DNA from: Mucispirillum schaedleri
GTDB lineage: Bacteria > Chrysiogenota > Deferribacteres > Deferribacterales > Mucispirillaceae
Length of the DNA stretch: 54,322 nucleotides
Direction of reading: 5' to 3'
Assembly: GCA_949287985.1 (NCBI GenBank)
Contig: CASEIN010000071.1
Coordinates: 1-54,322, forward strand
In this document: piece by piece, positions 1 to 54,322 of the stretch
Position numbering within the stretch: the first letter of the stretch is position 1
How the letters are laid out: every line of letters begins with the position of its first letter
Program-made: the position numbers and the translations under genes
Notes under the pieces: generated by a model
The model's database searches: none
What the model saw: the letters and a program-made list of their open reading frames with translations, nothing else
Told to the model about the DNA's origin: nothing

Positions 1-293
1 ATAATATAATATATAAATAATAATATAATAACATAATAATAAATATAAATAACCAGCTGTTGTGCGTAAAAGCAAAAACAAAAACAGATAGGGAATTTTT
101 AAGAGAGATTATTTTTTTGTTTTTTCTTTTGCATTTTTGCATATACTTCTAATCTTTTAAATTTTGGCTTGTAAGCAATTTTTATGCTTATGTAGTATAT
201 TTCATTGTTTAGTATGCTATCTCTTTAAATAAGCCTAAAAGAATGAGAAATAAGACTATATACTTGTGTGGTGTTAGGGTTTGGGCGGTAATG

Positions 294-386
294 AGTTGTG
301 ATAATCTGTATTGTGATGTGCTGTAGTGGTGCGTGTTGTAGTGATGTATGATGTATGCTATAGTGATGTGTGTTATAACGCTGTAT
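294..386. repeat. GT-rich degenerate tandem repeat
   Basis: About 90 bases are made of imperfect copies of a unit close to GTAGTGATGTGT, with variants such as GTGATGTGCTG, GTAGTGATGTATG and ATAGTGATGTGTG. G and T are concentrated on the plus strand while the surroundings are A/T-rich. T7-like phages carry short repeat arrays next to their terminal redundancy, so this could be a counterpart, but the repeats are too degenerate to be sure. Confidence 0.5.
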
Positions 387-397
387 ATTATACTATG

Positions 398-436
398 ATA
401 TTATTTAATATTCTTTTCTAAAATATTAAATAATAT
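398..436. repeat. Perfect 15-bp inverted repeat, 9-nt spacer
   Basis: The arm ATATTATTTAATATT (398-412) is followed after 9 nt by its exact reverse complement (422-436). The arms are entirely A/T, so chance is a real alternative in such AT-rich DNA, but a perfect 15-base match with a short spacer stands out. It could be a terminator-like hairpin, an end structure of the element or an origin feature. Confidence 0.55.
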
Positions 437-573
437 TATTATCAATGAGTTATAAAGATACAATTGCATAATAAATGCAATGCTTGTATTTTTATTATTA
501 TTTTTTATGTATACTTAATTATTTTTTACCCTGCTTTCTATTGCCATAACTTATTGATACTGTTGTAAAATAT

Positions 574-607
574 CCCCCGTCCCAGCAATTTTTTTAGCAG
601 ACGGGGG
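574..607 (-). terminator. GC-rich hairpin downstream of the late genes
   Basis: The stem CCCCCGTC (574-581) pairs with GACGGGGG (600-607) around an 18-nt loop. On the minus strand it is followed by ATATTTT, a weak T tract. It is the first strong hairpin after the last phage gene (ending at 811), so it may stop late phage transcription. The poor T run keeps this tentative. Confidence 0.4.
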
Positions 608-810
608 AGCGTCCTATTTTCGTCGTATATTATATAGCCTTTACATTTCTGACAGTAAAAACATTTTGCCCTGCCTGTTTCTTCATATTTTTGCTTTTAA
701 GCAACGATATTGCCGAGTAAGTATAATTTACCATACTACAGCCCTATCTCTTCTTACAGGCTAAATTATGAACTTTTAAGGGCATATATATAAATCTACT
801 GCTGGATATT

Positions 811-1077
811 TTATTCGCTAAAGATTTTCTCTAGGACTTTTGCTTCTTCACTTGTGGAATGAATAGCAATAAATTTGACATTAAATAATTCGCTTGCTGC
901 AAGGGCTGCTGTTTCTGCTTCATCTGATGAAAAGAACTTGCGTGCTTTTGTTTTTTGTGTTGTTGCAACATTTCCACATTTGCAGGCAAGATAGCCCTTA
1001 TCAGCATTTGCCACCATATAATATTCTTTCTTTTTGTGATGTTCTTTCATTTTATGTTTTTTTAAATGTTCTTTCAA
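811..1077 (-). CDS. Hypothetical phage protein after large terminase, 88 aa
   Basis: I do not recognise a family. The N-terminus is very basic (Lys/His-rich, residues 1-20), followed by a CKC motif near residues 33-35 and a mixed alpha/beta-looking C-terminus ending in a predicted helix. The start is a TTG at 1077 with GAGG six nucleotides upstream, four nucleotides past the terminase stop, so it is probably co-translated with the terminase gene. T7 has small genes (19.2-19.5) in this place, but I see no sequence match to claim. It is the last phage gene on the left. Confidence 0.6.
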   Translation of the reverse strand: MKEHLKKHKMKEHHKKKEYYMVANADKGYLACKCGNVATTQKTKARKFFSSDEAETAALAASELFNVKFIAIHSTSEEAKVLEKIFSE

Positions 1078-1080
1078 TAT

Positions 1081-2832
1081 TTACCTCATTTTCTTTTTCT
1101 TCTTGCTGCCACCTGCCACATGTATAAGAGTTGGTGCGTATCCAAACAACTCACGATATTTAGCTGCTTTTTTCCCTGTTGGTGCTTTACCCGAATAGAT
1201 AACATCAAGTTCCAGTTTTTCTGCTGCTTTAATTCTTTTTAGGATATTGGTATCAACATTCTGCTTTAAGCTTTCTTTTATACTAGATACTGCTAATGTA
1301 AGGCTATCAAGCCTGTCATCATGAGCTAATGCACCTTTATCTGCTGTGATATGAGTAAGCTGATAAAAAAGCATATACCTGTGCCTGATATTTTCTGAAT
1401 ACTGCAAGGTTTTAAGAATATCTCTTTCTATAACATTTCTATCAACCACAAGCCTGTGAGTAGCAAGGACGGGCTCAAGGGTATCAATAATGCGTTTTTC
1501 TTTTTGGGTGGTGCTTCTGCTTTCAGCAATTTCAGCTTTACAGCCTGCACTAATAAGCACAGGTTCAAGCAGTTTTGAAAACATACCGTCGCCAAAGTTG
1601 CTTTCTACTACCACTTTTTGCACGTTATATTTTTTTGCTATGTTTGCAAGCTTATCAAGATTATCTTTTTCATAGCCACCAGTGAAACCGCCGCTGTCCA
1701 GCAGGAAAAGGTACCCATCACGTTCATACACAATAGAGTATGCTGTTTCATCAGTTCCTCTGCCTGATGGGTCTATAGCCATAATTCTTTGTTTATAAGG
1801 CAGGTATTTTTCTCCTACCATAGAGCCTTGATAGTAGTAATCGCCCTGCAAACCACAGGCAGCAATATTTAATTTATCTTTAGCTGCTCTGGAGTGTATA
1901 AGTTTTTCGGGTGCTTCTTGAATATCTAGGTCATACACAATAATATCTTGCAGCTTTAATGGGTATCTTTGAGCGTCAGATAATGCAGTGTCAAGCATAA
2001 ACTGTAAAGCAAACCCGGCTTTTCCGTATTCTATCTCACGAGAGAGAAGTTCCTCTGCATTAAACCTTTTGGGGTCTGTGGCTTTTCCTTGAATATCTGG
2101 GTTATTGATTACTGCATTTTTAATGCTTGGTGCAAGCTTTTCTCCATAGCTTGAAAGTTTAGTAATATCAGGGTATTTAGCCGTCCATATCCGTGTGGTG
2201 TAGCCTCTATCAGCAAGTAAATTGTAAATAGAATTTTCGCTTTGTGGTGTTCCAAGATAGATAATAGTGCCACCAACTTTTAATATGGCAGCAGCTTCTT
2301 TAATGCTTTCTGAAAGCTTTTCCCTTTGTTCGTTCGTAAGGGAATTGTTTGGTGTTTCAACATCATCAAAGATAATGTAGTCTGCACGGCTTCCTGTCAT
2401 CTGCCCTGTAATACCTACTGCCTTTACGCTTGGGCTTTTGTCTGGCTTAATGTTTGCTACATCAAAAGCGTCTGAAGCACTTCTTTGGTGAATATCTGGC
2501 TGCATACAGGTAAAGAGTTCGTTTGAGTAAAGTAATTGTTTACAGAAAGAAACAAACTCTCTAGCATATTTCATGCTGGCAGATACCACTAAAAACTTTA
2601 GCTCTGGGTTAAGCCGTAGTTTCCATAGGACAAATGCCACAGTAAGATATGATTTGCCTACGCCCCTAAAGGCTTCAATAAGTTTTTTATCTATAGTGTC
2701 ATCTGATAAGAACTTTGCAATATCCATTTGGACAGGTGTTGGTAGCGGCAGGGATAGCCCCTGCCAAATGTAAGCTACCACCTTTCTAAAATCGTGAGCC
2801 CATTCTGGAAGTTTAGGGTAATTATTTTGCAT
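1081..2832 (-). CDS. Terminase large subunit (T7 gp19 type)
   Basis: ATPase-nuclease that packages phage DNA into the prohead through the portal. At 583 residues it is almost the same length as T7 gp19 (586). The Walker A region AFRGVGKSYLT is near residue 55, the Walker B region YIIFDDVETP near 150, and the C-terminal RNase H-like nuclease shows AIDPSGRGTDET near 355 with further acidic residues in VVVESNFGDG and HDDRLD. The C-terminus ends in a Lys-rich tail (GGSKKKKKMR). Its ATG overlaps the stop region of the small terminase gene (TAATTAATG), which indicates translational coupling. The gene appears intact. Confidence 0.95.
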   Translation of the reverse strand: MQNNYPKLPEWAHDFRKVVAYIWQGLSLPLPTPVQMDIAKFLSDDTIDKKLIEAFRGVGKSYLTVAFVLWKLRLNPELKFLVVSASMKYAREFVSFCKQLLYSNELFTCMQPDIHQRSASDAFDVANIKPDKSPSVKAVGITGQMTGSRADYIIFDDVETPNNSLTNEQREKLSESIKEAAAILKVGGTIIYLGTPQSENSIYNLLADRGYTTRIWTAKYPDITKLSSYGEKLAPSIKNAVINNPDIQGKATDPKRFNAEELLSREIEYGKAGFALQFMLDTALSDAQRYPLKLQDIIVYDLDIQEAPEKLIHSRAAKDKLNIAACGLQGDYYYQGSMVGEKYLPYKQRIMAIDPSGRGTDETAYSIVYERDGYLFLLDSGGFTGGYEKDNLDKLANIAKKYNVQKVVVESNFGDGMFSKLLEPVLISAGCKAEIAESRSTTQKEKRIIDTLEPVLATHRLVVDRNVIERDILKTLQYSENIRHRYMLFYQLTHITADKGALAHDDRLDSLTLAVSSIKESLKQNVDTNILKRIKAAEKLELDVIYSGKAPTGKKAAKYRELFGYAPTLIHVAGGSKKKKKMR

Positions 2833-3074
2833 TAATTACACCCCATTTCGTTTTCCAGCTGCATAAGCATTTCATCGCTTATGCTTTCTGATAATTTTTC
2901 AGCTACTGCTTTAAGTTTAGGGTTTTTAATGCTTGCAGAATTTACGCCGTTATCTTTTAAAAACTTAAGCATATTGTTAACATCAGCAGCAGTGACATCG
3001 CCACTTTTTATTTTGTCTAAAAAGTAATCAGAAATTTGTTCGTGGAGACTGGCTAGTTTATCTTTTTTACTCAT
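2832..3074 (-). CDS. Terminase small subunit / DNA maturase A (T7 gp18 type)
   Basis: Small DNA-packaging subunit that recognises phage concatemer DNA and works with the large terminase. The 80-residue helical protein resembles T7 gp18 (89 aa) in length, charge and place directly before the large subunit. The middle holds the pattern ITAADVNNMLKFLKDNG-like (here GDVTAADVNNMLKFLKDNG), typical of podovirus gp18 proteins. A GGAGC ribosome site precedes the ATG, which overlaps the end of the holin gene by four bases. The assignment rests on context plus weak similarity. Confidence 0.85.
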   Translation of the reverse strand: MSKKDKLASLHEQISDYFLDKIKSGDVTAADVNNMLKFLKDNGVNSASIKNPKLKAVAEKLSESISDEMLMQLENEMGCN

Positions 3075-3409
3075 TTAACTTTGCTCCTTAACTTATCTTT
3101 GATGAAAGTAACAAAGGCTTCTGAAAGAGTAAGCCCGATATCTGTTCCAGAAAAAGCAGCAAGTCCACCGATAGCCACAGCCATTTTGACTGGCACATCT
3201 GGAGCAAGCCACAGCACTGCTTCAAAAGTAAAGTATGAAATAAACATGGCAGAAAGGCATGCCCAGAACTTGTGTTTAAATGTGTATGTTTTAAGCGGTT
3301 CTTCCCTTTCGCTCCTGGCATGAAACCCAGAGAGTGCGCCAAAGATAGAAACAACGAGCAGCCAAATATATACAGAGTGTTCTTTAATATAGTCTGTGAT
3401 AGTGTTAAT
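3071..3409 (-). CDS. Holin, probable AUU start codon
   Basis: Inner-membrane pore former that triggers lysis. The protein of about 112 residues has three hydrophobic segments (near YIWLLVVSIFGAL, FWACLSAMFISYFTF and MAVAIGGLAAFSG) with a basic C-terminal tail (KDKLRSKVK), which resembles superfamily III (LydA-type) holins. It follows the two spanin genes and precedes terminase, as in many podovirus lysis cassettes. The start is unusual: AGGAG at 3421-3417 is followed seven bases later by ATT (3409-3407). The only other upstream start is TTG at 3430, which has no ribosome site and would put the Shine-Dalgarno inside the gene. No in-frame ATG occurs before the first membrane segment. Confidence 0.8.
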   Translation of the reverse strand: MNTITDYIKEHSVYIWLLVVSIFGALSGFHARSEREEPLKTYTFKHKFWACLSAMFISYFTFEAVLWLAPDVPVKMAVAIGGLAAFSGTDIGLTLSEAFVTFIKDKLRSKVK

Positions 3410-3411
3410 GG

Positions 3412-3714
3412 TTAATCTCCTTTTGTGCAAAATATAACGGTTTGCTCTAGTTCTCTTGCATAAGCAAGAATATTAATGTTGTCATAAGCAGGGCTGCCTG
3501 TTGGTTTAGGTTTTTCTGGAATTTTAGGGTTGCATTTAACGGGTATGTATACTTCTTTTATGTTTTGTTTGTAGATAGTTTTAGGGCTGCAGCCAAAGAG
3601 TATAAGTGAAAGCAGGAAGAAAAGAAAGGCAAGAGCTATATGGTGCAGGTCCGCCTTATTTTTTTTATATGTTTTTTCTTTATTCAATTTTGAAATAATC
3701 GCTTGCTCTTCCAT
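3412..3714 (-). CDS. Outer-membrane spanin lipoprotein (Rz1-like)
   Basis: Partner of the inner-membrane spanin in the last step of Gram-negative lysis, when outer and inner membranes are fused. The 100-residue protein has a basic N-terminal stretch, one hydrophobic segment (residues 28-42) and a lipobox-like LFGCSPK, after which lipid would attach to the Cys near residue 42. The following region is short and Pro-rich (CNPKIPEKPKPTGSP), as in Rz1 proteins. It overlaps the 3' end of the inner spanin gene by 35 bases in another frame, the usual Rz/Rz1 arrangement. AGGAG precedes the ATG. Confidence 0.8.
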   Translation of the reverse strand: MEEQAIISKLNKEKTYKKNKADLHHIALAFLFFLLSLILFGCSPKTIYKQNIKEVYIPVKCNPKIPEKPKPTGSPAYDNINILAYARELEQTVIFCTKGD

Positions 3715-4099
3715 TTAAAAACTCCTCTTGATTTTGTTTGATAATATGTAGAATATTTTCGCACGAGTTATTGTCTTGTATGTTTTTTGTGGTATATTTA
3801 ATCATATTATCTTTTTGTATCTGGATATTTTGCAGTGCCTGCTTATGCTGCAGGCTTGCTTTTTCTTGGTTTATCTGCAAATCTTTTATTGCTTTGTTTT
3901 GTTTATCGATGGCAATATTTGCACTTGTTAAGCTGTCTTGAAGTAATACGCCCTGTAATTGCTCTTCTTTTAGGTCTATTTCAAGAGATTTAACTTTTGA
4001 TTTATAAATTACCACCGTAGTAGCAAACGCCCCAGATAAAAGCAAAATGATAACAATAAGGGCAAGTGTTACCTTGCCCGTAGATATTAGATTAAGCAC
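3680..4099 (-). CDS. Inner-membrane spanin (Rz-like)
   Basis: Type II membrane protein with one N-terminal transmembrane helix (residues 11-31, LALIVIILLLSGAFATTVVIY) followed by a long periplasmic coiled coil rich in Gln, Lys and Glu, the design of i-spanins. It is 139 residues long. The start is GTG at 4099 with GGAGG six bases upstream. Its 3' end contains the start of the outer spanin gene, and the holin gene follows. The start overlaps the end of the HExxH protein gene by eight bases. Confidence 0.8.
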   Translation of the reverse strand: MLNLISTGKVTLALIVIILLLSGAFATTVVIYKSKVKSLEIDLKEEQLQGVLLQDSLTSANIAIDKQNKAIKDLQINQEKASLQHKQALQNIQIQKDNMIKYTTKNIQDNNSCENILHIIKQNQEEFLNGRASDYFKIE

Positions 4100-4391
4100 A
4101 ATTAGCCTCCCTGTTTGCTTCTATCTCGTAAGGGTTATTTTTATATCCATACTTTATATTGTAGTAGAGATATTTAATAATAAACTTTAACCTGCCCTCA
4201 CGGCGAACCTGCTTAATGTGGCAGTGTTCATGCTTATAGTGTGTTTCTGAAATATATGGCTCGCCGATAGTCAATATGTTTAAAAATATTGGGTCTATCA
4301 TAGCCACCTTACTTGTAGGCGAGCACATAGTTTTTTTAAATACCCATAAAATAATATTAAATGGGAAATATGCTTTTTTAACTTTCTTCAT
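4092..4391 (-). CDS. Small HExxH protein, putative metallopeptidase fold
   Basis: This 99-residue protein carries KHEHCHIKQ, a match to the zinc-binding HExxH pattern, then about 25 residues later NNPYEIEANREA. Small phage proteins with HExxH followed by NPYExEA are known and are predicted to be metallopeptidase-like, the second Glu being a possible third zinc ligand. The N-terminal half holds a hydrophobic stretch (FPFNIILWVF). It sits directly upstream of the spanins, so a part in lysis or in digesting a cell-surface layer is possible, but no substrate can be inferred. The ATG has AGGTG upstream and overlaps the previous gene. Confidence 0.55.
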   Translation of the reverse strand: MKKVKKAYFPFNIILWVFKKTMCSPTSKVAMIDPIFLNILTIGEPYISETHYKHEHCHIKQVRREGRLKFIIKYLYYNIKYGYKNNPYEIEANREANCA

Positions 4392-4719
4392 TTTGCACCT
4401 GAACTGCGGCTTGAGCTGCTTTTTCAGCAGAATATTTAAACTCTGCTGTGCCGCCCAAATGTTCTGTTAAAAGCTCATAAACGTATTGATACATTTCTTT
4501 TGCATTCATTTCAGAAACATTTTTTCCTTTTGGGTTTTCAATATTTACATAGTGTTTAGAATAAACCACTCCGAGCCCTTCTTTTCTTTTTTCAAGGCTT
4601 GAATACACTCTGCAAACACATTGAAAGCCTTTATCACTTGCCTTATAATAAGGCATACGATAATACAGGTCTGTAACAATTCCATTTTCCAGTTCTGCAT
4701 TTTTTACTAAAATTCCCAT
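4378..4719 (-). CDS. Hypothetical tail-region protein, 113 aa
   Basis: I do not recognise a family. It is a soluble-looking protein with a beta-rich N-terminus (LVKNAELENGIVTDLYYRMP) and an Ala/Gln-rich C-terminal helix. It follows the fibre gene at 4735 with a 15-base gap and its own AGGAG ribosome site. The place after a tail fibre gene makes a fibre chaperone or a tail tip part plausible, but that is only context. Confidence 0.55.
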   Translation of the reverse strand: MGILVKNAELENGIVTDLYYRMPYYKASDKGFQCVCRVYSSLEKRKEGLGVVYSKHYVNIENPKGKNVSEMNAKEMYQYVYELLTEHLGGTAEFKYSAEKAAQAAVQVQNEES

Positions 4720-4734
4720 AGTTTTTTTCTCCTT

Positions 4735-5970
4735 TTATTTTCTTGCGTATGCTATTCTTATTTGTTTGTTTGGGGCAATAATAATAGTTGCTCCCACATC
4801 TGCATTATCTGCAGCAAGGTTTATATAAAATTCTCCGTTATCAGTGTTGTAGTTCCATGTAAGCCCTGCATTAATACATGTGCCCAGTGCTCCCGATGCT
4901 TCCACGTTCATAGTTGAACCACCTCGAGACACATTATTCACAGTAAGACCTGAATGAGAATGATTTATCTTACTGTATAACTCATCATGATTATGTATAT
5001 GGCTATGACTTGCTGCTGCATATTCGGTGTGTTGGTGGTTTATTTTTGAATAGGTGTCATCATGATTGTGGTCAGCTGCTGCAAAGCCGCTATCAGATAC
5101 ATCTGTTTTTTTTACATACATTTCATCATGATTATGTGTTTGCAGTGCAGATTTTACACCATTTAAGTTTTGGTTTAAAGTATTAACTGCACTATCTGTA
5201 TTAGCTTTATGGGTCTCTATTGCGCTTTGCAGACTTGTTTTAATACCAGATACAGTGTTTAACACTTCTGTTTTATTTGTTTCTATAGCACTTTGTGTTT
5301 GAGATTTCAATGTTTCCACACTAGTTGCAATGAAGTCAAGGTTTACTTTAAAACCATCTACCACTTCTATTATTTCTTGTTTTGCAGTTTCCAGGTCGCT
5401 GTCAAACTCATGCTCTAGTGTTTGGATAGCAGAGTTAATCTCATGCTTAAAAGTTTCAACACTGCTTTTGACTTGTGCAATATCGCCATTTATGGTGTTA
5501 ACAGCGCTATCCACTTTATTATCAAGGGTTTCAACAGAGCTTTTAATCACTCGGTGTTGCTCTTCGTTTTCTTGTATATGTGTATGTATCGCACTCATAA
5601 TACCTTGTACAGTAAGCCCTATACCTGTCTCTAATGTGTTTATAGCACTATCTACTTTAGTATTAAGAGTGTTGACAGCGCTGTCTACCTTATTTTCTAA
5701 CGTTTTAACAGCACTATCTACACCACTTATTTTCCCCTCAAGGCTTTTGATAGCAGACGATACAGCATGGCTTATGGGTTTATCCATATCGCTTGTATTA
5801 TCAGCGTTGCCAAGCCCTACCTGTTCTTTTGTAACTTGGTGCGGGTTATTAAGGTCTTTGGTGTGGGTTGTAAAACTTTCCACGCCAGCCTCTACAGTTT
5901 CTAAAATCTCGTTAATATCGCTGGCAAGCTGCTCATCTATCAGCTCTTTTACTGGATTATCATTATCCAT
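4735..5970 (-). CDS. Coiled-coil tail fibre protein with HxH repeats, 411 aa
   Basis: Probable receptor-binding or fibre shaft protein. Residues about 40-290 are a long coiled coil built of degenerate repeats around the motif VETLxxKVDSAVNTLN, repeated with a near-regular period. Residues about 295-340 hold four clusters like HNHDDTYSKINHQH and HSHIHNHDELYSKINHSH, which resemble the HxH motifs that bind metal ions along the T4 gp37 fibre needle. The last 70 residues form a small Gly- and Asn-rich globular domain ending in a basic strand. The ATG has AAGGAG upstream and overlaps the stop of the preceding gene. No T7 gp17 N-terminal domain is recognisable here. Confidence 0.75.
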   Translation of the reverse strand: MDNDNPVKELIDEQLASDINEILETVEAGVESFTTHTKDLNNPHQVTKEQVGLGNADNTSDMDKPISHAVSSAIKSLEGKISGVDSAVKTLENKVDSAVNTLNTKVDSAINTLETGIGLTVQGIMSAIHTHIQENEEQHRVIKSSVETLDNKVDSAVNTINGDIAQVKSSVETFKHEINSAIQTLEHEFDSDLETAKQEIIEVVDGFKVNLDFIATSVETLKSQTQSAIETNKTEVLNTVSGIKTSLQSAIETHKANTDSAVNTLNQNLNGVKSALQTHNHDEMYVKKTDVSDSGFAAADHNHDDTYSKINHQHTEYAAASHSHIHNHDELYSKINHSHSGLTVNNVSRGGSTMNVEASGALGTCINAGLTWNYNTDNGEFYINLAADNADVGATIIIAPNKQIRIAYARK

Positions 5971-7064
5971 TATTCACTCTCCTTATTTGTTTCTAGTGTT
6001 TCCACTTTTTTTCTTAACTTAAATAATCTTGTTATATTAGCCACAGTAATGCGTGCCACATTGTTTATTTTATCTATCAGCCTGTTTTCCTGTTTACTGA
6101 TAGCTTGTTTAAGTTTAAATTCCCTTGTCATACTGGCAAGATTAATGCGTGCTAATTTTTTGATTTTCAAATTAAGTTCAGTTTTAATTTTTTCTAAAAA
6201 CTCATATACGGCAGTTTCATCATCATAGTTGCCAATAATGATGGCTTCTATTTTTTCCACATCAGCAATAAGCCTAGCAAGAAGTATTTTGATTTCTGTA
6301 TCAATTCTTCTTCTTTGGGCAGTTTCTACACCTATAGAAGTATTAAGCAGCAAGACTTTATTGTTTAACTTTCTTACTTCTTCTGTGTATTCTTTTAATG
6401 CTTTATCATCTATAACACTGCCAGGCACGCTTTCTTTTAGTATTACCACTTCTTTTAAAACCCCTACTAAAGCATTTATTACTTTGTCATATTCCACAAA
6501 CAAGTTCTCAATGCGTTCGTTTTGGTGTGATATGTCATCAGATAAATCATTATATCTTTTAGAAAACACTTCACTCATGGAGTATATGATTTCTTTTGTG
6601 TTCTTATCTTGCTCTTTTATGGTGCTTGATAATGTGCTATATTTTGTATTTAAAAGACCGACATCTGTTTCCATGTTTTTAATTGCTGCTTCCATATTAA
6701 CCGATGTATTGTTAAGGTTTTCTATATTTTCTTGAAAGGTGGTGCATTCGTTATAGGCAAGCTCTGCCATAACTTTAAAATCATCAAGCCCTGATACATT
6801 AGGTTCAAGAGTATTTATTTTTTCTTCCAGTGCTGCAATTCTTTCAAGCAGCGGTGCAACATCATCTGTGCGGCTGCCATCTTCGATAATTAAATATGAG
6901 CCGTATAAGTTTTTTTCCACCCAAAGCCTTGAGCCCTCAATAGAGTAATCAAGCCCCTCTACAAGAGTTTCATAATCAAGCCTTATCCTGTAGCTGTCAT
7001 ATTTTTCTGTTAAAAGAATAAGAGAGCCCTTTAAGAGCTCTCCATTTTTTAGTTCATATTTAAT
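5970..7064 (-). CDS. Coiled-coil tail protein (gp17 position), probable AUU start
   Basis: This follows gp16 in the place of T7 gene 17. The N-terminal 70 residues are beta-rich (KYELKNGELLKGSLILL... LDYSIEGSRLWVEK) and may be the tail-attachment domain; the rest is mostly predicted coiled coil, with heptads through LLERIAALEEKINTLE and VETLETNKESE. It probably forms a trimeric fibre base that joins to the next gene's product. The start is odd: GGAGG (7074-7070) lies five bases before ATT (7064-7062). The upstream TTG at 7076 overlaps the GGAGG and has no ribosome site of its own. The first in-frame ATG is far downstream. Confidence 0.7.
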   Translation of the reverse strand: MKYELKNGELLKGSLILLTEKYDSYRIRLDYETLVEGLDYSIEGSRLWVEKNLYGSYLIIEDGSRTDDVAPLLERIAALEEKINTLEPNVSGLDDFKVMAELAYNECTTFQENIENLNNTSVNMEAAIKNMETDVGLLNTKYSTLSSTIKEQDKNTKEIIYSMSEVFSKRYNDLSDDISHQNERIENLFVEYDKVINALVGVLKEVVILKESVPGSVIDDKALKEYTEEVRKLNNKVLLLNTSIGVETAQRRRIDTEIKILLARLIADVEKIEAIIIGNYDDETAVYEFLEKIKTELNLKIKKLARINLASMTREFKLKQAISKQENRLIDKINNVARITVANITRLFKLRKKVETLETNKESE

Positions 7065-7085
7065 AACAACCTCCAAAAAACTTTA

Positions 7086-7174
7086 CAAGCCTACGGACAG
7101 GCTTGCTTTAGTGAGCAGCAAAGAATTTACTTCTGTAGCTGCGTTCTTTTTTCATTCTAGGACAGAATGAAAAA
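7086..7174 (+). repeat. Covarying hairpin cassette, unit A
   Basis: Three hairpins in 89 bases. First, CAAGCCT / AGGCTTG with loop ACGGAC (7086-7105). Middle, GCAGC (7115-7119) / GCTGC (7138-7142) with an inner AGAA/TTCT stem and loop TTTAC. Third, TTTTTCATTCT (7148-7158) / AGAATGAAAAA (7164-7174) with loop AGGAC. It lies between gp16 and the tail protein gene. Four related cassettes occur in the phage; comparison with 19715-19802 shows compensatory base-pair changes in the middle hairpin. Confidence 0.8.
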
Positions 7175-7181
7175 TAAAGGT

Positions 7182-10100
7182 TTACAAGTCACTAACATTT
7201 ACGCCATCTTTTACAAACCTTTCTATTTTATAACTTTCGCTACGCATAATGTTTTCTTTTTCCTCCTGTAGCCTTTTCGTAAAAGCGGTATTGCCTTTTA
7301 AAAATTCTCTTTGGGCTGCTTTTTTATATCTTCCCATAACATCTTCCAGCAACCCTGCACGGATACTTTTACCGTCCGTATTAAACTTATTGCCTGCCTT
7401 TTTCCATGCATAGCTTTCTGTTAAGTTTTCCAGTGCCTGCATAAGAGTTTTACCACCTATTTTAATCTGTCCCTGCAGGCGTGAAAGTTCAGAATATTCA
7501 ACTGGCGTAAGTTTTACACCTTTAATAATTTTGCTTGGTGCTCCACCTCTAATACTTTCAGCATATGGCACAACCTTTTCTAATGCAATATTATCTTTTG
7601 CATTACTCCAAAGGTATGACTGCTCTTGTGTCTGGCCTGTAATAAAATTATATTTGGCTGGTGCTTTGTCTGATAAGAAAGGAATATTAGAAGCAAAGCG
7701 TAAATCCCACTCCCCACCTGTTTCTTTCATCTGCCCATCAATTTGCCTTGCTGTAAACCGCATAGCAGATGAAAATGGAGTAAGCCCTGAAAGTAAGTTT
7801 TGTGCAGTATATTTAAGGCTTGGTGTCTCTGGGTTTTGGATAGCCTCCATTAAATCCATAACACCACTTAAGTATGTTTTATTACCTATATTTTCAAGGA
7901 TAACAGAAATGTATGTAAGTGGTGTAATAGTATCATCTCTTTTTGCCCTATCGTATGTGGTGGCAGCCATACCAAAGAAAGCGCCAAAGGGGTCAAGTCT
8001 GTTGTAAGGTATCCATTTATCCCCAAGCCTAATAGAATAAGGTAATCTTCCTTGAGCTATCCATAACTGCTTTTCTTCGCTGTCGCTTGGGTATGCTCCA
8101 GTGATTAAGCCATCAGCTGCCAGTGATACACCCATAAAACCCAACGCCATGCCAAGTGCTGCTTTACCCTCTAGTGCAGCTGCAGCTTCGCCGCCTTTTT
8201 CATACTCTCTTTTAATCCATGTGGGAGCGTGCCGCATAAATGGAGTATGCTCAATAATATCTTTGATTAAGTTTGTAGGGGTTGTAATAAACGGCACAAA
8301 TGGTCTTAATGCTGGTATGCTTTTTATAGCTATGGCAGCTTTGCCTATTTGGGTGGAGCTGTCAAGGGGCTCTGTCCAAGTCTGACGCATAGCATAATTT
8401 AAAGCTTCTTTATTTATGCCTGCTCCATTATAGAAAGCGTTATCCATCTCTTTTTGGATAAAGGCTGCTTTGTCACTTACTCCCTCTTTTATGGCTTTTT
8501 CTATTGCATTAGAATATACTTTACTTCTATAAGCCATTTGCTTAAAAAATTCATCTACTGCTCCCATTGCTCGCAGCGGGCTTTGCAGGAAACTTCCAAC
8601 ATATCCCAACGCCTTTGCAATAACATCAACTTCTCCCCTTGTGTTATAATAGGCGTCTACTGGGTTAATATTAGAGTTTTTATAAGCTGAAGATACATAC
8701 TGCATTTTCAAATCTTCGGCAATTCTTGCGGCATTGATTTTAGGATAATTTTTAGTGCTGTCTAAAATATTTCCACCAGTTTTAAGTGCAAGTTTTGCAG
8801 CCTTTAAGCTGTCTCCAAAGGCAGCTTTATATCCTGCAAACTCTCTCACGCCTTTCATAAAACTATCACTGTCGCCCCTTAATGCTCCACCTACAATTTT
8901 TTCCATTGGAGAAAATATCATTTTCATGGTAGTGCCTGCAAAGTTAAAAATGTGAGTAACAGGCGAAGATAGCAGGTTATTAACAAAATATGTCATAAGA
9001 CTTTCCCCTGCATAAGCCATGTTACTTGTTTCTTTTCTTGTAAGCATTCTTAAAAAGGCTGTTTCATCAGCAGCAAATAAACCAAGTAACGCCTGCTTAT
9101 GGGCAGGGTTATTCATATCAAGCCCCATATCAATAAGCTTTGTGGCAGCGTTTAACCTTTTGCTGTCAATTACAGCCCCATCGCCTGCTAATGTTTTTAT
9201 ATCGTTTGGGCTGATATTTAAGTTATCGTTTTTTACAGAAACTTTTTTTGTGTTTTTAAAGGCTTCTTCTTCAAGGTTATTTAAGAGTTTAGAAAGTTCC
9301 TGCCTATCAGGCTTTATACGAAGAGAGCCTAAAGCCCTGCCAAGTGATGATATAATGGTTTGAGTTCTAGCTAAAGTTGTGGCATATTCTTCATAAGCTT
9401 TTGTTAAACTTTCATTGCTTACCCCTTTATTTAAAAGGTTGTTTTCAAGCTCTTTTACAAACTTGTTAGTTTGAGCAACGGCGTCAAGCCTGTAATATAA
9501 AAGGCGTGGAGATAAAGTGTTTAGGACATTGCTGTCAATTTCTAAAAGCCGAGCCATATCTTTATCTATTAAGTCTTGGCTTTGCATTGTTTTAACTGCC
9601 AGAGCCATCTCATTGTGGCTCATCTTGTAGCCTACTTTATCCCTTACTTTATCCATAACAGCACGGTATAAATGTTTATCTTTTTCCCCTATTTTTGTAA
9701 AAGCCGGGTTTTCTCTTACAACTTTGGCAAAGGCTTCAACAACATCCGTATTGCCTCCAAGCAGCACCTCTTCTACATTGTGAGCAATATTGCCTGAAAG
9801 TTTTTCAATATCTTTTTTTAGAGCTTTATTTTTGCCGTTATTTATAATATGTTTTTTATACGCTCTATAATCATCATATTTTGCCCCAGATGAAAGTTTT
9901 ATCATCTCATCGATATTTACATCATTTTCCTTTTTTATCTCTTTTTCTGCCGCACTTCCTGCCTCATCATCTATTCTTCTTGCAGCATTTTCTGCCTGCT
10001 CATGTAATGTGGAAGCCATGTTGTTTGTAAAAGACTTATCATATACGTCTTTTAATTTATTTCTGCCGTAGGATTTAGAAGCCTTGATGATGGATAAAAG

Positions 10101-10682
10101 CCCATCAAGAGCAACACCAAGCCCAGCACTTTCAATTGCAAGCTTAAGCCTTGCCTCTGCTTTTGTGTCTGTTTCTTTTGCTGACAAAAATTCTGTTACA
10201 GGGTTTGCAAGAGATGGCACTTCATTAATAATATTTGAAAGCCTTTCTTCGTTTTCATCAAATACTGCAAAATCCCCAAGTGCGCTTTTAAAGGCAGTCC
10301 CTGCAATTTGCCCGCCTCTTGTGGTGGCATTATTAATGGCAGCAGCCGCCTTAACACCTTTTTCAAATTTAGCAACACTAGAGATAACTCCAGCAGCTTT
10401 TATAAACTTGCCAGCACCAACAAGCCCAAGTGCTCCTTGAGTAATAGTGTTTGTAATATCTCCCAAAGCTGTTTTTGTTTCAAGCTCTGGCATAATACGT
10501 TCAGCTTCTTCATCAGAAAACATGTTTGGAAGCTGCACAATACTTTCTGCGGCGTCCAGTGCTCCACCTACCACACCTCTGCCCATATCAGCAGCATAGT
10601 CTAGTATGCCTAAATCTTCTTCCTGTGGTGCTTCTTCCTGCGGTTTCCTGCTGTTATACTGTTGATTAAAATCAATAGGCAT
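7182..10682 (-). CDS. Internal virion protein gp16-like (DNA ejectosome)
   Basis: Largest phage protein (1,166 aa; T7 gp16 is 1,318), expected to be ejected into the cell with gp14 and gp15 and to form the inner-membrane part of the channel that carries DNA across the envelope. Several Ala/Gly-rich hydrophobic stretches (GALGLVGAGKFIKAAGV; LGMALGFMGVSLAADGLITGAY) and long helical regions fit this. I do not see the lytic transglycosylase domain that T7 gp16 carries at its N-terminus. The ATG at 10,682 has AAAGGAG upstream and a hairpin leader just before it. In T7 gene 16 follows gene 15 directly; here a 2.3-kb insert separates them. Confidence 0.85.
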   Translation of the reverse strand: MPIDFNQQYNSRKPQEEAPQEEDLGILDYAADMGRGVVGGALDAAESIVQLPNMFSDEEAERIMPELETKTALGDITNTITQGALGLVGAGKFIKAAGVISSVAKFEKGVKAAAAINNATTRGGQIAGTAFKSALGDFAVFDENEERLSNIINEVPSLANPVTEFLSAKETDTKAEARLKLAIESAGLGVALDGLLSIIKASKSYGRNKLKDVYDKSFTNNMASTLHEQAENAARRIDDEAGSAAEKEIKKENDVNIDEMIKLSSGAKYDDYRAYKKHIINNGKNKALKKDIEKLSGNIAHNVEEVLLGGNTDVVEAFAKVVRENPAFTKIGEKDKHLYRAVMDKVRDKVGYKMSHNEMALAVKTMQSQDLIDKDMARLLEIDSNVLNTLSPRLLYYRLDAVAQTNKFVKELENNLLNKGVSNESLTKAYEEYATTLARTQTIISSLGRALGSLRIKPDRQELSKLLNNLEEEAFKNTKKVSVKNDNLNISPNDIKTLAGDGAVIDSKRLNAATKLIDMGLDMNNPAHKQALLGLFAADETAFLRMLTRKETSNMAYAGESLMTYFVNNLLSSPVTHIFNFAGTTMKMIFSPMEKIVGGALRGDSDSFMKGVREFAGYKAAFGDSLKAAKLALKTGGNILDSTKNYPKINAARIAEDLKMQYVSSAYKNSNINPVDAYYNTRGEVDVIAKALGYVGSFLQSPLRAMGAVDEFFKQMAYRSKVYSNAIEKAIKEGVSDKAAFIQKEMDNAFYNGAGINKEALNYAMRQTWTEPLDSSTQIGKAAIAIKSIPALRPFVPFITTPTNLIKDIIEHTPFMRHAPTWIKREYEKGGEAAAALEGKAALGMALGFMGVSLAADGLITGAYPSDSEEKQLWIAQGRLPYSIRLGDKWIPYNRLDPFGAFFGMAATTYDRAKRDDTITPLTYISVILENIGNKTYLSGVMDLMEAIQNPETPSLKYTAQNLLSGLTPFSSAMRFTARQIDGQMKETGGEWDLRFASNIPFLSDKAPAKYNFITGQTQEQSYLWSNAKDNIALEKVVPYAESIRGGAPSKIIKGVKLTPVEYSELSRLQGQIKIGGKTLMQALENLTESYAWKKAGNKFNTDGKSIRAGLLEDVMGRYKKAAQREFLKGNTAFTKRLQEEKENIMRSESYKIERFVKDGVNVSDL

Positions 10683-10705
10683 TTAATCTCCTTTATAGCT
10701 TTGTA

Positions 10706-10736
10706 AAGGGGACAGGTTCCTTTCCACCTTTCCCCT
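10706..10736 (-). promoter_or_regulatory. Leader hairpin upstream of gp16
   Basis: On the minus strand, AGGGG...CCTGTCCCC lies just before TTTACAAAG and the AAAGGAG ribosome site of gp16. AGGGG (10,708-10,712 region) can pair with CCCCT (10,732-10,736), or an inner AAAGG/CCTTT stem can form. It is the most imperfect member of the leader family also seen at 15,412, 15,989, 21,882 and 23,878. Confidence 0.45.
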
Positions 10737-10746
10737 ATCTAAAAAA

Positions 10747-11496
10747 TTAATTACACCCAAATAGCCTTAAAAAATACTCCTGTCCTTTTGTGGTAACTCT
10801 AGGTGTAAGGCTTATAATAGCTTTACTGCCTGTATCAATAACAGTTTCTTTTATTTGAAATAAACCCTGTTCCATAGATTTTTGGCTAGGCATATTTAAA
10901 TCTTTGCTTTTTCCTTTTATAAGGTAGCCATTTTCTCTTAAATAATCAAAAAGCCTTTTTCTGCCTATATCTACACCGTTTTGCTGTATCAGCTTTGCCA
11001 TTTGCCCTACGGATATTGTATCGCTGCTGCTTGCAACACTGTCAGCAAAAGCAACTTTAGGCTTGTTTGCTTCTATTTTATTGTTAAGCTCTGCTATTTG
11101 TCTTGCTTGGTTTAATGCAAGCTCCAGAGCTTCTACCATATTTTTAGGTGCTTGGTGGTTGTATGAGCCAGTCTTCCTTATCTGTGGTAACACATCGTTT
11201 ACTACCCACTGCCTAAAAGGGCGAGCCTTTGGTTTATCACTTCTCATTAATACGAAGTAAAGCTGTGGCTCTGTGATAAATGTTGCATTTTGCTGTCTGC
11301 CTAAATTATCAGAGATGGGGTAGATTAAATCTAGGTCATCTCCAAACTCTTTGATAATGCTTGTTTTCACATCGCTATTATTTACGATACCTAAAATATC
11401 GCACACATCTCTTAAGCAAAATAATGGGTTATCTTTATCTCCTATAACCCTAACCTGTCCTAATTCACTTTTGTTAAATACTTGTAAGTTGTTCAT
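10747..11496 (-). CDS. BRO-N / KilAC phage antirepressor
   Basis: Predicted DNA-binding antirepressor. Residues 1-110 match the BRO-N pattern (FCLRDVCDILGI, then ITEPQLYFVLMRSDKPKARPFRQWVVNDVLPQIRKTGSY). A linker helix (MVEALELALNQARQIAELNNKIE) leads to a C-terminal KilAC domain (SVGQMAKLIQQNGVDIGRKRLFDYLRENGYLIK). The C-terminal half is clearly homologous to that of the second antirepressor at 27,207, while the N-terminal halves are unrelated. It ends the inserted block between gp15 and gp16. AAGGAG precedes the ATG. No repressor that it might oppose is present in the window. Confidence 0.85.
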   Translation of the reverse strand: MNNLQVFNKSELGQVRVIGDKDNPLFCLRDVCDILGIVNNSDVKTSIIKEFGDDLDLIYPISDNLGRQQNATFITEPQLYFVLMRSDKPKARPFRQWVVNDVLPQIRKTGSYNHQAPKNMVEALELALNQARQIAELNNKIEANKPKVAFADSVASSSDTISVGQMAKLIQQNGVDIGRKRLFDYLRENGYLIKGKSKDLNMPSQKSMEQGLFQIKETVIDTGSKAIISLTPRVTTKGQEYFLRLFGCN

Positions 11497-11898
11497 TTAC
11501 TTTTTCTCCTTATAATTTACAGCTGCTTCTAATAAATTTATAAACATGTTATTATTGGCAAGCAATACATCTAACCTCATCAAGATATTGTCTATATCAC
11601 ATTGACACTCTCTTACTATTTCTATATAAAAACGTACTAGTTCTTCTGCTGTGTCAAATAATCTGGCGTTTCCATTTTCATAAAGAACAATAAACTTTTG
11701 CTTTCTTAATACTTCTAGCACTTTTTCATAAGTATTATAGTTAAAAGCTTTATCTCCATAGAGCACATTCCATTGGTTACCTACCCGTTTTGCTATCGTG
11801 CAGCTAGGCATTTGTCGTGAAAATATTTCTTGCTCGTGCTGGTTTAAACAAAAATCTCTGTCATCATGGTTTAGTAATTCTTTTTTTTGTATTTTCAT
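11497..11898 (-). CDS. Hypothetical protein in the gp15-gp16 insert, 133 aa
   Basis: I do not recognise a family. The protein is soluble-looking, with an N-terminal part rich in charged residues, a central VLYGDKAFNYNTYEKVLEVLRKQKFIVLYENG segment of alternating strands and helix, and a helical C-terminus (LLANNNMFINLLEAAVNYKEKK). GGAGG lies upstream of the ATG; the gene starts at the last base of the preceding gene's stop region and is followed at once by the BRO-N antirepressor, so the three form one transcription unit after the terminator at 12,304. Confidence 0.6.
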   Translation of the reverse strand: MKIQKKELLNHDDRDFCLNQHEQEIFSRQMPSCTIAKRVGNQWNVLYGDKAFNYNTYEKVLEVLRKQKFIVLYENGNARLFDTAEELVRFYIEIVRECQCDIDNILMRLDVLLANNNMFINLLEAAVNYKEKK

Positions 11899-12278
11899 TA
11901 TTTTTCCTCCATTTTTATTTCTTTTCTTAAGCCGACTATTACTTTGTTGTAGTCTTTAATAAGGTTTTGGATATGGGCTAAAGCTTCGCATATCTCTAAA
12001 ACCTGCTCTGTTATTTTTGCCCTTTCTCTTTTTGTAGCCCAATGGCTTTGCATACGACACGAAAGCTGCATTAAAAGAGTTTCCCTGTGAGATGTTAATG
12101 TCTCTATTTCATTTTTGATATGTTTTATTCCTGCCTTTAATGCTTGTTTTTTTGTTTTATATTTTGAGACTGTTCCGTTCCAAAACACTTGGCAGCATAT
12201 TACTTTACGTGTATCAATATCTATTTCGGTGGCAATAGTTAAATCTTTTTTGTAAAAACGTTTCTTTATATCTTCCAT
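11898..12278 (-). CDS. Hypothetical protein in the gp15-gp16 insert, 126 aa
   Basis: I do not recognise a family. The N-terminus (VICCQVFWNGTVSKYKTKKQALKAG) looks like a small beta-alpha domain and the rest is long helix, probably coiled coil. I chose the ATG at 12,278 because GAGG sits five bases upstream; an in-frame earlier start at 12,305 would lie inside the terminator hairpin. It is the first gene after that terminator. A CC motif and high Lys content are the only other notes. Confidence 0.6.
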   Translation of the reverse strand: MEDIKKRFYKKDLTIATEIDIDTRKVICCQVFWNGTVSKYKTKKQALKAGIKHIKNEIETLTSHRETLLMQLSCRMQSHWATKRERAKITEQVLEICEALAHIQNLIKDYNKVIVGLRKEIKMEEK

Positions 12279-12303
12279 ATTTACCTCATTAAATTTTGGT
12301 AAC

Positions 12304-12328
12304 AAAAAACCCCGCCAAAATGACGGGG
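12304..12328 (-). terminator. Rho-independent terminator after the secreted gp15-like gene
   Basis: On the minus strand an 8-bp stem, CCCCGTCA with TGGCGGGG around loop TTT (12,328-12,310), is followed by TTTTTTG. It sits 33 bases after the stop codon at 12,361. It separates the structural genes from the three-gene group 12,278-10,747, which then needs its own promoter or readthrough. Confidence 0.85.
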
Positions 12329-12360
12329 TAAGTGTTGTGCGTGTTCGCTTATCATTATTT

Positions 12361-13053
12361 TTAACGAAACCTGTATTCTGGTTGCACCAGAAAATTATAA
12401 TATTTTTCAGTATATTTCATGGCTTCCAATTCATCAGATACTATACCATCTGTTATTGCCTGCCTCAAAGCTTTTTCAATATCATGTTTCAACTCCAACG
12501 CAGCTTGACCATCTTTTATCTTTATATCAATATGAGTAAACACATATTTCGTTCCAGCTTTTACAAGACCGTTGGTTGTTTCTTCTTTTGTTTTAATGTT
12601 TTTATCAAGTGCTTCAAGTAATTTTTGATAGTCTGATGGGTGTATATCCCCATTGCGATAAGCATTAGTAATCTCATCTTTACTTTTAATACGACCTGTT
12701 ACAATGCCCTCTAAATAGTGGTTATAGCTTCTTAAGTAACTTTCTGTTTTAGGCACAGTATAACCTTTTATTCTTGATTTTTGATAATCAATTATAGCTT
12801 GCCCAAAAACATAAAAATCAAGTTTCAGCTTATCTGCAATTTCTTGTGGGGTTAAGGTTTCTAAATCTTCTCTAGTAAGCAAGCCAGCATTATATGCGTC
12901 TTTTAAAAGGTCTATCCCAGTATAATAATTTTTGTTATATTTTTTAGTATTTTCCTGTTGAGCACTTTTTTCAATAAATTCGCCATACGATATTACTTCA
13001 GCAAAAAGCAGGTTTGGTATAAACAATAAAAGTGCAATAATTATCTTTTTCAT
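12361..13053 (-). CDS. Secreted paralogue of a gp15 internal-virion domain, 230 aa
   Basis: The first 18 residues (MKKIIIALLLFIPNLLFA) form a clear type I signal peptide, so the protein should reach the periplasm. The rest aligns along its length with residues about 405-605 of the adjacent gp15: both have LTPQEIADKLKLD, FGQAI-DYQ, KGYT-PKTES-LRSYN-YLEGI-TGRI and HPSDY-LL. It therefore looks like a tandem duplication of the gp15 middle domain joined to a signal sequence. The start at 13,053 has GGAG six bases upstream, overlapping the gp15 stop region. A terminator follows. Function is unknown; see findings for a superinfection-exclusion idea. Confidence 0.8.
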   Translation of the reverse strand: MKKIIIALLLFIPNLLFAEVISYGEFIEKSAQQENTKKYNKNYYTGIDLLKDAYNAGLLTREDLETLTPQEIADKLKLDFYVFGQAIIDYQKSRIKGYTVPKTESYLRSYNHYLEGIVTGRIKSKDEITNAYRNGDIHPSDYQKLLEALDKNIKTKEETTNGLVKAGTKYVFTHIDIKIKDGQAALELKHDIEKALRQAITDGIVSDELEAMKYTEKYYNFLVQPEYRFR

Positions 13054-13054
13054 A

Positions 13055-15391
13055 TTAATCTCCAAGACCTTTAAATACAGTAGGGTTTTTTACATGTCTT
13101 TTTTGTCTGCTTAATATATCAGACGGTAAAAACCCATCGTTCAACAAACGTATATAATCTCGCCTTATCTTTTCATCTTTTGGCAACACTCTGCCATCAA
13201 CAACCTTAAACTCAAATCCAAACTCTTTTTCCAATACCTTTGGGTTTTTGTTATATATCTTCAACAGGTTTTCTTCTGTTAAAGTATCGCCTTTTAGCAT
13301 ACTTGTCAAGTGGTCGTCCCATTTTTCTTCACGGTATACTCCAGAGTTTCCTTTTGATTTAGCATAAGCCTGCCTTAACTGTTCCTCTGATACTCCTACC
13401 TCTCGCAAGATTTTTGCATTGTCAGAACCTAGAAAGTCCGCTTCTGTTACACCTGGCGTAAAATAAAGTTGTGGCTGAATAAGTTTGCCACTTTCGTCCC
13501 TTTCTGCTTTTGTCACTCCCTGCACAATACTTTCTGCTGTTTGCTCTTTTAATTGTAAATCATTAACTGCTGGTTTTGCAAGGTTACTATATGTTCCTGC
13601 ACCAATTTCAAATTGAGATATGGCTTGATAATATTTTTTTGCAAACTCTGCCGCTTCTAGTTCATCAGCTACCTTGCCATCTACTATTGCTTTCCTCAAC
13701 GCTTCTTCAATATTGCTTTTTAAGTTATTTGCCCTATCTGGTTCTGTAGAGCCTAGCTTAATATCAATATCTCCAAACACATATTTTAATCCAGCATTTA
13801 ATAAAGAGTTTGTTTTTACGCCTGCTGCCCCTGTATTATTATCAAACTCATTAAGAAGCCTTTCATAATCTGATGGGTGTATATTTCTATTGTGGTAAGC
13901 GTCAATTATTTCCTGCTTACTTTGTATTCGTCCTGTTCTTATGCCCTCCAGATAATAATTATAACTTCTTAAGTGGCTTTCTGTTTTTGGGGTTGTATAG
14001 CCTTTTACTCGTGCTTCTTGGTAATCAACAATAGCTTGCCCAAAACTGTCATAATCAAGCTTTAGTTTATCAGCTATCTCTTGTGGTGTTAACCTTTCTA
14101 AATCTTTTCTTGTAAGCTTACCAGCATTTAAAGCGTCCTTTAAAAAGTCCATGCCATCTTCATAATCCCTAAACTCTTTTACTTTTTTATTCTGCTCTAT
14201 TAATGCCTGTTGGTTTATACCAGTAGAGATGATTTCATTAGATAACTCTTTAGCCTCTGCCAGAGAAAAAAGTGCAATATCTTCATCATCTGAAATATTG
14301 TTATTATCTGTATGCCCCCAAGAGTTATAAGCTGCCTGTAATTCCTTATCACTGTTTGCTTTATTAAGTGTAACAATAAGCAAGGCTTCTGCCATATCTG
14401 CAAGCTCTGGCTCTTCCATAACTTCTGCTTTTATAGCAGCCATTAAACGCTCTTTTGTTTCCTGCGGCGTCATTCCCGCTCTTCCCGTTTCTCTCATTAA
14501 GCCCACAAGATTATTAACTATTGGGCTATCACTTAGCATAGCAATTTTAGAAATATCATCGGCTGCTGCTATATCTTGAATTAATCCATTATGCCCAACG
14601 CCAACCTTTCTGCCGCTTACTTTCTCATAAAGCACTGTAGCGTTTTTTAATTTTGACTGTAGCTCTGGGGTTAATTCTCCATAGGGCACGTCTGTTAGTG
14701 GCGTCTGCTTATCGTCTATTATAACAGCCATAAGCCCATCAGTAGTATTTCTTAATGTGTCCTTAAACTTATTTTCTGCTATTGTATCTCTTAAGGCTAG
14801 ATTTTTCTCATTTACATTTCTAATGTGCTTTTCTTGCATTAGGGCAAACAGCTCTTTATTTGGCATACTTTCATAATAATGCCTTGTATCATCATCATAA
14901 TTTTCCAAGTCTTTATCAAAGTTAAGCACATCATCTGCCAGTCTTTTGTTATATTCTTCTACTGATAGATTTGCATAGCCCTTATTAATATAGTCCTGCT
15001 CCAGTGTTGCTTTCTTTTTAGCAAGTAAGTTTTCTGCCATACCTTTAGCTAAATACTCCCTAGTCCAAAATGATGTGCCCAACGTATTAAACTTGCTGAC
15101 CTGCCTTTTTTGTTCCTTTAAATATTCTTCCACATTTTTATCGCCTGTTCTCATCATATTTAAAAGGTCTTTATTAGCTTGTGCTTTAGCTTTTGATTTT
15201 TGCTTTTCTATAAATTCATCTGCTAATCTGTCCCCTTGAGCACTAATGCCTTTTAAACTTTCAGCAAGGCGTATCCATTCGTTACCCTGCCCGTATACTT
15301 CATCAGGGTTAACAAAAGCTTTTGCACTCATTAGTTTGGCAGCAGGGGCTATGCTTAAGCTGCTCCTAGCGAAATCTGATTTCATTTTCAT
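13055..15391 (-). CDS. Internal virion protein gp15-like (DNA ejectosome)
   Basis: Second core protein of the virion, expected to be ejected and to form the periplasmic tube of the DNA-translocation channel. It has 778 residues (T7 gp15: 747), mainly helical, and lies between gp14 and gp16 as in T7. Residues about 405-605 are duplicated in the secreted protein encoded next to it. The start is the first of two close ATGs (15,391), with AAGGAGG upstream and a hairpin leader just before that. Sequence similarity to T7 gp15 is too low to see by eye; the call comes from order, length and composition. Confidence 0.8.
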   Translation of the reverse strand: MKMKSDFARSSLSIAPAAKLMSAKAFVNPDEVYGQGNEWIRLAESLKGISAQGDRLADEFIEKQKSKAKAQANKDLLNMMRTGDKNVEEYLKEQKRQVSKFNTLGTSFWTREYLAKGMAENLLAKKKATLEQDYINKGYANLSVEEYNKRLADDVLNFDKDLENYDDDTRHYYESMPNKELFALMQEKHIRNVNEKNLALRDTIAENKFKDTLRNTTDGLMAVIIDDKQTPLTDVPYGELTPELQSKLKNATVLYEKVSGRKVGVGHNGLIQDIAAADDISKIAMLSDSPIVNNLVGLMRETGRAGMTPQETKERLMAAIKAEVMEEPELADMAEALLIVTLNKANSDKELQAAYNSWGHTDNNNISDDEDIALFSLAEAKELSNEIISTGINQQALIEQNKKVKEFRDYEDGMDFLKDALNAGKLTRKDLERLTPQEIADKLKLDYDSFGQAIVDYQEARVKGYTTPKTESHLRSYNYYLEGIRTGRIQSKQEIIDAYHNRNIHPSDYERLLNEFDNNTGAAGVKTNSLLNAGLKYVFGDIDIKLGSTEPDRANNLKSNIEEALRKAIVDGKVADELEAAEFAKKYYQAISQFEIGAGTYSNLAKPAVNDLQLKEQTAESIVQGVTKAERDESGKLIQPQLYFTPGVTEADFLGSDNAKILREVGVSEEQLRQAYAKSKGNSGVYREEKWDDHLTSMLKGDTLTEENLLKIYNKNPKVLEKEFGFEFKVVDGRVLPKDEKIRRDYIRLLNDGFLPSDILSRQKRHVKNPTVFKGLGD

Positions 15392-15411
15392 TCCTCCTTA
15401 AAACTTTGTAA

Positions 15412-15427
15412 AGGGGACAAGTCCCCT
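15412..15427 (-). promoter_or_regulatory. Leader hairpin upstream of gp15
   Basis: The near-perfect hairpin AGGGGAC-TT-GTCCCCT overlaps the gp14 stop and is followed on the minus strand by TTTACAAAG and then AAGGAGG before the gp15 start. It belongs to a family of five same-oriented hairpins at late gene junctions. Confidence 0.65.
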
Positions 15428-15974
15428 AAATTTTTGTCCTTCTCATACCGTCTGCTGTGCTTCCCATAGCAATGCTTCCAATATTTAAAGCTGTGCCTGC
15501 CCACCTAGCAGCTGCATTACTTTGCTTAATATCCTTAAGCCCTGCTATTTGGTTTTTAGCAGACTTCATATACATACTTCTTGCCATATTATGCTGGCTC
15601 TCCTGCATTCTTAAATTTGCCTGCATAAGCGAATTATCTTGAGCGAGCATTCTGCTATACTCATTGCTTGTAAGCCGTGCTGCAAGCCCTTCGCTTTCAC
15701 TTCCTGCTTCACTTGTTGCTGCTTGCTGCATATTATTAATTTTTGCTTTAAAGCCCTGCTCTGCCGCCTGCTTTCTTTCCTGCTGCTGCTGCAGGCCCTC
15801 CTGCCTAGATAAGTCGTTGGCTTCTTCTATAACCATATTAGCGTTATGCACATTGGCTTCATTTTGTGCTTCTATGGCTTCCTTTTCTTGATACATTTCC
15901 GCAACTGTGCCACCTATGGCACTTACACCCGCAATAATCCCTGTTGCTATTGATACTGGTTCACAAATATCCAT
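15426..15974 (-). CDS. Internal virion protein gp14-like
   Basis: Smallest of the three ejected core proteins, which forms the outer-membrane pore of the DNA channel in T7. It has 182 residues (T7 gp14: 196). The N-terminus is hydrophobic and Gly-rich (VSIATGIIAGVSAIGGTVAEMY), the middle is a long Gln/Glu/Ala-rich helix (RQEGLQQQQERKQAAEQGFKAK), and the C-terminus again Gly/Ala-rich, which is the gp14 layout in podoviruses. An AAGGAGG ribosome site and a leader hairpin precede it. Confidence 0.8.
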   Translation of the reverse strand: MDICEPVSIATGIIAGVSAIGGTVAEMYQEKEAIEAQNEANVHNANMVIEEANDLSRQEGLQQQQERKQAAEQGFKAKINNMQQAATSEAGSESEGLAARLTSNEYSRMLAQDNSLMQANLRMQESQHNMARSMYMKSAKNQIAGLKDIKQSNAAARWAGTALNIGSIAMGSTADGMRRTKI

Positions 15975-15988
15975 TCCTCCTTAAGAAC

Positions 15989-16002
15989 GGGGACAAGTCC
16001 CC
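15989..16002 (-). promoter_or_regulatory. Leader hairpin upstream of gp14
   Basis: GGGGACAAGTCCCC forms a 6-bp hairpin just before TTCTTAAGGAGG and the gp14 start on the minus strand. It has the same core as the hairpin before gp15. Confidence 0.6.
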
Positions 16003-16062
16003 TTTCTTCCTTTCCCCTACGCCACTTTGCTTTCGCTCACCGCTCAAACAAAGCATAAGGAT

Positions 16063-16093
16063 AAATAATAACGATACACGCTCGTTATTATTT
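16063..16093. repeat. 12-bp hairpin between gp13 and gp14 genes
   Basis: The arm AAATAATAACGA (16,063-16,074) and its exact complement (16,082-16,093) surround TACACGC. It lies in the 165-base gap between the gp13-like and gp14-like genes, upstream of the GGGGAC leader hairpin. There is no T tract in either direction, so RNA processing or mRNA stability is more likely than termination. Confidence 0.6.
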
Positions 16094-16138
16094 AAATCAC
16101 CATTTATCATAAGATGTATGCCTATAAAATCCTGCTGA

Positions 16139-16636
16139 CTATTCCACACATTCCAAAAGCTCCCTTTTTTTTGCTATATATATTTTCTTATTATCACTAT
16201 GCTCCCCTGTGAAATTCATCTTCAAAACTTTCTCTAAAAACTTGTGATGTGTTTTTGCTTGATTATGAGGCAAAGCAAGGACGGCATACACACTTGGCGG
16301 ATATAGCCCTAATTCTTTCTTAATTGCCTTTCTAACGGCTTTTATTAATGCTTTAGGGTATTTAGCCACATCTTTACTAACAAGCAGCCACAGGCAAATA
16401 TATGGATAATTAGGATAGGTGCCGCCAATGGCGATAACTTTCTCTTCCCTTTTTATGTAATAAGCATAAGTGGTGCTTAGTCTTTCTAAAAAAGCTTCAT
16501 ACGTCCAAGAAGCCATTTCTAGCTTATCATCATCTGCTAGGTTGTCCCAAAACTCTTTTATCTTATCCTGTTCTACATAGTCAATACTGCCAGTATCTGT
16601 ATTAGTAAATGCAATCTTAATTGCTCCTATTAGCAT
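16139..16636 (-). CDS. gp13-like virion assembly protein (acetyltransferase-like fold)
   Basis: The place between tail tube B and gp14, the length (165 aa) and the pattern VIAIGGTYPNYPYICLWLLV...KYPKALIKAVRKAIKK...HHKFLEKVLKMNFTGEH match T7 gp13 and its relatives, where a GNAT-like fold is seen but catalysis is doubtful. The start at 16,636 is preceded by GGAGG at six bases; a longer frame to 16,660 has no ribosome site. It overlaps the 3' end of the tail tube B gene by 20 bases. Confidence 0.75.
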   Translation of the reverse strand: MLIGAIKIAFTNTDTGSIDYVEQDKIKEFWDNLADDDKLEMASWTYEAFLERLSTTYAYYIKREEKVIAIGGTYPNYPYICLWLLVSKDVAKYPKALIKAVRKAIKKELGLYPPSVYAVLALPHNQAKTHHKFLEKVLKMNFTGEHSDNKKIYIAKKRELLECVE

Positions 16637-18854
16637 ACACCACCTCCATATCATATTCAATTATGTTAAAGTTGCTGTCCCTATAACTCTCAATAGATAT
16701 TTCCACATCTTTATTTTCTGCCATAACTAAAAACCTGTTACGGCTATTGCCTATTATCTGCCTTGTTTCTTCCTGTCTGCCTTTTCTTTTTATACGCACA
16801 AAATAGACGCTCTCTTCCATTGCTTTTATCGTCATTGTTTTAAGCAGTGTTTTCATATCTATGGCTTGAGTATTACTTCTTATAAAGAATGTGGAAAAAG
16901 TATAGCTTGATTTATACATATCAAAACTACCATCACTTTTTAAGTTATCTGTAAAGTTTGTATCACTATGACTTATAGCAAGCTTTTCAAAAGATATTAC
17001 CCCGTTTCTTTTTATTAAAAGATATAGAAAGCCTTGCAGTATTTCCCCATAAAGCACATTACCACCAAAAATCCATTTATGCCACGCACTTTGCAAAAGC
17101 TCATTATTTTCTTTGATAAAGCTGTAGCAGTAGACTTTATCTGTGCCGTTAATTAAAAACAACATTCCATCTTCTAATGATACACATATTTTATAAATGC
17201 CTTGTTCTATGTATCTTGGGATATGGCTTGTAATATCATTAGAATAACCATATACATCTGTTTGGGAGCTTGGTTTATATTCTCGCACCCTTACATACTC
17301 TCCCTTTTCCCCTGTATAGTAAATAGAAGTATCGCATACCACAGGTCTTGCACTCATATTTGTATCAAACTGGATAACTGGCTTTATGGCTGCACTGCTG
17401 TTAGATAATACTTCGCCGTGTTCTAAAGCATACATTGAAGCGTTACTATATAAGAATAGTGCTTCCATGTAGGAAACAGCATGTTTTAAAGCGTCTGCTT
17501 TTGTGCCAGAGATAGCAACACTAACAGGGTCGCTATCAAGCATTGTGGTTGCTGTTGTGGCAAAGAAGTTAAAAAACCTTTTGCTTTCTGAAAAAGTGAT
17601 ACCGTCATCTGTTAAAAGCCCAAGCCTGTTTTTATAAAACACAATATCTTTTATTTGCTTATCCACAATGTCGGGTGCTGGGTTTGTTTCCCTGTCCCCT
17701 GCTTTTCTTTTTTCCCATTGAGCTGTTTCTACCACTATACCGTCATCAGTAATTTTTAAAATGTGTGGCATTGTATTATCTATAAAGCCCACATCTTCCC
17801 CTAGTTTAGCACACTCTTTCCAGTAGCCTTCTCCAAATTCCCCTTGTTTTTTTTCTTCTGTAACAAATTCTATGTAGTAATCATCTTCATTGCTGCTGGT
17901 ATCGCCTATTACTTTCATACAATAGCCGTGTGGTGCAACTAATGGCAAATCAGAAAAACTTTTACATTCGTTTTTAAACGTATCAGTTAATGTTCCACCA
18001 GCACTATCTGTTATTTCTAGTTTAACATTTGCTAATCCCACGTGTTTATATACCTTATCTATATTAGGTAAATTCATAAGCGGCATAAGTTTGCCGTTAC
18101 AATTGCTAGACGGGCACGGTTTGTTCCATTCGCTATACTTATTTTGCACTTGACCATTTCCTGCACCAATGTTCCACTTATGTACGTGCGGTGGCAGCTC
18201 ACTAACAAGCCCCCAGATATCGTGAGTAATCTCTCCAGTGCAAAAATAATATGCACGAGAAAAATTTTCTGTACCAATTGAATACATTAATTTTTGCAAA
18301 ACATCGCTTGCCGTAATCTCTTCCTGTGGGTTAGCAGGCACTGTATAGGACGCTGTCTTTCTTTGCACCCCTAATACTTCCTGCGTTGCATAATATGTTT
18401 CCCCATAGGCAGCCTGTTTTATTACGCAGAGAGAACGCTTTTCCAGCTCTACTTCTTTTACACTTTCCCCTTGCACTTTCTTTTTTGTATTTAATAGAAA
18501 GTTGTAATCTCTTATGGTGCAAAGCCTTAAATCACTTCTTGGGTTGTCACTTACTAAATATTCTACTTCCCCACTTTTGCCTATAAGGTTGCCTGCTAAA
18601 TCATAGACACTTGCAACACCCTGCTTGTTTATAATCAAAAGTCCGTATTCTTCATCACTTCTTTTTATGAAATCTATAAACTCATTACCAGTGTATTCTA
18701 TTTCTGCTATATGATGAGTGCCGTATCTTCTTCTTAAAAACTCTGTGGCACTTGGTATGCAGTTAATCATTTCGCTGCACTGGTTTTCAAACCGTTGTAA
18801 TGCAGGCTGCTGGCTTATACCGCCGATGATGTTTTTTACTTCTATTTTTTTCAT
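16617..18854 (-). CDS. Tail tubular protein B (T7 gp12 type)
   Basis: Nozzle protein at the tip of the short tail. It has 745 residues (T7 gp12: 794), a beta-rich sequence, and begins with the family signature KNIIGGISQQPALQRFENQCSEMINC (shortened here: IGGISQQPALQRFENQ), typical of podovirus gp12 proteins. The central part includes GLLTDDGITFSESKRFFNFF, also typical. It follows tail tube A by three bases. The ATG at 18,854 has AAGGCGG upstream. Confidence 0.92.
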   Translation of the reverse strand: MKKIEVKNIIGGISQQPALQRFENQCSEMINCIPSATEFLRRRYGTHHIAEIEYTGNEFIDFIKRSDEEYGLLIINKQGVASVYDLAGNLIGKSGEVEYLVSDNPRSDLRLCTIRDYNFLLNTKKKVQGESVKEVELEKRSLCVIKQAAYGETYYATQEVLGVQRKTASYTVPANPQEEITASDVLQKLMYSIGTENFSRAYYFCTGEITHDIWGLVSELPPHVHKWNIGAGNGQVQNKYSEWNKPCPSSNCNGKLMPLMNLPNIDKVYKHVGLANVKLEITDSAGGTLTDTFKNECKSFSDLPLVAPHGYCMKVIGDTSSNEDDYYIEFVTEEKKQGEFGEGYWKECAKLGEDVGFIDNTMPHILKITDDGIVVETAQWEKRKAGDRETNPAPDIVDKQIKDIVFYKNRLGLLTDDGITFSESKRFFNFFATTATTMLDSDPVSVAISGTKADALKHAVSYMEALFLYSNASMYALEHGEVLSNSSAAIKPVIQFDTNMSARPVVCDTSIYYTGEKGEYVRVREYKPSSQTDVYGYSNDITSHIPRYIEQGIYKICVSLEDGMLFLINGTDKVYCYSFIKENNELLQSAWHKWIFGGNVLYGEILQGFLYLLIKRNGVISFEKLAISHSDTNFTDNLKSDGSFDMYKSSYTFSTFFIRSNTQAIDMKTLLKTMTIKAMEESVYFVRIKRKGRQEETRQIIGNSRNRFLVMAENKDVEISIESYRDSNFNIIEYDMEVVYANRSN

Positions 18855-18857
18855 TAG

Positions 18858-19406
18858 CTACCGCCTTAGTATTTTCTTTATTAAGCTAGGCTTGCTTTTC
18901 ACATTGTATCTTGTTATTGACCTATCTTCTTTTTTTGCCGCAAGCATAGCTTCCAGCTCTTCTCTCTCAAGGTTGCTTTTTAATTCTGCACTTGTGATGG
19001 CATTGTCTTGATATTTTTTAGCAGCCCTTAAGGTTACCCATAATGCAAATGTTTCTGGAAGTTTTTCTAACGGCAACAAGCTTATTAGAGTTGCTTTTAC
19101 CTTTTTCCCTATAATATATGAATTTTTTGTTGTATCATATATGCTGTCATTTTTTAAAACCAAACCATAAGGCAAGTTTTTTACGCTTACTGTATCAAAT
19201 GGCAAACGGATAATGCCTTTATCATCTGGTGTTAATTCTATATATTCAGAGTTAAAATACCACCCTGCAAGCTGCACCTCTCGGCATGCCATGTTTATGT
19301 GGCTAATGGCAAGTGCCACCTCTGTTATTGGGTTTTCTTCTAATGCTTCTACTGGAAGTTCCCCAGTAGAAATCAATATTCTATTTACTGCGTCCAGTAG
19401 TGTCAT
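18858..19406 (-). CDS. Tail tubular protein A (T7 gp11 type)
   Basis: Adaptor ring between portal and tail nozzle. It has 182 residues (T7 gp11: 196) with the family-like start LLDAVNRILISTGELPVEALEEN (shown in part) and the later AREVQ-GWYFN pattern, here CREVQLAGWYFNSE. I place the start at ATG 19,406, where GGAG lies ten bases upstream. A longer frame to 19,523 runs back into the hairpin repeat and encodes a basic tail with no similarity to gp11, so it is probably not translated. Confidence 0.9.
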   Translation of the reverse strand: MTLLDAVNRILISTGELPVEALEENPITEVALAISHINMACREVQLAGWYFNSEYIELTPDDKGIIRLPFDTVSVKNLPYGLVLKNDSIYDTTKNSYIIGKKVKATLISLLPLEKLPETFALWVTLRAAKKYQDNAITSAELKSNLEREELEAMLAAKKEDRSITRYNVKSKPSLIKKILRR

Positions 19407-19464
19407 AAATATTTTTCTCCTTATAAACAAAATACGTGGAATAATCCACGCATTTTTACTTTTA

Positions 19465-19554
19465 TTTTTTATTCTGTCCATAGAATAAAAAAATCTCCGC
19501 TTGGTCGCAGTGAATGCTCTCAAGCTTGCTAAAGAAGCCCTGTCCTTAGGGCTT
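19465..19554 (-). repeat. Covarying hairpin cassette, unit B1
   Basis: Read on the minus strand: AAGCCCT / AGGGCTT with loop AAGGAC (19,554-19,535), the spacer containing GAGCATTCACTGCGACC (19,519-19,503), then an A/T-rich stem ending ATTCT / AGAAT with loop ATGGAC (19,492-19,465). It lies between the capsid gene and tail tube A. The spacer word is shared with units B2a and C, not with A and B2b. Confidence 0.8.
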
Positions 19555-19583
19555 AAAATAAAACGCAGGGCATAACGCCCCGC
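19555..19583 (-). terminator. Terminator-like hairpin downstream of the capsid gene
   Basis: On the minus strand GCGGGGC / GCCCTGC (one mismatch) around loop GTTAT is followed by GTTTTATTTT. T7 has its main late terminator in the same place, just after gene 10, so this may be the functional counterpart. Partial readthrough would be needed to express the tail genes. Confidence 0.6.
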
Positions 19584-19610
19584 ATTATTTATTATTGTTT
19601 ATTATTTTAA

Positions 19611-19694
19611 GGTGCAGGACGCACCGCCTTTAGTAAGTGCGGGAGCATTCACTGCGACCAAACGTTAAATAAAAAATGTATGGACACATTTTTT
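19611..19694 (+). repeat. Covarying hairpin cassette, unit B2a
   Basis: GGTGC / GCACC with loop AGGAC (19,611-19,625), a spacer with GGGAGCATTCACTGCGACC, then AAAAAATGT / ACATTTTTT with loop ATGGAC (19,671-19,694). The first stem is unlike that of the other units (GGTGC instead of AGCCT), while the loop is kept, which argues that pairing and loop matter more than stem sequence. Confidence 0.8.
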
Positions 19695-19714
19695 ATTATT
19701 GTTTTATTGTTTTA

Positions 19715-19802
19715 CAAGCCTACGGATAGGCTTGCTTTAGTGAGTAACAAGGAACTTGCTTCCGTAGTTACGTTAAATAAAAAATACAAGGACGTATTTT
19801 TT
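19715..19802 (+). repeat. Covarying hairpin cassette, unit B2b
   Basis: CAAGCCT / AGGCTTG with loop ACGGAT (19,715-19,734); middle hairpin GTAAC (19,744-19,748) / GTTAC (19,767-19,771) with inner GGAA/TTCC; then AAAAAATAC / GTATTTTTT with loop AAGGAC (19,779-19,802). The last hairpin abuts the capsid stop codon. Compared with unit A the middle hairpin differs by three compensatory pairs. ACAAGGACGT in the last hairpin equals the consensus for CsrA/RsmE binding on RNA. Confidence 0.8.
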
Positions 19803-19803
19803 A

Positions 19804-20745
19804 TTATTGTTTTAAAAGTTCTACCGCTCTGCGTGCTTCTAAAATGCCAGCACCCATTAAGCGCTTGACAACAAGCAGCACTGCTTGGTTTTCAACCTTA
19901 TAATCTCCTGCTGCCATTTCAGTAGTTAATGCTTTTAAATAAACATTACCAACAGCACCTTTAGAAACACACACTCCTACAGTATTTGTAAAGTCCCCGT
20001 GATAAGTGTTGTTTGCCCCTGTTTCTTGCGTAATGTTTTCGTTTGGCACATGCATTGTTTCTATAATATCAAAGCCTGCCACACGAAAAACTTTACCATC
20101 AGCATATACACCAGAGCCACCCCAGTTTTTATTGATAATATCTGTTGTCATTGCAAGCAGCGAGTATATAGCAGGGCGGCAGAAAAATGCTCTTGGGTCT
20201 GTTTCTGGCACATGTTTTTCTGCCATAATTTCCCTTGCTCCAAAAATAAGCTCTGCCATAGCCTGCCCGTCAGTATCCACATTGGCACCAGTTAACTGTG
20301 AGCCACCCGCCATATCGTCCTGCGGTGCAGCTGTTCTGCCAGCAAGGCAGGCAAGCTGTAAGTTTATTTGGTCTTGCTTTACAGCCATTGCAGCACCAAG
20401 CTGTTTTGAATATTCTGAACGAACTTCATAATGGCTCATAGCTTCATCAATATCTAATATCTTAACACTTGCTGCTAAAACATCATCAATATTAATTGTA
20501 ATAGCAGAATGAAGCATATTGTTGTTGCCCTCAATCTTATTGCCTCTTGGCACGTATTCTGCTTTTGCTGTGCCATAAACTTGGAAAGTGGCAGACTTAC
20601 CGTAATCAATAGTGCGCTCCCTAATAAATGGGGCAGATACATTTGTTTCATCAAATGCTTTAATTGCGTCTGTTGAAATGTTTGTAATAAAAAGGGCTTT
20701 CTCGTCCCCTTGTCCGTTAATTTGTCCTACGTTAGTATGTGCTAT
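19804..20745 (-). CDS. Major capsid protein (T7 gp10 type), apparent AUA start
   Basis: Shell protein of the icosahedral head, 313 residues when read from the AUA (T7 gp10A: 345). It aligns with T7 gp10 at DEKALFITNIST...AIKAF, GKSATFQVYGTAKAEYVPRG and DIDEAMSHYEVRSEYSKQLG. The frame has no ATG, GTG or TTG between the upstream stop and a GTG 64 codons into the conserved region (20,553). The only sensible start is ATA at 20,745, preceded by AAAGAGG six bases upstream and followed by AHTNVGQINGQGD, a plausible capsid N-terminus. Either AUA is used or an ATG has mutated. Scaffold and a 41-residue membrane protein gene precede it. Confidence 0.9.
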   Translation of the reverse strand: MAHTNVGQINGQGDEKALFITNISTDAIKAFDETNVSAPFIRERTIDYGKSATFQVYGTAKAEYVPRGNKIEGNNNMLHSAITINIDDVLAASVKILDIDEAMSHYEVRSEYSKQLGAAMAVKQDQINLQLACLAGRTAAPQDDMAGGSQLTGANVDTDGQAMAELIFGAREIMAEKHVPETDPRAFFCRPAIYSLLAMTTDIINKNWGGSGVYADGKVFRVAGFDIIETMHVPNENITQETGANNTYHGDFTNTVGVCVSKGAVGNVYLKALTTEMAAGDYKVENQAVLLVVKRLMGAGILEARRAVELLKQ

Positions 20746-20756
20746 AACCCACCTCT

Positions 20757-20882
20757 TTAGTTATTTGTTTTTTTAAAAAAATTATCTTTTAGGCTGGCAC
20801 CCCAGTCTTTTATCTTATTTTTGTTTTTATAGATTAAAAATGATAACCCTAAAAAGATAAGAATGAATAAAATAATTTTCAT
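20757..20882 (-). CDS. Small membrane protein, 41 aa
   Basis: ATG at 20,882 has GGAG eight bases upstream. The product begins with one strongly hydrophobic helix (MKIILFILIFLGLSFLIY) and then a basic, polar tail (KNKNKIKDWGASLKDNFFKK). It fills the gap between scaffold and capsid genes and its stop is eleven bases before the capsid AUA. I do not recognise a family; a small membrane effector or a structural accessory are both possible. Confidence 0.6.
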   Translation of the reverse strand: MKIILFILIFLGLSFLIYKNKNKIKDWGASLKDNFFKKTNN

Positions 20883-20899
20883 AGTGTTCTCCTTTTGCT

Positions 20900-21553
20900 C
20901 TATATTGTTCCTGCCGCTATTGAACGTCTGATTTTTTCATCTACCGACTTTCTATACTCGGCGTCTTTTTCATACCGTGCGTCTTTTTTATCCTGCACGA
21001 TTTCTTTTTCGCTCTTATATAAGCTTGGAGCTTTGGCTGATGTTGTGCCCTCTATAAAGTTTGTTTGTGGCGTGCCTGCTCCTGCTGCCTTATAGCGAGC
21101 ATAAAGCCCACTTACAGCCAACTTTGCAAGCCCTAAATCCCTTGAATTTACAGCACCATTAAAACTTGCCTTTTCTTCATCGCTCAAGTTTTCTGCTGCC
21201 CATGCAGCCATAGCAAAGTATTCAGCCTGTCCGCCGCAAGAGTTCATTACTTCATTATCATAAGCCTGCACGTAAGCTTTACGCCCCTCGATATACCTAT
21301 CTACTACTTCTTTTGATATACCTTTCTCTGCTAAAAGCTTGTAGCTTTCTTCTGACAGCTCTCCCTTTTCTAAAAACTCTTTTTCAAAGGCAGTTGTATC
21401 AAGCACTGTTTCATCTGTACTAGTTTCTTCTGGTTCTACTGGCTCAATGTTTTCCTGCTGGCTCTGCTGATTTGAAGCCTGCTCATCACTTATACCCTCT
21501 TCCTGCCCATCTTCTTCTGGCATATCACTTGGCAATATTGGTGTTTCTGTCAT
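20900..21553 (-). CDS. Scaffolding / capsid assembly protein (T7 gp9 type)
   Basis: Internal scaffold that directs prohead assembly and leaves before packaging. It is about 217 residues, very acidic at the N-terminus (PSDMPEEDGQEEGISDEQ), helical in the middle (VVDRYIEGRKAYVQAYDNEV, AMAAWAAENLSDEEKASFNGAV), with a basic Lys/Arg-rich C-terminus expected to bind capsid, which is the gp9 layout. I chose ATG 21,553 because the GGAGG lies inside the four codons added by the upstream ATG. It sits between portal and capsid, as in T7. Confidence 0.85.
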   Translation of the reverse strand: MTETPILPSDMPEEDGQEEGISDEQASNQQSQQENIEPVEPEETSTDETVLDTTAFEKEFLEKGELSEESYKLLAEKGISKEVVDRYIEGRKAYVQAYDNEVMNSCGGQAEYFAMAAWAAENLSDEEKASFNGAVNSRDLGLAKLAVSGLYARYKAAGAGTPQTNFIEGTTSAKAPSLYKSEKEIVQDKKDARYEKDAEYRKSVDEKIRRSIAAGTI

Positions 21554-21566
21554 CACCACCTCCATC

Positions 21567-21854
21567 TTAATAATCTGTTCTTGTAAAAGTTCTTTTGTTT
21601 GTACCTAACACTACCTTTGTGGTTTTCTTTGGTTTTCCTGTGCTTAATTTGGCGGTTACTGCCTTAGCTGAAAAATCATCTTTTCCATCTGTGCGTACAA
21701 ATTTAGGCTTTTCGCTAGGTTTTTTAGCATTAGCCTCGCCTTTCTCCTTGTGGCTCTCTTGTATATTATGAGCCACTTCTTCTTTGCCTGCTCCCTGTGT
21801 TTGCTCTGTTTCAGTAAGCATTGTTTCCTCTTTTGTTTCGTTTTTACCACTCAA
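21567..21854 (-). CDS. Hypothetical protein between portal and scaffold, 95 aa
   Basis: I do not recognise a family. It is a low-complexity, highly charged protein: an acidic Glu/Gln-rich first half and a basic second half with KPKFVRTDGKDDFSAKAVTAKL and a C-terminus rich in Thr, Lys and Arg. TTG at 21,854 has AGGAGG eight bases upstream. T7 has no gene in this place. The charge layout would suit a nucleic-acid or head-interior role, but that is only a guess. Confidence 0.55.
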   Translation of the reverse strand: MSGKNETKEETMLTETEQTQGAGKEEVAHNIQESHKEKGEANAKKPSEKPKFVRTDGKDDFSAKAVTAKLSTGKPKKTTKVVLGTNKRTFTRTDY

Positions 21855-21881
21855 AAGAATATCCTCCTAACATTTATTTGT

Positions 21882-21902
21882 AAAGGGGATGACATCCCCT
21901 TT
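21882..21902 (-). promoter_or_regulatory. Leader hairpin between portal and 95-aa genes
   Basis: AAAGGGGAT / ATCCCCTTT around GAC is followed on the minus strand by TTTACAAAT and AGGAGG of the next gene. Compared with the gp15 leader the pair next to the loop differs but is still complementary. It could also act as a weak terminator after the portal gene. Confidence 0.6.
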
Positions 21903-21909
21903 TTCGTTA

Positions 21910-23511
21910 CTATTGTTGTTCTGCTACCTGCTGTAATGCTGGCATATTGCTTATGGCAGCTGGTATTGCAGATTTTGCTATATCCACTTGCTGCTGCTGC
22001 ATTTGCATTTGTGCCTGCTGTTCCTGTTCTGCCTGTAACTCTTCATCAGTTTTGATAAGCCCATCTATTGATATATTCATAATGGAAGCAAGTTTCTTAA
22101 TCAGGTTTAATGGTTTTGCATAAGTTTGTAATGCTCCACCACTAAATTCTCTTAAATATCCTGCAAATTCAAGCAACTCTTCTTTTTGAGAGTTTGTTCC
22201 CAATGCTTCAAAGCCAGCAATAATAACTGGCTTAATAGCACTATCCAGCTTTGGTAACAGTTTCATCTTTGCAAGCTTATATATTTTTCTCTTTAAATAT
22301 GGCACTTGAAAAGAGTAAGAACAGGCAGAATAAAGCCCGCCTAATGACTGCTCTATTTCCTTTGCTACTTCCCGCACTTCTTCCCTTGTTACCCTTTCAG
22401 CGTCCCTTATCATTCCGCCTGTTATTAAAAAAGCACGGTTAAGCCTTTCTTCTATTTTACTTACTTCTTCTGTTACCGTCCTTAAATCGTAACCTTTTTG
22501 AGCCTGCAGGAAAGATACATCACCTGCCCTGCCATCTATTACTTCACCATTTTCTGCTTCTTCAATATCATCTTTATCTGTTATTCCTGTTGGGTCTACA
22601 AGCAAAATGTTTCTAGAAATCATAGCGGCAGCCTCAACGCTTGCCTGGCTTAATCCATCTAAACTTTTCAAATCCCCAAGATAATTTGATACATAGCTTC
22701 TTGAATAGTCCTCTCCTGCACCATTAAAAAGCCTTAAAGCAATAAAAGGACAGCCTGTAATGCTTACTTCCTGCTTTGTGCTCTCAAGTATTACACCCTG
22801 CACTTCTTGGTGGATATAGTATTTATCCCCACACCTTTTGCAGTATGAATAAAGCTCTACTTCTTTTTCGTTTGTTTTATCTGACGGCTTGTTATTATAA
22901 TTATCTGATGGCAGTATGCTATTGTTAACGACAGCCCTTATTTCATCAGTCCAAGCATTTTCTGATATTATTTCCTTTAATATTATCTCCACAGGATTTC
23001 CTGCCCTGTCCCTTGATACAACGTAATCTCGTAATGAATATATCCTAATATTACCGTTATCATCAGGGTCTCTGATTAATACGTTACCAGAGATTAAAAG
23101 TAGCTGCCACATCTCATATAAAAAAGAAGTATCGTTACTTGCTTTAATAACATCTAATGTTTGGTTGGCGTAATCTGTTAGGATAGTTTCTAACACTATT
23201 CTAAAATCTTCGCTTTCTTCCTGCCTTGTTTCAAGAAGCTTATAATCATCTACTATGAATTTAAAAAATGGCGTGTTGCTTGGTGTTAATGCTGTAAGCA
23301 GTTTGCTTGCAAGGTTTGATACTCCTGCTGCACCTAAGGACTGATAAGGGTGTGATAACTCCCTATTATACACCTCTTCAAAATAAGAGCGCATAATAGG
23401 AAGTGTATATTTGCAGCAGTCTATGGCTAGGTTTATGTAGAAAGATTTATCTTTTTCTAACACATCAAACCTTTCTTTACCTACTGCTTTATACTCATAC
23501 TTTTGGGACAT
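21910..23511 (-). CDS. Portal / head-tail connector (T7 gp8 type)
   Basis: Dodecameric portal through which DNA is packaged and ejected. It has 533 residues (T7 gp8: 536), with family-like stretches YQSLGAAGVSNLASKLLTAL, TPSNTPFFK and GDVSFLQAQKGYDLRTVTEEVSKIE (shown in part). The C-terminus is Gln/Met-rich (QEQQAQMQMQQQQ). It overlaps the gp7.3-like gene by 17 bases. The order gp7.3-portal-scaffold-capsid matches T7. Confidence 0.93.
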   Translation of the reverse strand: MSQKYEYKAVGKERFDVLEKDKSFYINLAIDCCKYTLPIMRSYFEEVYNRELSHPYQSLGAAGVSNLASKLLTALTPSNTPFFKFIVDDYKLLETRQEESEDFRIVLETILTDYANQTLDVIKASNDTSFLYEMWQLLLISGNVLIRDPDDNGNIRIYSLRDYVVSRDRAGNPVEIILKEIISENAWTDEIRAVVNNSILPSDNYNNKPSDKTNEKEVELYSYCKRCGDKYYIHQEVQGVILESTKQEVSITGCPFIALRLFNGAGEDYSRSYVSNYLGDLKSLDGLSQASVEAAAMISRNILLVDPTGITDKDDIEEAENGEVIDGRAGDVSFLQAQKGYDLRTVTEEVSKIEERLNRAFLITGGMIRDAERVTREEVREVAKEIEQSLGGLYSACSYSFQVPYLKRKIYKLAKMKLLPKLDSAIKPVIIAGFEALGTNSQKEELLEFAGYLREFSGGALQTYAKPLNLIKKLASIMNISIDGLIKTDEELQAEQEQQAQMQMQQQQVDIAKSAIPAAISNMPALQQVAEQQ

Positions 23512-23710
23512 TTAAGCCCCCAGTCTTTCTTGTAGGTATGGCAAGTGGGCTTGCCCCATTATCGTACGTCTGTAACGATTTTACGCCTTTCTTTTTCTTA
23601 TCCTGCTGTTCTTTACCTGTTACAATACTTAAGGCTGTTTCTTCAGGCGGCGGCGGTGCCTTTGTGCTAGCCTGCGGTATTGCCTGTAATTGTGGTTTTG
23701 GTTGACACAC
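23495..23710 (-). CDS. gp7.3-like small virion/tail assembly protein, 71 aa
   Basis: A small basic, Pro- and Gly-containing protein whose C-terminus (GVKSLQTYDNGASPLAIPTRKTGGLNVPK, shown in part as RKTGGLNVP) resembles the GG-LN-P endings of podovirus gp7.3 proteins, which are needed for tail assembly and adsorption in T7. It also starts with MCQPKPQ, as many relatives begin with a Cys and Pro-rich segment. GTG at 23,710 has GAGGAG upstream. Support is from position, size and ending; no full alignment can be made by eye. Confidence 0.55.
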   Translation of the reverse strand: MCQPKPQLQAIPQASTKAPPPPEETALSIVTGKEQQDKKKKGVKSLQTYDNGASPLAIPTRKTGGLNVPKV

Positions 23711-23766
23711 GTTTCACTCCTCGCAAAAATGAGCAAAGCCCAGTTTTTGCTCCTCGTTTATTTTTA

Positions 23767-23856
23767 TTTTTCATTCTGTCCGTAGAATGAAAAAAGAACG
23801 CTTTGGTCGCAGTGAATGCTCCCGCACTTACTAAAGCAAGCCTGTCCATAGGCTTG
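23767..23856 (-). repeat. Covarying hairpin cassette, unit C
   Basis: On the minus strand: CAAGCCT / AGGCTTG with loop ATGGAC (23,856-23,837), spacer with GGGAGCATTCACTGCGACC, then TTTTTCATTCT / AGAATGAAAAA with loop ACGGAC (23,794-23,767). Beyond it (23,720-23,760) follow two GAGGAG direct repeats flanking an imperfect hairpin with GGGCTTTGC at its tip, which recurs at 28,434. Confidence 0.8.
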
Positions 23857-23877
23857 CTTCACTCCTCATAACTATGC

Positions 23878-23898
23878 AAAGGGGATGGTATTCCCTTT
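23878..23898 (-). promoter_or_regulatory. Leader-family hairpin before the gp7.3-like gene
   Basis: AAAGGGGAT / ATTCCCTTT (one G-T pair) around GGT. On the minus strand it is followed by GCATAG and GAGGAG. It is the fifth member of the GGGGA(C/T) hairpin family and lies next to repeat unit C. Confidence 0.5.
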
Positions 23899-23903
23899 CT
23901 TAC

Positions 23904-23960
23904 TTATTCTTCATCTTCATCAACAGGGCTAACTATATACAACAACAACCCATAATTCAT
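23904..23960 (-). CDS. Possible 18-aa peptide overlapping the 58-aa gene
   Basis: An ATG overlaps the TGA of the 58-residue gene (ATGA) and reads MNYGLLLYIVSPVDEDEE before TAA: a short hydrophobic part and an acidic tail. The upstream gene supplies a CAGGAG site ten bases before. It could be a real coupled micro-gene or chance. Confidence 0.35.
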   Translation of the reverse strand: MNYGLLLYIVSPVDEDEE

Positions 23961-24133
23961 TTTCGCTTCTCCTGTTTAGTCATTAATGTTTCAAGAGTTA
24001 TTATTACCTTTGCCACACCAGCCCAAAAATACATTTCCTGCATACTAGTTTCTGGGGTTATCTCACGCTCTGGAAATAACCTTTTTAGATAGTCCATTAA
24101 AGCCTTATCTATATAAGGCGTATCATTTTTCAT
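23957..24133 (-). CDS. Small conserved-looking phage protein, 58 aa (gp6.5-7 position)
   Basis: ATG at 24,133 has AAGGAGG seven bases upstream. The product contains IDKALMDYLKRLFPE and then MQEMYFWAGVAKVIITLETL, a pattern I associate with small podovirus proteins encoded just before the portal, although I cannot name the family. It lies between exonuclease and the gp7.3-like gene. No membrane segment or signal peptide. Confidence 0.6.
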   Translation of the reverse strand: MKNDTPYIDKALMDYLKRLFPEREITPETSMQEMYFWAGVAKVIITLETLMTKQEKRK

Positions 24134-24177
24134 TTTCTTATCCTCCTTGACCTTGTCCGTTGAAAATACTTATTTAG

Positions 24178-24951
24178 TTATACTTCATTTTCAATACTCC
24201 ACAGTATTGGTTTCTTTCTTTCGTAATCATAGTCATAGTTTCTTAATATCCTAGCCATACGTGCATTAAGTAATGCAACTTGTTCCGAACTGCCTTTTTT
24301 AATATAGGCTTCCACTACAGCCTGCCACATTTGCCTATAGCTCATATCCTTGCTTATTATCTTTTCTGCTGTCTTTAATCCACAGCCAGCGAGCCCTTTG
24401 TAGTTATCTGTCTGGTCGCCTGTAAGTGTTTGCAGCATATGGTTGTAATTTGCTTCCTGCTCTGAAACAATTATACTTTCATCGTTTCTATTGTTATGGT
24501 ATTTGCAGGGCAGGGTTTTCATATCCTTATCAAGTGATACTATTATTTTGTTTGTGTTCTTTATAATTACCTTGCTTGTTGCAAGTATGCCCAAAATGTC
24601 ATCGCCCTCTAAATACTCCCTGCAAAATATATTGTATTCCTGCTCCACCCACTGTCTTAAAGGTTTATAAACCATTGGCGGCTTTTTATCTTTTCTGTTC
24701 GCCTTATAATTTGGGTTTATTTCTTTTCTAAAGTTTTTGTAATGAGACAAAGCTATGGTATACTCTTTTGTTTCAAACTTATTAAGAAGCTCACTTATTG
24801 TGTTTATAAATAGAACTTTAGCTTCACTTAATGAGGCATAGTTAACATAGTTATCATCGTCCCAGTTTATAACCTTTTCGCAGGTTGCTGCTGCTCTATA
24901 AATATAAACATCGCCATCAATTAATAAATGTGGCGCAGCTACATTTCCCAC
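24178..24951 (-). CDS. 5'-3' exonuclease (T7 gp6 type, FEN family)
   Basis: Flap/5' exonuclease used for primer removal and host DNA breakdown. It has 257 residues (T7 gp6: 303). Conserved acidic sites are visible: LLIDGDVYIYRA near residue 10, EYLEGDDILGILA near 115, IVSLDKDMKTLPC near 138, and the H3TH-like LTGDQTDNYKGLAGCGLKTAEKII near 190 (shown in parts). GTG at 24,951 has GGGAG six bases upstream. It follows the two small genes that stand where a DNA polymerase gene would be expected. Confidence 0.9.
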   Translation of the reverse strand: MGNVAAPHLLIDGDVYIYRAAATCEKVINWDDDNYVNYASLSEAKVLFINTISELLNKFETKEYTIALSHYKNFRKEINPNYKANRKDKKPPMVYKPLRQWVEQEYNIFCREYLEGDDILGILATSKVIIKNTNKIIVSLDKDMKTLPCKYHNNRNDESIIVSEQEANYNHMLQTLTGDQTDNYKGLAGCGLKTAEKIISKDMSYRQMWQAVVEAYIKKGSSEQVALLNARMARILRNYDYDYERKKPILWSIENEV

Positions 24952-24997
24952 ACTAAACTCCCAATTAGTAACTCCAGTAGTCTATCAAAAATATGTT

Positions 24998-25324
24998 TCA
25001 CGAAACACCTCCTTTAATACTATGATAAAAGTTTGAAAAGCCAACATAAGCTTTTGAACGTGGAGATAATGACATACCCTGCCATGAACCATCATCACTT
25101 GTGGATATACCTTTGCTTCTTGTATCCATATCTACAGGTTTATTTTTTTCATACCTAATAAGAATACAAAACATTCCCTTCATATCTATAACTTCTATTT
25201 CTCTTGGGTTATCATCATTTATCTTTACAAGTATCTTCCCCTGCTTGCTCTTATCAATAACAGCAGATATGTTATAGCAATGTTTTTTTATGTCTGCTAA
25301 TATACTGGCTCTATCTTTATACAT
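24998..25324 (-). CDS. Hypothetical protein at the gp5 position, 108 aa
   Basis: I do not recognise a family. A beta-rich middle (ILVKINDDNPREIEVIDMKGMFCILIRY) and a Ser/Gly-rich C-terminus are visible. Its ATG overlaps the TAA of the 60-residue gene, showing coupling, and GAGGA lies upstream. It lies between helicase and exonuclease, where T7 has its DNA polymerase gene; it shares no polymerase motif. Confidence 0.6.
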   Translation of the reverse strand: MYKDRASILADIKKHCYNISAVIDKSKQGKILVKINDDNPREIEVIDMKGMFCILIRYEKNKPVDMDTRSKGISTSDDGSWQGMSLSPRSKAYVGFSNFYHSIKGGVS

Positions 25325-25506
25325 TATTCCTCATGCTTTCCAAGCTGCCACTTAAACATAACTTCGGCATTTTCCTGCTGCCAACCAGAATATTTACTTT
25401 TAACTTCAAGCCTAGTAGGGTAAAGCCTATAATTTGTATCCCCTACTAAAAACTCCTGCCCAGCCTCCACGCCAATTGCTTTTAAGATTATTTCATATAT
25501 TGTAAT
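25324..25506 (-). CDS. Hypothetical 60-aa protein, probable AUU start
   Basis: After the in-frame TAA at the helicase end, the frame runs ...ATT ACA ATA TAT GAA... to a TAA at 25,324 with good codon use: IGVEAGQEFLVGDTNYRLYP, then SKYSGWQQENAEVMFKWQLG. There is no ATG or TTG at the start; AAGGGGG lies seven bases before ATT at 25,506, and the first GTG would remove 15 codons. The stop overlaps the next gene's ATG. I do not know the family. The clean coupling makes it likely to be a real gene. Confidence 0.6.
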   Translation of the reverse strand: MTIYEIILKAIGVEAGQEFLVGDTNYRLYPTRLEVKSKYSGWQQENAEVMFKWQLGKHEE

Positions 25507-25522
25507 TTTATTGCCCCCTTAC

Positions 25523-27214
25523 CTAGAATGGCACATTGTCTTTTTCTTTATTGTTGTCCACATTGAAGTCTGGTATATCATTTGGGTTTTCCCCATTGTA
25601 TGCAAGCAGCCTGCCTGTCTGTCTTGAATATATTAAATGGTCGCTTTCCCCACAGACACCAGTTGGTCTGTTCTTTAATATCCGTATACGTGATACATTC
25701 TTATTTATCCCCTCTGCCTGCTGGTCTCTTTCTAGTGCCACCACCACATCTGAAAGCTGCTCTAAAGCACCACTGCCTCGTAAATCTGTCAATGATACCT
25801 GCCTGCCCTCATTCCAACTTTTTCCCTTGTCCGATGGTCTTTTTAAATGCACCACCGCCAAAATGGTTACACCTGTTTCTTCACACAAGCTTCTTAAGTT
25901 TGTCATAAACATATCTATGGTTTTTCTTTCATCAGTGCCCTGCTCTTTTTCATCAAGACCAGAAATAACTATGCTTATATGGTCAAGCACTAAAACTTTG
26001 CAGCCAAGTGATTTAACCATACTTCTTATTTTTGGCATAAGCACTTCTGTTGCCTGTGAGCCAAAATGATTATAGACGTAAAAGTTATCTTTTATGGCTG
26101 TGTTGTAAGCCTGCTCATATTCTTCATCTGTAAAGGATATTTCTGCACTTAACATATTTTTATTCATTGCCATGCTTAAGTGCCTCTGTGCCGTTGTTCT
26201 TGCATTCTCCTCAAGGCAGATTAACCCAACAGGCAGCTTATGCTGGACATGCATATGGTATGCTATCTCATGCACAACCGTGCTTTTGCCTATTCCGCTT
26301 CCTGCTGTAAAAAGCCAAAGCTCACCCTGCCTAATCCCCTCTGTTTTATTTTCTAAATCTGGGTAACATAATGGCAGCCCCCTTTTTCTTGGCTTCCTGC
26401 ATTCATTATACAAGCTTTCTCCTGTTAGGATATAGTCTGGCGAATATGGTTTAGCTTCCCATATTGCCCTTAAGATTTCCTGAACCTTGCCTTTTACTAA
26501 GCATTCGTTTATGTCCTTTTCTGGAAAGTGTGCTATTCTCACTTTGTGGGGGCTTACGATTTCAGCACATTCATAAGCTGCTTTCCTGCCTGCTTCATCC
26601 ATATCAAATGCGAATATTACTGTTTCGTAACTTTCTATCCATTCAAGGTGACGAGCAATATCGTTTTTTGCTCCACCTGCACCGTTCTTCACGGATACTA
26701 TGGCACAAGGGTATTTCTTTTCCCAAGCTTCATAAAGAGAAAGAGCGTCTATTTCACCCTCACATATAACAAGGCGCTTCCCTCCGCCCCCATAAAGATG
26801 TGCTCCAAACATTAACGCCTGCTTGTTATCCCCTTTAATGAGAAAAGACTTATCAGCAAAGCGTAACTTTTGAGCACACACCTGCCCTTTTTCGTTTCTA
26901 TATTCTGCTACTTGACAAGCTTTACCGTTATACTGTGATATCCCATAGCCGTACTGTTTGCAGGTGGCAGCACTAATCTTTCTTGTTTTTATTTCCTTAT
27001 GTTCAAGAGAGCTTATAAGCTCATCTTTTTTACTTATCTTTACTTCTGATATATTAGTCTCCTTATATCTGTATTCTTTTGTTGGTTGCTCTGTATACCC
27101 ACAGGCAAAACAATATGTTGAGCCATCTTCATAGACTGCCATATTGTTGCCCTTACGGTCTCCACCGCTTTGCCTGCACTTAGGGCAGGCTGTGTGATAA
27201 AGATATTTACTCAT
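25523..27214 (-). CDS. Primase-helicase (T7 gp4 type)
   Basis: Bifunctional replication protein. Residues 9-38 hold the primase zinc finger (CPKC...CFAC), a TOPRIM domain follows (VICEGEIDALS near 150; FAFDMDEAGRKA near 200), then the DnaB-like helicase with Walker A GSGIGKST near 308 and VLVLDHISIVISG near 420. Length 563 is the same as T7 gp4 (566). The C-terminus (NKEKDNVPF) is acidic/polar and ends in Phe; in T7 the acidic, Phe-ended tail of gp4 binds the gp5 polymerase, which is missing here. It begins inside the end of the antirepressor gene (8-base overlap) without an obvious ribosome site. Confidence 0.95.
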   Translation of the reverse strand: MSKYLYHTACPKCRQSGGDRKGNNMAVYEDGSTYCFACGYTEQPTKEYRYKETNISEVKISKKDELISSLEHKEIKTRKISAATCKQYGYGISQYNGKACQVAEYRNEKGQVCAQKLRFADKSFLIKGDNKQALMFGAHLYGGGGKRLVICEGEIDALSLYEAWEKKYPCAIVSVKNGAGGAKNDIARHLEWIESYETVIFAFDMDEAGRKAAYECAEIVSPHKVRIAHFPEKDINECLVKGKVQEILRAIWEAKPYSPDYILTGESLYNECRKPRKRGLPLCYPDLENKTEGIRQGELWLFTAGSGIGKSTVVHEIAYHMHVQHKLPVGLICLEENARTTAQRHLSMAMNKNMLSAEISFTDEEYEQAYNTAIKDNFYVYNHFGSQATEVLMPKIRSMVKSLGCKVLVLDHISIVISGLDEKEQGTDERKTIDMFMTNLRSLCEETGVTILAVVHLKRPSDKGKSWNEGRQVSLTDLRGSGALEQLSDVVVALERDQQAEGINKNVSRIRILKNRPTGVCGESDHLIYSRQTGRLLAYNGENPNDIPDFNVDNNKEKDNVPF

Positions 27215-27944
27215 AGGCAGAGAATTTATTTAAGAAATATTGCTGACCTTTACCTGTAACTAATGTGCTTTTAGTGACAAGCTGATAAGTGCTGTAATCA
27301 ACAACACTTTCTACCACTTTAAATAAACCCTGTTTCATATACTGTTGTGTAGGTAAGTTCTTATCTCTGCCGCTTTTGATTAAGTAACCCTTATCTCTTA
27401 AATAATCATAGAGTTTATTTCTGCCTATGTTTACACCATTATTTTGCAGGTATCTTGATAACTCTGTAATGCTTATGCAGTGTTTGCTGTTTGTTACCGC
27501 TTCAGCAAATGCTACCTTTGGCTTATCCTGTTCTATCTTTTCATTAAGAGCGTTTATCTGCTTCGCCTGCTCCAGTGCTAACTCTAATGCCTCAACCATA
27601 TTAGTAGGTGCTTTAATTTGTTTTCTTAATTCTTTTTCACAGGCTATAAAATACTTCCTTACTTGATTACCTTTCTCGTTTCTTTCAAGCATTGCTATAT
27701 TTTTTGCAAGGTCTAATGACAAGGCGTATTCTCTTGCTTTTGTTGCACCTGTTTCTCGTTTGATAATTTTATCAAATGAGATATAGTCTTCATTCTCTAC
27801 TGCGTAAGCCTGTTCTAATCTAGCCTTAACCCAATGTGTAAATTCCTGCTTGCTTTCCAGTGCCTGCCATAAATCCCTTGCAGTTACGCTATTTACTTTA
27901 TCATTATTAATTATCTGCTCTTCTATTTTTATTAGTTTTTTCAT
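27207..27944 (-). CDS. AntA-type / KilAC phage antirepressor
   Basis: Residues 1-110 match the AntA/AntB family (VNSVTARDLWQALESKQEFTHWVKAR, shown in part, then LSLDLAKNIAMLERNEKGNQVRKYFI). A linker nearly identical to that of the other antirepressor (MVEALELALEQAKQI) joins a KilAC domain (SITELSRYLQNNGVNIGRNKLYDYLRDKGYLIK). It lies between amidase and primase-helicase, where T7 has no such gene, just after a terminator, so it looks like an added gene. The two antirepressors share a C-terminus but not an N-terminus, a case of domain swapping inside one genome. CCTTATG-like and AAGGAG sites precede the ATG. Confidence 0.85.
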   Translation of the reverse strand: MKKLIKIEEQIINNDKVNSVTARDLWQALESKQEFTHWVKARLEQAYAVENEDYISFDKIIKRETGATKAREYALSLDLAKNIAMLERNEKGNQVRKYFIACEKELRKQIKAPTNMVEALELALEQAKQINALNEKIEQDKPKVAFAEAVTNSKHCISITELSRYLQNNGVNIGRNKLYDYLRDKGYLIKSGRDKNLPTQQYMKQGLFKVVESVVDYSTYQLVTKSTLVTGKGQQYFLNKFSAYE

Positions 27945-27970
27945 TTAAACCACTCCTTATGTAAGGTAAT

Positions 27971-27995
27971 AAAAAAGCAGGGCTTTAAACCCTGC
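27971..27995 (-). terminator. Rho-independent terminator after the amidase gene
   Basis: On the minus strand GCAGGG / CCCTGC around TTTAAAG is followed by TTTTTTATT. It ends the early unit before the antirepressor and primase-helicase genes, which must be reached by readthrough or by a promoter inside the amidase gene. Confidence 0.8.
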
Positions 27996-28001
27996 CGATA
28001 T

Positions 28002-28409
28002 TTAGATAAAATTATTTTCTTTAGCCCACTGCTTCACATCAAAATTAGGGCAAGTCTTATTAGGCTCATAATCACAATGCCCTACAATATTTGCATTTGG
28101 GTATTTAGATTTTAACTCTAACAGTAAACCTCTTAAAGTTTCCCACTGTTTATCTGTGTAATCATTTACTGGCTTATTCTTTGTGCCGTCCTTAATGCCG
28201 CCTACAAGGCATATCCCTATGCTGTCTTTATTGTGCCCTTTGCAGTGTGCCCCTGCCTCTTCCAAACTTCTACCATTTTCAAGGCGTCCATCTCGCCTTA
28301 TCACATAATGGTAGCCTATACCATTCCAACCACGCTCCCTGTGCCAGCGGTCTATTTCCTGCCTGCCTATATCCATTTTAGACGGTGTCGCAGAACAATG
28401 AATAATAAT
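28002..28409 (-). CDS. N-acetylmuramoyl-L-alanine amidase (T7 gp3.5 lysozyme type), no AUG in frame
   Basis: Zinc amidase that cuts peptidoglycan and, in T7, also inhibits the phage RNA polymerase. The alignment with T7 lysozyme runs from IIHCSAT (zinc His) through IDRWHRERGWNGIGYHYVI, AHCKGHNKDSIGICLVGG to GHCDYEPNKTCPNFD. An ATG at 28,376 would lose the essential IIHCSAT segment. Upstream, the frame offers only ATT codons (28,409, 28,406, 28,403; also 28,418) after AAGAGG at 28,425-28,420. A well-spaced ATG at 28,414 is in another frame and stops after 15 codons, so a one-base deletion in a former ATG start is the alternative. I use 28,409 as the start. Confidence 0.85.
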   Translation of the reverse strand: MIIHCSATPSKMDIGRQEIDRWHRERGWNGIGYHYVIRRDGRLENGRSLEEAGAHCKGHNKDSIGICLVGGIKDGTKNKPVNDYTDKQWETLRGLLLELKSKYPNANIVGHCDYEPNKTCPNFDVKQWAKENNFI

Positions 28410-28433
28410 GTCATTAATACCTCTTATTTTTCA

Positions 28434-28544
28434 CTCCTCATAAAAAATGGGCAAAGCCCTGTTTTTTATTCCTCGTTTATTTTTATTTTTCATTCTACCC
28501 CAGCGGGATTTTCCTTTTCCTCCCTACTCGGTCGGGAAAATCCC
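28434..28544 (-). repeat. Diverged hairpin repeat next to endonuclease I
   Basis: The part 28,434-28,496 matches 23,720-23,778: a GAGGA...GAGGAGTGA pair flanking an A-rich hairpin with GGGC-TTT-GCCC at its tip, then the same T-rich stretch ending CATTCT. The outer stem pairs differ in a compensatory way (GCAAAAA/TTTTTGC there, ATAAAAAA/TTTTTTAT here). Instead of the ANGGAC hairpin, a different one follows: GGGATTTTCC (28,505-28,514) / GGAAAATCCC (28,535-28,544). The last codons of endonuclease I lie within this repeat. Confidence 0.6.
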
Positions 28545-29018
28545 ACCTCGCAAAATACGCTCGCCTCCTGTTACCATAATAAAAGCTTGTTTACTTGCCC
28601 CGCTTGGTGTTTCCTTTAACCATTCAGCAGGTATTGACGAGCTTGCATACTTAAAGCCGTGCTTTTCCGCCCACGCCCCATAAGTTATCTTTGAACCTTT
28701 ATGTATTTTTGTGTTAGCATTTTGAAAGACTAATCTAATATCTAAATCTGGATATGCTTTTTTAACAGCAACCATTTTGCTTCTATCTTCCAAATCAAAA
28801 AGCCCTTTGGCTTCCACTATAATACATGGCTCATAAAGAATAAAGTCTGGCACATATTTATGGGTTTTTGTATATTCAAGCTTTATGCTCTCATAGCCAA
28901 AGTTGCTGCCCTTAAGCTCATTCATCAGCCTTGTTTCAAATGCACTTTTGCCAGCACCACTATTCTTTTGTGCCGCCACTCTCATTTCTGTTTTTGTTCT
29001 TTTAGAAATCGCCTTCAC
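28524..29018 (-). CDS. Endonuclease I, Holliday junction resolvase (T7 gp3 type)
   Basis: Junction-resolving nuclease for recombination and host DNA breakdown. The catalytic set is visible: Glu in SAFETRLMNEL, Asp in YVPDFIL, and the Glu/Lys of IVEAKGLFDLEDRSK, then DIRLVFQNANTKIHKGSKITYG and IPAEWLKE as in T7. It is 164 residues (T7: 149). The start is uncertain: GTG at 29,018 overlaps the SSB stop, while ATG at 28,985 would match the T7 length. The last 20 residues (about GERILRGGIFPTE) come from a repeat element and probably replaced the native end. Confidence 0.92.
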   Translation of the reverse strand: MKAISKRTKTEMRVAAQKNSGAGKSAFETRLMNELKGSNFGYESIKLEYTKTHKYVPDFILYEPCIIVEAKGLFDLEDRSKMVAVKKAYPDLDIRLVFQNANTKIHKGSKITYGAWAEKHGFKYASSSIPAEWLKETPSGASKQAFIMVTGGERILRGGIFPTE

Positions 29019-29679
29019 CTTTTACACTTTTTTCTCCAGCAGGAATTGCTGCACTTGCAAAGTCTTCATCATCACTTTCATCATAAGCAGCAAAACCATA
29101 GCTTTCTGCGTCCCTAGTATATTCCACTGCTTTAATTATTTGAACTGCCTGCAAGTCTATACTTAATCCTGCCTTTGCTCCTGCTGGCATAAAGTATGGC
29201 TTCACTTTAAAAGCTGCTCTCATAGTTGAGCCACTGCTAGCCTTTTTAATATCTTCCTGCGTCATTGGTTTATTTGCTTTGTCAAATACTGGCACTTTAA
29301 ATTCAAGCACTCTGCCACCACCTAATTCCAGTTTGGCAAACTTATCAAAATGAATAAACACTCTGCCTGTTGAAGTGCCATCATCAAGCACCTCCTCTTT
29401 GTAGAACTGTTGTGGGCTAAATGGGTTATTAGCCTTGCTTTGTGCATTCATCTTCTCATACTTTTCTTTTGCCCATTTGATAGCTTCCTCATAAGCTTCT
29501 TGCAGCATAGCCAAAAGTTTTGCTCCTGCTTCGCTGTCAAAATAAAGGCGCACTTCATACTTGCCATGCTTTACAAATTTAGTGTTAGGCTCTGCTAAAT
29601 GCGGAAATTTTGCAATACCCTCTGGCGTTAAATAATTTTTCTTAAAACATTCTTTTAATTCTTCTTTTTCTTTTGCCAT
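29002..29679 (-). CDS. Single-stranded DNA-binding protein (T7 gp2.5 type)
   Basis: OB-fold SSB needed for replication and recombination. It is 225 residues (T7 gp2.5: 232), with YEVRLYFD, FDKFAKLELGGGRVLEFKVPVFD and RAAFKVKPYFMP as strands of the fold. The C-terminus turns acidic (YDESDDEDF) and the protein ends GEGDF; in T7 the acidic tail with terminal Phe contacts the gp5 polymerase and gp4. The ATG has GGAG upstream. The gene overlaps endonuclease I at its end. Confidence 0.9.
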   Translation of the reverse strand: MAKEKEELKECFKKNYLTPEGIAKFPHLAEPNTKFVKHGKYEVRLYFDSEAGAKLLAMLQEAYEEAIKWAKEKYEKMNAQSKANNPFSPQQFYKEEVLDDGTSTGRVFIHFDKFAKLELGGGRVLEFKVPVFDKANKPMTQEDIKKASSGSTMRAAFKVKPYFMPAGAKAGLSIDLQAVQIIKAVEYTRDAESYGFAAYDESDDEDFASAAIPAGEKSVKGEGDF

Positions 29680-29949
29680 TTAATCTTCTCCTATAATATG
29701 CCTTTTTACATAATGCTCTAATGCTTTAAACTCTATTCTCTTTACTTTATCTGCTTCAAAAGCAATGTTATTTACCACTTCCATAAGCCTAGAATGGCTA
29801 ATGCCCGATTGCCTGCTTACCTCCCAAAAGGCGCATGCTATTCCTAATATCTGCTCCTGCTTTTCAAAATCGTGGATATTGTCTATTACCTTAAAAGCAC
29901 ACTTACTAACCCTTTTGCCATCAGCATTGCTTAATTTATCGTAGTTCAT
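29680..29949 (-). CDS. Hypothetical early phage protein, 89 aa
   Basis: I do not recognise a family. It is a helical protein with KVIDNIHDFEKQEQILGIACAFWEV and a small HTH-like stretch (SRQSGISHSRLMEVVNNI). The start at 29,949 follows AAGGAAG closely and overlaps the previous gene by 14 bases; a longer frame to 30,003 has no ribosome site. It ends one base before the SSB gene. Early T7 genes 1.x to 2 occupy this place. Confidence 0.55.
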   Translation of the reverse strand: MNYDKLSNADGKRVSKCAFKVIDNIHDFEKQEQILGIACAFWEVSRQSGISHSRLMEVVNNIAFEADKVKRIEFKALEHYVKRHIIGED

Positions 29950-30205
29950 ATTCTTCCTTGAGTATTTTATCTGCCCACTCGTGCAGTAACTCTGCAAACA
30001 CACTTTTTAATTCTTCTTCGTTCAGTTCTTCATTAATGGCTGCTTCTATTTCACTTTTAGCAAGTTCTGTATGTTTTTTAACAAACGCCATAAGCCCAAG
30101 TGTTGCCATTTTTAAACCGTGATAATCTATGCTGTCGCTTACTACTTCCACATCATTACCACACACCATAATTTTAATTTCCTTTGTTTTGTTTTCCTTT
30201 TCCAT
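29936..30205 (-). CDS. Hypothetical early phage protein, 89 aa
   Basis: I do not recognise a family. A short beta part (IKIMVCGNDVEVVSDS) is followed by acidic amphipathic helices (SEIEAAINEELNEEELKSVFAELLHEWADKIL, shown as one region). AAGGAGG precedes the ATG. It overlaps the coding end of the 58-residue gene before it and the start of the next gene, so the three early genes are coupled. Confidence 0.55.
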   Translation of the reverse strand: MEKENKTKEIKIMVCGNDVEVVSDSIDYHGLKMATLGLMAFVKKHTELAKSEIEAAINEELNEEELKSVFAELLHEWADKILKEEYELR

Positions 30206-30350
30206 TTTCTTCTTCCTCCTTATCTTCCTTGTATTTTTTCCTTACCCTTTTTCCGTTACCAATAATACCTATCTCTCCACTTCCTAGCTTCCTGTCTTCA
30301 TACTCTAGTAACTTCCTATCCACATAACTTTCATTAAATAAATCATTCAT
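30174..30350 (-). CDS. Hypothetical early phage protein, 58 aa
   Basis: ATG at 30,350 has AGGAG eight bases upstream. The product starts MNDLFNESYVDRKLLEYEDR and ends in a highly charged Lys/Glu tail (KKYKEDKEEEENGKGKQNKGN in part). I do not recognise a family. It is the first gene after the gene-free stretch that follows the RNA polymerase gene and overlaps the next gene by 32 bases. Confidence 0.5.
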   Translation of the reverse strand: MNDLFNESYVDRKLLEYEDRKLGSGEIGIIGNGKRVRKKYKEDKEEEENGKGKQNKGN

Positions 30351-30445
30351 TATTCTAACTCCTGAATGTTTTTAAACAGCTTATAACTTTTCCTAATCTT
30401 TTTCCTGTTCCTATTTCCAACCTCCTTGTAACCACACAAAAAAAA

Positions 30446-30487
30446 AATAAAAAAAGCCCACAAGGAAAAACCTTGCAGGCAAGTTTT
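30446..30487 (-). terminator. Terminator-like hairpin upstream of the early genes
   Basis: GCCCACAAGG (30,456-30,465) pairs with CCTTGCAGGC (30,471-30,480) around AAAAA, with two mismatches. Both flanks are A/T runs: TTTTTTT follows on the plus strand and a long T run on the minus strand, so it could work in both directions. Confidence 0.7.
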
Positions 30488-30703
30488 TTTAACACACAGA
30501 AAGAAAAAATAATTATTTTTTTTTGGCTTATATATTATTAATATTTAATATATTATATATAATTTATTTTTTTTCTTCTTTTCTTTTTTTTGTTACTTTT
30601 TTTTCTTTTCTTCTTTTTTTTGTTTTGTTCTTTTCCTTTTTCCTTGTTTTGATTTTTTATTTCTTTTGGTTTTTTCTTTTTTTTTGTTTAAAATTTATCA
30701 GCC

Positions 30704-30758
30704 AAAAAGCTTTTAAGCTTGTAGGAGCTTTACGCCTACTGGGTGAGCTAAGCTTTTT
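30704..30758. repeat. Nested hairpin in the origin candidate
   Basis: The outer stem AAAAAGCTT (30,704-30,712) / AAGCTTTTT (30,750-30,758) is perfect over 9 bp and encloses GTAGG (30,721-30,725) / CCTAC (30,735-30,739). There is room for a further arm, so the transcript would be branched. It is not a tRNA. Confidence 0.5.
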
Positions 30759-30766
30759 AACAAGAC

Positions 30767-30788
30767 CATATATGCACCAGCATATATG
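30767..30788. repeat. 9-bp hairpin in the origin candidate
   Basis: CATATATGC (30,767-30,775) and its complement GCATATATG (30,780-30,788) surround ACCA. It may be a protein binding site or part of an origin structure. Confidence 0.5.
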
Positions 30789-31082
30789 CCTGCTATTTTT
30801 ATTAACCATTTTTGATAAGCGCCATACAAAAACAAATCAATAAAAATAAGCCGATAAAAGAAACGACAAAATGCAGTTTAATTGCAGTTTTCGGTTGCAG
30901 ATTTTTTGGGGGTTTGTTTCTCTATAGGGGCGGTTAATTGTAACTCATTGATAAATAAAGGAAATTTTAAGGGTATTTTTTAAAGTTTAAATTATATCTA
31001 TAACTTACTGATAATAAATATATTTTTATTATACAACTTATCTTTTTGTGTGGTTAAAGATTTGTGTATATGACTAATAAAA

Positions 31083-31116
31083 AAATGGGAGCAGGCAGAA
31101 AGCCATACTCCCATTT
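31083..31116 (-). terminator. Terminator after the RNA polymerase gene
   Basis: On the minus strand AAATGGGAG / CTCCCATTT around a 16-nt loop is followed by TTTTATT. It lies 50 bases after the RNA polymerase stop, where T7 also ends early transcription (TE, just after gene 1). Confidence 0.75.
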
Positions 31117-31165
31117 AATATATACCCTATTTTTTATAGAAAATTACCATATTTAATTATGAATT

Positions 31166-33736
31166 TCAAGCAAAAAAATACTCGCTTTCAAGTAAATCTG
31201 TTAAGTCAAGGCTGCCATAAGCCACCGCCTGTGGCAGTTTCATTTTATTTCGCTTGCTCTCTGGCACAATTTCCAGAACTTCGTTAGTCCACTTTTGCAA
31301 CACATCAGTTGAAAACATTTCCACGAACGCTTCTCTTAATATGCTTGCAAGCTTTGTGCTGTCAGCTGCGTGGGTGCCGTAACTATCGTGTATCATCGCA
31401 AAATGCGAGACACCCTGCTTGCTTGCTTTATCCACCGTTTTCATCATAGCAGCAGCATCTAGTGAGTGGATAAAGTTAGGGGCTATCCCCATTCTTTGCT
31501 TTTTACTGGAAATTTTAGGAAGCTCATCGTTAACAAATACTTTCAATGTGCCGCCTAGTTTCGTATCAATTCTTATGCTTTTCTCTTCCTTGTAAGCTTG
31601 CATTACCTTGAAGCCTACTGGGCTAGTCCAGTATATTGGCAGGCTGTCTTTTGCTATTATGGAAGCTATGTTTTGCAAATATCCCATACCCTCATAAGCT
31701 TTAATAACAGTTTCCCCCACAGCCTGCCAGATAGTTTCAGCTAAAAATAAAGCAGGGTAAAATAAGCTTTTATTATCAGGGTATATTTCATTTATCACGT
31801 TATCTTTATGCTTTGCTGCTGCCTCACGAAGCCACTCATAAGTATACTGCTTGCAGCTTTCAAAAGTGGCAGCATACGGCACTGTCATTACCTGCCTTTT
31901 GGTGCAGCTCCTGTCTATTCCTAAATCAATTAATGCTGGTGCTATTATTTTTTCATCATAAAGCAAGGCACCAGTTGACGAAAACCTTTTCTGCCCTGAT
32001 TGTATTTTAAGTTTTAACTTATCAACAACTTTGCCTGCCACAACACCGTATATATCTGATGGCATTTTTGATGGTATAAGGTTAGTTGCTCTGCCGCCCT
32101 CTTCATCCCTTAAAAGCAGGCTGTAGATTTGCAAGCCGTTACAGGTGCCATCCATTGCTATAGGCAGTCTTGAATAAAAACACACCCCACGCTCGCAGGC
32201 TGCTTTATATTCTGCCCACTCAAAACAAAAGGCTAAAAACTGGAAAGGTTTATCAGCCTTATGCCAAAAGGTATTTTTTATTGGGTCATCAGCTACTGCT
32301 CTTATAACATCATCGTTGCTTATCACCCACGAAAACCTCTCATCAAGGCTTAGTTTATCTTCCCCATAGACATTCGCCCCGTGGATAGCCAGCCAACGAA
32401 AAGCTCCCCATTCTATCATTGGTTTAGCTTCAGCAAATTCTAATAACCCCTTGCCCCAGTCCTGCGACTGCGGGTTTAAAAATGATGGCACTGCATATAC
32501 CCTGCCCCTGAAATCAAGCTGGTGGGGAAAGTATATTTCTTCTTCATTTAAAAACTCTTTTGCTACGCTGATTATCCTTGCTACAGTCAGCCTTTTAGAA
32601 CGGCGGGCAATGTTATCTTTATGGGTTTGCGTTACTTTCTTTTTCCAAGACTTAAAAGCTTCTTTGTTTTCTTCTATACTGAAACATTTATGGTCGCCTG
32701 TTTCTTCAACTACGCCATTACATACAGGGCATACTGGAAGCGGCATATCTTCATCAGTAATGTAGTTGCCTTTCTTATCTGGGATTATGCTTTGTTTTTT
32801 CCATAAGTGCTCCATCACATCAAACACTCTTTTATTTATCCGCCAAGATGTATTTTGTATGGCATTCACCGCATTATACACCGTCTGCATTTCTTCTGTG
32901 CGGTTGTTTAGTTCTTCAAGGTAGGCTTTCGGCGAAAACCTTGCCTTTACAAGCCAAAGCTCTTTGGTTTTTGCATAGTAGCCACCGTCAAAAACATCGC
33001 TCCACTGTTTCGGTGGAATAATGGTTGGTAAATATTCAGGTGTTGCTCCTGCAAAATCTTCTGTGCGTTTGATGAACTCAAGGCACTTTTCAGTAGGCAC
33101 TACATAGTTTGTTACAGTGCCTTTTAAATTGCTTTCCCCACTTATTTCAATAAAGCCTGTTGTTTCCATAAAAATCTCTATGAGCTTTACACCTAACTGC
33201 ACTTTGTCCTGTTTGCTCCACGCTTCCACACCAATACCTGCACGCTTCATAGCTATGTTTAAGGCGTTTGCTTTGTGCTGTTCGTGGTTTGTCTTCACGA
33301 TACTATGCATAAGATTAAATAAGTCTGGGTTTAGCCTTTCAAATTCAGAAAGCTTATGCTCTTCATAAATTGCACCTGCAAGTTTTAATGCAAGGCTTGA
33401 AAGGCTAGCTTTGGAACTTAAACTATTAACGATAGTTCTTAATGTAATGAAAGCAGTTACACGGGTATCATCTATTAATTTAAGATACTTTAAAGCTGTA
33501 TGGCGTCTGCCAGCTTTGCCGCTTTCTGCTTCAGTCATAAACCTATCAATAGATGATGATACAGCATTAAGCTGCGTCCGCATAAGGCTTTGTCCATAAA
33601 GTGTAATACTTTCGTTTTTGTTTGATTTTGCTTTGGCATAAATACGCTCAACCTTACGCCTACCACGCAAAGACATTTCCAACTCAAGATTAAGTTGCCT
33701 TTGAAATTTTTCATCTGTTACTACTTTTTTCTGCAT
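31166..33736 (-). CDS. Single-subunit phage RNA polymerase (T7 gp1 type)
   Basis: DNA-dependent RNA polymerase that would transcribe the later phage genes from phage-specific promoters. The start at 33,736 has AAAGGAG eight bases upstream; the frame extends 29 codons further but without a site. Catalytic residues are present: Asp in AMDGTCNGLQ near 528, Lys and Tyr in CTKRQVMTVPYA near 612, Asp in IHDSYGTHAAD near 781; the end LESEYFFA matches the T7 FAFA foot. Length 856 (T7: 883). Unlike T7, residues about 335-365 contain CPVCNG...HKC, a possible small metal-binding insert. A host-type promoter and a palindrome lie upstream. Confidence 0.96.
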   Translation of the reverse strand: MQKKVVTDEKFQRQLNLELEMSLRGRRKVERIYAKAKSNKNESITLYGQSLMRTQLNAVSSSIDRFMTEAESGKAGRRHTALKYLKLIDDTRVTAFITLRTIVNSLSSKASLSSLALKLAGAIYEEHKLSEFERLNPDLFNLMHSIVKTNHEQHKANALNIAMKRAGIGVEAWSKQDKVQLGVKLIEIFMETTGFIEISGESNLKGTVTNYVVPTEKCLEFIKRTEDFAGATPEYLPTIIPPKQWSDVFDGGYYAKTKELWLVKARFSPKAYLEELNNRTEEMQTVYNAVNAIQNTSWRINKRVFDVMEHLWKKQSIIPDKKGNYITDEDMPLPVCPVCNGVVEETGDHKCFSIEENKEAFKSWKKKVTQTHKDNIARRSKRLTVARIISVAKEFLNEEEIYFPHQLDFRGRVYAVPSFLNPQSQDWGKGLLEFAEAKPMIEWGAFRWLAIHGANVYGEDKLSLDERFSWVISNDDVIRAVADDPIKNTFWHKADKPFQFLAFCFEWAEYKAACERGVCFYSRLPIAMDGTCNGLQIYSLLLRDEEGGRATNLIPSKMPSDIYGVVAGKVVDKLKLKIQSGQKRFSSTGALLYDEKIIAPALIDLGIDRSCTKRQVMTVPYAATFESCKQYTYEWLREAAAKHKDNVINEIYPDNKSLFYPALFLAETIWQAVGETVIKAYEGMGYLQNIASIIAKDSLPIYWTSPVGFKVMQAYKEEKSIRIDTKLGGTLKVFVNDELPKISSKKQRMGIAPNFIHSLDAAAMMKTVDKASKQGVSHFAMIHDSYGTHAADSTKLASILREAFVEMFSTDVLQKWTNEVLEIVPESKRNKMKLPQAVAYGSLDLTDLLESEYFFA

Positions 33737-33808
33737 TTCGTCTGCTCCTTTCGGAAGCAAACACAAATGAGAAGAAATCAAATAAACAACCAAAACACTT
33801 AAAACAAT

Positions 33809-33826
33809 CTGCAACCGCTGCAACCG
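33809..33826 (+). repeat. Tandem 9-mer CTGCAACCG
   Basis: Two exact, adjacent copies of CTGCAACCG lie upstream of the RNA polymerase gene, with an inverted third copy at 30,892-30,900 on the other side of that gene. They could be binding sites for a phage regulator or replication protein. Confidence 0.45.
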
Positions 33827-33893
33827 TTAAAGTTTTCTGTCTGAAATATTGATTTTTTCCTCAACCAAAACGAAAAACTACTAAAAAGTACTG

Positions 33894-33933
33894 ATTTTAC
33901 AAGACATTTTGATGAATATGCAAGGGTGCATAT
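33894..33933 (-). promoter_or_regulatory. Host-type promoter for RNA polymerase with overlapping palindrome
   Basis: On the minus strand TTGCAT (33,923-33,918) and TAAAAT (33,899-33,894) are 18 bases apart, a fair sigma-70 promoter. The -35 box lies within the palindrome ATATGCA-CCCT-TGCATAT (33,916-33,933), a natural place for a repressor to block early phage transcription. No repressor gene is seen in the window. Confidence 0.5.
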
Positions 33934-33944
33934 ATTTTTGAAGA

Positions 33945-34035
33945 TTTTTGGCTAAAAAATATTATTTTATTTAAAGAGAGTTAATAACCACTTTTTTATT
34001 TAATACTTTTTTCGCAATCGTTTTTAGAATTTACC
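33945..34035 (-). mobile_element. Solo end of an IS30-like element (remnant)
   Basis: These 91 bases are the inverted copy of 54,120-54,210 with about three mismatches apart from the ragged inner edge (T/C and A/C differences near 33,985 and 34,003, and one near 33,950). Homology stops sharply at 34,035/54,120, which marks the outer IS end. The inner side, where the transposase start should be, is missing and phage sequence begins instead. It is thus a truncated IS end lying exactly at the phage-chromosome junction. Confidence 0.75.
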
Positions 34036-34061
34036 ATAGTCAACTTTTTTTAAAATTCTTC

Positions 34062-34089
34062 TTGCATTATAAATAAATATATTTATAAT
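34062..34089 (+). promoter_or_regulatory. Promoter of nhaB operon
   Basis: TTGCAT (34,062-34,067) and a perfect TATAAT (34,084-34,089) are 16 bases apart, 35 bases upstream of the nhaB start. It lies just outside the IS end remnant. Confidence 0.6.
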
Positions 34090-34123
34090 AGAGATGGTGA
34101 AATTTTTTTGTCGGGAGAAAAAG

Positions 34124-35653
34124 ATGAACGAAAACGGTAGTCCTTACGCTCAAAAAGAGCAAAACATTCTATCTGCCTTTGGTTCTAACTTTTTAGGCAG
34201 AGCTCCAAGATGGTATAAAATATTAATACTATCTTACCTTATCATTAACCCTATTTTATTTGCTATTAACCCATTTGTAGCAGGCTGGGTGCTTATGGCA
34301 GAATTTATTTCTACATTGGCATTAGCTTTAGTATGCTATCCTCTTCCTTCAGGTGGTTTATTAGCTATTGAAGCAGTCGTTATTGGTATGACTAATGCAG
34401 AACATGTATATGACCACGTAGTAGATAACTTCCCAGTATTATTATTACTTATGTTTATGGTTGCAGGTATCTTTTTTATGAAAGAACTGCTACTTTTTAT
34501 TTTTACTCGTCTTTTAGTATCTGTACGCTCTAAAATGTTATTATCTTTAATATTTGCATTTTTAGGCGCATTTTTATCTGCATTTTTAGATGCCTTAACA
34601 GTTACTGCTGTTGTTATTACAGTTGCTTACGGATTTTATGGTATTTATCATAAATATGCATCATCTAAAGGTGAAAAACAAGCCAAATCAATTAAAGATG
34701 ATGATGATATTGATGAACAGGATAAGAAAGATTTAGAAAATTTCCGTGGTTTTTTAAGAAACTTAATGATGCACGCTGCAGTTGGTACTGCTTTAGGTGG
34801 TGCTTTAACTCTTGTTGGTGAGCCTCAAAACTTAATTATTGGTGACAAAATGGGCTGGGATTTTATTGAGTTTTTCAAACAATGCTCTCCTATTTCTGTA
34901 CCTGTATTTTTGGCAGGGCTTTTAACTTGCTTATTTGTAGAAGTTACAAAAATATTAGGCTATGGTTATCAGTTACCAGAAAATGTTCGTGCAGTTTTAG
35001 AAGCTGAGGTGCAAAAAACTTCCGAAAATATGGATAGTAAAACTATTGCAAGATACATTGTGGAAGCAATAGCTGGTGTCTTTTTAATTATAGCACTTGC
35101 TCTCCACTTAGCACAAGTTGGTCTTGTAGGTTTAACAATTATTGTTTTAGTTACATCTTTTACAGGTGTTACAGAAGAACATCATTTTGGTGAAGCATTT
35201 ACAGAATCACTTCCATTTACTGCTCTTTTAGTTGTATTCTTTACTATCGTTGCAGTTATTGCAGACCAAGGTTTATTTAAACCTATTGTTGATGTAGTAT
35301 TTAGTATGGACGGTAAAGACCAAATAATGGCGTTCTTTATTGCAAACGGTTTGCTTTCTGCTATTAGTGATAATGTGTTTGTAGCTACTATATATATTAC
35401 TGAAGTTACAAGTGCTCTTAAAAGCGGTATAATTGATGCAGTTCAAGCTGACAAGTTAGCTGTTGCCACAAATATGGGTACAAATATTCCATCTGTTGCT
35501 ACTCCTAATGGTCAAGCAGCATTTTTATTCCTGTTAACTTCATCACTTGCACCATTAATAAGGCTTTCTTATTTAGAAATGATGAAACTTGCAGCACCTT
35601 ACACTGTTGTAATGACTTCTGTTGCACTAATAGCTACACATTTTAACCTGTAA
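34124..35653 (+). CDS. nhaB: Na+/H+ antiporter NhaB
   Basis: Inner-membrane antiporter that exports sodium in exchange for protons. About 509 residues (E. coli: 513), with some ten to twelve hydrophobic segments and NhaB family stretches such as [39 protein letters not shown] and [21 protein letters not shown] (in part). A charged cytoplasmic loop [13 protein letters not shown] lies near residue 210. The start at 34,124 has CGGGAG nine bases upstream; a longer frame from 34,094 lacks a site. The larE-like gene follows after one base. Confidence 0.93.
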
Positions 35654-35654
35654 T

Positions 35655-36458
35655 ATGAATTTAGATTATAAGGAAAATAAACTTATAGAAATTTTAAAGG
35701 GTTTAGGAAACTGTGCTATCGCTTTTTCTGGTGGCACAGATTCCACCCTTTTACTTTACTATCTTTCAAAACTACAAATAAATTCAAAAGCATATACTTT
35801 TCATTCATATTCATACCCAGAAGATGAACTTACTGAAGCTGTAGAAACAGCAAAAAATCTTGGTATAAGTCATGAAGTTATAAAAATTGACCCACTTAAT
35901 GATATAGAAAATATAAAACATAACCCTAAAGAAAGATGCTATATATGTAAAAAATATATGTTCTCTCACCTTCTATTAAAGGCTAAAAACGATGGTATGC
36001 AGCATATTATAGAGGGTTCAAATTTTGATGATAGAAGTGACTTTCGCCCTGGTAAAAAAGCCGTAGATGAACTAAATATTTTAAGCCCACTTGATATGGC
36101 AGAACTTACAAAAAATGAAATAAGAAGTTTACTAAAAAAAGCAGGTTTAAATTATACAAAACCATCTTTTGCGTGCTATTTTTCTAGATTTCCTTATAAC
36201 ACAGAAATTACAAGAAATATGATTAATAAAATTTCAGCATGTGAAGTATATATTCATAAACAAGGGCTTAATTCAGTAAGAGTAAGATTTCACAATAATA
36301 TTGCACGACTTGAAGCAAACAAAAAACATATGGATGAAATAATATTAAATAATAAATTACGAGAAAATATAATAGAGCATATTAAGGCACAAGGATTTAT
36401 GTTTATAGTATTAGATTTAGAAGAATACAAAACAGGGTCTATGAATAGGACTTTATAA
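35655..36458 (+). CDS. larE: LarE-like ATP-dependent sulfur transferase
   Basis: PP-loop ATPase of the LarE family; characterised members insert sulfur into the nickel-pincer cofactor of lactate racemase. It has FSGGTDSTLL (PP-loop, residue 23), CYICK near 94, the family pattern IEGSNFDDRSDFRPG, then SPLDMAELTKNEIR and KPSFACYFSR, whose Cys is in the place of the sacrificial Cys of LarE. Length 267 fits. No larA, larB or larC gene is near, so the real substrate could differ. Its stop overlaps the next start (TAATG). Confidence 0.85.
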   Translation: MNLDYKENKLIEILKGLGNCAIAFSGGTDSTLLLYYLSKLQINSKAYTFHSYSYPEDELTEAVETAKNLGISHEVIKIDPLNDIENIKHNPKERCYICKKYMFSHLLLKAKNDGMQHIIEGSNFDDRSDFRPGKKAVDELNILSPLDMAELTKNEIRSLLKKAGLNYTKPSFACYFSRFPYNTEITRNMINKISACEVYIHKQGLNSVRVRFHNNIARLEANKKHMDEIILNNKLRENIIEHIKAQGFMFIVLDLEEYKTGSMNRTL

Positions 36459-37336
36459 TGACAAAAGTATATTTTATTAAATATGTTTTTATACTGATTT
36501 TACTACACAACGTAACAGTATATGCCAACTCTAGTGAAATAAACAATAAGTTTTATAAATTAGGTTATATAAAGAAAGAAAAGTATAATTTTAGTTTAGC
36601 TTATTCTCATTATTATAATAATAACAACTTTACTATTAATAATATACGACAAAATAATTTATCTCATACTGGGTATGATTTAGAAATACGCAGTAATAAT
36701 ATTCAAAAAAGAAATAATGGAATAATTTCAGAATTTGGAGTACAAATACTACCACCTTTGAAAGCATTTATCAGCTATAATTATAAAAAAACAGAAACAA
36801 AAATAAATTATACTATCCCTTACAAAAGCTTTATACTACTAAATAAAGACTACAGCAGTACATATGCAATAAAAGATGATGAACATACATTTATGAGTGG
36901 CATAGAATTAACATATGAATATAAATACAAAAATTTTGTGCCTTATATTAACTTTATTTCTGCTTTTGGAATTACAGCTTCTACGAATTATGAAAATATA
37001 TTCTATAGTATGAATATAGCTTTACAAGCTGGTTTGTTATATAAAATAAATAAAAATTATAATATAAAAGCATATACTGGTGTTGACTATACATCCTTGT
37101 ATAATGGCAGTTTGATTAACGATAAAGTGATTATAAATATACCAGAAGAATACTTATTAATAAATATACCTGCACAGCAAATAGAAGCAGAATTTATGTA
37201 TGAAGAAAAATACAACAATAATATAAATATGACAGTTGGTCTAGAACTAAAACTTTATAAACATTATAATATCTTTTTAGAAACAAAATTTATTAATAAT
37301 CTATTTATAAATTTTGGTATAGAATTTTACTGGTAA
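36458..37336 (+). CDS. Putative outer-membrane beta-barrel protein, 292 aa
   Basis: A signal peptide (hydrophobic residues 8-20, cleavage probably after VYA) is followed by strands of alternating polar and hydrophobic residues, many Tyr, Asn and Lys, and the terminal ...FINFGIEFYW, ending in an aromatic residue as outer-membrane barrels do. I do not recognise a family. It is translationally coupled to the larE-like gene, but no functional link is known. The next gene is convergent, 11 bases away, with no obvious terminator between. Confidence 0.65.
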   Translation: MTKVYFIKYVFILILLHNVTVYANSSEINNKFYKLGYIKKEKYNFSLAYSHYYNNNNFTINNIRQNNLSHTGYDLEIRSNNIQKRNNGIISEFGVQILPPLKAFISYNYKKTETKINYTIPYKSFILLNKDYSSTYAIKDDEHTFMSGIELTYEYKYKNFVPYINFISAFGITASTNYENIFYSMNIALQAGLLYKINKNYNIKAYTGVDYTSLYNGSLINDKVIINIPEEYLLINIPAQQIEAEFMYEEKYNNNINMTVGLELKLYKHYNIFLETKFINNLFINFGIEFYW

Positions 37337-37347
37337 GTATAATATTA

Positions 37348-38406
37348 TCAAGATTTATCCGTAAAATATACATAAAAAGAATCATCTACCTGCTGCAATC
37401 CTGCCAATCCTACCCCTATTAATCTTAGTGGGACTTTTCCTGCATTATGTTCATCAAATAATTGTTTTGCATAATTATAAATATCATTATGAGTAAAAAA
37501 ATACTTATTTTGAGTTTTTCTATAAGTTTTATATTCAAAATCATATGTTTTTAAAGTTAATGAAATAACTTTAGCAGCATACAGATTATCCATTAATTTA
37601 CGTGATACTTTTTCTGATAATAAATAAATATATGAATACAATTCCTGCTTTGAAGATATATCATATTCAAATGTGGTTGCCTTACTTATAGATTTGTTAG
37701 AAAGTTTTGTTGCTTCATCCTCTTCATAAATACCGTTAACAGCATTATAAAGTTTTTTACCATGAATTCCTAAAATATTTTCAAGATTTTCTTTGCCATA
37801 AGTCCTTAATTCATAAACAGAAAATATACCATATTCAGATAAACGGTTTAAAGTACTTGCACCTATTCCCCATATTTTTGATAAAGGAAATGAATCAAGA
37901 AATGAAACAGCCGAATCATTATCTACAATGTAATACCCATCAGGCTTGTTTACAGTTGTTGCCATTTTTGCAGTCATTTTATTAGGTCCTACACCTATAG
38001 TACAGGTAATATCAAAATATTTTTTTATAACATATTTTATCTTCTTAATTAGCTGAAAAGTATCCATCTTTATATCTGTAATATCAGCATAAGCCTCATC
38101 AATAGATGATACAACTAATTTTGGAAGCATTTTAGAAAGAAGTGAGAAAATATTTTTAGAAACAATGCTGTATTTTTGGATATCTACAGGCAAAAACACA
38201 AGCTCAGGGCATAAACTTTTAGCTACAGCACTGCCCATTCCTGAATGAACCCCATACTTTCTTGCTTCATAAGAGCATGTATAAATAACACCCCTATCCC
38301 TTTTTCCACCAACTGCAAGTGGACGGTGCTTCAAATATGGCTTAAACGACTGCTCCACAGAAACATAAAAAGCATCCATATCTATACACATAATACGGTA
38401 TGACAT
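37348..38406 (-). CDS. dinB: DNA polymerase IV (DinB, Y family)
   Basis: Error-prone translesion polymerase. Catalytic acidic residues are in CIDMDAFYVSVE (residues 7-18) and SSIDEAYADIT (about 100); GVGPNKMTAKMATTVNKPDGYY (in part) and the HhH-like KIWGIGASTLNRL follow, then the little-finger domain. 352 residues, usual length. The C-terminus (LQQVDDSFYVYF) may be a degenerate clamp-binding motif. It lies 15 bases after lexA on the same strand, so it is probably under LexA control. Confidence 0.95.
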   Translation of the reverse strand: MSYRIMCIDMDAFYVSVEQSFKPYLKHRPLAVGGKRDRGVIYTCSYEARKYGVHSGMGSAVAKSLCPELVFLPVDIQKYSIVSKNIFSLLSKMLPKLVVSSIDEAYADITDIKMDTFQLIKKIKYVIKKYFDITCTIGVGPNKMTAKMATTVNKPDGYYIVDNDSAVSFLDSFPLSKIWGIGASTLNRLSEYGIFSVYELRTYGKENLENILGIHGKKLYNAVNGIYEEDEATKLSNKSISKATTFEYDISSKQELYSYIYLLSEKVSRKLMDNLYAAKVISLTLKTYDFEYKTYRKTQNKYFFTHNDIYNYAKQLFDEHNAGKVPLRLIGVGLAGLQQVDDSFYVYFTDKS

Positions 38407-38421
38407 ATTTATATATTATAC

Positions 38422-39036
38422 CTACATAAATTTATAGCCCTGCTCCCTTAACCTTAAAAGCATAACATATCTGCCTATAACTTCAAAACTATCATCTTCA
38501 TTAACAGGTATTGGCTCAAACTCATTATTGGCAGGTAATAAAAAAACACCTTCATTTGTTTTTTTAAAAGTTTTTAATGTAACTTCACCATTTAAACGAA
38601 ATGCACCTATCTGACCATTACTTATTTCTTTTGATGGCTGTATAAATACATAATCACCCGGAAGTATGCCCTTATCTTTCATACTGTAACCATCTACAAT
38701 TAAAAAGAAACCACCATTGGAGTTTTTAAGAAATTCCTTAACAGGAATGTAGCCTTCAATATTTTCTTCTGCCATGACAGGAGTTCCTGCAACAATTCTA
38801 CCAATTACTGGTATGCCTAAATCTTCCTCCTCAGAAGTAACAGGAGCTAAAGAGCGGGCAACACCTGATGACCTGTTTAAAACACCTTGAGCTTCAAGCC
38901 TGTCAAGCATAGCTTTAACTGTGGAAGGTGAGCTTACGCCCATACCTTTAGCTATCTCCCTAATAGAAGGAGAATAGCCATTATCTTTATGAAAATCTAG
39001 TATAAACTGTAGTAAACGTTCCTGCTTATTTGTCAT
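38422..39036 (-). CDS. lexA: LexA repressor
   Basis: SOS repressor with autoprotease. The winged HTH shows SPSIREIAKGMGVSSPSTVK (residues 22-41); cleavage site Ala83-Gly84 in IVAGTPVMAEEN; catalytic Ser118 in DGYSMKDKG and Lys155 in EVTLKTF. 204 residues (E. coli 202) when started at ATG 39,036; an in-frame TTG at 39,060 lies across the operator and is unlikely. The SOS box at 39,047-39,058 implies autoregulation. dinB follows in the same operon. Confidence 0.96.
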   Translation of the reverse strand: MTNKQERLLQFILDFHKDNGYSPSIREIAKGMGVSSPSTVKAMLDRLEAQGVLNRSSGVARSLAPVTSEEEDLGIPVIGRIVAGTPVMAEENIEGYIPVKEFLKNSNGGFFLIVDGYSMKDKGILPGDYVFIQPSKEISNGQIGAFRLNGEVTLKTFKKTNEGVFLLPANNEFEPIPVNEDDSFEVIGRYVMLLRLREQGYKFM

Positions 39037-39046
39037 AACACACCCC

Positions 39047-39096
39047 GAACATATGTTCAATAGAACACTTATACTACTTTTATTAGATTATTGCAA
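39047..39096 (-). promoter_or_regulatory. lexA promoter with SOS box
   Basis: On the minus strand TTGCAA (39,096-39,091), 17 bases, TATAAG (39,073-39,068), then the perfect palindrome GAACATATGTTC (39,058-39,047) near the expected transcription start and ten bases before the lexA ATG. GAAC-N4-GTTC is the Bacillus-type SOS operator, not the CTG-N10-CAG of E. coli. Confidence 0.85.
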
Positions 39097-40464
39097 CTAT
39101 TTTTTATACTTTTCTAAATCATATGATTTTATTTTTCTATATAAATAAGTTCGCTCCATATCTAAAACCCTTGCAGTTTGAGCAATATTCCAATTTGTAG
39201 ACTGTAAAGCCTTTAAAATAAAATTCTTCTCAAATTCATCACGTGCTTCTTTTAATGATGGGCTGTATATATCGCCAGGTAAATCAAGTTCTATATTGTC
39301 TTTACCAGAAAGTAATATTGATGGTGCATCTTTAATATCTAAAATATTATCTTCAGATAATACAACCATTCTTTCAACTATATTTTTTAGCTGCCTTACA
39401 TTACCTGGCCATTCATAATTTATAAATATATTCATTAATTCTTCTGTTACCGTTTTATCCTGCAAACCATTAATATTTACAGTTTCGTTCACAAAATGAT
39501 TAACAAGTAATGGTATATCATCTTTACGCTTTCTAAGTGGTGGCACTTCTATAGGTATTACATTTATTCTATAATATAAATCAGACCTAAACCTATTAGA
39601 TTCTATTTCCATTTGTAAATCTTTGTTTGTTGCTGAAATAAGACGAAAATCTGATTTTATAACATCATTACCACCAAGCCTTGAAAACTCCCCAGTTTCT
39701 AAAACTCGTAAAAGTTTAGCCTGCATCATAAGCCCCATATCACCTATTTCATCAAGAAATAAAATACCTTCATTGGCAAGCTCAAATTTACCTATTTTAC
39801 GTTTTACTGCACCAGTGTATGCTCCTTTTTCTGAGCCAAAAAGTTCGCTTTCTATTAATTCTGTTGGCACAGCCGAGCAGTTTATTTCCACAAATGGTTT
39901 ATCGTTACGTTTACCAAGCATATGTATTAAACGTGCAACATGTTCTTTACCTGTTCCATTTTCACCAGTAATCAATACCCATGAATTCATAGCTGCAATT
40001 CTTTCTATTTTTTCTTTTAACCTAACTATTACTTCACTAACACCTATTAAATCATACTTTTTAATATTTTTATATTTTGAGCTTCTTAAATCCTGCATAA
40101 GAGCCATTTTATCATCTAAGTGTTTAATTATCATAACAATTCGTTCAAGAGATAGTGGTTTTTCAAGAAAATCATATGCACCATACCTAATTGTATCTAC
40201 TGCTGTTTCAATTGTTCCATGACCACTAATCATAATAACTTCTGTTTCAGGAAAATGACGCTTAACTTCCTTTAAGCCTTCTATACCATCAATATCTGGA
40301 AGCCAAATATCTAAAAATAGAACATCAAATTTATTTTCCTGTAGTTTTTTATAGCCATCAGCATAATTTAAGCTGTAATCACAGTCATAACCTTCATCTT
40401 CTAAAATACCTCTTATTGCTGAACAAATATTTTTTTCATCATCAATTATTAATATTTTCATCAT
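39097..40464 (-). CDS. ntrX: Sigma-54 response regulator, NtrX type
   Basis: Activator of sigma-54 promoters, partner of the NtrY-like kinase. Receiver domain with phosphoacceptor Asp52 in FLDIWLPD; AAA+ domain with Walker A GENGTGKEH, GAYTGA (Tyr in place of Phe, common in NtrX), EIGDMGLMMQAKLLRVLE (in part); and Fis-type HTH at the end (NIAQTARVLDMERTYLYRKI, typical of NtrX). 455 residues. It overlaps the end of the kinase gene by four bases. Target genes cannot be told from the window. Confidence 0.88.
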   Translation of the reverse strand: MMKILIIDDEKNICSAIRGILEDEGYDCDYSLNYADGYKKLQENKFDVLFLDIWLPDIDGIEGLKEVKRHFPETEVIMISGHGTIETAVDTIRYGAYDFLEKPLSLERIVMIIKHLDDKMALMQDLRSSKYKNIKKYDLIGVSEVIVRLKEKIERIAAMNSWVLITGENGTGKEHVARLIHMLGKRNDKPFVEINCSAVPTELIESELFGSEKGAYTGAVKRKIGKFELANEGILFLDEIGDMGLMMQAKLLRVLETGEFSRLGGNDVIKSDFRLISATNKDLQMEIESNRFRSDLYYRINVIPIEVPPLRKRKDDIPLLVNHFVNETVNINGLQDKTVTEELMNIFINYEWPGNVRQLKNIVERMVVLSEDNILDIKDAPSILLSGKDNIELDLPGDIYSPSLKEARDEFEKNFILKALQSTNWNIAQTARVLDMERTYLYRKIKSYDLEKYKK

Positions 40465-42629
40465 ATACCTCTTGGAAGTGTTATTTTAAAGTAAGCACCA
40501 CCAGTTTCGTTATTACCTGCTGTTATTGTTCCAGAATGTTCTTCCACTATTTTTTTAACAATAGCAAGCCCCAGCCCTGTGCCACCCTGCCTTTTACTAA
40601 AATAAGGTTTAAATAAATTAGGCAGATCGTTTTCATCAATTCCTTTTCCGTTATCTCTAATAATAATATCTATATTATCATTTATTTCTAATACTTCAAT
40701 ACTTATTATTCCATTATCTGCACCAATTATATATACAGCATTAGATATAATATTCTGAAATACACGTCTTAACTGCAGTCTATCACATAAAAGCTCTATT
40801 GCAGTATTACAATCTATTTTAAATTCTATGTTATGGTATGTCTCTTTATAAAGAGATATAGTATCTCTTAGTAACGCTGATAAATTATACATATGCTTAT
40901 CAGCTTTTGGAAGCCTCGCAAACATATTAAATTCTTCTATTAACTCTTTTAAATTATCAGCCTCTGTAATAATTATATCCATACTTTCACTAATAATATC
41001 TCTACTTGCTGCATCATTCATTTTATAAGTTCTTCTCTTTACTCGTTCTGCCATTAATTTTATAGGTGTTAATGGGTTTTTAACTTCATGAGCAATACGT
41101 GTAGCAATATCTCGCCACAATGCTACCTTTTGGGCATCAACAATATCTGTAACATCTCCCAGTAGTATTAATACCTGCTCCTCCTCTCTTAATACAATTT
41201 TTGATAAACTCATAAAGAAAAGTTTATTACCACTTTTATCTGTAACTTCTATATTTTCTATTTGTTCTTCACTATCACTATTCATAAAATCTTTAACACG
41301 TGCAAGAATATTACTGTTGAAAAATGCACCATAATTATTAATAAATATATCTGCCTTTATGTTGGATTTTAATATTTCAAGTTCATTAGATAAAAGCATT
41401 ATTGATGAATCAACATTCTTAAATATAGCATCAATATACATATTATCACGAGAAATCTGCTCAAACATTTCAGATAAAACCATATTTTTAGAATAAAGTT
41501 CTGTTGTATATTCTTTTAGTTTAGCTGTCATACTATTAAATGCTGATACTAAATCACCTATTTCACCACCAGTATATTCCTTAACTGTTACATCAAAATT
41601 ACCACTTGATATTTTTTTACTGGCTTTTGCTAATTCCTCAATTGGTTTTGTAATACTTCTTGCAAAAAGCATACTTACCCATATAGAAGAAAAAAGTAAT
41701 AATAATGATATTTGCAGCAACTGCAATATACTCGAATTTTTTATTGGATTAGCAAAATATAAATTTTGATTATACATTTCTAAATCATCTTGCATGCCAC
41801 CTAAATCAGTGTATATTTCGTCAGATGTCTGCTGCATAATTAAAAAACCACCACGAATGGACTGTTTATTAATATAACTGCCACCCCAGTGAATTCCTCT
41901 TCCTATATCTTCATATCCGTATAAGTAATGGTCTTTATATAATTCCTGCTTATTAATTAATAATTTTTCTATTAAGTAATTATTGCTTGATTTATTACAC
42001 TGCAAAATTATTTCATCTGAAGAATCAAATACTATAATATCTGTTAATATTTCATTATAAACATATCTACATATATAATTAGAAAATTTATCAATATTAT
42101 TTTTATTATAAACATCATTACTTTCAAAATAATCAGTAAAATACGATATATATTTATTTAACTGTTTTTGTTCATATATTCTATAATCATCAATAAAAAC
42201 TGAAGCTTTATATACGATGCTTTCTGCCTGTCTGTTATACCACTTATTTATACCATCATTAAGAAGCTGGCTTGAATATATAAAAATAATAGTAACAGGA
42301 AAAATAGTAACTACTAATGAAAATACCAACAACCTGACTTTTAATGCACCACGCTGCTCTGATAAGATTTTTACTAAATTTCTAAAAATTAACAGTAATA
42401 ATACAATTACTAAAATTATATTAATATTCAACAGTAAAAACATAGACACATTGGAATACCATGGATAACCCATATGTGTTATATTTTTACCAGCAATAAT
42501 ATTTAATATTATAACTATTATAAAATAAAAGAAATATTTTCGTAAGTTACTTTTAACATCTCCATTAGATGATGTTAAAAATTTCATAAAAGCAAGTAAT
42601 TTTTCTTTAATGTTATTAAAAACTTTCAT
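40461..42629 (-). CDS. ntrY: Membrane sensor histidine kinase, NtrY type
   Basis: Three N-terminal membrane helices before residue 130, a periplasmic domain of about 170 residues, another helix, then HAMP (SITKPIEELAKASKKISSGN), a PAS-like region, the H-box RIAHEVKNPLTPIKLMAERV, and ATPase boxes (DNGKGIDENDLPNLF; GGTGLGLAIVKKIVEEH). 722 residues, typical for NtrY. It probably phosphorylates the NtrX-like regulator encoded next. The exported protein gene upstream is 11 bases away, so it may share the operon. Confidence 0.88.
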   Translation of the reverse strand: MKVFNNIKEKLLAFMKFLTSSNGDVKSNLRKYFFYFIIVIILNIIAGKNITHMGYPWYSNVSMFLLLNINIILVIVLLLLIFRNLVKILSEQRGALKVRLLVFSLVVTIFPVTIIFIYSSQLLNDGINKWYNRQAESIVYKASVFIDDYRIYEQKQLNKYISYFTDYFESNDVYNKNNIDKFSNYICRYVYNEILTDIIVFDSSDEIILQCNKSSNNYLIEKLLINKQELYKDHYLYGYEDIGRGIHWGGSYINKQSIRGGFLIMQQTSDEIYTDLGGMQDDLEMYNQNLYFANPIKNSSILQLLQISLLLLFSSIWVSMLFARSITKPIEELAKASKKISSGNFDVTVKEYTGGEIGDLVSAFNSMTAKLKEYTTELYSKNMVLSEMFEQISRDNMYIDAIFKNVDSSIMLLSNELEILKSNIKADIFINNYGAFFNSNILARVKDFMNSDSEEQIENIEVTDKSGNKLFFMSLSKIVLREEEQVLILLGDVTDIVDAQKVALWRDIATRIAHEVKNPLTPIKLMAERVKRRTYKMNDAASRDIISESMDIIITEADNLKELIEEFNMFARLPKADKHMYNLSALLRDTISLYKETYHNIEFKIDCNTAIELLCDRLQLRRVFQNIISNAVYIIGADNGIISIEVLEINDNIDIIIRDNGKGIDENDLPNLFKPYFSKRQGGTGLGLAIVKKIVEEHSGTITAGNNETGGAYFKITLPRGI

Positions 42630-42640
42630 AAATATATATA

Positions 42641-44047
42641 TTACTCTCTAAAATCCCTCAAAAATATAACTTTTGTCATAAATAACTCAGAATCAATACA
42701 TTTAGTTTTTTTATCTTTAAATAAAGAAAGATAAGCTGATATTTCTTCTTGGCTTACACCTTGTTTTGATAAAATATCTTTTACATTTACCTTTTCTATG
42801 CAATCATATGGAATAGAGGTAATTTCATATGGTGCTGTAATCTCTATATCTGTAATAATAGTATGCCTAAGTTTATTATATATACTATGTAACCCCGAAT
42901 TTCTTAATTTTAAATACCCCGGATTTGAATATCTTGGCGAATTGGCTTTATGTGTATATCTAACTGCTAAAACAGTATCTTTAACACTATCTACCCTGTA
43001 TGCAAACCCTGCAATATCTTCATTACTAATTAATAATTCTGCAATATTATTTTTATTATATGTTTTTATAACTTTTTCTGTTTTATTTGTTTTTGCTATA
43101 ATCTCTATTTTTTCTAAAGTGTAACTAGGTAAAAACTCATTTAAAAAATGATTATAATCTTCAGGAAGAACAGGAAATACTTGATTAGGATCTTTATTTT
43201 CAGCTTTTGCCTTAGCAATTTTTTCTTCAAAAACAAATGGTCTTGCTTTTTCAGAATCTAAAAGTTTTGCTGAAGAATGATCTTCTATAATATCTTTATT
43301 TTTAGTTAAACTGTTAAAATATGTTAAAACTTTAGCAAGGTCTGTTTCATATTTTTTAATAGATGGCACACCAAGAAATTGAGCAAGCCATTCATTAACA
43401 TACCCTATTTCTATAGTTTGAGGATATACTGAATACTGCACAGAAGTTTCAGTTAAATATTCTATTGGCTGGTTTTTATCATAAACAACACCATTAATTT
43501 TTAAAGATGGATATATTACATTTCTTAAGAATATATCTTTTTTTGATAAAAATATAGAAACGTCATTATCTGTCTTTGTTACAAAAGACGATGGTGTCAT
43601 ATTTGCAAAAACCATCTTTTTAAACAATAAATTCTTTTTATCATCATCATAAAATGAACGTTTTTCAGGGTTAAAAAGTTCTGATATATATTCCTTTTGA
43701 ATTATTTGATTATCCTTTTCATAAGAACGAGCTAAATTCATTATATAGTCTGATGCTATAAGTTCAGAGCTTTGAAAATTAAAGGATACAAAGAATGAAA
43801 CATAATCTAAATCACCTACTTTGAAGCATGTAGATTTACCATCACACCTTTCTACAAAATTACATGTAGGGTATGGATATTTTTTATTGTCAAAAATACA
43901 ACTGTATGTTATCTTCTTAACTTCAGGGTTTTCCAATAATTTTTCATAATTAGTTGGAAGCGCTGCATAAGAATTTGAACTTAAGTAAAATATATTTATT
44001 GCCGATAATAATACAAAGGTAAATACTATTGTAAATATTTTTTTCAT
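42641..44047 (-). CDS. Exported protein of unknown function, 468 aa
   Basis: Signal peptide at residues 1-28 (hydrophobic FTIVFTFVLLSAINIFYL, cleavage after SYAA). The mature part has four Cys in the first 60 residues (YSCIFDNKKYPYPTCNFVERCDGKSTC, in part), probably disulfides. No lipobox, no known domain recognised. It is the first gene of the unit with ntrY and ntrX, so it might supply a periplasmic signal for the NtrY-like sensor; this is inference from order. Confidence 0.7.
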   Translation of the reverse strand: MKKIFTIVFTFVLLSAINIFYLSSNSYAALPTNYEKLLENPEVKKITYSCIFDNKKYPYPTCNFVERCDGKSTCFKVGDLDYVSFFVSFNFQSSELIASDYIMNLARSYEKDNQIIQKEYISELFNPEKRSFYDDDKKNLLFKKMVFANMTPSSFVTKTDNDVSIFLSKKDIFLRNVIYPSLKINGVVYDKNQPIEYLTETSVQYSVYPQTIEIGYVNEWLAQFLGVPSIKKYETDLAKVLTYFNSLTKNKDIIEDHSSAKLLDSEKARPFVFEEKIAKAKAENKDPNQVFPVLPEDYNHFLNEFLPSYTLEKIEIIAKTNKTEKVIKTYNKNNIAELLISNEDIAGFAYRVDSVKDTVLAVRYTHKANSPRYSNPGYLKLRNSGLHSIYNKLRHTIITDIEITAPYEITSIPYDCIEKVNVKDILSKQGVSQEEISAYLSLFKDKKTKCIDSELFMTKVIFLRDFRE

Positions 44048-44170
44048 ATATTGCTCCTATTGTGTTGCATAACTATATAATAATAGTTATATTATTAAAA
44101 AAAAATGTTTGCAAGGGTTTATAATGCATTAATTATATTTTTTTATACATTTATTTAATTGAGGGCAAGA

Positions 44171-44944
44171 ATGAGTGATTTTGAACAACGAACAGAGGAA
44201 TATGGAACTGCTATATTAAAGCTTGTCAGAGTAAAAGAAACATCTGGGGCAAATTCACGTTTATTTGGAAATATTGTATTTTCTATGAAGCATTATAAAG
44301 AAGGTGACAATGAAATGATGCTTGTGAGAATAATACCTGTTACAAGTAATTCTTCACGCCCTATTAGAGGTGTTACTGGTAATGCCAGCGATCAGCTTTC
44401 AATTAATAAAATATATGCCCTTGTAAATCATAGAAGTAACTCTATAGAATTTGGACCTACTCAAGGTCTGTTTCTTGATAAAAATTTAAGAAATAAAGGT
44501 ATTGGAACATTTGCATTAAATGAGCTTGTATCATGGCTTAGAGAAAACTTTCAAGAATACTCTATTACACCTTTTGATTTTGTAACAGCAGATAATGCAG
44601 ATGAAGATGATAGAGATGTTAGAAATAAATTTTTAGAAAACTTCGGTTTTAATTTAAGTTTCACAGATGTAACACAAAGAAATGGAACTATGAAAGCAAA
44701 AAAACCATCACTTATAAAAAATTATATAAATAGTGAAAAATTAGAAGAATTAGATATTGAGAAATTCTTCTTTAATTTAATTAATGAAAAAAATAAACTT
44801 GAGAGAGATTATAACGAGCTAAAAGTAGAATATGCAGCAAGAGGCGAAGAACTGCTTGGTGGTATGCCAAAAGGCGATTTAATAAAATACACTGTTATAG
44901 GCTCTATTTCTGTGCTTGTTATTATGCTTTTACTTGTAATATAG
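44171..44944 (+). CDS. GNAT-type acetyltransferase with C-terminal membrane anchor
   Basis: The GNAT acetyl-CoA motif A is visible as LFLDKNLRNKGIGTFALNEL (R-N-K-G-I-G) near residues 99-118, followed by a typical ENFGF segment. A coiled coil (NEKNKLERDYNELKVEYA) leads to one C-terminal transmembrane helix (YTVIGSISVLVIMLLLVI), so the enzyme would be tail-anchored with its catalytic part in the cytoplasm. Such an anchor is unusual for GNATs. Start at 44,171 with GAGGGC upstream. The substrate is unknown. The dehydratase-like gene follows after seven bases. Confidence 0.7.
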   Translation: MSDFEQRTEEYGTAILKLVRVKETSGANSRLFGNIVFSMKHYKEGDNEMMLVRIIPVTSNSSRPIRGVTGNASDQLSINKIYALVNHRSNSIEFGPTQGLFLDKNLRNKGIGTFALNELVSWLRENFQEYSITPFDFVTADNADEDDRDVRNKFLENFGFNLSFTDVTQRNGTMKAKKPSLIKNYINSEKLEELDIEKFFFNLINEKNKLERDYNELKVEYAARGEELLGGMPKGDLIKYTVIGSISVLVIMLLLVI

Positions 44945-44951
44945 GTTTAAC

Positions 44952-45956
44952 TTGAAAAAAATAGGATTTACTACAACTATACCTGTAGAATTTGTCTTAG
45001 CAGGTGGCAATATTCCCGTTGATTTAAATAATGTATTTGTATGCAATAAAAACCCAAACCAATTAATGGATGAAGCACAAAACGATGGACTTCCTAGAAA
45101 CTGCTGTTCATGGATAAAAGGTTTATACTCTGTTGCTGTTAAAGAAAAAGCAGTTGATGAAATAATATCTGTAACTAATGGTGATTGCAGTAATACCCAT
45201 GCTCTAACTGAACTATACTCTGCCAATAATATTACAGTTCACCCTTTTGCATATCCTTATGAAGAAAAAGACCCATATAATGCGTTAAAACAGCAAATGG
45301 TTAATCTTGGAAAAGCATTAAATGTAACACTTGATATGGTATATGATTATTCTAAAATTACAGATAAAGTGCGAGATAAATTAAAAATAGTTGATAAAAT
45401 GACTGTTGATGGATATGTTACAGGTTTTGAAAATCATTTATATCTTGTTTCTTCTACTGATTTCAATAGTGATTTAGATAAGTTTTCAAAAGATGTTGAT
45501 GATTTAATAGAAAAAGCATCAAAACGTCATATTGAAGAAAAATATGTTCGCATTGGCTGTATAGGTGTTCCAACTATAAACCCTGCCATGTATGATTTTA
45601 TTGAAAGCAAAAACTGTAAAATAGTTTTTAATGAAGTTCAAAGGCAGTTTAGTATTCCATCAAGAAATTCAGATTATATTATGCGATATATAGAATATAC
45701 ATATCCATATGGTGTGATGGATAGAATCAATGATATTAAAGAGCAAATTAAGACAAGAAAAATTGATGGTATAATCCATTACGTCCAGTCATTTTGTTAC
45801 AGACAGATACAAGATATTTTAATAAAAAAACATTTAAATGTTCCTGTGCTTACTATTGAGGGAGATAGTCCTGGTGATATTGATGGCAGAACTAAAATAA
45901 GAATTGACTCGTTTATTGAAATGCTTGAAATTAAAAAGAAAAAAGGAATTTTATGA
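44952..45956 (+). CDS. 2-hydroxyacyl-CoA dehydratase D-like / double-cubane cluster protein family
   Basis: Member of the HgdB/FldC/BcrC superfamily of iron-sulfur proteins that take electrons from an ATP-driven activator. Cys residues suitable as cluster ligands: RNCCSWIKG near 51, NGDCSNTHAL near 79, GCIGVP near 202, QSFCYRQ near 281. Only one such subunit is encoded, followed at once by the activator, whereas true 2-hydroxyacyl-CoA dehydratases need two different subunits. The one-subunit plus activator layout is that of YjiM/YjiL and of the double-cubane cluster protein. It starts with TTG at 44,952. Substrate unknown. Confidence 0.75.
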   Translation: MKKIGFTTTIPVEFVLAGGNIPVDLNNVFVCNKNPNQLMDEAQNDGLPRNCCSWIKGLYSVAVKEKAVDEIISVTNGDCSNTHALTELYSANNITVHPFAYPYEEKDPYNALKQQMVNLGKALNVTLDMVYDYSKITDKVRDKLKIVDKMTVDGYVTGFENHLYLVSSTDFNSDLDKFSKDVDDLIEKASKRHIEEKYVRIGCIGVPTINPAMYDFIESKNCKIVFNEVQRQFSIPSRNSDYIMRYIEYTYPYGVMDRINDIKEQIKTRKIDGIIHYVQSFCYRQIQDILIKKHLNVPVLTIEGDSPGDIDGRTKIRIDSFIEMLEIKKKKGIL

Positions 45957-46699
45957 AAAACCTTGGTATAGATTTAGGCTCTAGATATGTTAAAATAGTA
46001 AAGGCTGATGGAGATAACCTTGAATTTAAAAGATTTGATACCGTTAGTTTTTACAGGCAGTATATTACACGCGACAATACAAACACATATATAGATGTTG
46101 AAAAATTAGGCATTGATGATGATTATAAAATAACAGCCACAGGATATGGCAGAAATTTAATGTCATTTAGTAATGCAGAAATAATATCTGAAATAAAAGC
46201 ACATTTTCGAGGTGCATTAAGGCAAACTGGTGATGATAGTTTTATTTTAATAGATATTGGTGGGCAGGATAGTAAAGTAATACTTGGTAAAGATGGTTAT
46301 ATAGAAGATTTTATTATGAATGATAAATGTGCTGCAAGCACTGGCAGATTTATTGAAAATGCCTGCAATGTGCTTGGAATATCTATTGATGAACTTTCTT
46401 CTATGAATAATAACCCTTCTAACCTTTCAAGTACATGTGCTGTATTTTGTGAAAGTGAATTAATTGGTTTATTAACATCAGGTGTGGAACTTGAAAGTAT
46501 TGCTGCAGGCGTTAATAAATCTATTGCAAAAAAATTACTACCACTATTAAAATCATTTCAGTCTGATACTATATATGCTTCTGGTGGGGTAGCTTCAAAC
46601 AACAGTCTTATACAGTATATTTCAGAACTTATTGGTAAAAAAGTAACTCCACTTGCAAATCCACAATTTAATGGTGCTTTAGGCTGCCTGCCATTATAA
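45953..46699 (+). CDS. ATP-dependent activator (BcrAD/HgdC family)
   Basis: Archerase-type electron donor that couples ATP hydrolysis to low-potential electron transfer. ASKHA ATPase motifs: GIDLGSRYVKIVK at residue 4, DIGGQDSKVI near 100; cluster ligands in NDKCAASTGRF near 125 and SSTCAVFCESE near 160 (the dimer shares one [4Fe-4S]). The usual KCAAGTGRF has Ser in place of Gly here. 248 residues, normal. It overlaps the preceding gene by four bases, a strong sign that both proteins work together. Confidence 0.9.
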   Translation: MKNLGIDLGSRYVKIVKADGDNLEFKRFDTVSFYRQYITRDNTNTYIDVEKLGIDDDYKITATGYGRNLMSFSNAEIISEIKAHFRGALRQTGDDSFILIDIGGQDSKVILGKDGYIEDFIMNDKCAASTGRFIENACNVLGISIDELSSMNNNPSNLSSTCAVFCESELIGLLTSGVELESIAAGVNKSIAKKLLPLLKSFQSDTIYASGGVASNNSLIQYISELIGKKVTPLANPQFNGALGCLPL

Positions 46700-46770
46700 A
46701 ATTTTAATTGATTTATATAATATTTTTATATAGAATATGGGCAATATTAATTTATGAGCAGGTATTTTGT

Positions 46771-48756
46771 ATGGATATTATATTAAGAGATATAACTATA
46801 ATTTTTGCAGTTTCAACAATAGTATTACTAATATGTGCAAGAATTAAAATTCCGGGTATTTTAGGTTATCTTATTACAGGTTTATTAATAGGTCCAAATG
46901 GTTTAGGTTTTATTTCTAATACAGAAAATGTTACCCATATGGCTGAAATTGGTGTTATCCTACTTCTTTTTACTATTGGTTTAGAGTTTTCTTTAAAACA
47001 ATTAATCGCCCTTAAACGTTCTGCACTTGGTGGTGGTATGCTTCAAGTGTTTATTACATCTCTTTTTATCACCTTACTGTGCATAATTTTTGGGCTGAAT
47101 ACTGAACTTTCTATTTTTATAGGTATGATTATTGCTCCATCATCAACAGCAATTGTATTAAAACTTATGATGGAACGTGGTGAAATAGAATCGCCATATG
47201 GCAGGATTACAACAAGTGTGCTTATTTTCCAAGATATTGCAGTTATTCCTATGATGTTAATAGCAAGAATGCTTGCTCCAGGTAATGATTCATCTGCATG
47301 GGATATTGTTTTAACACTTGGTAATGCAATAATTGTAGTAGTTTTGCTTTTTGCTGCAGCAAGATTTATTGTTCCGAAACTTTTAGCAAAAGTTACTAAT
47401 ACTAGAAGCAGAGAAGTATTTTTATTTTCTATTATATTAATATGTGTTGTGGTTGCCGTAATAACAAATAAAGCAGGTCTTTCCCTTGCTTTAGGTGCTT
47501 TTTTAGCTGGTATGGTGGTAAGTGAAACTGGTTATGGTTATCAAGCATTAGGTAATGTTATACCTTTTAAAGATGTGTTTACAGGCTTTTTCTTTATATC
47601 CATTGGTATGATGATTAGTATGGAAACATTTATTGCTCACCCAATTTTTATAATATTTTTATCTTTACTAGTTATCTTTGTAAAAACTCTTGTAACTACT
47701 ATGGCTATAAATATTTTAGGTTATTCTCTAGAAACTTCATTAAAAACTGGTCTTGCTCTTGCTCAAGTTGGGGAATTTTCTTTTATTCTTGCAACAACTG
47801 GACTTCAAGATGGTATATTTAACGAATACCAAAACTCATTATTCATTACAATTGCAGTTATATCAATGATGGCAACACCATTTTTAATGCTGTTTTCATC
47901 TCAAATAGTAAAAATAATTTCTAAACTGCCTTTACCTGAAAATATTTTAAAGGGATATTTTCATGATAAAAAAACAGATAAAAAAGTTTTTAATGACCAT
48001 ATTATTTTAGTAGGGTTTGGATTATCTGGTAGAATGATTGCAAAAGCAGCAACCCAATCAGGTATTGAATATATAGTTATAGAAATGAACCCAAATACTG
48101 TTCATAATGAAAAACAAAAAGGAACTCCAATTTTTTATGGAGATGCTTCACAAGAAGAAATCCTTGAACATGCTTCTATAAAAAAAGCACGAACTTTAGT
48201 TATATCTGGTGCTGATTTTAACACTACAAAAAATATTGTAGAAACAGCTAGAAGGCTTAACCCTACACTAATAATTATTGCTAGAACACGTTTCCAAGTG
48301 TTTAATGCAAAATTAAAAGAATTGGGAGCATCTGAAGTTATATCTGAAGAAGTAGAATCAGCAGCATCAATATTATCAGTAGTATTTAAACACTACTATA
48401 TACCTGATGAGAATATTTCTGCAGTAGAAGCAGAACTTCGTCAAGAAGATGTTGCTGCCATATCTAAAAAACATCAGGATAAAAAAGTTACTACATTAGG
48501 TATTAAAGGTCTTTCTGTGGAAACTATAACCGTACCTGTTGGTTCAACATATACTGGGCAGTCTATAAGAGCAATAGACCCACGCTTTAAATATAATGTA
48601 AATATTATAGCAATAAAATCTGGAATTCAAGTGAAAGTATCCCCCGGCTCTGATGATAAAATAAATGATAGAGATGAACTGTTAGTTACAGGAAAAGCTA
48701 GCGATATTACTATATTTGCATCAGTATTAAATAATAAAATTGAACCTGCCACATAG
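46771..48756 (+). CDS. KefB-type cation:proton antiporter (CPA2) with RCK domain
   Basis: The N-terminal half has about twelve membrane segments with the CPA2 signature (IPGILGYLITGLLIGPNGLG; LGAFLAGMVVSET), followed by an RCK/TrkA-N domain near residue 410 (HIILVGFGLSGRMIAKAA, Rossmann nucleotide site) and a TrkA-C domain (VETITVPVGSTYTGQSIRAI). 661 residues. It probably moves K+ or Na+ against protons under nucleotide control. I place the start at 46,771; the frame from 46,708 adds a 21-residue hydrophobic piece without a ribosome site. A gap of 70 bases separates it from the activator. Confidence 0.88.
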   Translation: MDIILRDITIIFAVSTIVLLICARIKIPGILGYLITGLLIGPNGLGFISNTENVTHMAEIGVILLLFTIGLEFSLKQLIALKRSALGGGMLQVFITSLFITLLCIIFGLNTELSIFIGMIIAPSSTAIVLKLMMERGEIESPYGRITTSVLIFQDIAVIPMMLIARMLAPGNDSSAWDIVLTLGNAIIVVVLLFAAARFIVPKLLAKVTNTRSREVFLFSIILICVVVAVITNKAGLSLALGAFLAGMVVSETGYGYQALGNVIPFKDVFTGFFFISIGMMISMETFIAHPIFIIFLSLLVIFVKTLVTTMAINILGYSLETSLKTGLALAQVGEFSFILATTGLQDGIFNEYQNSLFITIAVISMMATPFLMLFSSQIVKIISKLPLPENILKGYFHDKKTDKKVFNDHIILVGFGLSGRMIAKAATQSGIEYIVIEMNPNTVHNEKQKGTPIFYGDASQEEILEHASIKKARTLVISGADFNTTKNIVETARRLNPTLIIIARTRFQVFNAKLKELGASEVISEEVESAASILSVVFKHYYIPDENISAVEAELRQEDVAAISKKHQDKKVTTLGIKGLSVETITVPVGSTYTGQSIRAIDPRFKYNVNIIAIKSGIQVKVSPGSDDKINDRDELLVTGKASDITIFASVLNNKIEPAT

Positions 48757-48766
48757 GCTCAATAAA

Positions 48767-48800
48767 TTTTTATATATTTTTTATAAAAAATATATAAAAA
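48767..48800. repeat. Perfect 34-bp A/T palindrome
   Basis: TTTTTATATATTTTTT, AT, and the exact complement AAAAAATATATAAAAA. It lies 10 bases after the antiporter stop. It can act as a terminator-like hairpin in either direction. Confidence 0.55.
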
Positions 48801-48827
48801 AAATGGAACAGGCAAAAGCCTGTTCCA
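48801..48827 (-). terminator. Strong hairpin with T run on the minus strand
   Basis: TGGAACAGGC (48,804-48,813) / GCCTGTTCCA (48,818-48,827) around AAAA. On the minus strand the stem is followed by eight T; on the plus strand only by CTTTCT. It should end transcripts coming from the right, though the known genes here run to the right. It may still serve the antiporter gene, helped by the palindrome before it. Confidence 0.6.
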
Positions 48828-48857
48828 CTTTCTACAAAAAGGAGGGAGTTTATTTAA

Positions 48858-48944
48858 ATGCATTACTATGCAAAAAAATACTTACTTAAACTTTATAATT
48901 TATATTTTTTATTTCCTACTTGCTATATGGGAAATATATATTAA
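48858..48944 (+). CDS. Possible 28-aa peptide upstream of aconitase
   Basis: ATG at 48,858 follows AAGGAGGGAG with nine bases to the second GGAG. The frame reads MHYYAKKYLLKLYNLYFLF and ends nine codons later. It is rich in Tyr and hydrophobic residues. It could be a small membrane peptide or a chance frame. The rest of the gap to 49,032 shows nothing further. Confidence 0.3.
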   Translation: MHYYAKKYLLKLYNLYFLFPTCYMGNIY

Positions 48945-49031
48945 TTTATTATAAAGTGAAAGTATTTTTATAGTTCATCTTCACAATCTCTACATAATTT
49001 ATGTAATTTTTTCTTTTACCCTATTTTCCCC

Positions 49032-49060
49032 TTGTTTATTACAAGAAAATGCATTATAAT
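49032..49060 (+). promoter_or_regulatory. Promoter of the acn-icd-gltA operon
   Basis: TTGTTT (49,032-49,037), 17 bases, perfect TATAAT (49,055-49,060), 45 bases before the aconitase ATG. No operator is obvious. Confidence 0.6.
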
Positions 49061-49105
49061 TTTAGACAAATCTAATTATTATTAAATAAAAATAAGGATA
49101 TCATT

Positions 49106-51343
49106 ATGTCAGAAACATTTTACAAGGCTTTTAGTGAAAAAATTGATGCTGCAAAAAAAGTATTAAACAGACCACTAACTTTGGCTGAAAAAATACTTTA
49201 TGCTCATCTTTATCATCCTGAAAAAATTCAAAATTATAAAAGAGGTGAAGATTACGTTAATTTTAAGCCAGATAGAGTTGCCATGCAGGACGCTACAGCT
49301 CAAATGGCACTTTTACAATTTATGAATGCAGGTAAAAAGAAAGTTGCTACAAATGCTTCTGTTCATTGCGACCATTTAATTCAAGCATACCAAGGAGCTG
49401 ATATTGATTTACCAGCAGCAGAAAATGCTAATAAAGAAGTTTATGATTTCTTAAAAAGTGTAGCTGCAAAATATGGTATTGATTACTGGAAACCAGGCGC
49501 AGGTATTATACATCAGGTTGTTTTTGAAAATTATGCTTTCCCTGGTGGAATGATTATTGGAACAGACTCACACACACCTAATGCTGGTGGGCTTTCAATG
49601 ATTGCTATTGGTGTTGGTGGTGCTGATGCAGCTGATGTAATGACTGGTATGGAATGGGAATTGAAAATGCCAAAATTAATTGGTGTTAAACTTACTGGTT
49701 CTTTAAAAGGCTTTGCTTCTCCTAAAGATATTATACTTAAATTAGCTGGGATTTTAACAGTTAAAGGTGGAACAAATTCTATTATAGAATATTTTGGTGA
49801 TGGCACTGCATCACTTCCTGCAACAGGAAAATCTACAGTTTGTAATATGGGTGCTGAAGTTGGTGCTACTACGTCCCTATTCCCATATGATAATCATAGT
49901 GCAGACTATTTAAAAGCAACTAATAGAAGCAATATTGCTGAGCTTGCATTTAAATATCAGGATTATCTTACTGCTGATAAAGAAGTTCTTGATAACCCTG
50001 AAAAATACTATGATCAAGTAATAGAAATAGATTTAGATACTTTAATGCCATATGTTAATGGACCATTTACTCCAGATGCTGCTACTAAAGTAGAAGAGAT
50101 GGCTCAAAAAGTAAAAGAACATAATTATCCTGAAGATGTTGAAGTTGCATTGATCGGCTCATGTACAAATTCATCTTATCAAGATTTAGGACGTGCTGCA
50201 AACCTTTTAGAGCAGGCAGTTGAAAAAAATATTCCACTTAAAGCACAGCTTATTATTAATCCTGGCTCTATATTAGTTCTTGAAACAGCAAAAAGAGATA
50301 AAATAATAGATACTTTTAAAAAGGCTGGTGCTTTAATAATGACAAACGCCTGTGGACCATGTATTGGGCAATGGAAACGTGTTACAGATGACAATGAAAG
50401 ACGTAATACTATCATAACTACATTTAATAGAAATTTTGCAAAAAGAGCAGATGGTAACCCTAATACTCATGCTTTTATTGTATCTCCTGAAATGGCAGTA
50501 GCTTATGCAATATCTGGTAAGTTAAGTTTTAATCCTGAAAAAGATACTGTAAAAGATGCCAATGGTAATGATGTAATGCTTAATGCTCCTAGTTTTGATG
50601 CTCTGCCTAAAAATGGTTTTGTAGAATGTGATAATGGTCTTATACCACCTGTAGAAAATGGTGATAATATAACAGTTCAAATAGATCCAAAATCTACAAG
50701 GTTACAAATATTAAAACCATTTGAAAAATGGGACGGTAATGACATATTAAATATTCCATTATTAATAAAAGTAAAAGGAAAATGCACTACCGACCATATA
50801 TCTATGGCTGGACCTTGGCTTAAATTTAGAGGTCATTTAGAAAACATATCAGACAATATGTTAATGGGAGCAGTTAATGCTTTCAATGATGAAACAAATA
50901 AAGTAAAAAATATTGATACTGGTAATTACGACAGTGTATCATCTACTGCAAAATACTATAGAGATAATAAAAAAGGCTCTATAGTTGTAGCAGAAGAAAA
51001 TTACGGTGAAGGTTCATCTAGGGAACATGCTGCAATGGAGCCAAGATTTCTTGGTGTAAAAGCTATTATTGTAAAAAGTTTTGCAAGAATACATGAAACA
51101 AACTTAAAAAAACAAGGTATGCTTGCCCTCACCTTTATAAATAAAGATGATTATAATCTTGTTCAAGAAGATGATTTAATATCTATTGAAGGATTAAGTA
51201 ATTTTACTCCTAATAAAACATTAAATGTAAAACTTACTCATAAAGATGGCTCGACACATACTTTCCAAGTAAGCCATACTTATAATAATCAACAAATAGA
51301 ATGGTTTAAAGCTGGCTCTGCTTTAAATAATCTAAAGAATTAA
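49106..51343 (+). CDS. acnA: Aconitate hydratase (mitochondrial-type)
   Basis: Converts citrate to isocitrate with a [4Fe-4S] cluster. Cluster Cys are in [10 protein letters not shown] near residue 351 and [10 protein letters not shown] near 415-418; [24 protein letters not shown] (in part) and [14 protein letters not shown] near 640 are active-site stretches. 745 residues, closer to the mitochondrial type than to the 890-residue AcnA of E. coli. AAGGAT precedes the ATG. First gene of a TCA operon with icd and gltA, which together make 2-oxoglutarate from oxaloacetate and acetyl-CoA. The gene symbol is by function; clade naming varies. Confidence 0.95.
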
Positions 51344-51355
51344 AGGTGAAGTATT

Positions 51356-52618
51356 ATGGCTAAAATAACTAAAAATGGTAATAAATTAATCGTTCCTGAT
51401 GAGTTAACCCTTCCATATATTGAAGGCGATGGTGTTGGTGTAGAAATAACAAAAGCTTGTAAAGAAATAGTAGATCATACTATCTCTACAGTATATAAAG
51501 GAAATAAAAAAATAGACTGGCTTGAAGTTTTAGGCGGAGAAAAAGCATTTAAAGAAACTTCTCAATGGCTGCCTGAAAAAACAATGGATACTTTTAAGGA
51601 ATATTTAATAGGTATAAAAGGACCATTAACTACTCCAGTAGGTGGTGGAATACGTTCTTTAAATGTTGCTTTAAGGCAGGAATTGGATTTATTTGTATGC
51701 TTAAGACCTGTGGAATGGTTTAAAGGTGTATCTTCCCCATTAAAAGAACCTGAAAAAGTAAATATGGTAGTATTTCGTGAAAATACAGAAGATATTTATG
51801 CTGGTATAGAATGGGAAAGTGGTACTGATGAAGCTAAAAAGTTTTATAACTTTTTAAAAGATGAAATGGGCGTAAAAAAAGTGCGTTTTCCTGAAACATC
51901 ATCTTTCGGCGTAAAACCAGTATCACAGGAAGGCTCATCAAGACTTGTACGTGCAGCAATTGAATATGCAATTAACCATAAAAAACCATCTGTAACCCTT
52001 GTTCATAAAGGTAATATTATGAAATTTACTGAAGGTGGTTTTAAAAAATGGGGTTATGAAGTAGCTGAAAAAGAATTTAAAGACTATACTTTTACAATGA
52101 ATGAATATGCAGCCATAAAAAAAGAAAAAGGAACAGAAGCTGCTGATAGTGCGTATAACAATGCAGTAAAAAATGGTAAAGTAATTATTAAAGATAATAT
52201 TGCTGATGCATTTTTACAAAATACATTATTAAAACCAGAAGATTATTCTGTTATTGCTACTCTTAATTTAAATGGCGATTATATTTCAGACCAGCTTGCT
52301 GCTATGGTTGGTGGTATAGGTATAGCTCCTGGTGCAAATATAAATTACAATACAGGTCATGCAATATTTGAAGCAACACATGGAACAGCTCCTGATATTG
52401 CAGGTAAAAATATAGTAAACCCATGCTCCATGCTGCTGTCTTTTGCCATGCTTTTTGAATATATTTCATGGCAGGAAGTTAGTGATAAAATAAAAAATGC
52501 ATTAGTAGAATCTTTTGGAAACGGCTATGCAACCCATGATTTAGCTAGATTTATGGAAAATGGTACTTCCCTTTCCACTTCAGATTTTGCAAAAAATATA
52601 ATTAAATTAATTAGGTAG
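51356..52618 (+). CDS. icd: Isocitrate dehydrogenase, possibly NAD-preferring
   Basis: Oxidative decarboxylation of isocitrate to 2-oxoglutarate. Substrate-site stretch PVGGGIRSLNVALRQ with the Ser that AceK phosphorylates in E. coli near residue 104, and THGTAPDIAGKNIVNP near 342. E. coli NADP enzyme has HGTAPKYAG; the Asp-Ile pair in place of Lys-Tyr is what NAD-dependent enzymes carry. On the other hand the Arg of HDLARFM, a second NADP determinant, is kept. 420 residues. Twelve bases after aconitase, AAAGGTG upstream. Confidence 0.95.
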   Translation: MAKITKNGNKLIVPDELTLPYIEGDGVGVEITKACKEIVDHTISTVYKGNKKIDWLEVLGGEKAFKETSQWLPEKTMDTFKEYLIGIKGPLTTPVGGGIRSLNVALRQELDLFVCLRPVEWFKGVSSPLKEPEKVNMVVFRENTEDIYAGIEWESGTDEAKKFYNFLKDEMGVKKVRFPETSSFGVKPVSQEGSSRLVRAAIEYAINHKKPSVTLVHKGNIMKFTEGGFKKWGYEVAEKEFKDYTFTMNEYAAIKKEKGTEAADSAYNNAVKNGKVIIKDNIADAFLQNTLLKPEDYSVIATLNLNGDYISDQLAAMVGGIGIAPGANINYNTGHAIFEATHGTAPDIAGKNIVNPCSMLLSFAMLFEYISWQEVSDKIKNALVESFGNGYATHDLARFMENGTSLSTSDFAKNIIKLIR

Positions 52619-52630
52619 GTGAATATTAGA

Positions 52631-54010
52631 ATGAGTTATGATAGTTTTTCTGAAGAATGTGCTACTATAAAAGAACACTTAATATATGATTTATCTGAAG
52701 CTATGAGAGAAGCTACACAAATGGATTTAAGCCTTTTTAAAAAATATAATGTTAAAAGAGGTCTTAGAAATGAAGATGGCACTGGTGTTTTAGTTGGGCT
52801 TACTCGCATTGGTAATGTTGTTGGATATGAAAAGTCTGAAAATGGGCTCATTCCTATCCCCGGTAAACTTTTTTACAGGGGAATTGATGTTAATGATATG
52901 GTTCATGCCCTTTTAAAAGAAAAAAGACTTGGTTTTGAAGAAGTTTCATACTTATTATTATCTGGAAACCTTCCTAATAAAACTCAATTAGATGAATTTA
53001 AATCTATGATTGCAGCAGAAATGCCTCTTGAAAAGAAAACAAGGCTTCATTTAATTGATTTAGAAGGTTCTGATATTATGAATATACTTGCCAGGACAGT
53101 TTTAGAAATGTATATTTATGATAAAAACCCTAATGACGTATCACAAGAAAATCTTATGAGGCAGTCATTATATCTTCTTTCAAAATTTCCTACTATTATT
53201 TCCTATGCATACCACGTTTTACGCCATGCATATAATGGTAGAACAATGCATATAAGACACCCAAGGGAAGATTTATCCATTGCAGAAAATTTATTGTTTA
53301 TGATAAAAGGTGAAGATTTTACTGAGCTTGAAGCTAGAACACTGGATTTATTATTACTTTTACAAGCAGAACATGGTGGTGGTAATAACTCCACTTTTAC
53401 TGTCCGTGTAACAAGTTCTACTATGACTGATACTTATTCATCAATTGCTGCTGGTATTGGCTCATTAAAAGGTCCATTACACGGTGGTGCAAACCTAATG
53501 GTTGCAGATATGCTTGACCATTTAAAAGAAAATATTAAAAACTGGAAAGACCAGGATGAAATAGATGCATATCTTAATAAAATGCTCAATAAAGAAGCAT
53601 ATAATAAATCTGGTCTTATTTATGGTATTGGTCATGCTGTTTATACTATTTCAGACCCTAGAGCTTTATTACTTAAAGAACTTGCTAGAGATTTAGCTAA
53701 AGAAAAAAATAGAACAGATGAGATGACGTTCTTAGAGTTAATAGAATCTCGTGCAATTGATACTTTTAGTAACTTTAAAAAAGGAACTACCAAAAGAGTC
53801 TCAAGTAATATAGATTTTTATTCTGGATTTGTGTATGATATGATAGGTATTCCAAAAGAAATATTTACTCCACTTTTTGCTATGGCAAGAATAGTTGGCT
53901 GGTGTGCACATAGAAACGAAGAAATTACTTTCGCAGGAAAAAGGATTATTCGTCCTGGATACAGCAGTATTGCACCAGAAAAACCATATGTAGATATTAA
54001 CAATAGATAA
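52631..54010 (+). CDS. gltA: Citrate synthase
   Basis: Condenses oxaloacetate and acetyl-CoA. Active-site regions: LLLLQAEHGGGNNSTFTVRV (first His), GPLHGGANLMV (second His), GIGHAVYTISDPRALLL and the catalytic Asp region near FYSGFVYDMIG. 459 residues from ATG 52,631 with AGGTAGG ten bases upstream (a GTG at 52,619 lies directly after the icd stop). The sequence resembles the longer type with an N-terminal extension and YRGIDVNDMV. Last gene of the operon, followed by a terminator. Confidence 0.93.
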   Translation: MSYDSFSEECATIKEHLIYDLSEAMREATQMDLSLFKKYNVKRGLRNEDGTGVLVGLTRIGNVVGYEKSENGLIPIPGKLFYRGIDVNDMVHALLKEKRLGFEEVSYLLLSGNLPNKTQLDEFKSMIAAEMPLEKKTRLHLIDLEGSDIMNILARTVLEMYIYDKNPNDVSQENLMRQSLYLLSKFPTIISYAYHVLRHAYNGRTMHIRHPREDLSIAENLLFMIKGEDFTELEARTLDLLLLLQAEHGGGNNSTFTVRVTSSTMTDTYSSIAAGIGSLKGPLHGGANLMVADMLDHLKENIKNWKDQDEIDAYLNKMLNKEAYNKSGLIYGIGHAVYTISDPRALLLKELARDLAKEKNRTDEMTFLELIESRAIDTFSNFKKGTTKRVSSNIDFYSGFVYDMIGIPKEIFTPLFAMARIVGWCAHRNEEITFAGKRIIRPGYSSIAPEKPYVDINNR

Positions 54011-54036
54011 TATTTTAATCTCTAATAATACTTAAT

Positions 54037-54062
54037 GAGCAGGTAATAACCTGCTCTTTTTT
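54037..54062 (+). terminator. Rho-independent terminator after gltA
   Basis: GAGCAGGT / ACCTGCTC around AATA, then TTTTTT, 27 bases after the citrate synthase stop. Confidence 0.92.
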
Positions 54063-54119
54063 ATATTTCATCATTAACAAATTTATAATACTAGATTTAT
54101 GTGTTATATATTATATTAA

Positions 54120-54210
54120 GGTAAATTCTAAAAACGATTGCGAAAAAAGTAGTAAATAAAAAAGTGGTTGTTAACTCTCTTTAAATAAAATAATATTTTT
54201 TAGCTAAAAA
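54120..54210 (+). mobile_element. Left end of an IS30-like element
   Basis: From 54,120 on the sequence matches the reverse complement of 33,945-34,035, and the match ends sharply at 54,120, so this is the outer boundary of the insertion sequence. The transposase gene begins 27 bases past the matched part. The element runs beyond the window. Confidence 0.75.
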
Positions 54211-54236
54211 AATAAATAAGGAGAGAACAACCACTA

Positions 54237-54322
54237 ATGGATATTACACTAAAACCGAGAAAAAATAAACACTTAACTTCATCAGAGTGCTATCAATTAG
54301 AAGTTTTATTGAAGAGCAATAT
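54237..54322 (+). CDS. IS30-like transposase, N-terminal fragment (cut by window end)
   Basis: ATG at 54,237 with AAGGAGAG upstream. The 28 visible residues (beginning MDITLKPRKNKHLTSSECYQ and then LEVLLKSN) match the N-terminal HTH start of IS30-family transposases, where KHLT..ER..IE.LL is common. The DDE catalytic part is outside the window, so the family is a good guess only. Confidence 0.65.
   Translation, partial: MDITLKPRKNKHLTSSECYQLEVLLKSN

Follow-up and report, generated by a model that had tools for sequence, protein, structure and literature searches.

A putative periplasmic copy of a gp15 ejection-tube domain in a T7-like prophage, a possible decoy against superinfecting phages

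The ejection genes and P0001

A T7-like prophage occupies positions 1 to ~33.9 kb (1-33924) of the window, the whole stretch of 54,322 nucleotides that was analyzed, a single contig belonging to a genome of 2.4 Mb. Its host is a gut bacterium related to Mucispirillum. Its genes encode terminase, spanin-like and holin-like proteins, fibers, gp16, gp15, gp14, nozzle, capsid, portal, primase-helicase, and a single-subunit RNA polymerase (E=3e-247), and host genes such as nhaB are found from 34.1 kb onward. The features discussed below are:

15426-15974, minus strand, gp14 homolog (outer-membrane pore ejection protein; Pfam T7_gp14, E=1.2e-14)
15391-13055, minus strand, gp15-like ejection-tube protein P0002, 778 aa (flanking gp14 and gp16 genes, and hhalign)
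About 14236-13607, minus strand, source-like domain of P0002, residues ~386-595 (BLASTP with P0001)
13053-12361, minus strand, gene for the predicted exported gp15 domain, P0001, 230 aa, ATG start (translation and BLASTP)
13053-13000, minus strand, predicted signal peptide of P0001, residues 1-18 (rule-based scan)
Within 12361-13053, minus strand, mature tube domain of P0001, residues 19-230 (gp15 homology)
12340-13151, minus strand, exchanged cassette comprising the last ~32 gp15 codons and the slot gene (blastn against the sister prophage, L006)
12309-12329, minus strand, intrinsic terminator ending the unit of gp15 and slot gene (identical in the sister, L006:14329-14309)
11898-12305 and 11497-11898, minus strand, small unknown genes downstream of the slot gene, between gp15 and gp16
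10747-11496, minus strand, anti-repressor gene between gp15 and gp16
7182-10682, minus strand, gp16 homolog (inner-membrane ejection protein; phrog_6651, E=4.6e-64)
3071-4391 and 28002-28376 (an amidase), candidate lysis genes

The gp16 homolog is 31% identical to gp16 of Desulfovibrio phage ProddE, and the nozzle gene of the same T7-like structural operon is recognized at E=1e-143. P0002 has no single-sequence match to the gp15 of T7 or ProddE, matches no family, gave no hit in a PDB sequence search, and has no relatives among IMG/VR or INPHARED sequences. Against a profile built from 45 gp15s encoded on gp16-bearing contigs, it scored an hhalign probability of 96 (E=5e-9), compared with at most 0.5% for 15 control proteins that included gp16, fibers, and host proteins. 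On synteny and this profile match, we accept P0002 as the gp15 of the phage. It resembles T7 gp15 (7K5C; PMC8954989) in its position between gp14 and gp16, its predicted all-helical character, and its presumed place in the tube, but the two share no sequence match and T7 lacks an exported partial copy. Full-length P0002 was modeled poorly by AF2 from a two-sequence alignment, at a pLDDT of 47, with residues 410-590 as the best-predicted region.

Among 60 related genomes, a relative of this gp15 was found in only one, which belongs to the same genus, and among 51 genomes of the phylum a relative of the prophage gp16 was found only in that same genome. This sister prophage resides in an uncultured Mucispirillum MAG (CALUZC010000004.1), where it is flanked by a tyrosine integrase and, at its opposite end, by host aromatic-amino-acid genes. 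Since the sister is integrated beside a tyrosine integrase, the phage is temperate.

The Shine-Dalgarno sequence of P0001, GGAG, lies inside the last codons of gp15. The N terminus of the protein, MKKIIIALLLFIPNLLFA^EV, contains two Lys, a 13-residue hydrophobic core, and A at -1; the signal peptide was called by our own rule-based scan and inspection, not by SignalP, and would carry P0001 to the periplasm. An initial annotation of this DNA had described a signal peptide joined to a gp15 domain in the gene after gp15, and this holds: 124 of 215 residues are identical between P0001 and the neighboring P0002 (58%, E=3e-74, BLASTP), although the homology covers gp15 residues ~386-595, slightly upstream of the 405-605 first given. 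The first residue past the predicted cleavage site is also where the homology starts (EVIS in P0001, EIIS in gp15).

Modeled alone, as that annotation had advised, the mature domain is all-helical, with a pLDDT of 76 and 80-94 in its core, and it is predicted with confidence to be a helical unit by itself. No alignment was obtained that maps the copied domain directly onto T7 gp15 residues; by position, it would fall in the C-terminal half, matching the part of T7 gp15 (residues 304-704) that rearranges during ejection and is stabilized by gp16 (PMC8954989). P0001 matches no family or defense entry in PADLOC, Pfam, PHROGs, or NCBIfam and has no relatives in IMG/VR, INPHARED, or GTDB contigs besides the sister gp15 itself. 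Foldseek searches of the domain against the PDB and BFVD gave no significant match; T7 gp15 (7k5c_A) was listed at E=5.9, and the lists contain podovirus internal virion proteins with scores too weak for use.

At the codon level, P0001 and the neighboring gp15 are 65% identical in nucleotides (pN 0.28, pS 0.61), and the P0001 reading frame is intact, with no stops and no frameshifts. The nucleotide identity by itself rules out an assembly duplication as the source of P0001, and these codon-level results together also rule out fresh debris. The dN/dS ratio is 0.27 for P0001 against the neighboring gp15, 0.21 for P0001 against the sister gp15, and 0.21 for the two gp15s, with synonymous change near saturation in the P0001 comparisons (dS 1.3-1.7). 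Since a far higher ratio would be expected under free drift, P0001, at ~0.2-0.3, looks to be under purifying selection and retained as a protein. P0001 lies at much the same distance from the two gp15s (57% and 56% identity; 4 versus 2 private residues shared), which rules out a recent in situ duplication of the neighboring gene and places the split before the divergence of the two phages. Its origin appears to be an old duplication or acquisition from a more distant relative.

The slot between gp15 and gp16

The sister prophage is collinear with the window prophage at 85-95% DNA identity but has different DNA in place of 12340-13151. The sister cassette supplies a different gp15 C terminus (~35 residues) and one gene:

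L006:14358-14804, P0003, predicted lipoprotein of 148 aa in the sister prophage (G005:C4), overlapping gp15 translationally

The 3′ end of gp15 is a recombination joint. P0003 carries an N-terminal lipoprotein signal (MVLKYIKILLLVAIMFTCFSA^C). Both known occupants of the slot have a predicted exported product, begin no more than a few bases from where gp15 stops (a 1-nt gap in the window phage, an overlap in the sister), and share the terminator ACCCCGTCATTTTGGCGGGGT-TTTTTG. No link of P0003 to ejection proteins or to P0001 was detectable, nor any family match, and a weak match in another genome (G012, E=0.003) was discarded as the gene there looks unrelated on reading. By rule-based scan and reading, 3 of 35 genes in the phage look exported (~9%), and the chance that the sister slot gene would also be exported is roughly one in ten; two exported slot genes are therefore suggestive, not decisive. 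We regard P0003 as a candidate exclusion lipoprotein.

Genes in this position are otherwise rare. In 97 of 101 other T7-like gp15-gp16 arrays, no gene lies between the two, the remaining four having an ORF without a signal peptide, and in ProddE, the closest characterized phage, the three ejection genes are adjacent. Given this rarity, the slot is a place for cargo and not part of core morphogenesis. The region between gp15 and gp16, with the slot gene, two unknown genes, and the anti-repressor, is an accessory insertion in a normally unbroken operon. The initial annotation had looked to widespread pairing of gp15 with an exported gp15 domain as support for a function. No such pairing, and no gp15 paralog, was found in any of the 101 other arrays, and the exported copy is a single case, one gene in one phage. 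Conservation outside this genome, which that annotation had also made a test of its proposal, is formally absent for the domain copy; the slot, however, is conserved and in the sister holds another exported protein.

Two minor observations concern this region. Some T7-group contigs carry a 149-aa ORF without a signal peptide in the gp15-gp16 gap (L129:9213-9662, L133:9198-9647, and L147:9198-9647). The window prophage encodes two anti-repressors (10747-11496 and 27207-27944) that share a KilAC-type C-terminal half (52% identity), and the location of one of them between gp15 and gp16 is unusual for a late operon.

Possible functions of P0001

When would P0001 be made? Promoter-like sites that could serve P0001 in a lysogen were no commoner than in shuffled sequence. 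Coupling of the gene to gp15 makes late production probable and favors late lytic growth over the resting lysogen as the time of expression. The proposal of the initial annotation, a decoy type of superinfection exclusion, is still the best reading, given the exported protein in the sister slot and the precedents below, but its placement in the lysogen gives way, with the coupling to gp15, to late lytic growth.

It is an even call, in our judgment, whether P0001 is a piece of the gp15 tube that Sec exports to the periplasm and that works there as a dominant-negative decoy against superinfecting phages with related ejection proteins. In such a mechanism, P0001 would be translated together with gp15, as its place directly behind that gene shows, and the signal peptide would carry it to the periplasm, apart from the progeny gp15 being packed in the cytoplasm. 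T7 gp15 straightens, refolds, and hexamerizes in the periplasm, where it is stitched by the N-terminal tape of gp16 (PMC8954989). An incoming phage would similarly eject gp14, gp15, and gp16, and its gp15 would refold and hexamerize in the periplasm. The free domain, still gp15-like in sequence, could then occupy a gp15-gp15 or gp15-gp16 contact, leaving the tube incomplete and keeping the DNA out; we infer both this binding and the resulting exclusion. Action would most likely fall late in the lytic cycle, with sibling and related phages as its targets, while action in a lysogen would need a promoter, and none was seen here.

Three precedents, SieA, Ltp, and truncated φX174 pilot proteins, show that this step is vulnerable. 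SieA of P22 blocks the gp20/gp16 conduit (PMC10883804). Like the product proposed here, it is an envelope protein encoded by a prophage, and it prevents injection of DNA by interfering with a conduit of ejection proteins. It is, however, an inner-membrane protein, is expressed from the prophage, and has not been described as copying an ejection protein (PMC10883804), whereas P0001 is predicted to be soluble, consists of a domain from the tube protein, and is coupled to late genes. Ltp of Streptococcus thermophilus phage TP-J34 is a lipoprotein that targets the tape measure protein and is active in a secreted soluble form (PMC3952083). It too is an exported phage protein directed at a channel-forming component, and the sister P0003 is likewise a predicted lipoprotein; Ltp differs in having repeat domains of its own, in not being derived from its target, and in being encoded in a lysogenic conversion module (PMC3952083). 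The third precedent is the H pilot (tube) protein of φX174, N-terminally deleted forms of which inhibit early infection, according to the title of Ruboyianes 2009 (cited in PMC8310164 and PMC7354561). Going by that title, a host-made piece of a tube-forming protein blocks early steps of infection, although these fragments are laboratory constructs from an unrelated ssDNA phage, not a natural exported gene. The initial annotation knew of no exclusion system of this design; that point is weakened by SieA, Ltp, and the φX174 H fragments, which are relatives in kind, truncated or envelope-exposed and able to block a DNA conduit.

More tentatively, and a little short of even, we propose that the prophage turned its own tube domain, or that of a relative, into a Sec-exported decoy, and that the slot is one in which relatives swap exported anti-ejection proteins. 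Jointly with this proposal, and held just as tentatively, export would serve both to place P0001 where incoming tubes assemble and to spare the phage's own virions. If true, P0001 would be a natural dominant-negative virion channel protein used as immunity of phage against phage, and exclusion would work because the injection tube is mimicked at the molecular level, whereas SieA and Ltp are unrelated proteins. It would also provide a small, soluble, and testable probe for periplasmic tube assembly in podoviruses, and in temperate T7-like phages more envelope-acting exclusion genes could be sought at the gp15-gp16 junction.

Other explanations can be envisioned. The strongest, though unlikely, is that P0001 is an accessory envelope protein in which a periplasmic tube domain has been put to other use, such as binding peptidoglycan or membrane, timing lysis, or changing the host surface. 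The slot is an exchangeable cargo site, and the unrelated lipoprotein of the sister need not target ejection. However, P0001 keeps 58% identity and most gp15 motifs under apparent purifying selection, which suggests that a gp15-like surface still matters, and the candidate lysis genes lie elsewhere.

Less likely still, P0001 could be a remnant or neutral by-product, a partial gp15 copy left by recombination with a hydrophobic start acquired by chance. That it is a single instance, absent from the sister, and adjoins a recombination joint would fit such an origin; the frame, however, has stayed intact through a dS of 1.3-1.7 at a dN/dS of 0.2-0.3, the Shine-Dalgarno sequence is good, and the signal peptide is joined exactly at the start of the domain.

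It is improbable that P0001 assists ejection of its own phage, acts as a chaperone, or forms part of the virion, even though it shares a translational unit with gp15 and could oligomerize with it. Since assembly is cytoplasmic and ejection occurs in the next cell, before phage genes are expressed there, a protein sent to the periplasm cannot be of help to the virion of its own phage. The helper and structural-dose options raised in the initial annotation are disfavored accordingly, as a Sec signal would remove P0001 from the assembly compartment; in addition, ProddE, T7, and 97 of the 101 arrays work without a gene here, and the sister has an unrelated lipoprotein in its place.

Least probable of all is that a periplasmic decoy in lysed debris keeps newly released virions from losing their DNA to sister cells that are already dead or dying, a purpose for which Llp of T5 is an analog; late expression with gp15 fits this better than it fits lysogen immunity, but the anatomy is the same as for the exclusion decoy and no data separate the two.

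Other features of the prophage

The prophage at 1-33924, together with L155:10043-11032, represents a temperate T7-like phage that is integrated in Mucispirillum, encodes a single-subunit RNA polymerase of its own, and has almost no relatives in IMG/VR and INPHARED. The palindrome GGGGACTTGTCCCC occurs just upstream of gp14 and gp15 (15989-16003 and 15413-15427), and gp16 is preceded by a degenerate copy (10708-10722); 0.3 sites would be expected by chance. An exact copy lies upstream of the sister gp14, and the palindrome may be an operator or a signal for the phage polymerase. Dispersed intergenic repeats, 80-86% identical, are present at 7082-7145, 19711-19774, 19455-19550, and 23757-23852; the same repeats are also scattered through the sister prophage, in different places, and could be terminators, promoters, or recombination joints. 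Finally, we note a nearly pure T-rich tract of ~140 nt on the plus strand (30546-30689), which separates the RNA polymerase gene from the early genes.

Follow-up and report, generated by a model that had tools for sequence, protein, structure and literature searches.

T7-like prophages of Mucispirillum lack a DNA polymerase gene and keep an acidic, aromatic helicase tail

Phage T7 is the textbook example of a self-sufficient replisome. A T7-like prophage of Mucispirillum was found here to have no gene for the T7-type DNA polymerase (gp5) at the junction between the helicase and exonuclease genes, which holds no more than two small genes, of 60 and 108 aa. A temperate T7-like phage of this host has probably lost gp5 and would rely on a host polymerase for genome replication, with the replicase Pol III as the most likely candidate; we infer both the viability of the phage and the synthesis by the host enzyme. 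At least three lineages have dropped the T7-type polymerase, and two of those have also dropped the gp5-binding tail of the helicase. The Mucispirillum phages are the sole exception in which this tail is kept, and they represent a temperate gut phage, not a marine lytic one.

The window, namely the whole stretch of 54,322 nucleotides analysed, is one contig (C71) from a 97%-complete Mucispirillum genome (G000). The T7-like prophage occupies positions 1 to ~33,950 on the minus strand, with host genes beyond. Its genes are arranged in the order RNA polymerase (RNAP), SSB, endonuclease I, amidase, antirepressor, primase-helicase, 60-aa ORF, 108-aa ORF, exonuclease, portal, scaffold, capsid, tail and internal virion proteins, and terminase. 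A related prophage is present in a second Mucispirillum species (G005, CALUZC010000004.1, 'uncultured Mucispirillum sp.'), and the dN/dS values below refer to this pair.

31166..33823, minus strand: T7-type single-subunit RNA polymerase (PF00940, E 3.6e-102; phrog_414; dN/dS 0.06)
29002..29679, minus strand: gp2.5-like SSB with the C-terminus GEGDF (PF21265; phrog_112; dN/dS 0.09)
28524..29018, minus strand: endonuclease I, gp3-like (PF05367, E 2.5e-38)
28002..28376, minus strand: amidase, gp3.5-like (PF01510)
25523..27214, minus strand: primase-helicase, gp4-like (phrog_239, E 2.6e-179; dN/dS 0.11)
25324..25512, minus strand: ORF of about 60 aa, no family assigned, conserved in G005
24998..25324, minus strand: 108-aa ORF occupying the place of gp5, no family
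24178..24951, minus strand: 5'-3' exonuclease, gp6-like (phrog_107, E 8.9e-60; dN/dS 0.09)
21910..23511, minus strand: portal, gp8-like, the first large gene of the structural block (phrog_449, E 1.1e-132)
1081..2832, minus strand: terminase large subunit, gp19-like (phrog_38, E 1.3e-114)

The true start of the RNAP is probably ~20 codons inside its ORF. In the primase-helicase, the zinc, TOPRIM and Walker A residues were all intact in the alignment. The element has the single-subunit T7-type RNAP (PF00940) by which T7-like phages (Autographiviridae) are recognized, together with the collinear order of RNAP, SSB, endonuclease I, helicase, exonuclease, portal, capsid, tail and terminase. The other usual trait, an A-family DNA polymerase of its own between helicase and exonuclease, is absent; this gene is usual but not universal among T7-like phages (PMC9860041).

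The original prediction, that SSB, endonuclease I, primase-helicase and exonuclease stand in T7 order with only the two small genes in the place of gp5, agreed with our annotation, and so did its statement that no polymerase motif occurs elsewhere in the phage part. DNA_pol_A (PF00476) was detected once in G000, in the 796-aa host Pol I, and host Pol I was likewise the sole match in G005 and in the closed genome G006. As none of the three genomes has a second A-family polymerase, a helper phage that supplies gp5 is very improbable. A gp5 HMM run with all filters off on the six frames of both prophages and of a further contig, C32, gave noise alone (E 2.6 or worse), and tblastn with the gp5 of phage ProddE and of Desulfovibrio found no genuine gp5 (best E 0.26). 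The search for a B-family polymerase matched nothing anywhere, and its control was equally silent, which leaves some room for a polymerase of another type. No remnant or scar of gp5 was found; a check for a scar near 25,300 had been proposed. In our survey of T7-like loci, gp5 was nearly always located between helicase and exonuclease, and its absence here is therefore not a matter of chance. An assembly artefact is ruled out, because the second assembly, from the other species, shows this junction too.

The 60-aa gene is without an ATG and probably starts at ATT; in G005, this ATT stands behind a Shine-Dalgarno-like AAGGAGG. Both small genes occupy precisely the gp5 position, and each is conserved in the two species; the phage might encode an unrecognised polymerase or a polymerase adaptor, one of these two proteins for example. 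This is improbable, since neither protein matched a family in Pfam or PHROG, no homologue was found outside the two Mucispirillum phages, and both are far below the size of any known DNA polymerase, although one of them may be an adaptor. The structure model of the 108-aa protein was unreliable (pLDDT 46) and too poor for a structure search.

The two prophages are ~90% identical in DNA over nearly the whole element and are inserted at different sites; shared sequence at different sites argues for a phage that moves. The G005 prophage is complete, with integrase, MarR-like gene and repressor on the left, RNAP to terminase, and host genes on both sides. The comparison with the closest relative that had been proposed for the junction gave an end-to-end alignment with that of the window, again with no gp5. 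Contig C32 (4,040 bp) of G000 matches the left part of the G005 prophage (repressor, MarR-like gene and 330-aa integrase) and completes the window element save for ~0.3 kb. Its synteny, together with a 13-bp repeat shared by the edges, suggests that it is part of the window prophage.

33945..33957, no strand: putative attachment core TTTTTGGCTAAAA at the right prophage edge, with the same 13 bases beside the integrase in C32 (~3900-3912)

This core could be a chance match, because it is short and AT-rich. No polymerase is encoded on C32, so that the A-family polymerase sought to the left of the window was not there; together with the complete G005 prophage, this rules out a gp5 in the missing left part. 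The suggestion that the polymerase is encoded elsewhere also found no support, as no gp5 was found in the rest of either genome. The prophages differ by an AntA/KilAC antirepressor (27207-27944), extra in the window and missing in G005, and by a C5 cytosine methylase (L044:3991-5067), extra in G005 and missing in the window. In IMG/VR, no closer relative exceeded 46% identity by helicase or 42% by RNAP.

The dN/dS between the two prophages was 0.03-0.19 for terminase (0.03), portal (0.04), RNAP, exonuclease, SSB, helicase and endonuclease I. By these values, the replication genes are under purifying selection, and the element looks maintained. Synonymous divergence was strongly variable along the element, and the gp5-less junction lies in a tract of high identity.

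~24943..25985, minus strand: high-identity tract over the junction, mostly 95-100% identical to G005, with flanks at ~88-90%

Judged by this identity, the tract is a recent exchange between phages of the two species. Because the junction lies within it, the shared absence of gp5 is no proof of an old loss, and the deep divergence of the genes on either side gives no date for the absence; the Mucispirillum sample consists of two sequences with recently exchanged junctions. The loss could accordingly be young, the helicase tail, kept though its partner is gone, being a relic in an element that is on its way out and no longer replicates by itself. We consider this rather unlikely, in view of the strong purifying selection on replication and structural genes, the two insertion sites, the lack of a gp5 scar or remnant and the long branch that separates the pair from its nearest relative with gp5.

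The survey of T7-like helicase loci gave three gp5-less groups, namely the MPP-C type, the Krakvirus type and Mucispirillum. T7-like phages without gp5 have already been published as the MPP-C cyanophages (Cai et al. 2022, PMC9860041), cultured cyanopodoviruses that are viable and lytic although they have no polymerase gene; as candidates, the authors name Pol I or Pol III of the host, or else a polymerase that has escaped recognition (PMC9860041). MPP-C phages (P-SCSP1, P-SCSP2) share with the Mucispirillum phages the lack of a DNA polymerase gene and the possession of a T7-like RNAP, endonuclease I, helicase and exonuclease, the last of which follows the helicase directly in MPP-C. They differ in being marine, isolated as free phages, and without an integrase in the genome part examined. 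In addition, 0 of 67 MPP-C-type helicases has an acidic Phe tail, whereas the Mucispirillum phages keep an aromatic acidic tail; the helicase without such a tail is an MPP-C feature seen here, not a published criterion.

The Krakvirus type is a third gp5-less group, found here, and our literature search found no paper that remarks on the lack of gp5 in Krakvirus. Krakvirus S39C11 (AP013549) and its relatives (L124, L310-L343, L345; including a Planctomycetia prophage) are T7-like with no gp5 in whole ~42-kb records, and AP013549 also has an integrase and a MarR-like gene, but helicase and SSB are both without an aromatic tail, and the group is distant in both trees. For the MPP-C and Krakvirus groups, 14 IMG/VR records (38-60 kb) and two from GenBank were free of PF00476. 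Loci L132 and L133 were rejected as gp5-less, because a 689-aa ORF directly behind the helicase was taken, by inspection, as a divergent polymerase.

By helicase and RNAP, the nearest relatives of the Mucispirillum phages are Desulfovibrio phage ProddE (MZ666938) and a locus of Desulfovibrio sp. MES5 (L056), which share integrase, repressor and gene order but carry gp5 between helicase and exonuclease; in ProddE, an intron interrupts that gene. Coliphage T7 has the same set of RNAP, SSB, endonuclease, helicase and exonuclease, and the Mucispirillum phage differs from it by the absence of gp5 and the presence of lysogeny genes. In the RNAP tree, the Mucispirillum pair was sister to the gp5-bearing ProddE and L056 (98% SH-aLRT); the helicase tree likewise placed it beside ProddE, and the gp5 label switched three times there. 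The AU test rejected a single gp5-less clade with helicase (p 0.005) and RNAP (p 0.0018). A clade of Mucispirillum and MPP-C was rejected by RNAP (p 0.0004) and not by helicase (p 0.099), and shared ancestry with MPP-C is thus ruled out by RNAP, not by helicase alone. The Mucispirillum pair and AP013549 were far apart, on starred branches in both trees, and did not form one clade. Because the trees place the Mucispirillum phages beside ProddE, their loss of gp5 looks independent of the two other gp5-less lineages. Unlike the published MPP-C phages, the Mucispirillum line kept the helicase tail. Gp5-less relatives with different tails had been named in advance as counter-evidence; two other lineages with different helicase tails do exist, but, by the trees, the losses were separate events.

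The tails were as originally described, with the SSB ending in GEGDF and the helicase in KEKDNVPF. The helicase of G005 ends in KEKEDVPF, and the host SSB in RDEDVPF in both species.

25526..25567, minus strand: helicase C-terminal tail FNVDNNKEKDNVPF; the G005 counterpart is FNVDNNKEKEDVPF, and the host SSB ends in RDEDVPF

The C-terminal tail of the T7 helicase contacts gp5 (PMC8835902). Among helicases with gp5 nearby, 135 of 156 end in F, Y or W, whereas without gp5 an aromatic end was seen in 2 of 95, both from Mucispirillum, and in 0 of the 93 others; these rows are not independent, with few losses behind them. In a second survey, by RNAP, the helicase end was aromatic in 54 of 55 loci with gp5. 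The median net charge of the last 20 helicase residues was -4 with gp5 and -1 without it, and -3 and -4 in the Mucispirillum phages. Aromatic SSB ends were present in 135 of 142 phages with gp5, in none of 26 of the Krakvirus type, and in all 75 gp5-less phages of the MPP-C type, so that the SSB tail is uninformative on gp5 and was discarded as a sign of gp5 contact. The proposal that both Phe-ended tails are gp5 contacts therefore held for the helicase, whose tail is lost in every other gp5-less lineage found, but not for the SSB. By these counts, the helicase tail is the only one of the two that is informative on gp5, as expected from T7. The correlated loss of gp5 and helicase tail supports the role of the tail in T7, and makes the question of the host polymerase testable.

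The kept tail may be left over from a fairly recent loss, or may now contact a host protein, and we hold these alternatives side by side. Re-use of the tail, an extension of our preferred explanation, is possible but tentative: an SSB-like tip, EDVPF, would fill the pockets for the host SSB tip and bring host replication proteins to the phage fork. It is attractive because many DNA-processing proteins dock on the tip of bacterial SSB (PMC10143822). In both species, the host SSB ends in DEDVPF, and the phage helicases end in DNVPF and EDVPF; within the tail, the P and F codons show synonymous changes, with V-P-F and the acidity preserved; and all 93 other gp5-less helicases have lost the aromatic end. 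However, a PF end also occurs in 26 of the 156 helicases with gp5, and [IV]PF in about half a dozen of them, so that the tip may predate the loss of gp5 or be unrelated to it, and only two sequences are available.

Classically, it is through the chi subunit that Pol III binds the SSB tip. Host chi (PF04364) was not found in the genus Mucispirillum, which also speaks against re-use; docking of Pol III via chi seems closed for this reason, and this route of recruitment was set aside. A bolder version is doubtful, in which after the loss of gp5 the helicase tail became a copy of the host SSB tip, and a T7-type helicase drives a chi-less host replication machine.

Recruitment of a host polymerase, as originally suggested, is the likeliest substitute for gp5, with a precedent in cultured T7-like phages that are viable although they lack a polymerase gene (PMC9860041). 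The phage would enter lysogeny through its integrase and repressor, and its genes would be transcribed by its own RNAP. On induction, its helicase-primase and SSB would open and prime the phage DNA, a host polymerase, most likely Pol III, would extend it, and the exonuclease and endonuclease would process it; of these components, the gene content is observed, and the polymerase step is deduced. No 3'-5' exonuclease domain was shown in host Pol I, which weakly favours Pol III over Pol I.

Minor observations were made elsewhere in the window. At its right contig end, 125 bp (54195-54319) are 87% identical to L215:3897-4021, the flank beside the C32 integrase, and are perhaps a dispersed repeat. 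A 234-aa ORF (12361-13065) is a partial paralogue (~56%) of the middle of its gp15-like neighbour (13055-15391), as seen via the G005 copy. The capsid gene (19804-20760, minus strand) has no ATG, GTG or TTG before ~residue 65, and its reading matches the ProddE capsid from residue 7 onward. In both Mucispirillum species, it is preceded by AAAGAGGTGG(G/A)TT-ATA-GCA, and because this sequence is kept in both, the gene likely starts at the conserved ATA.
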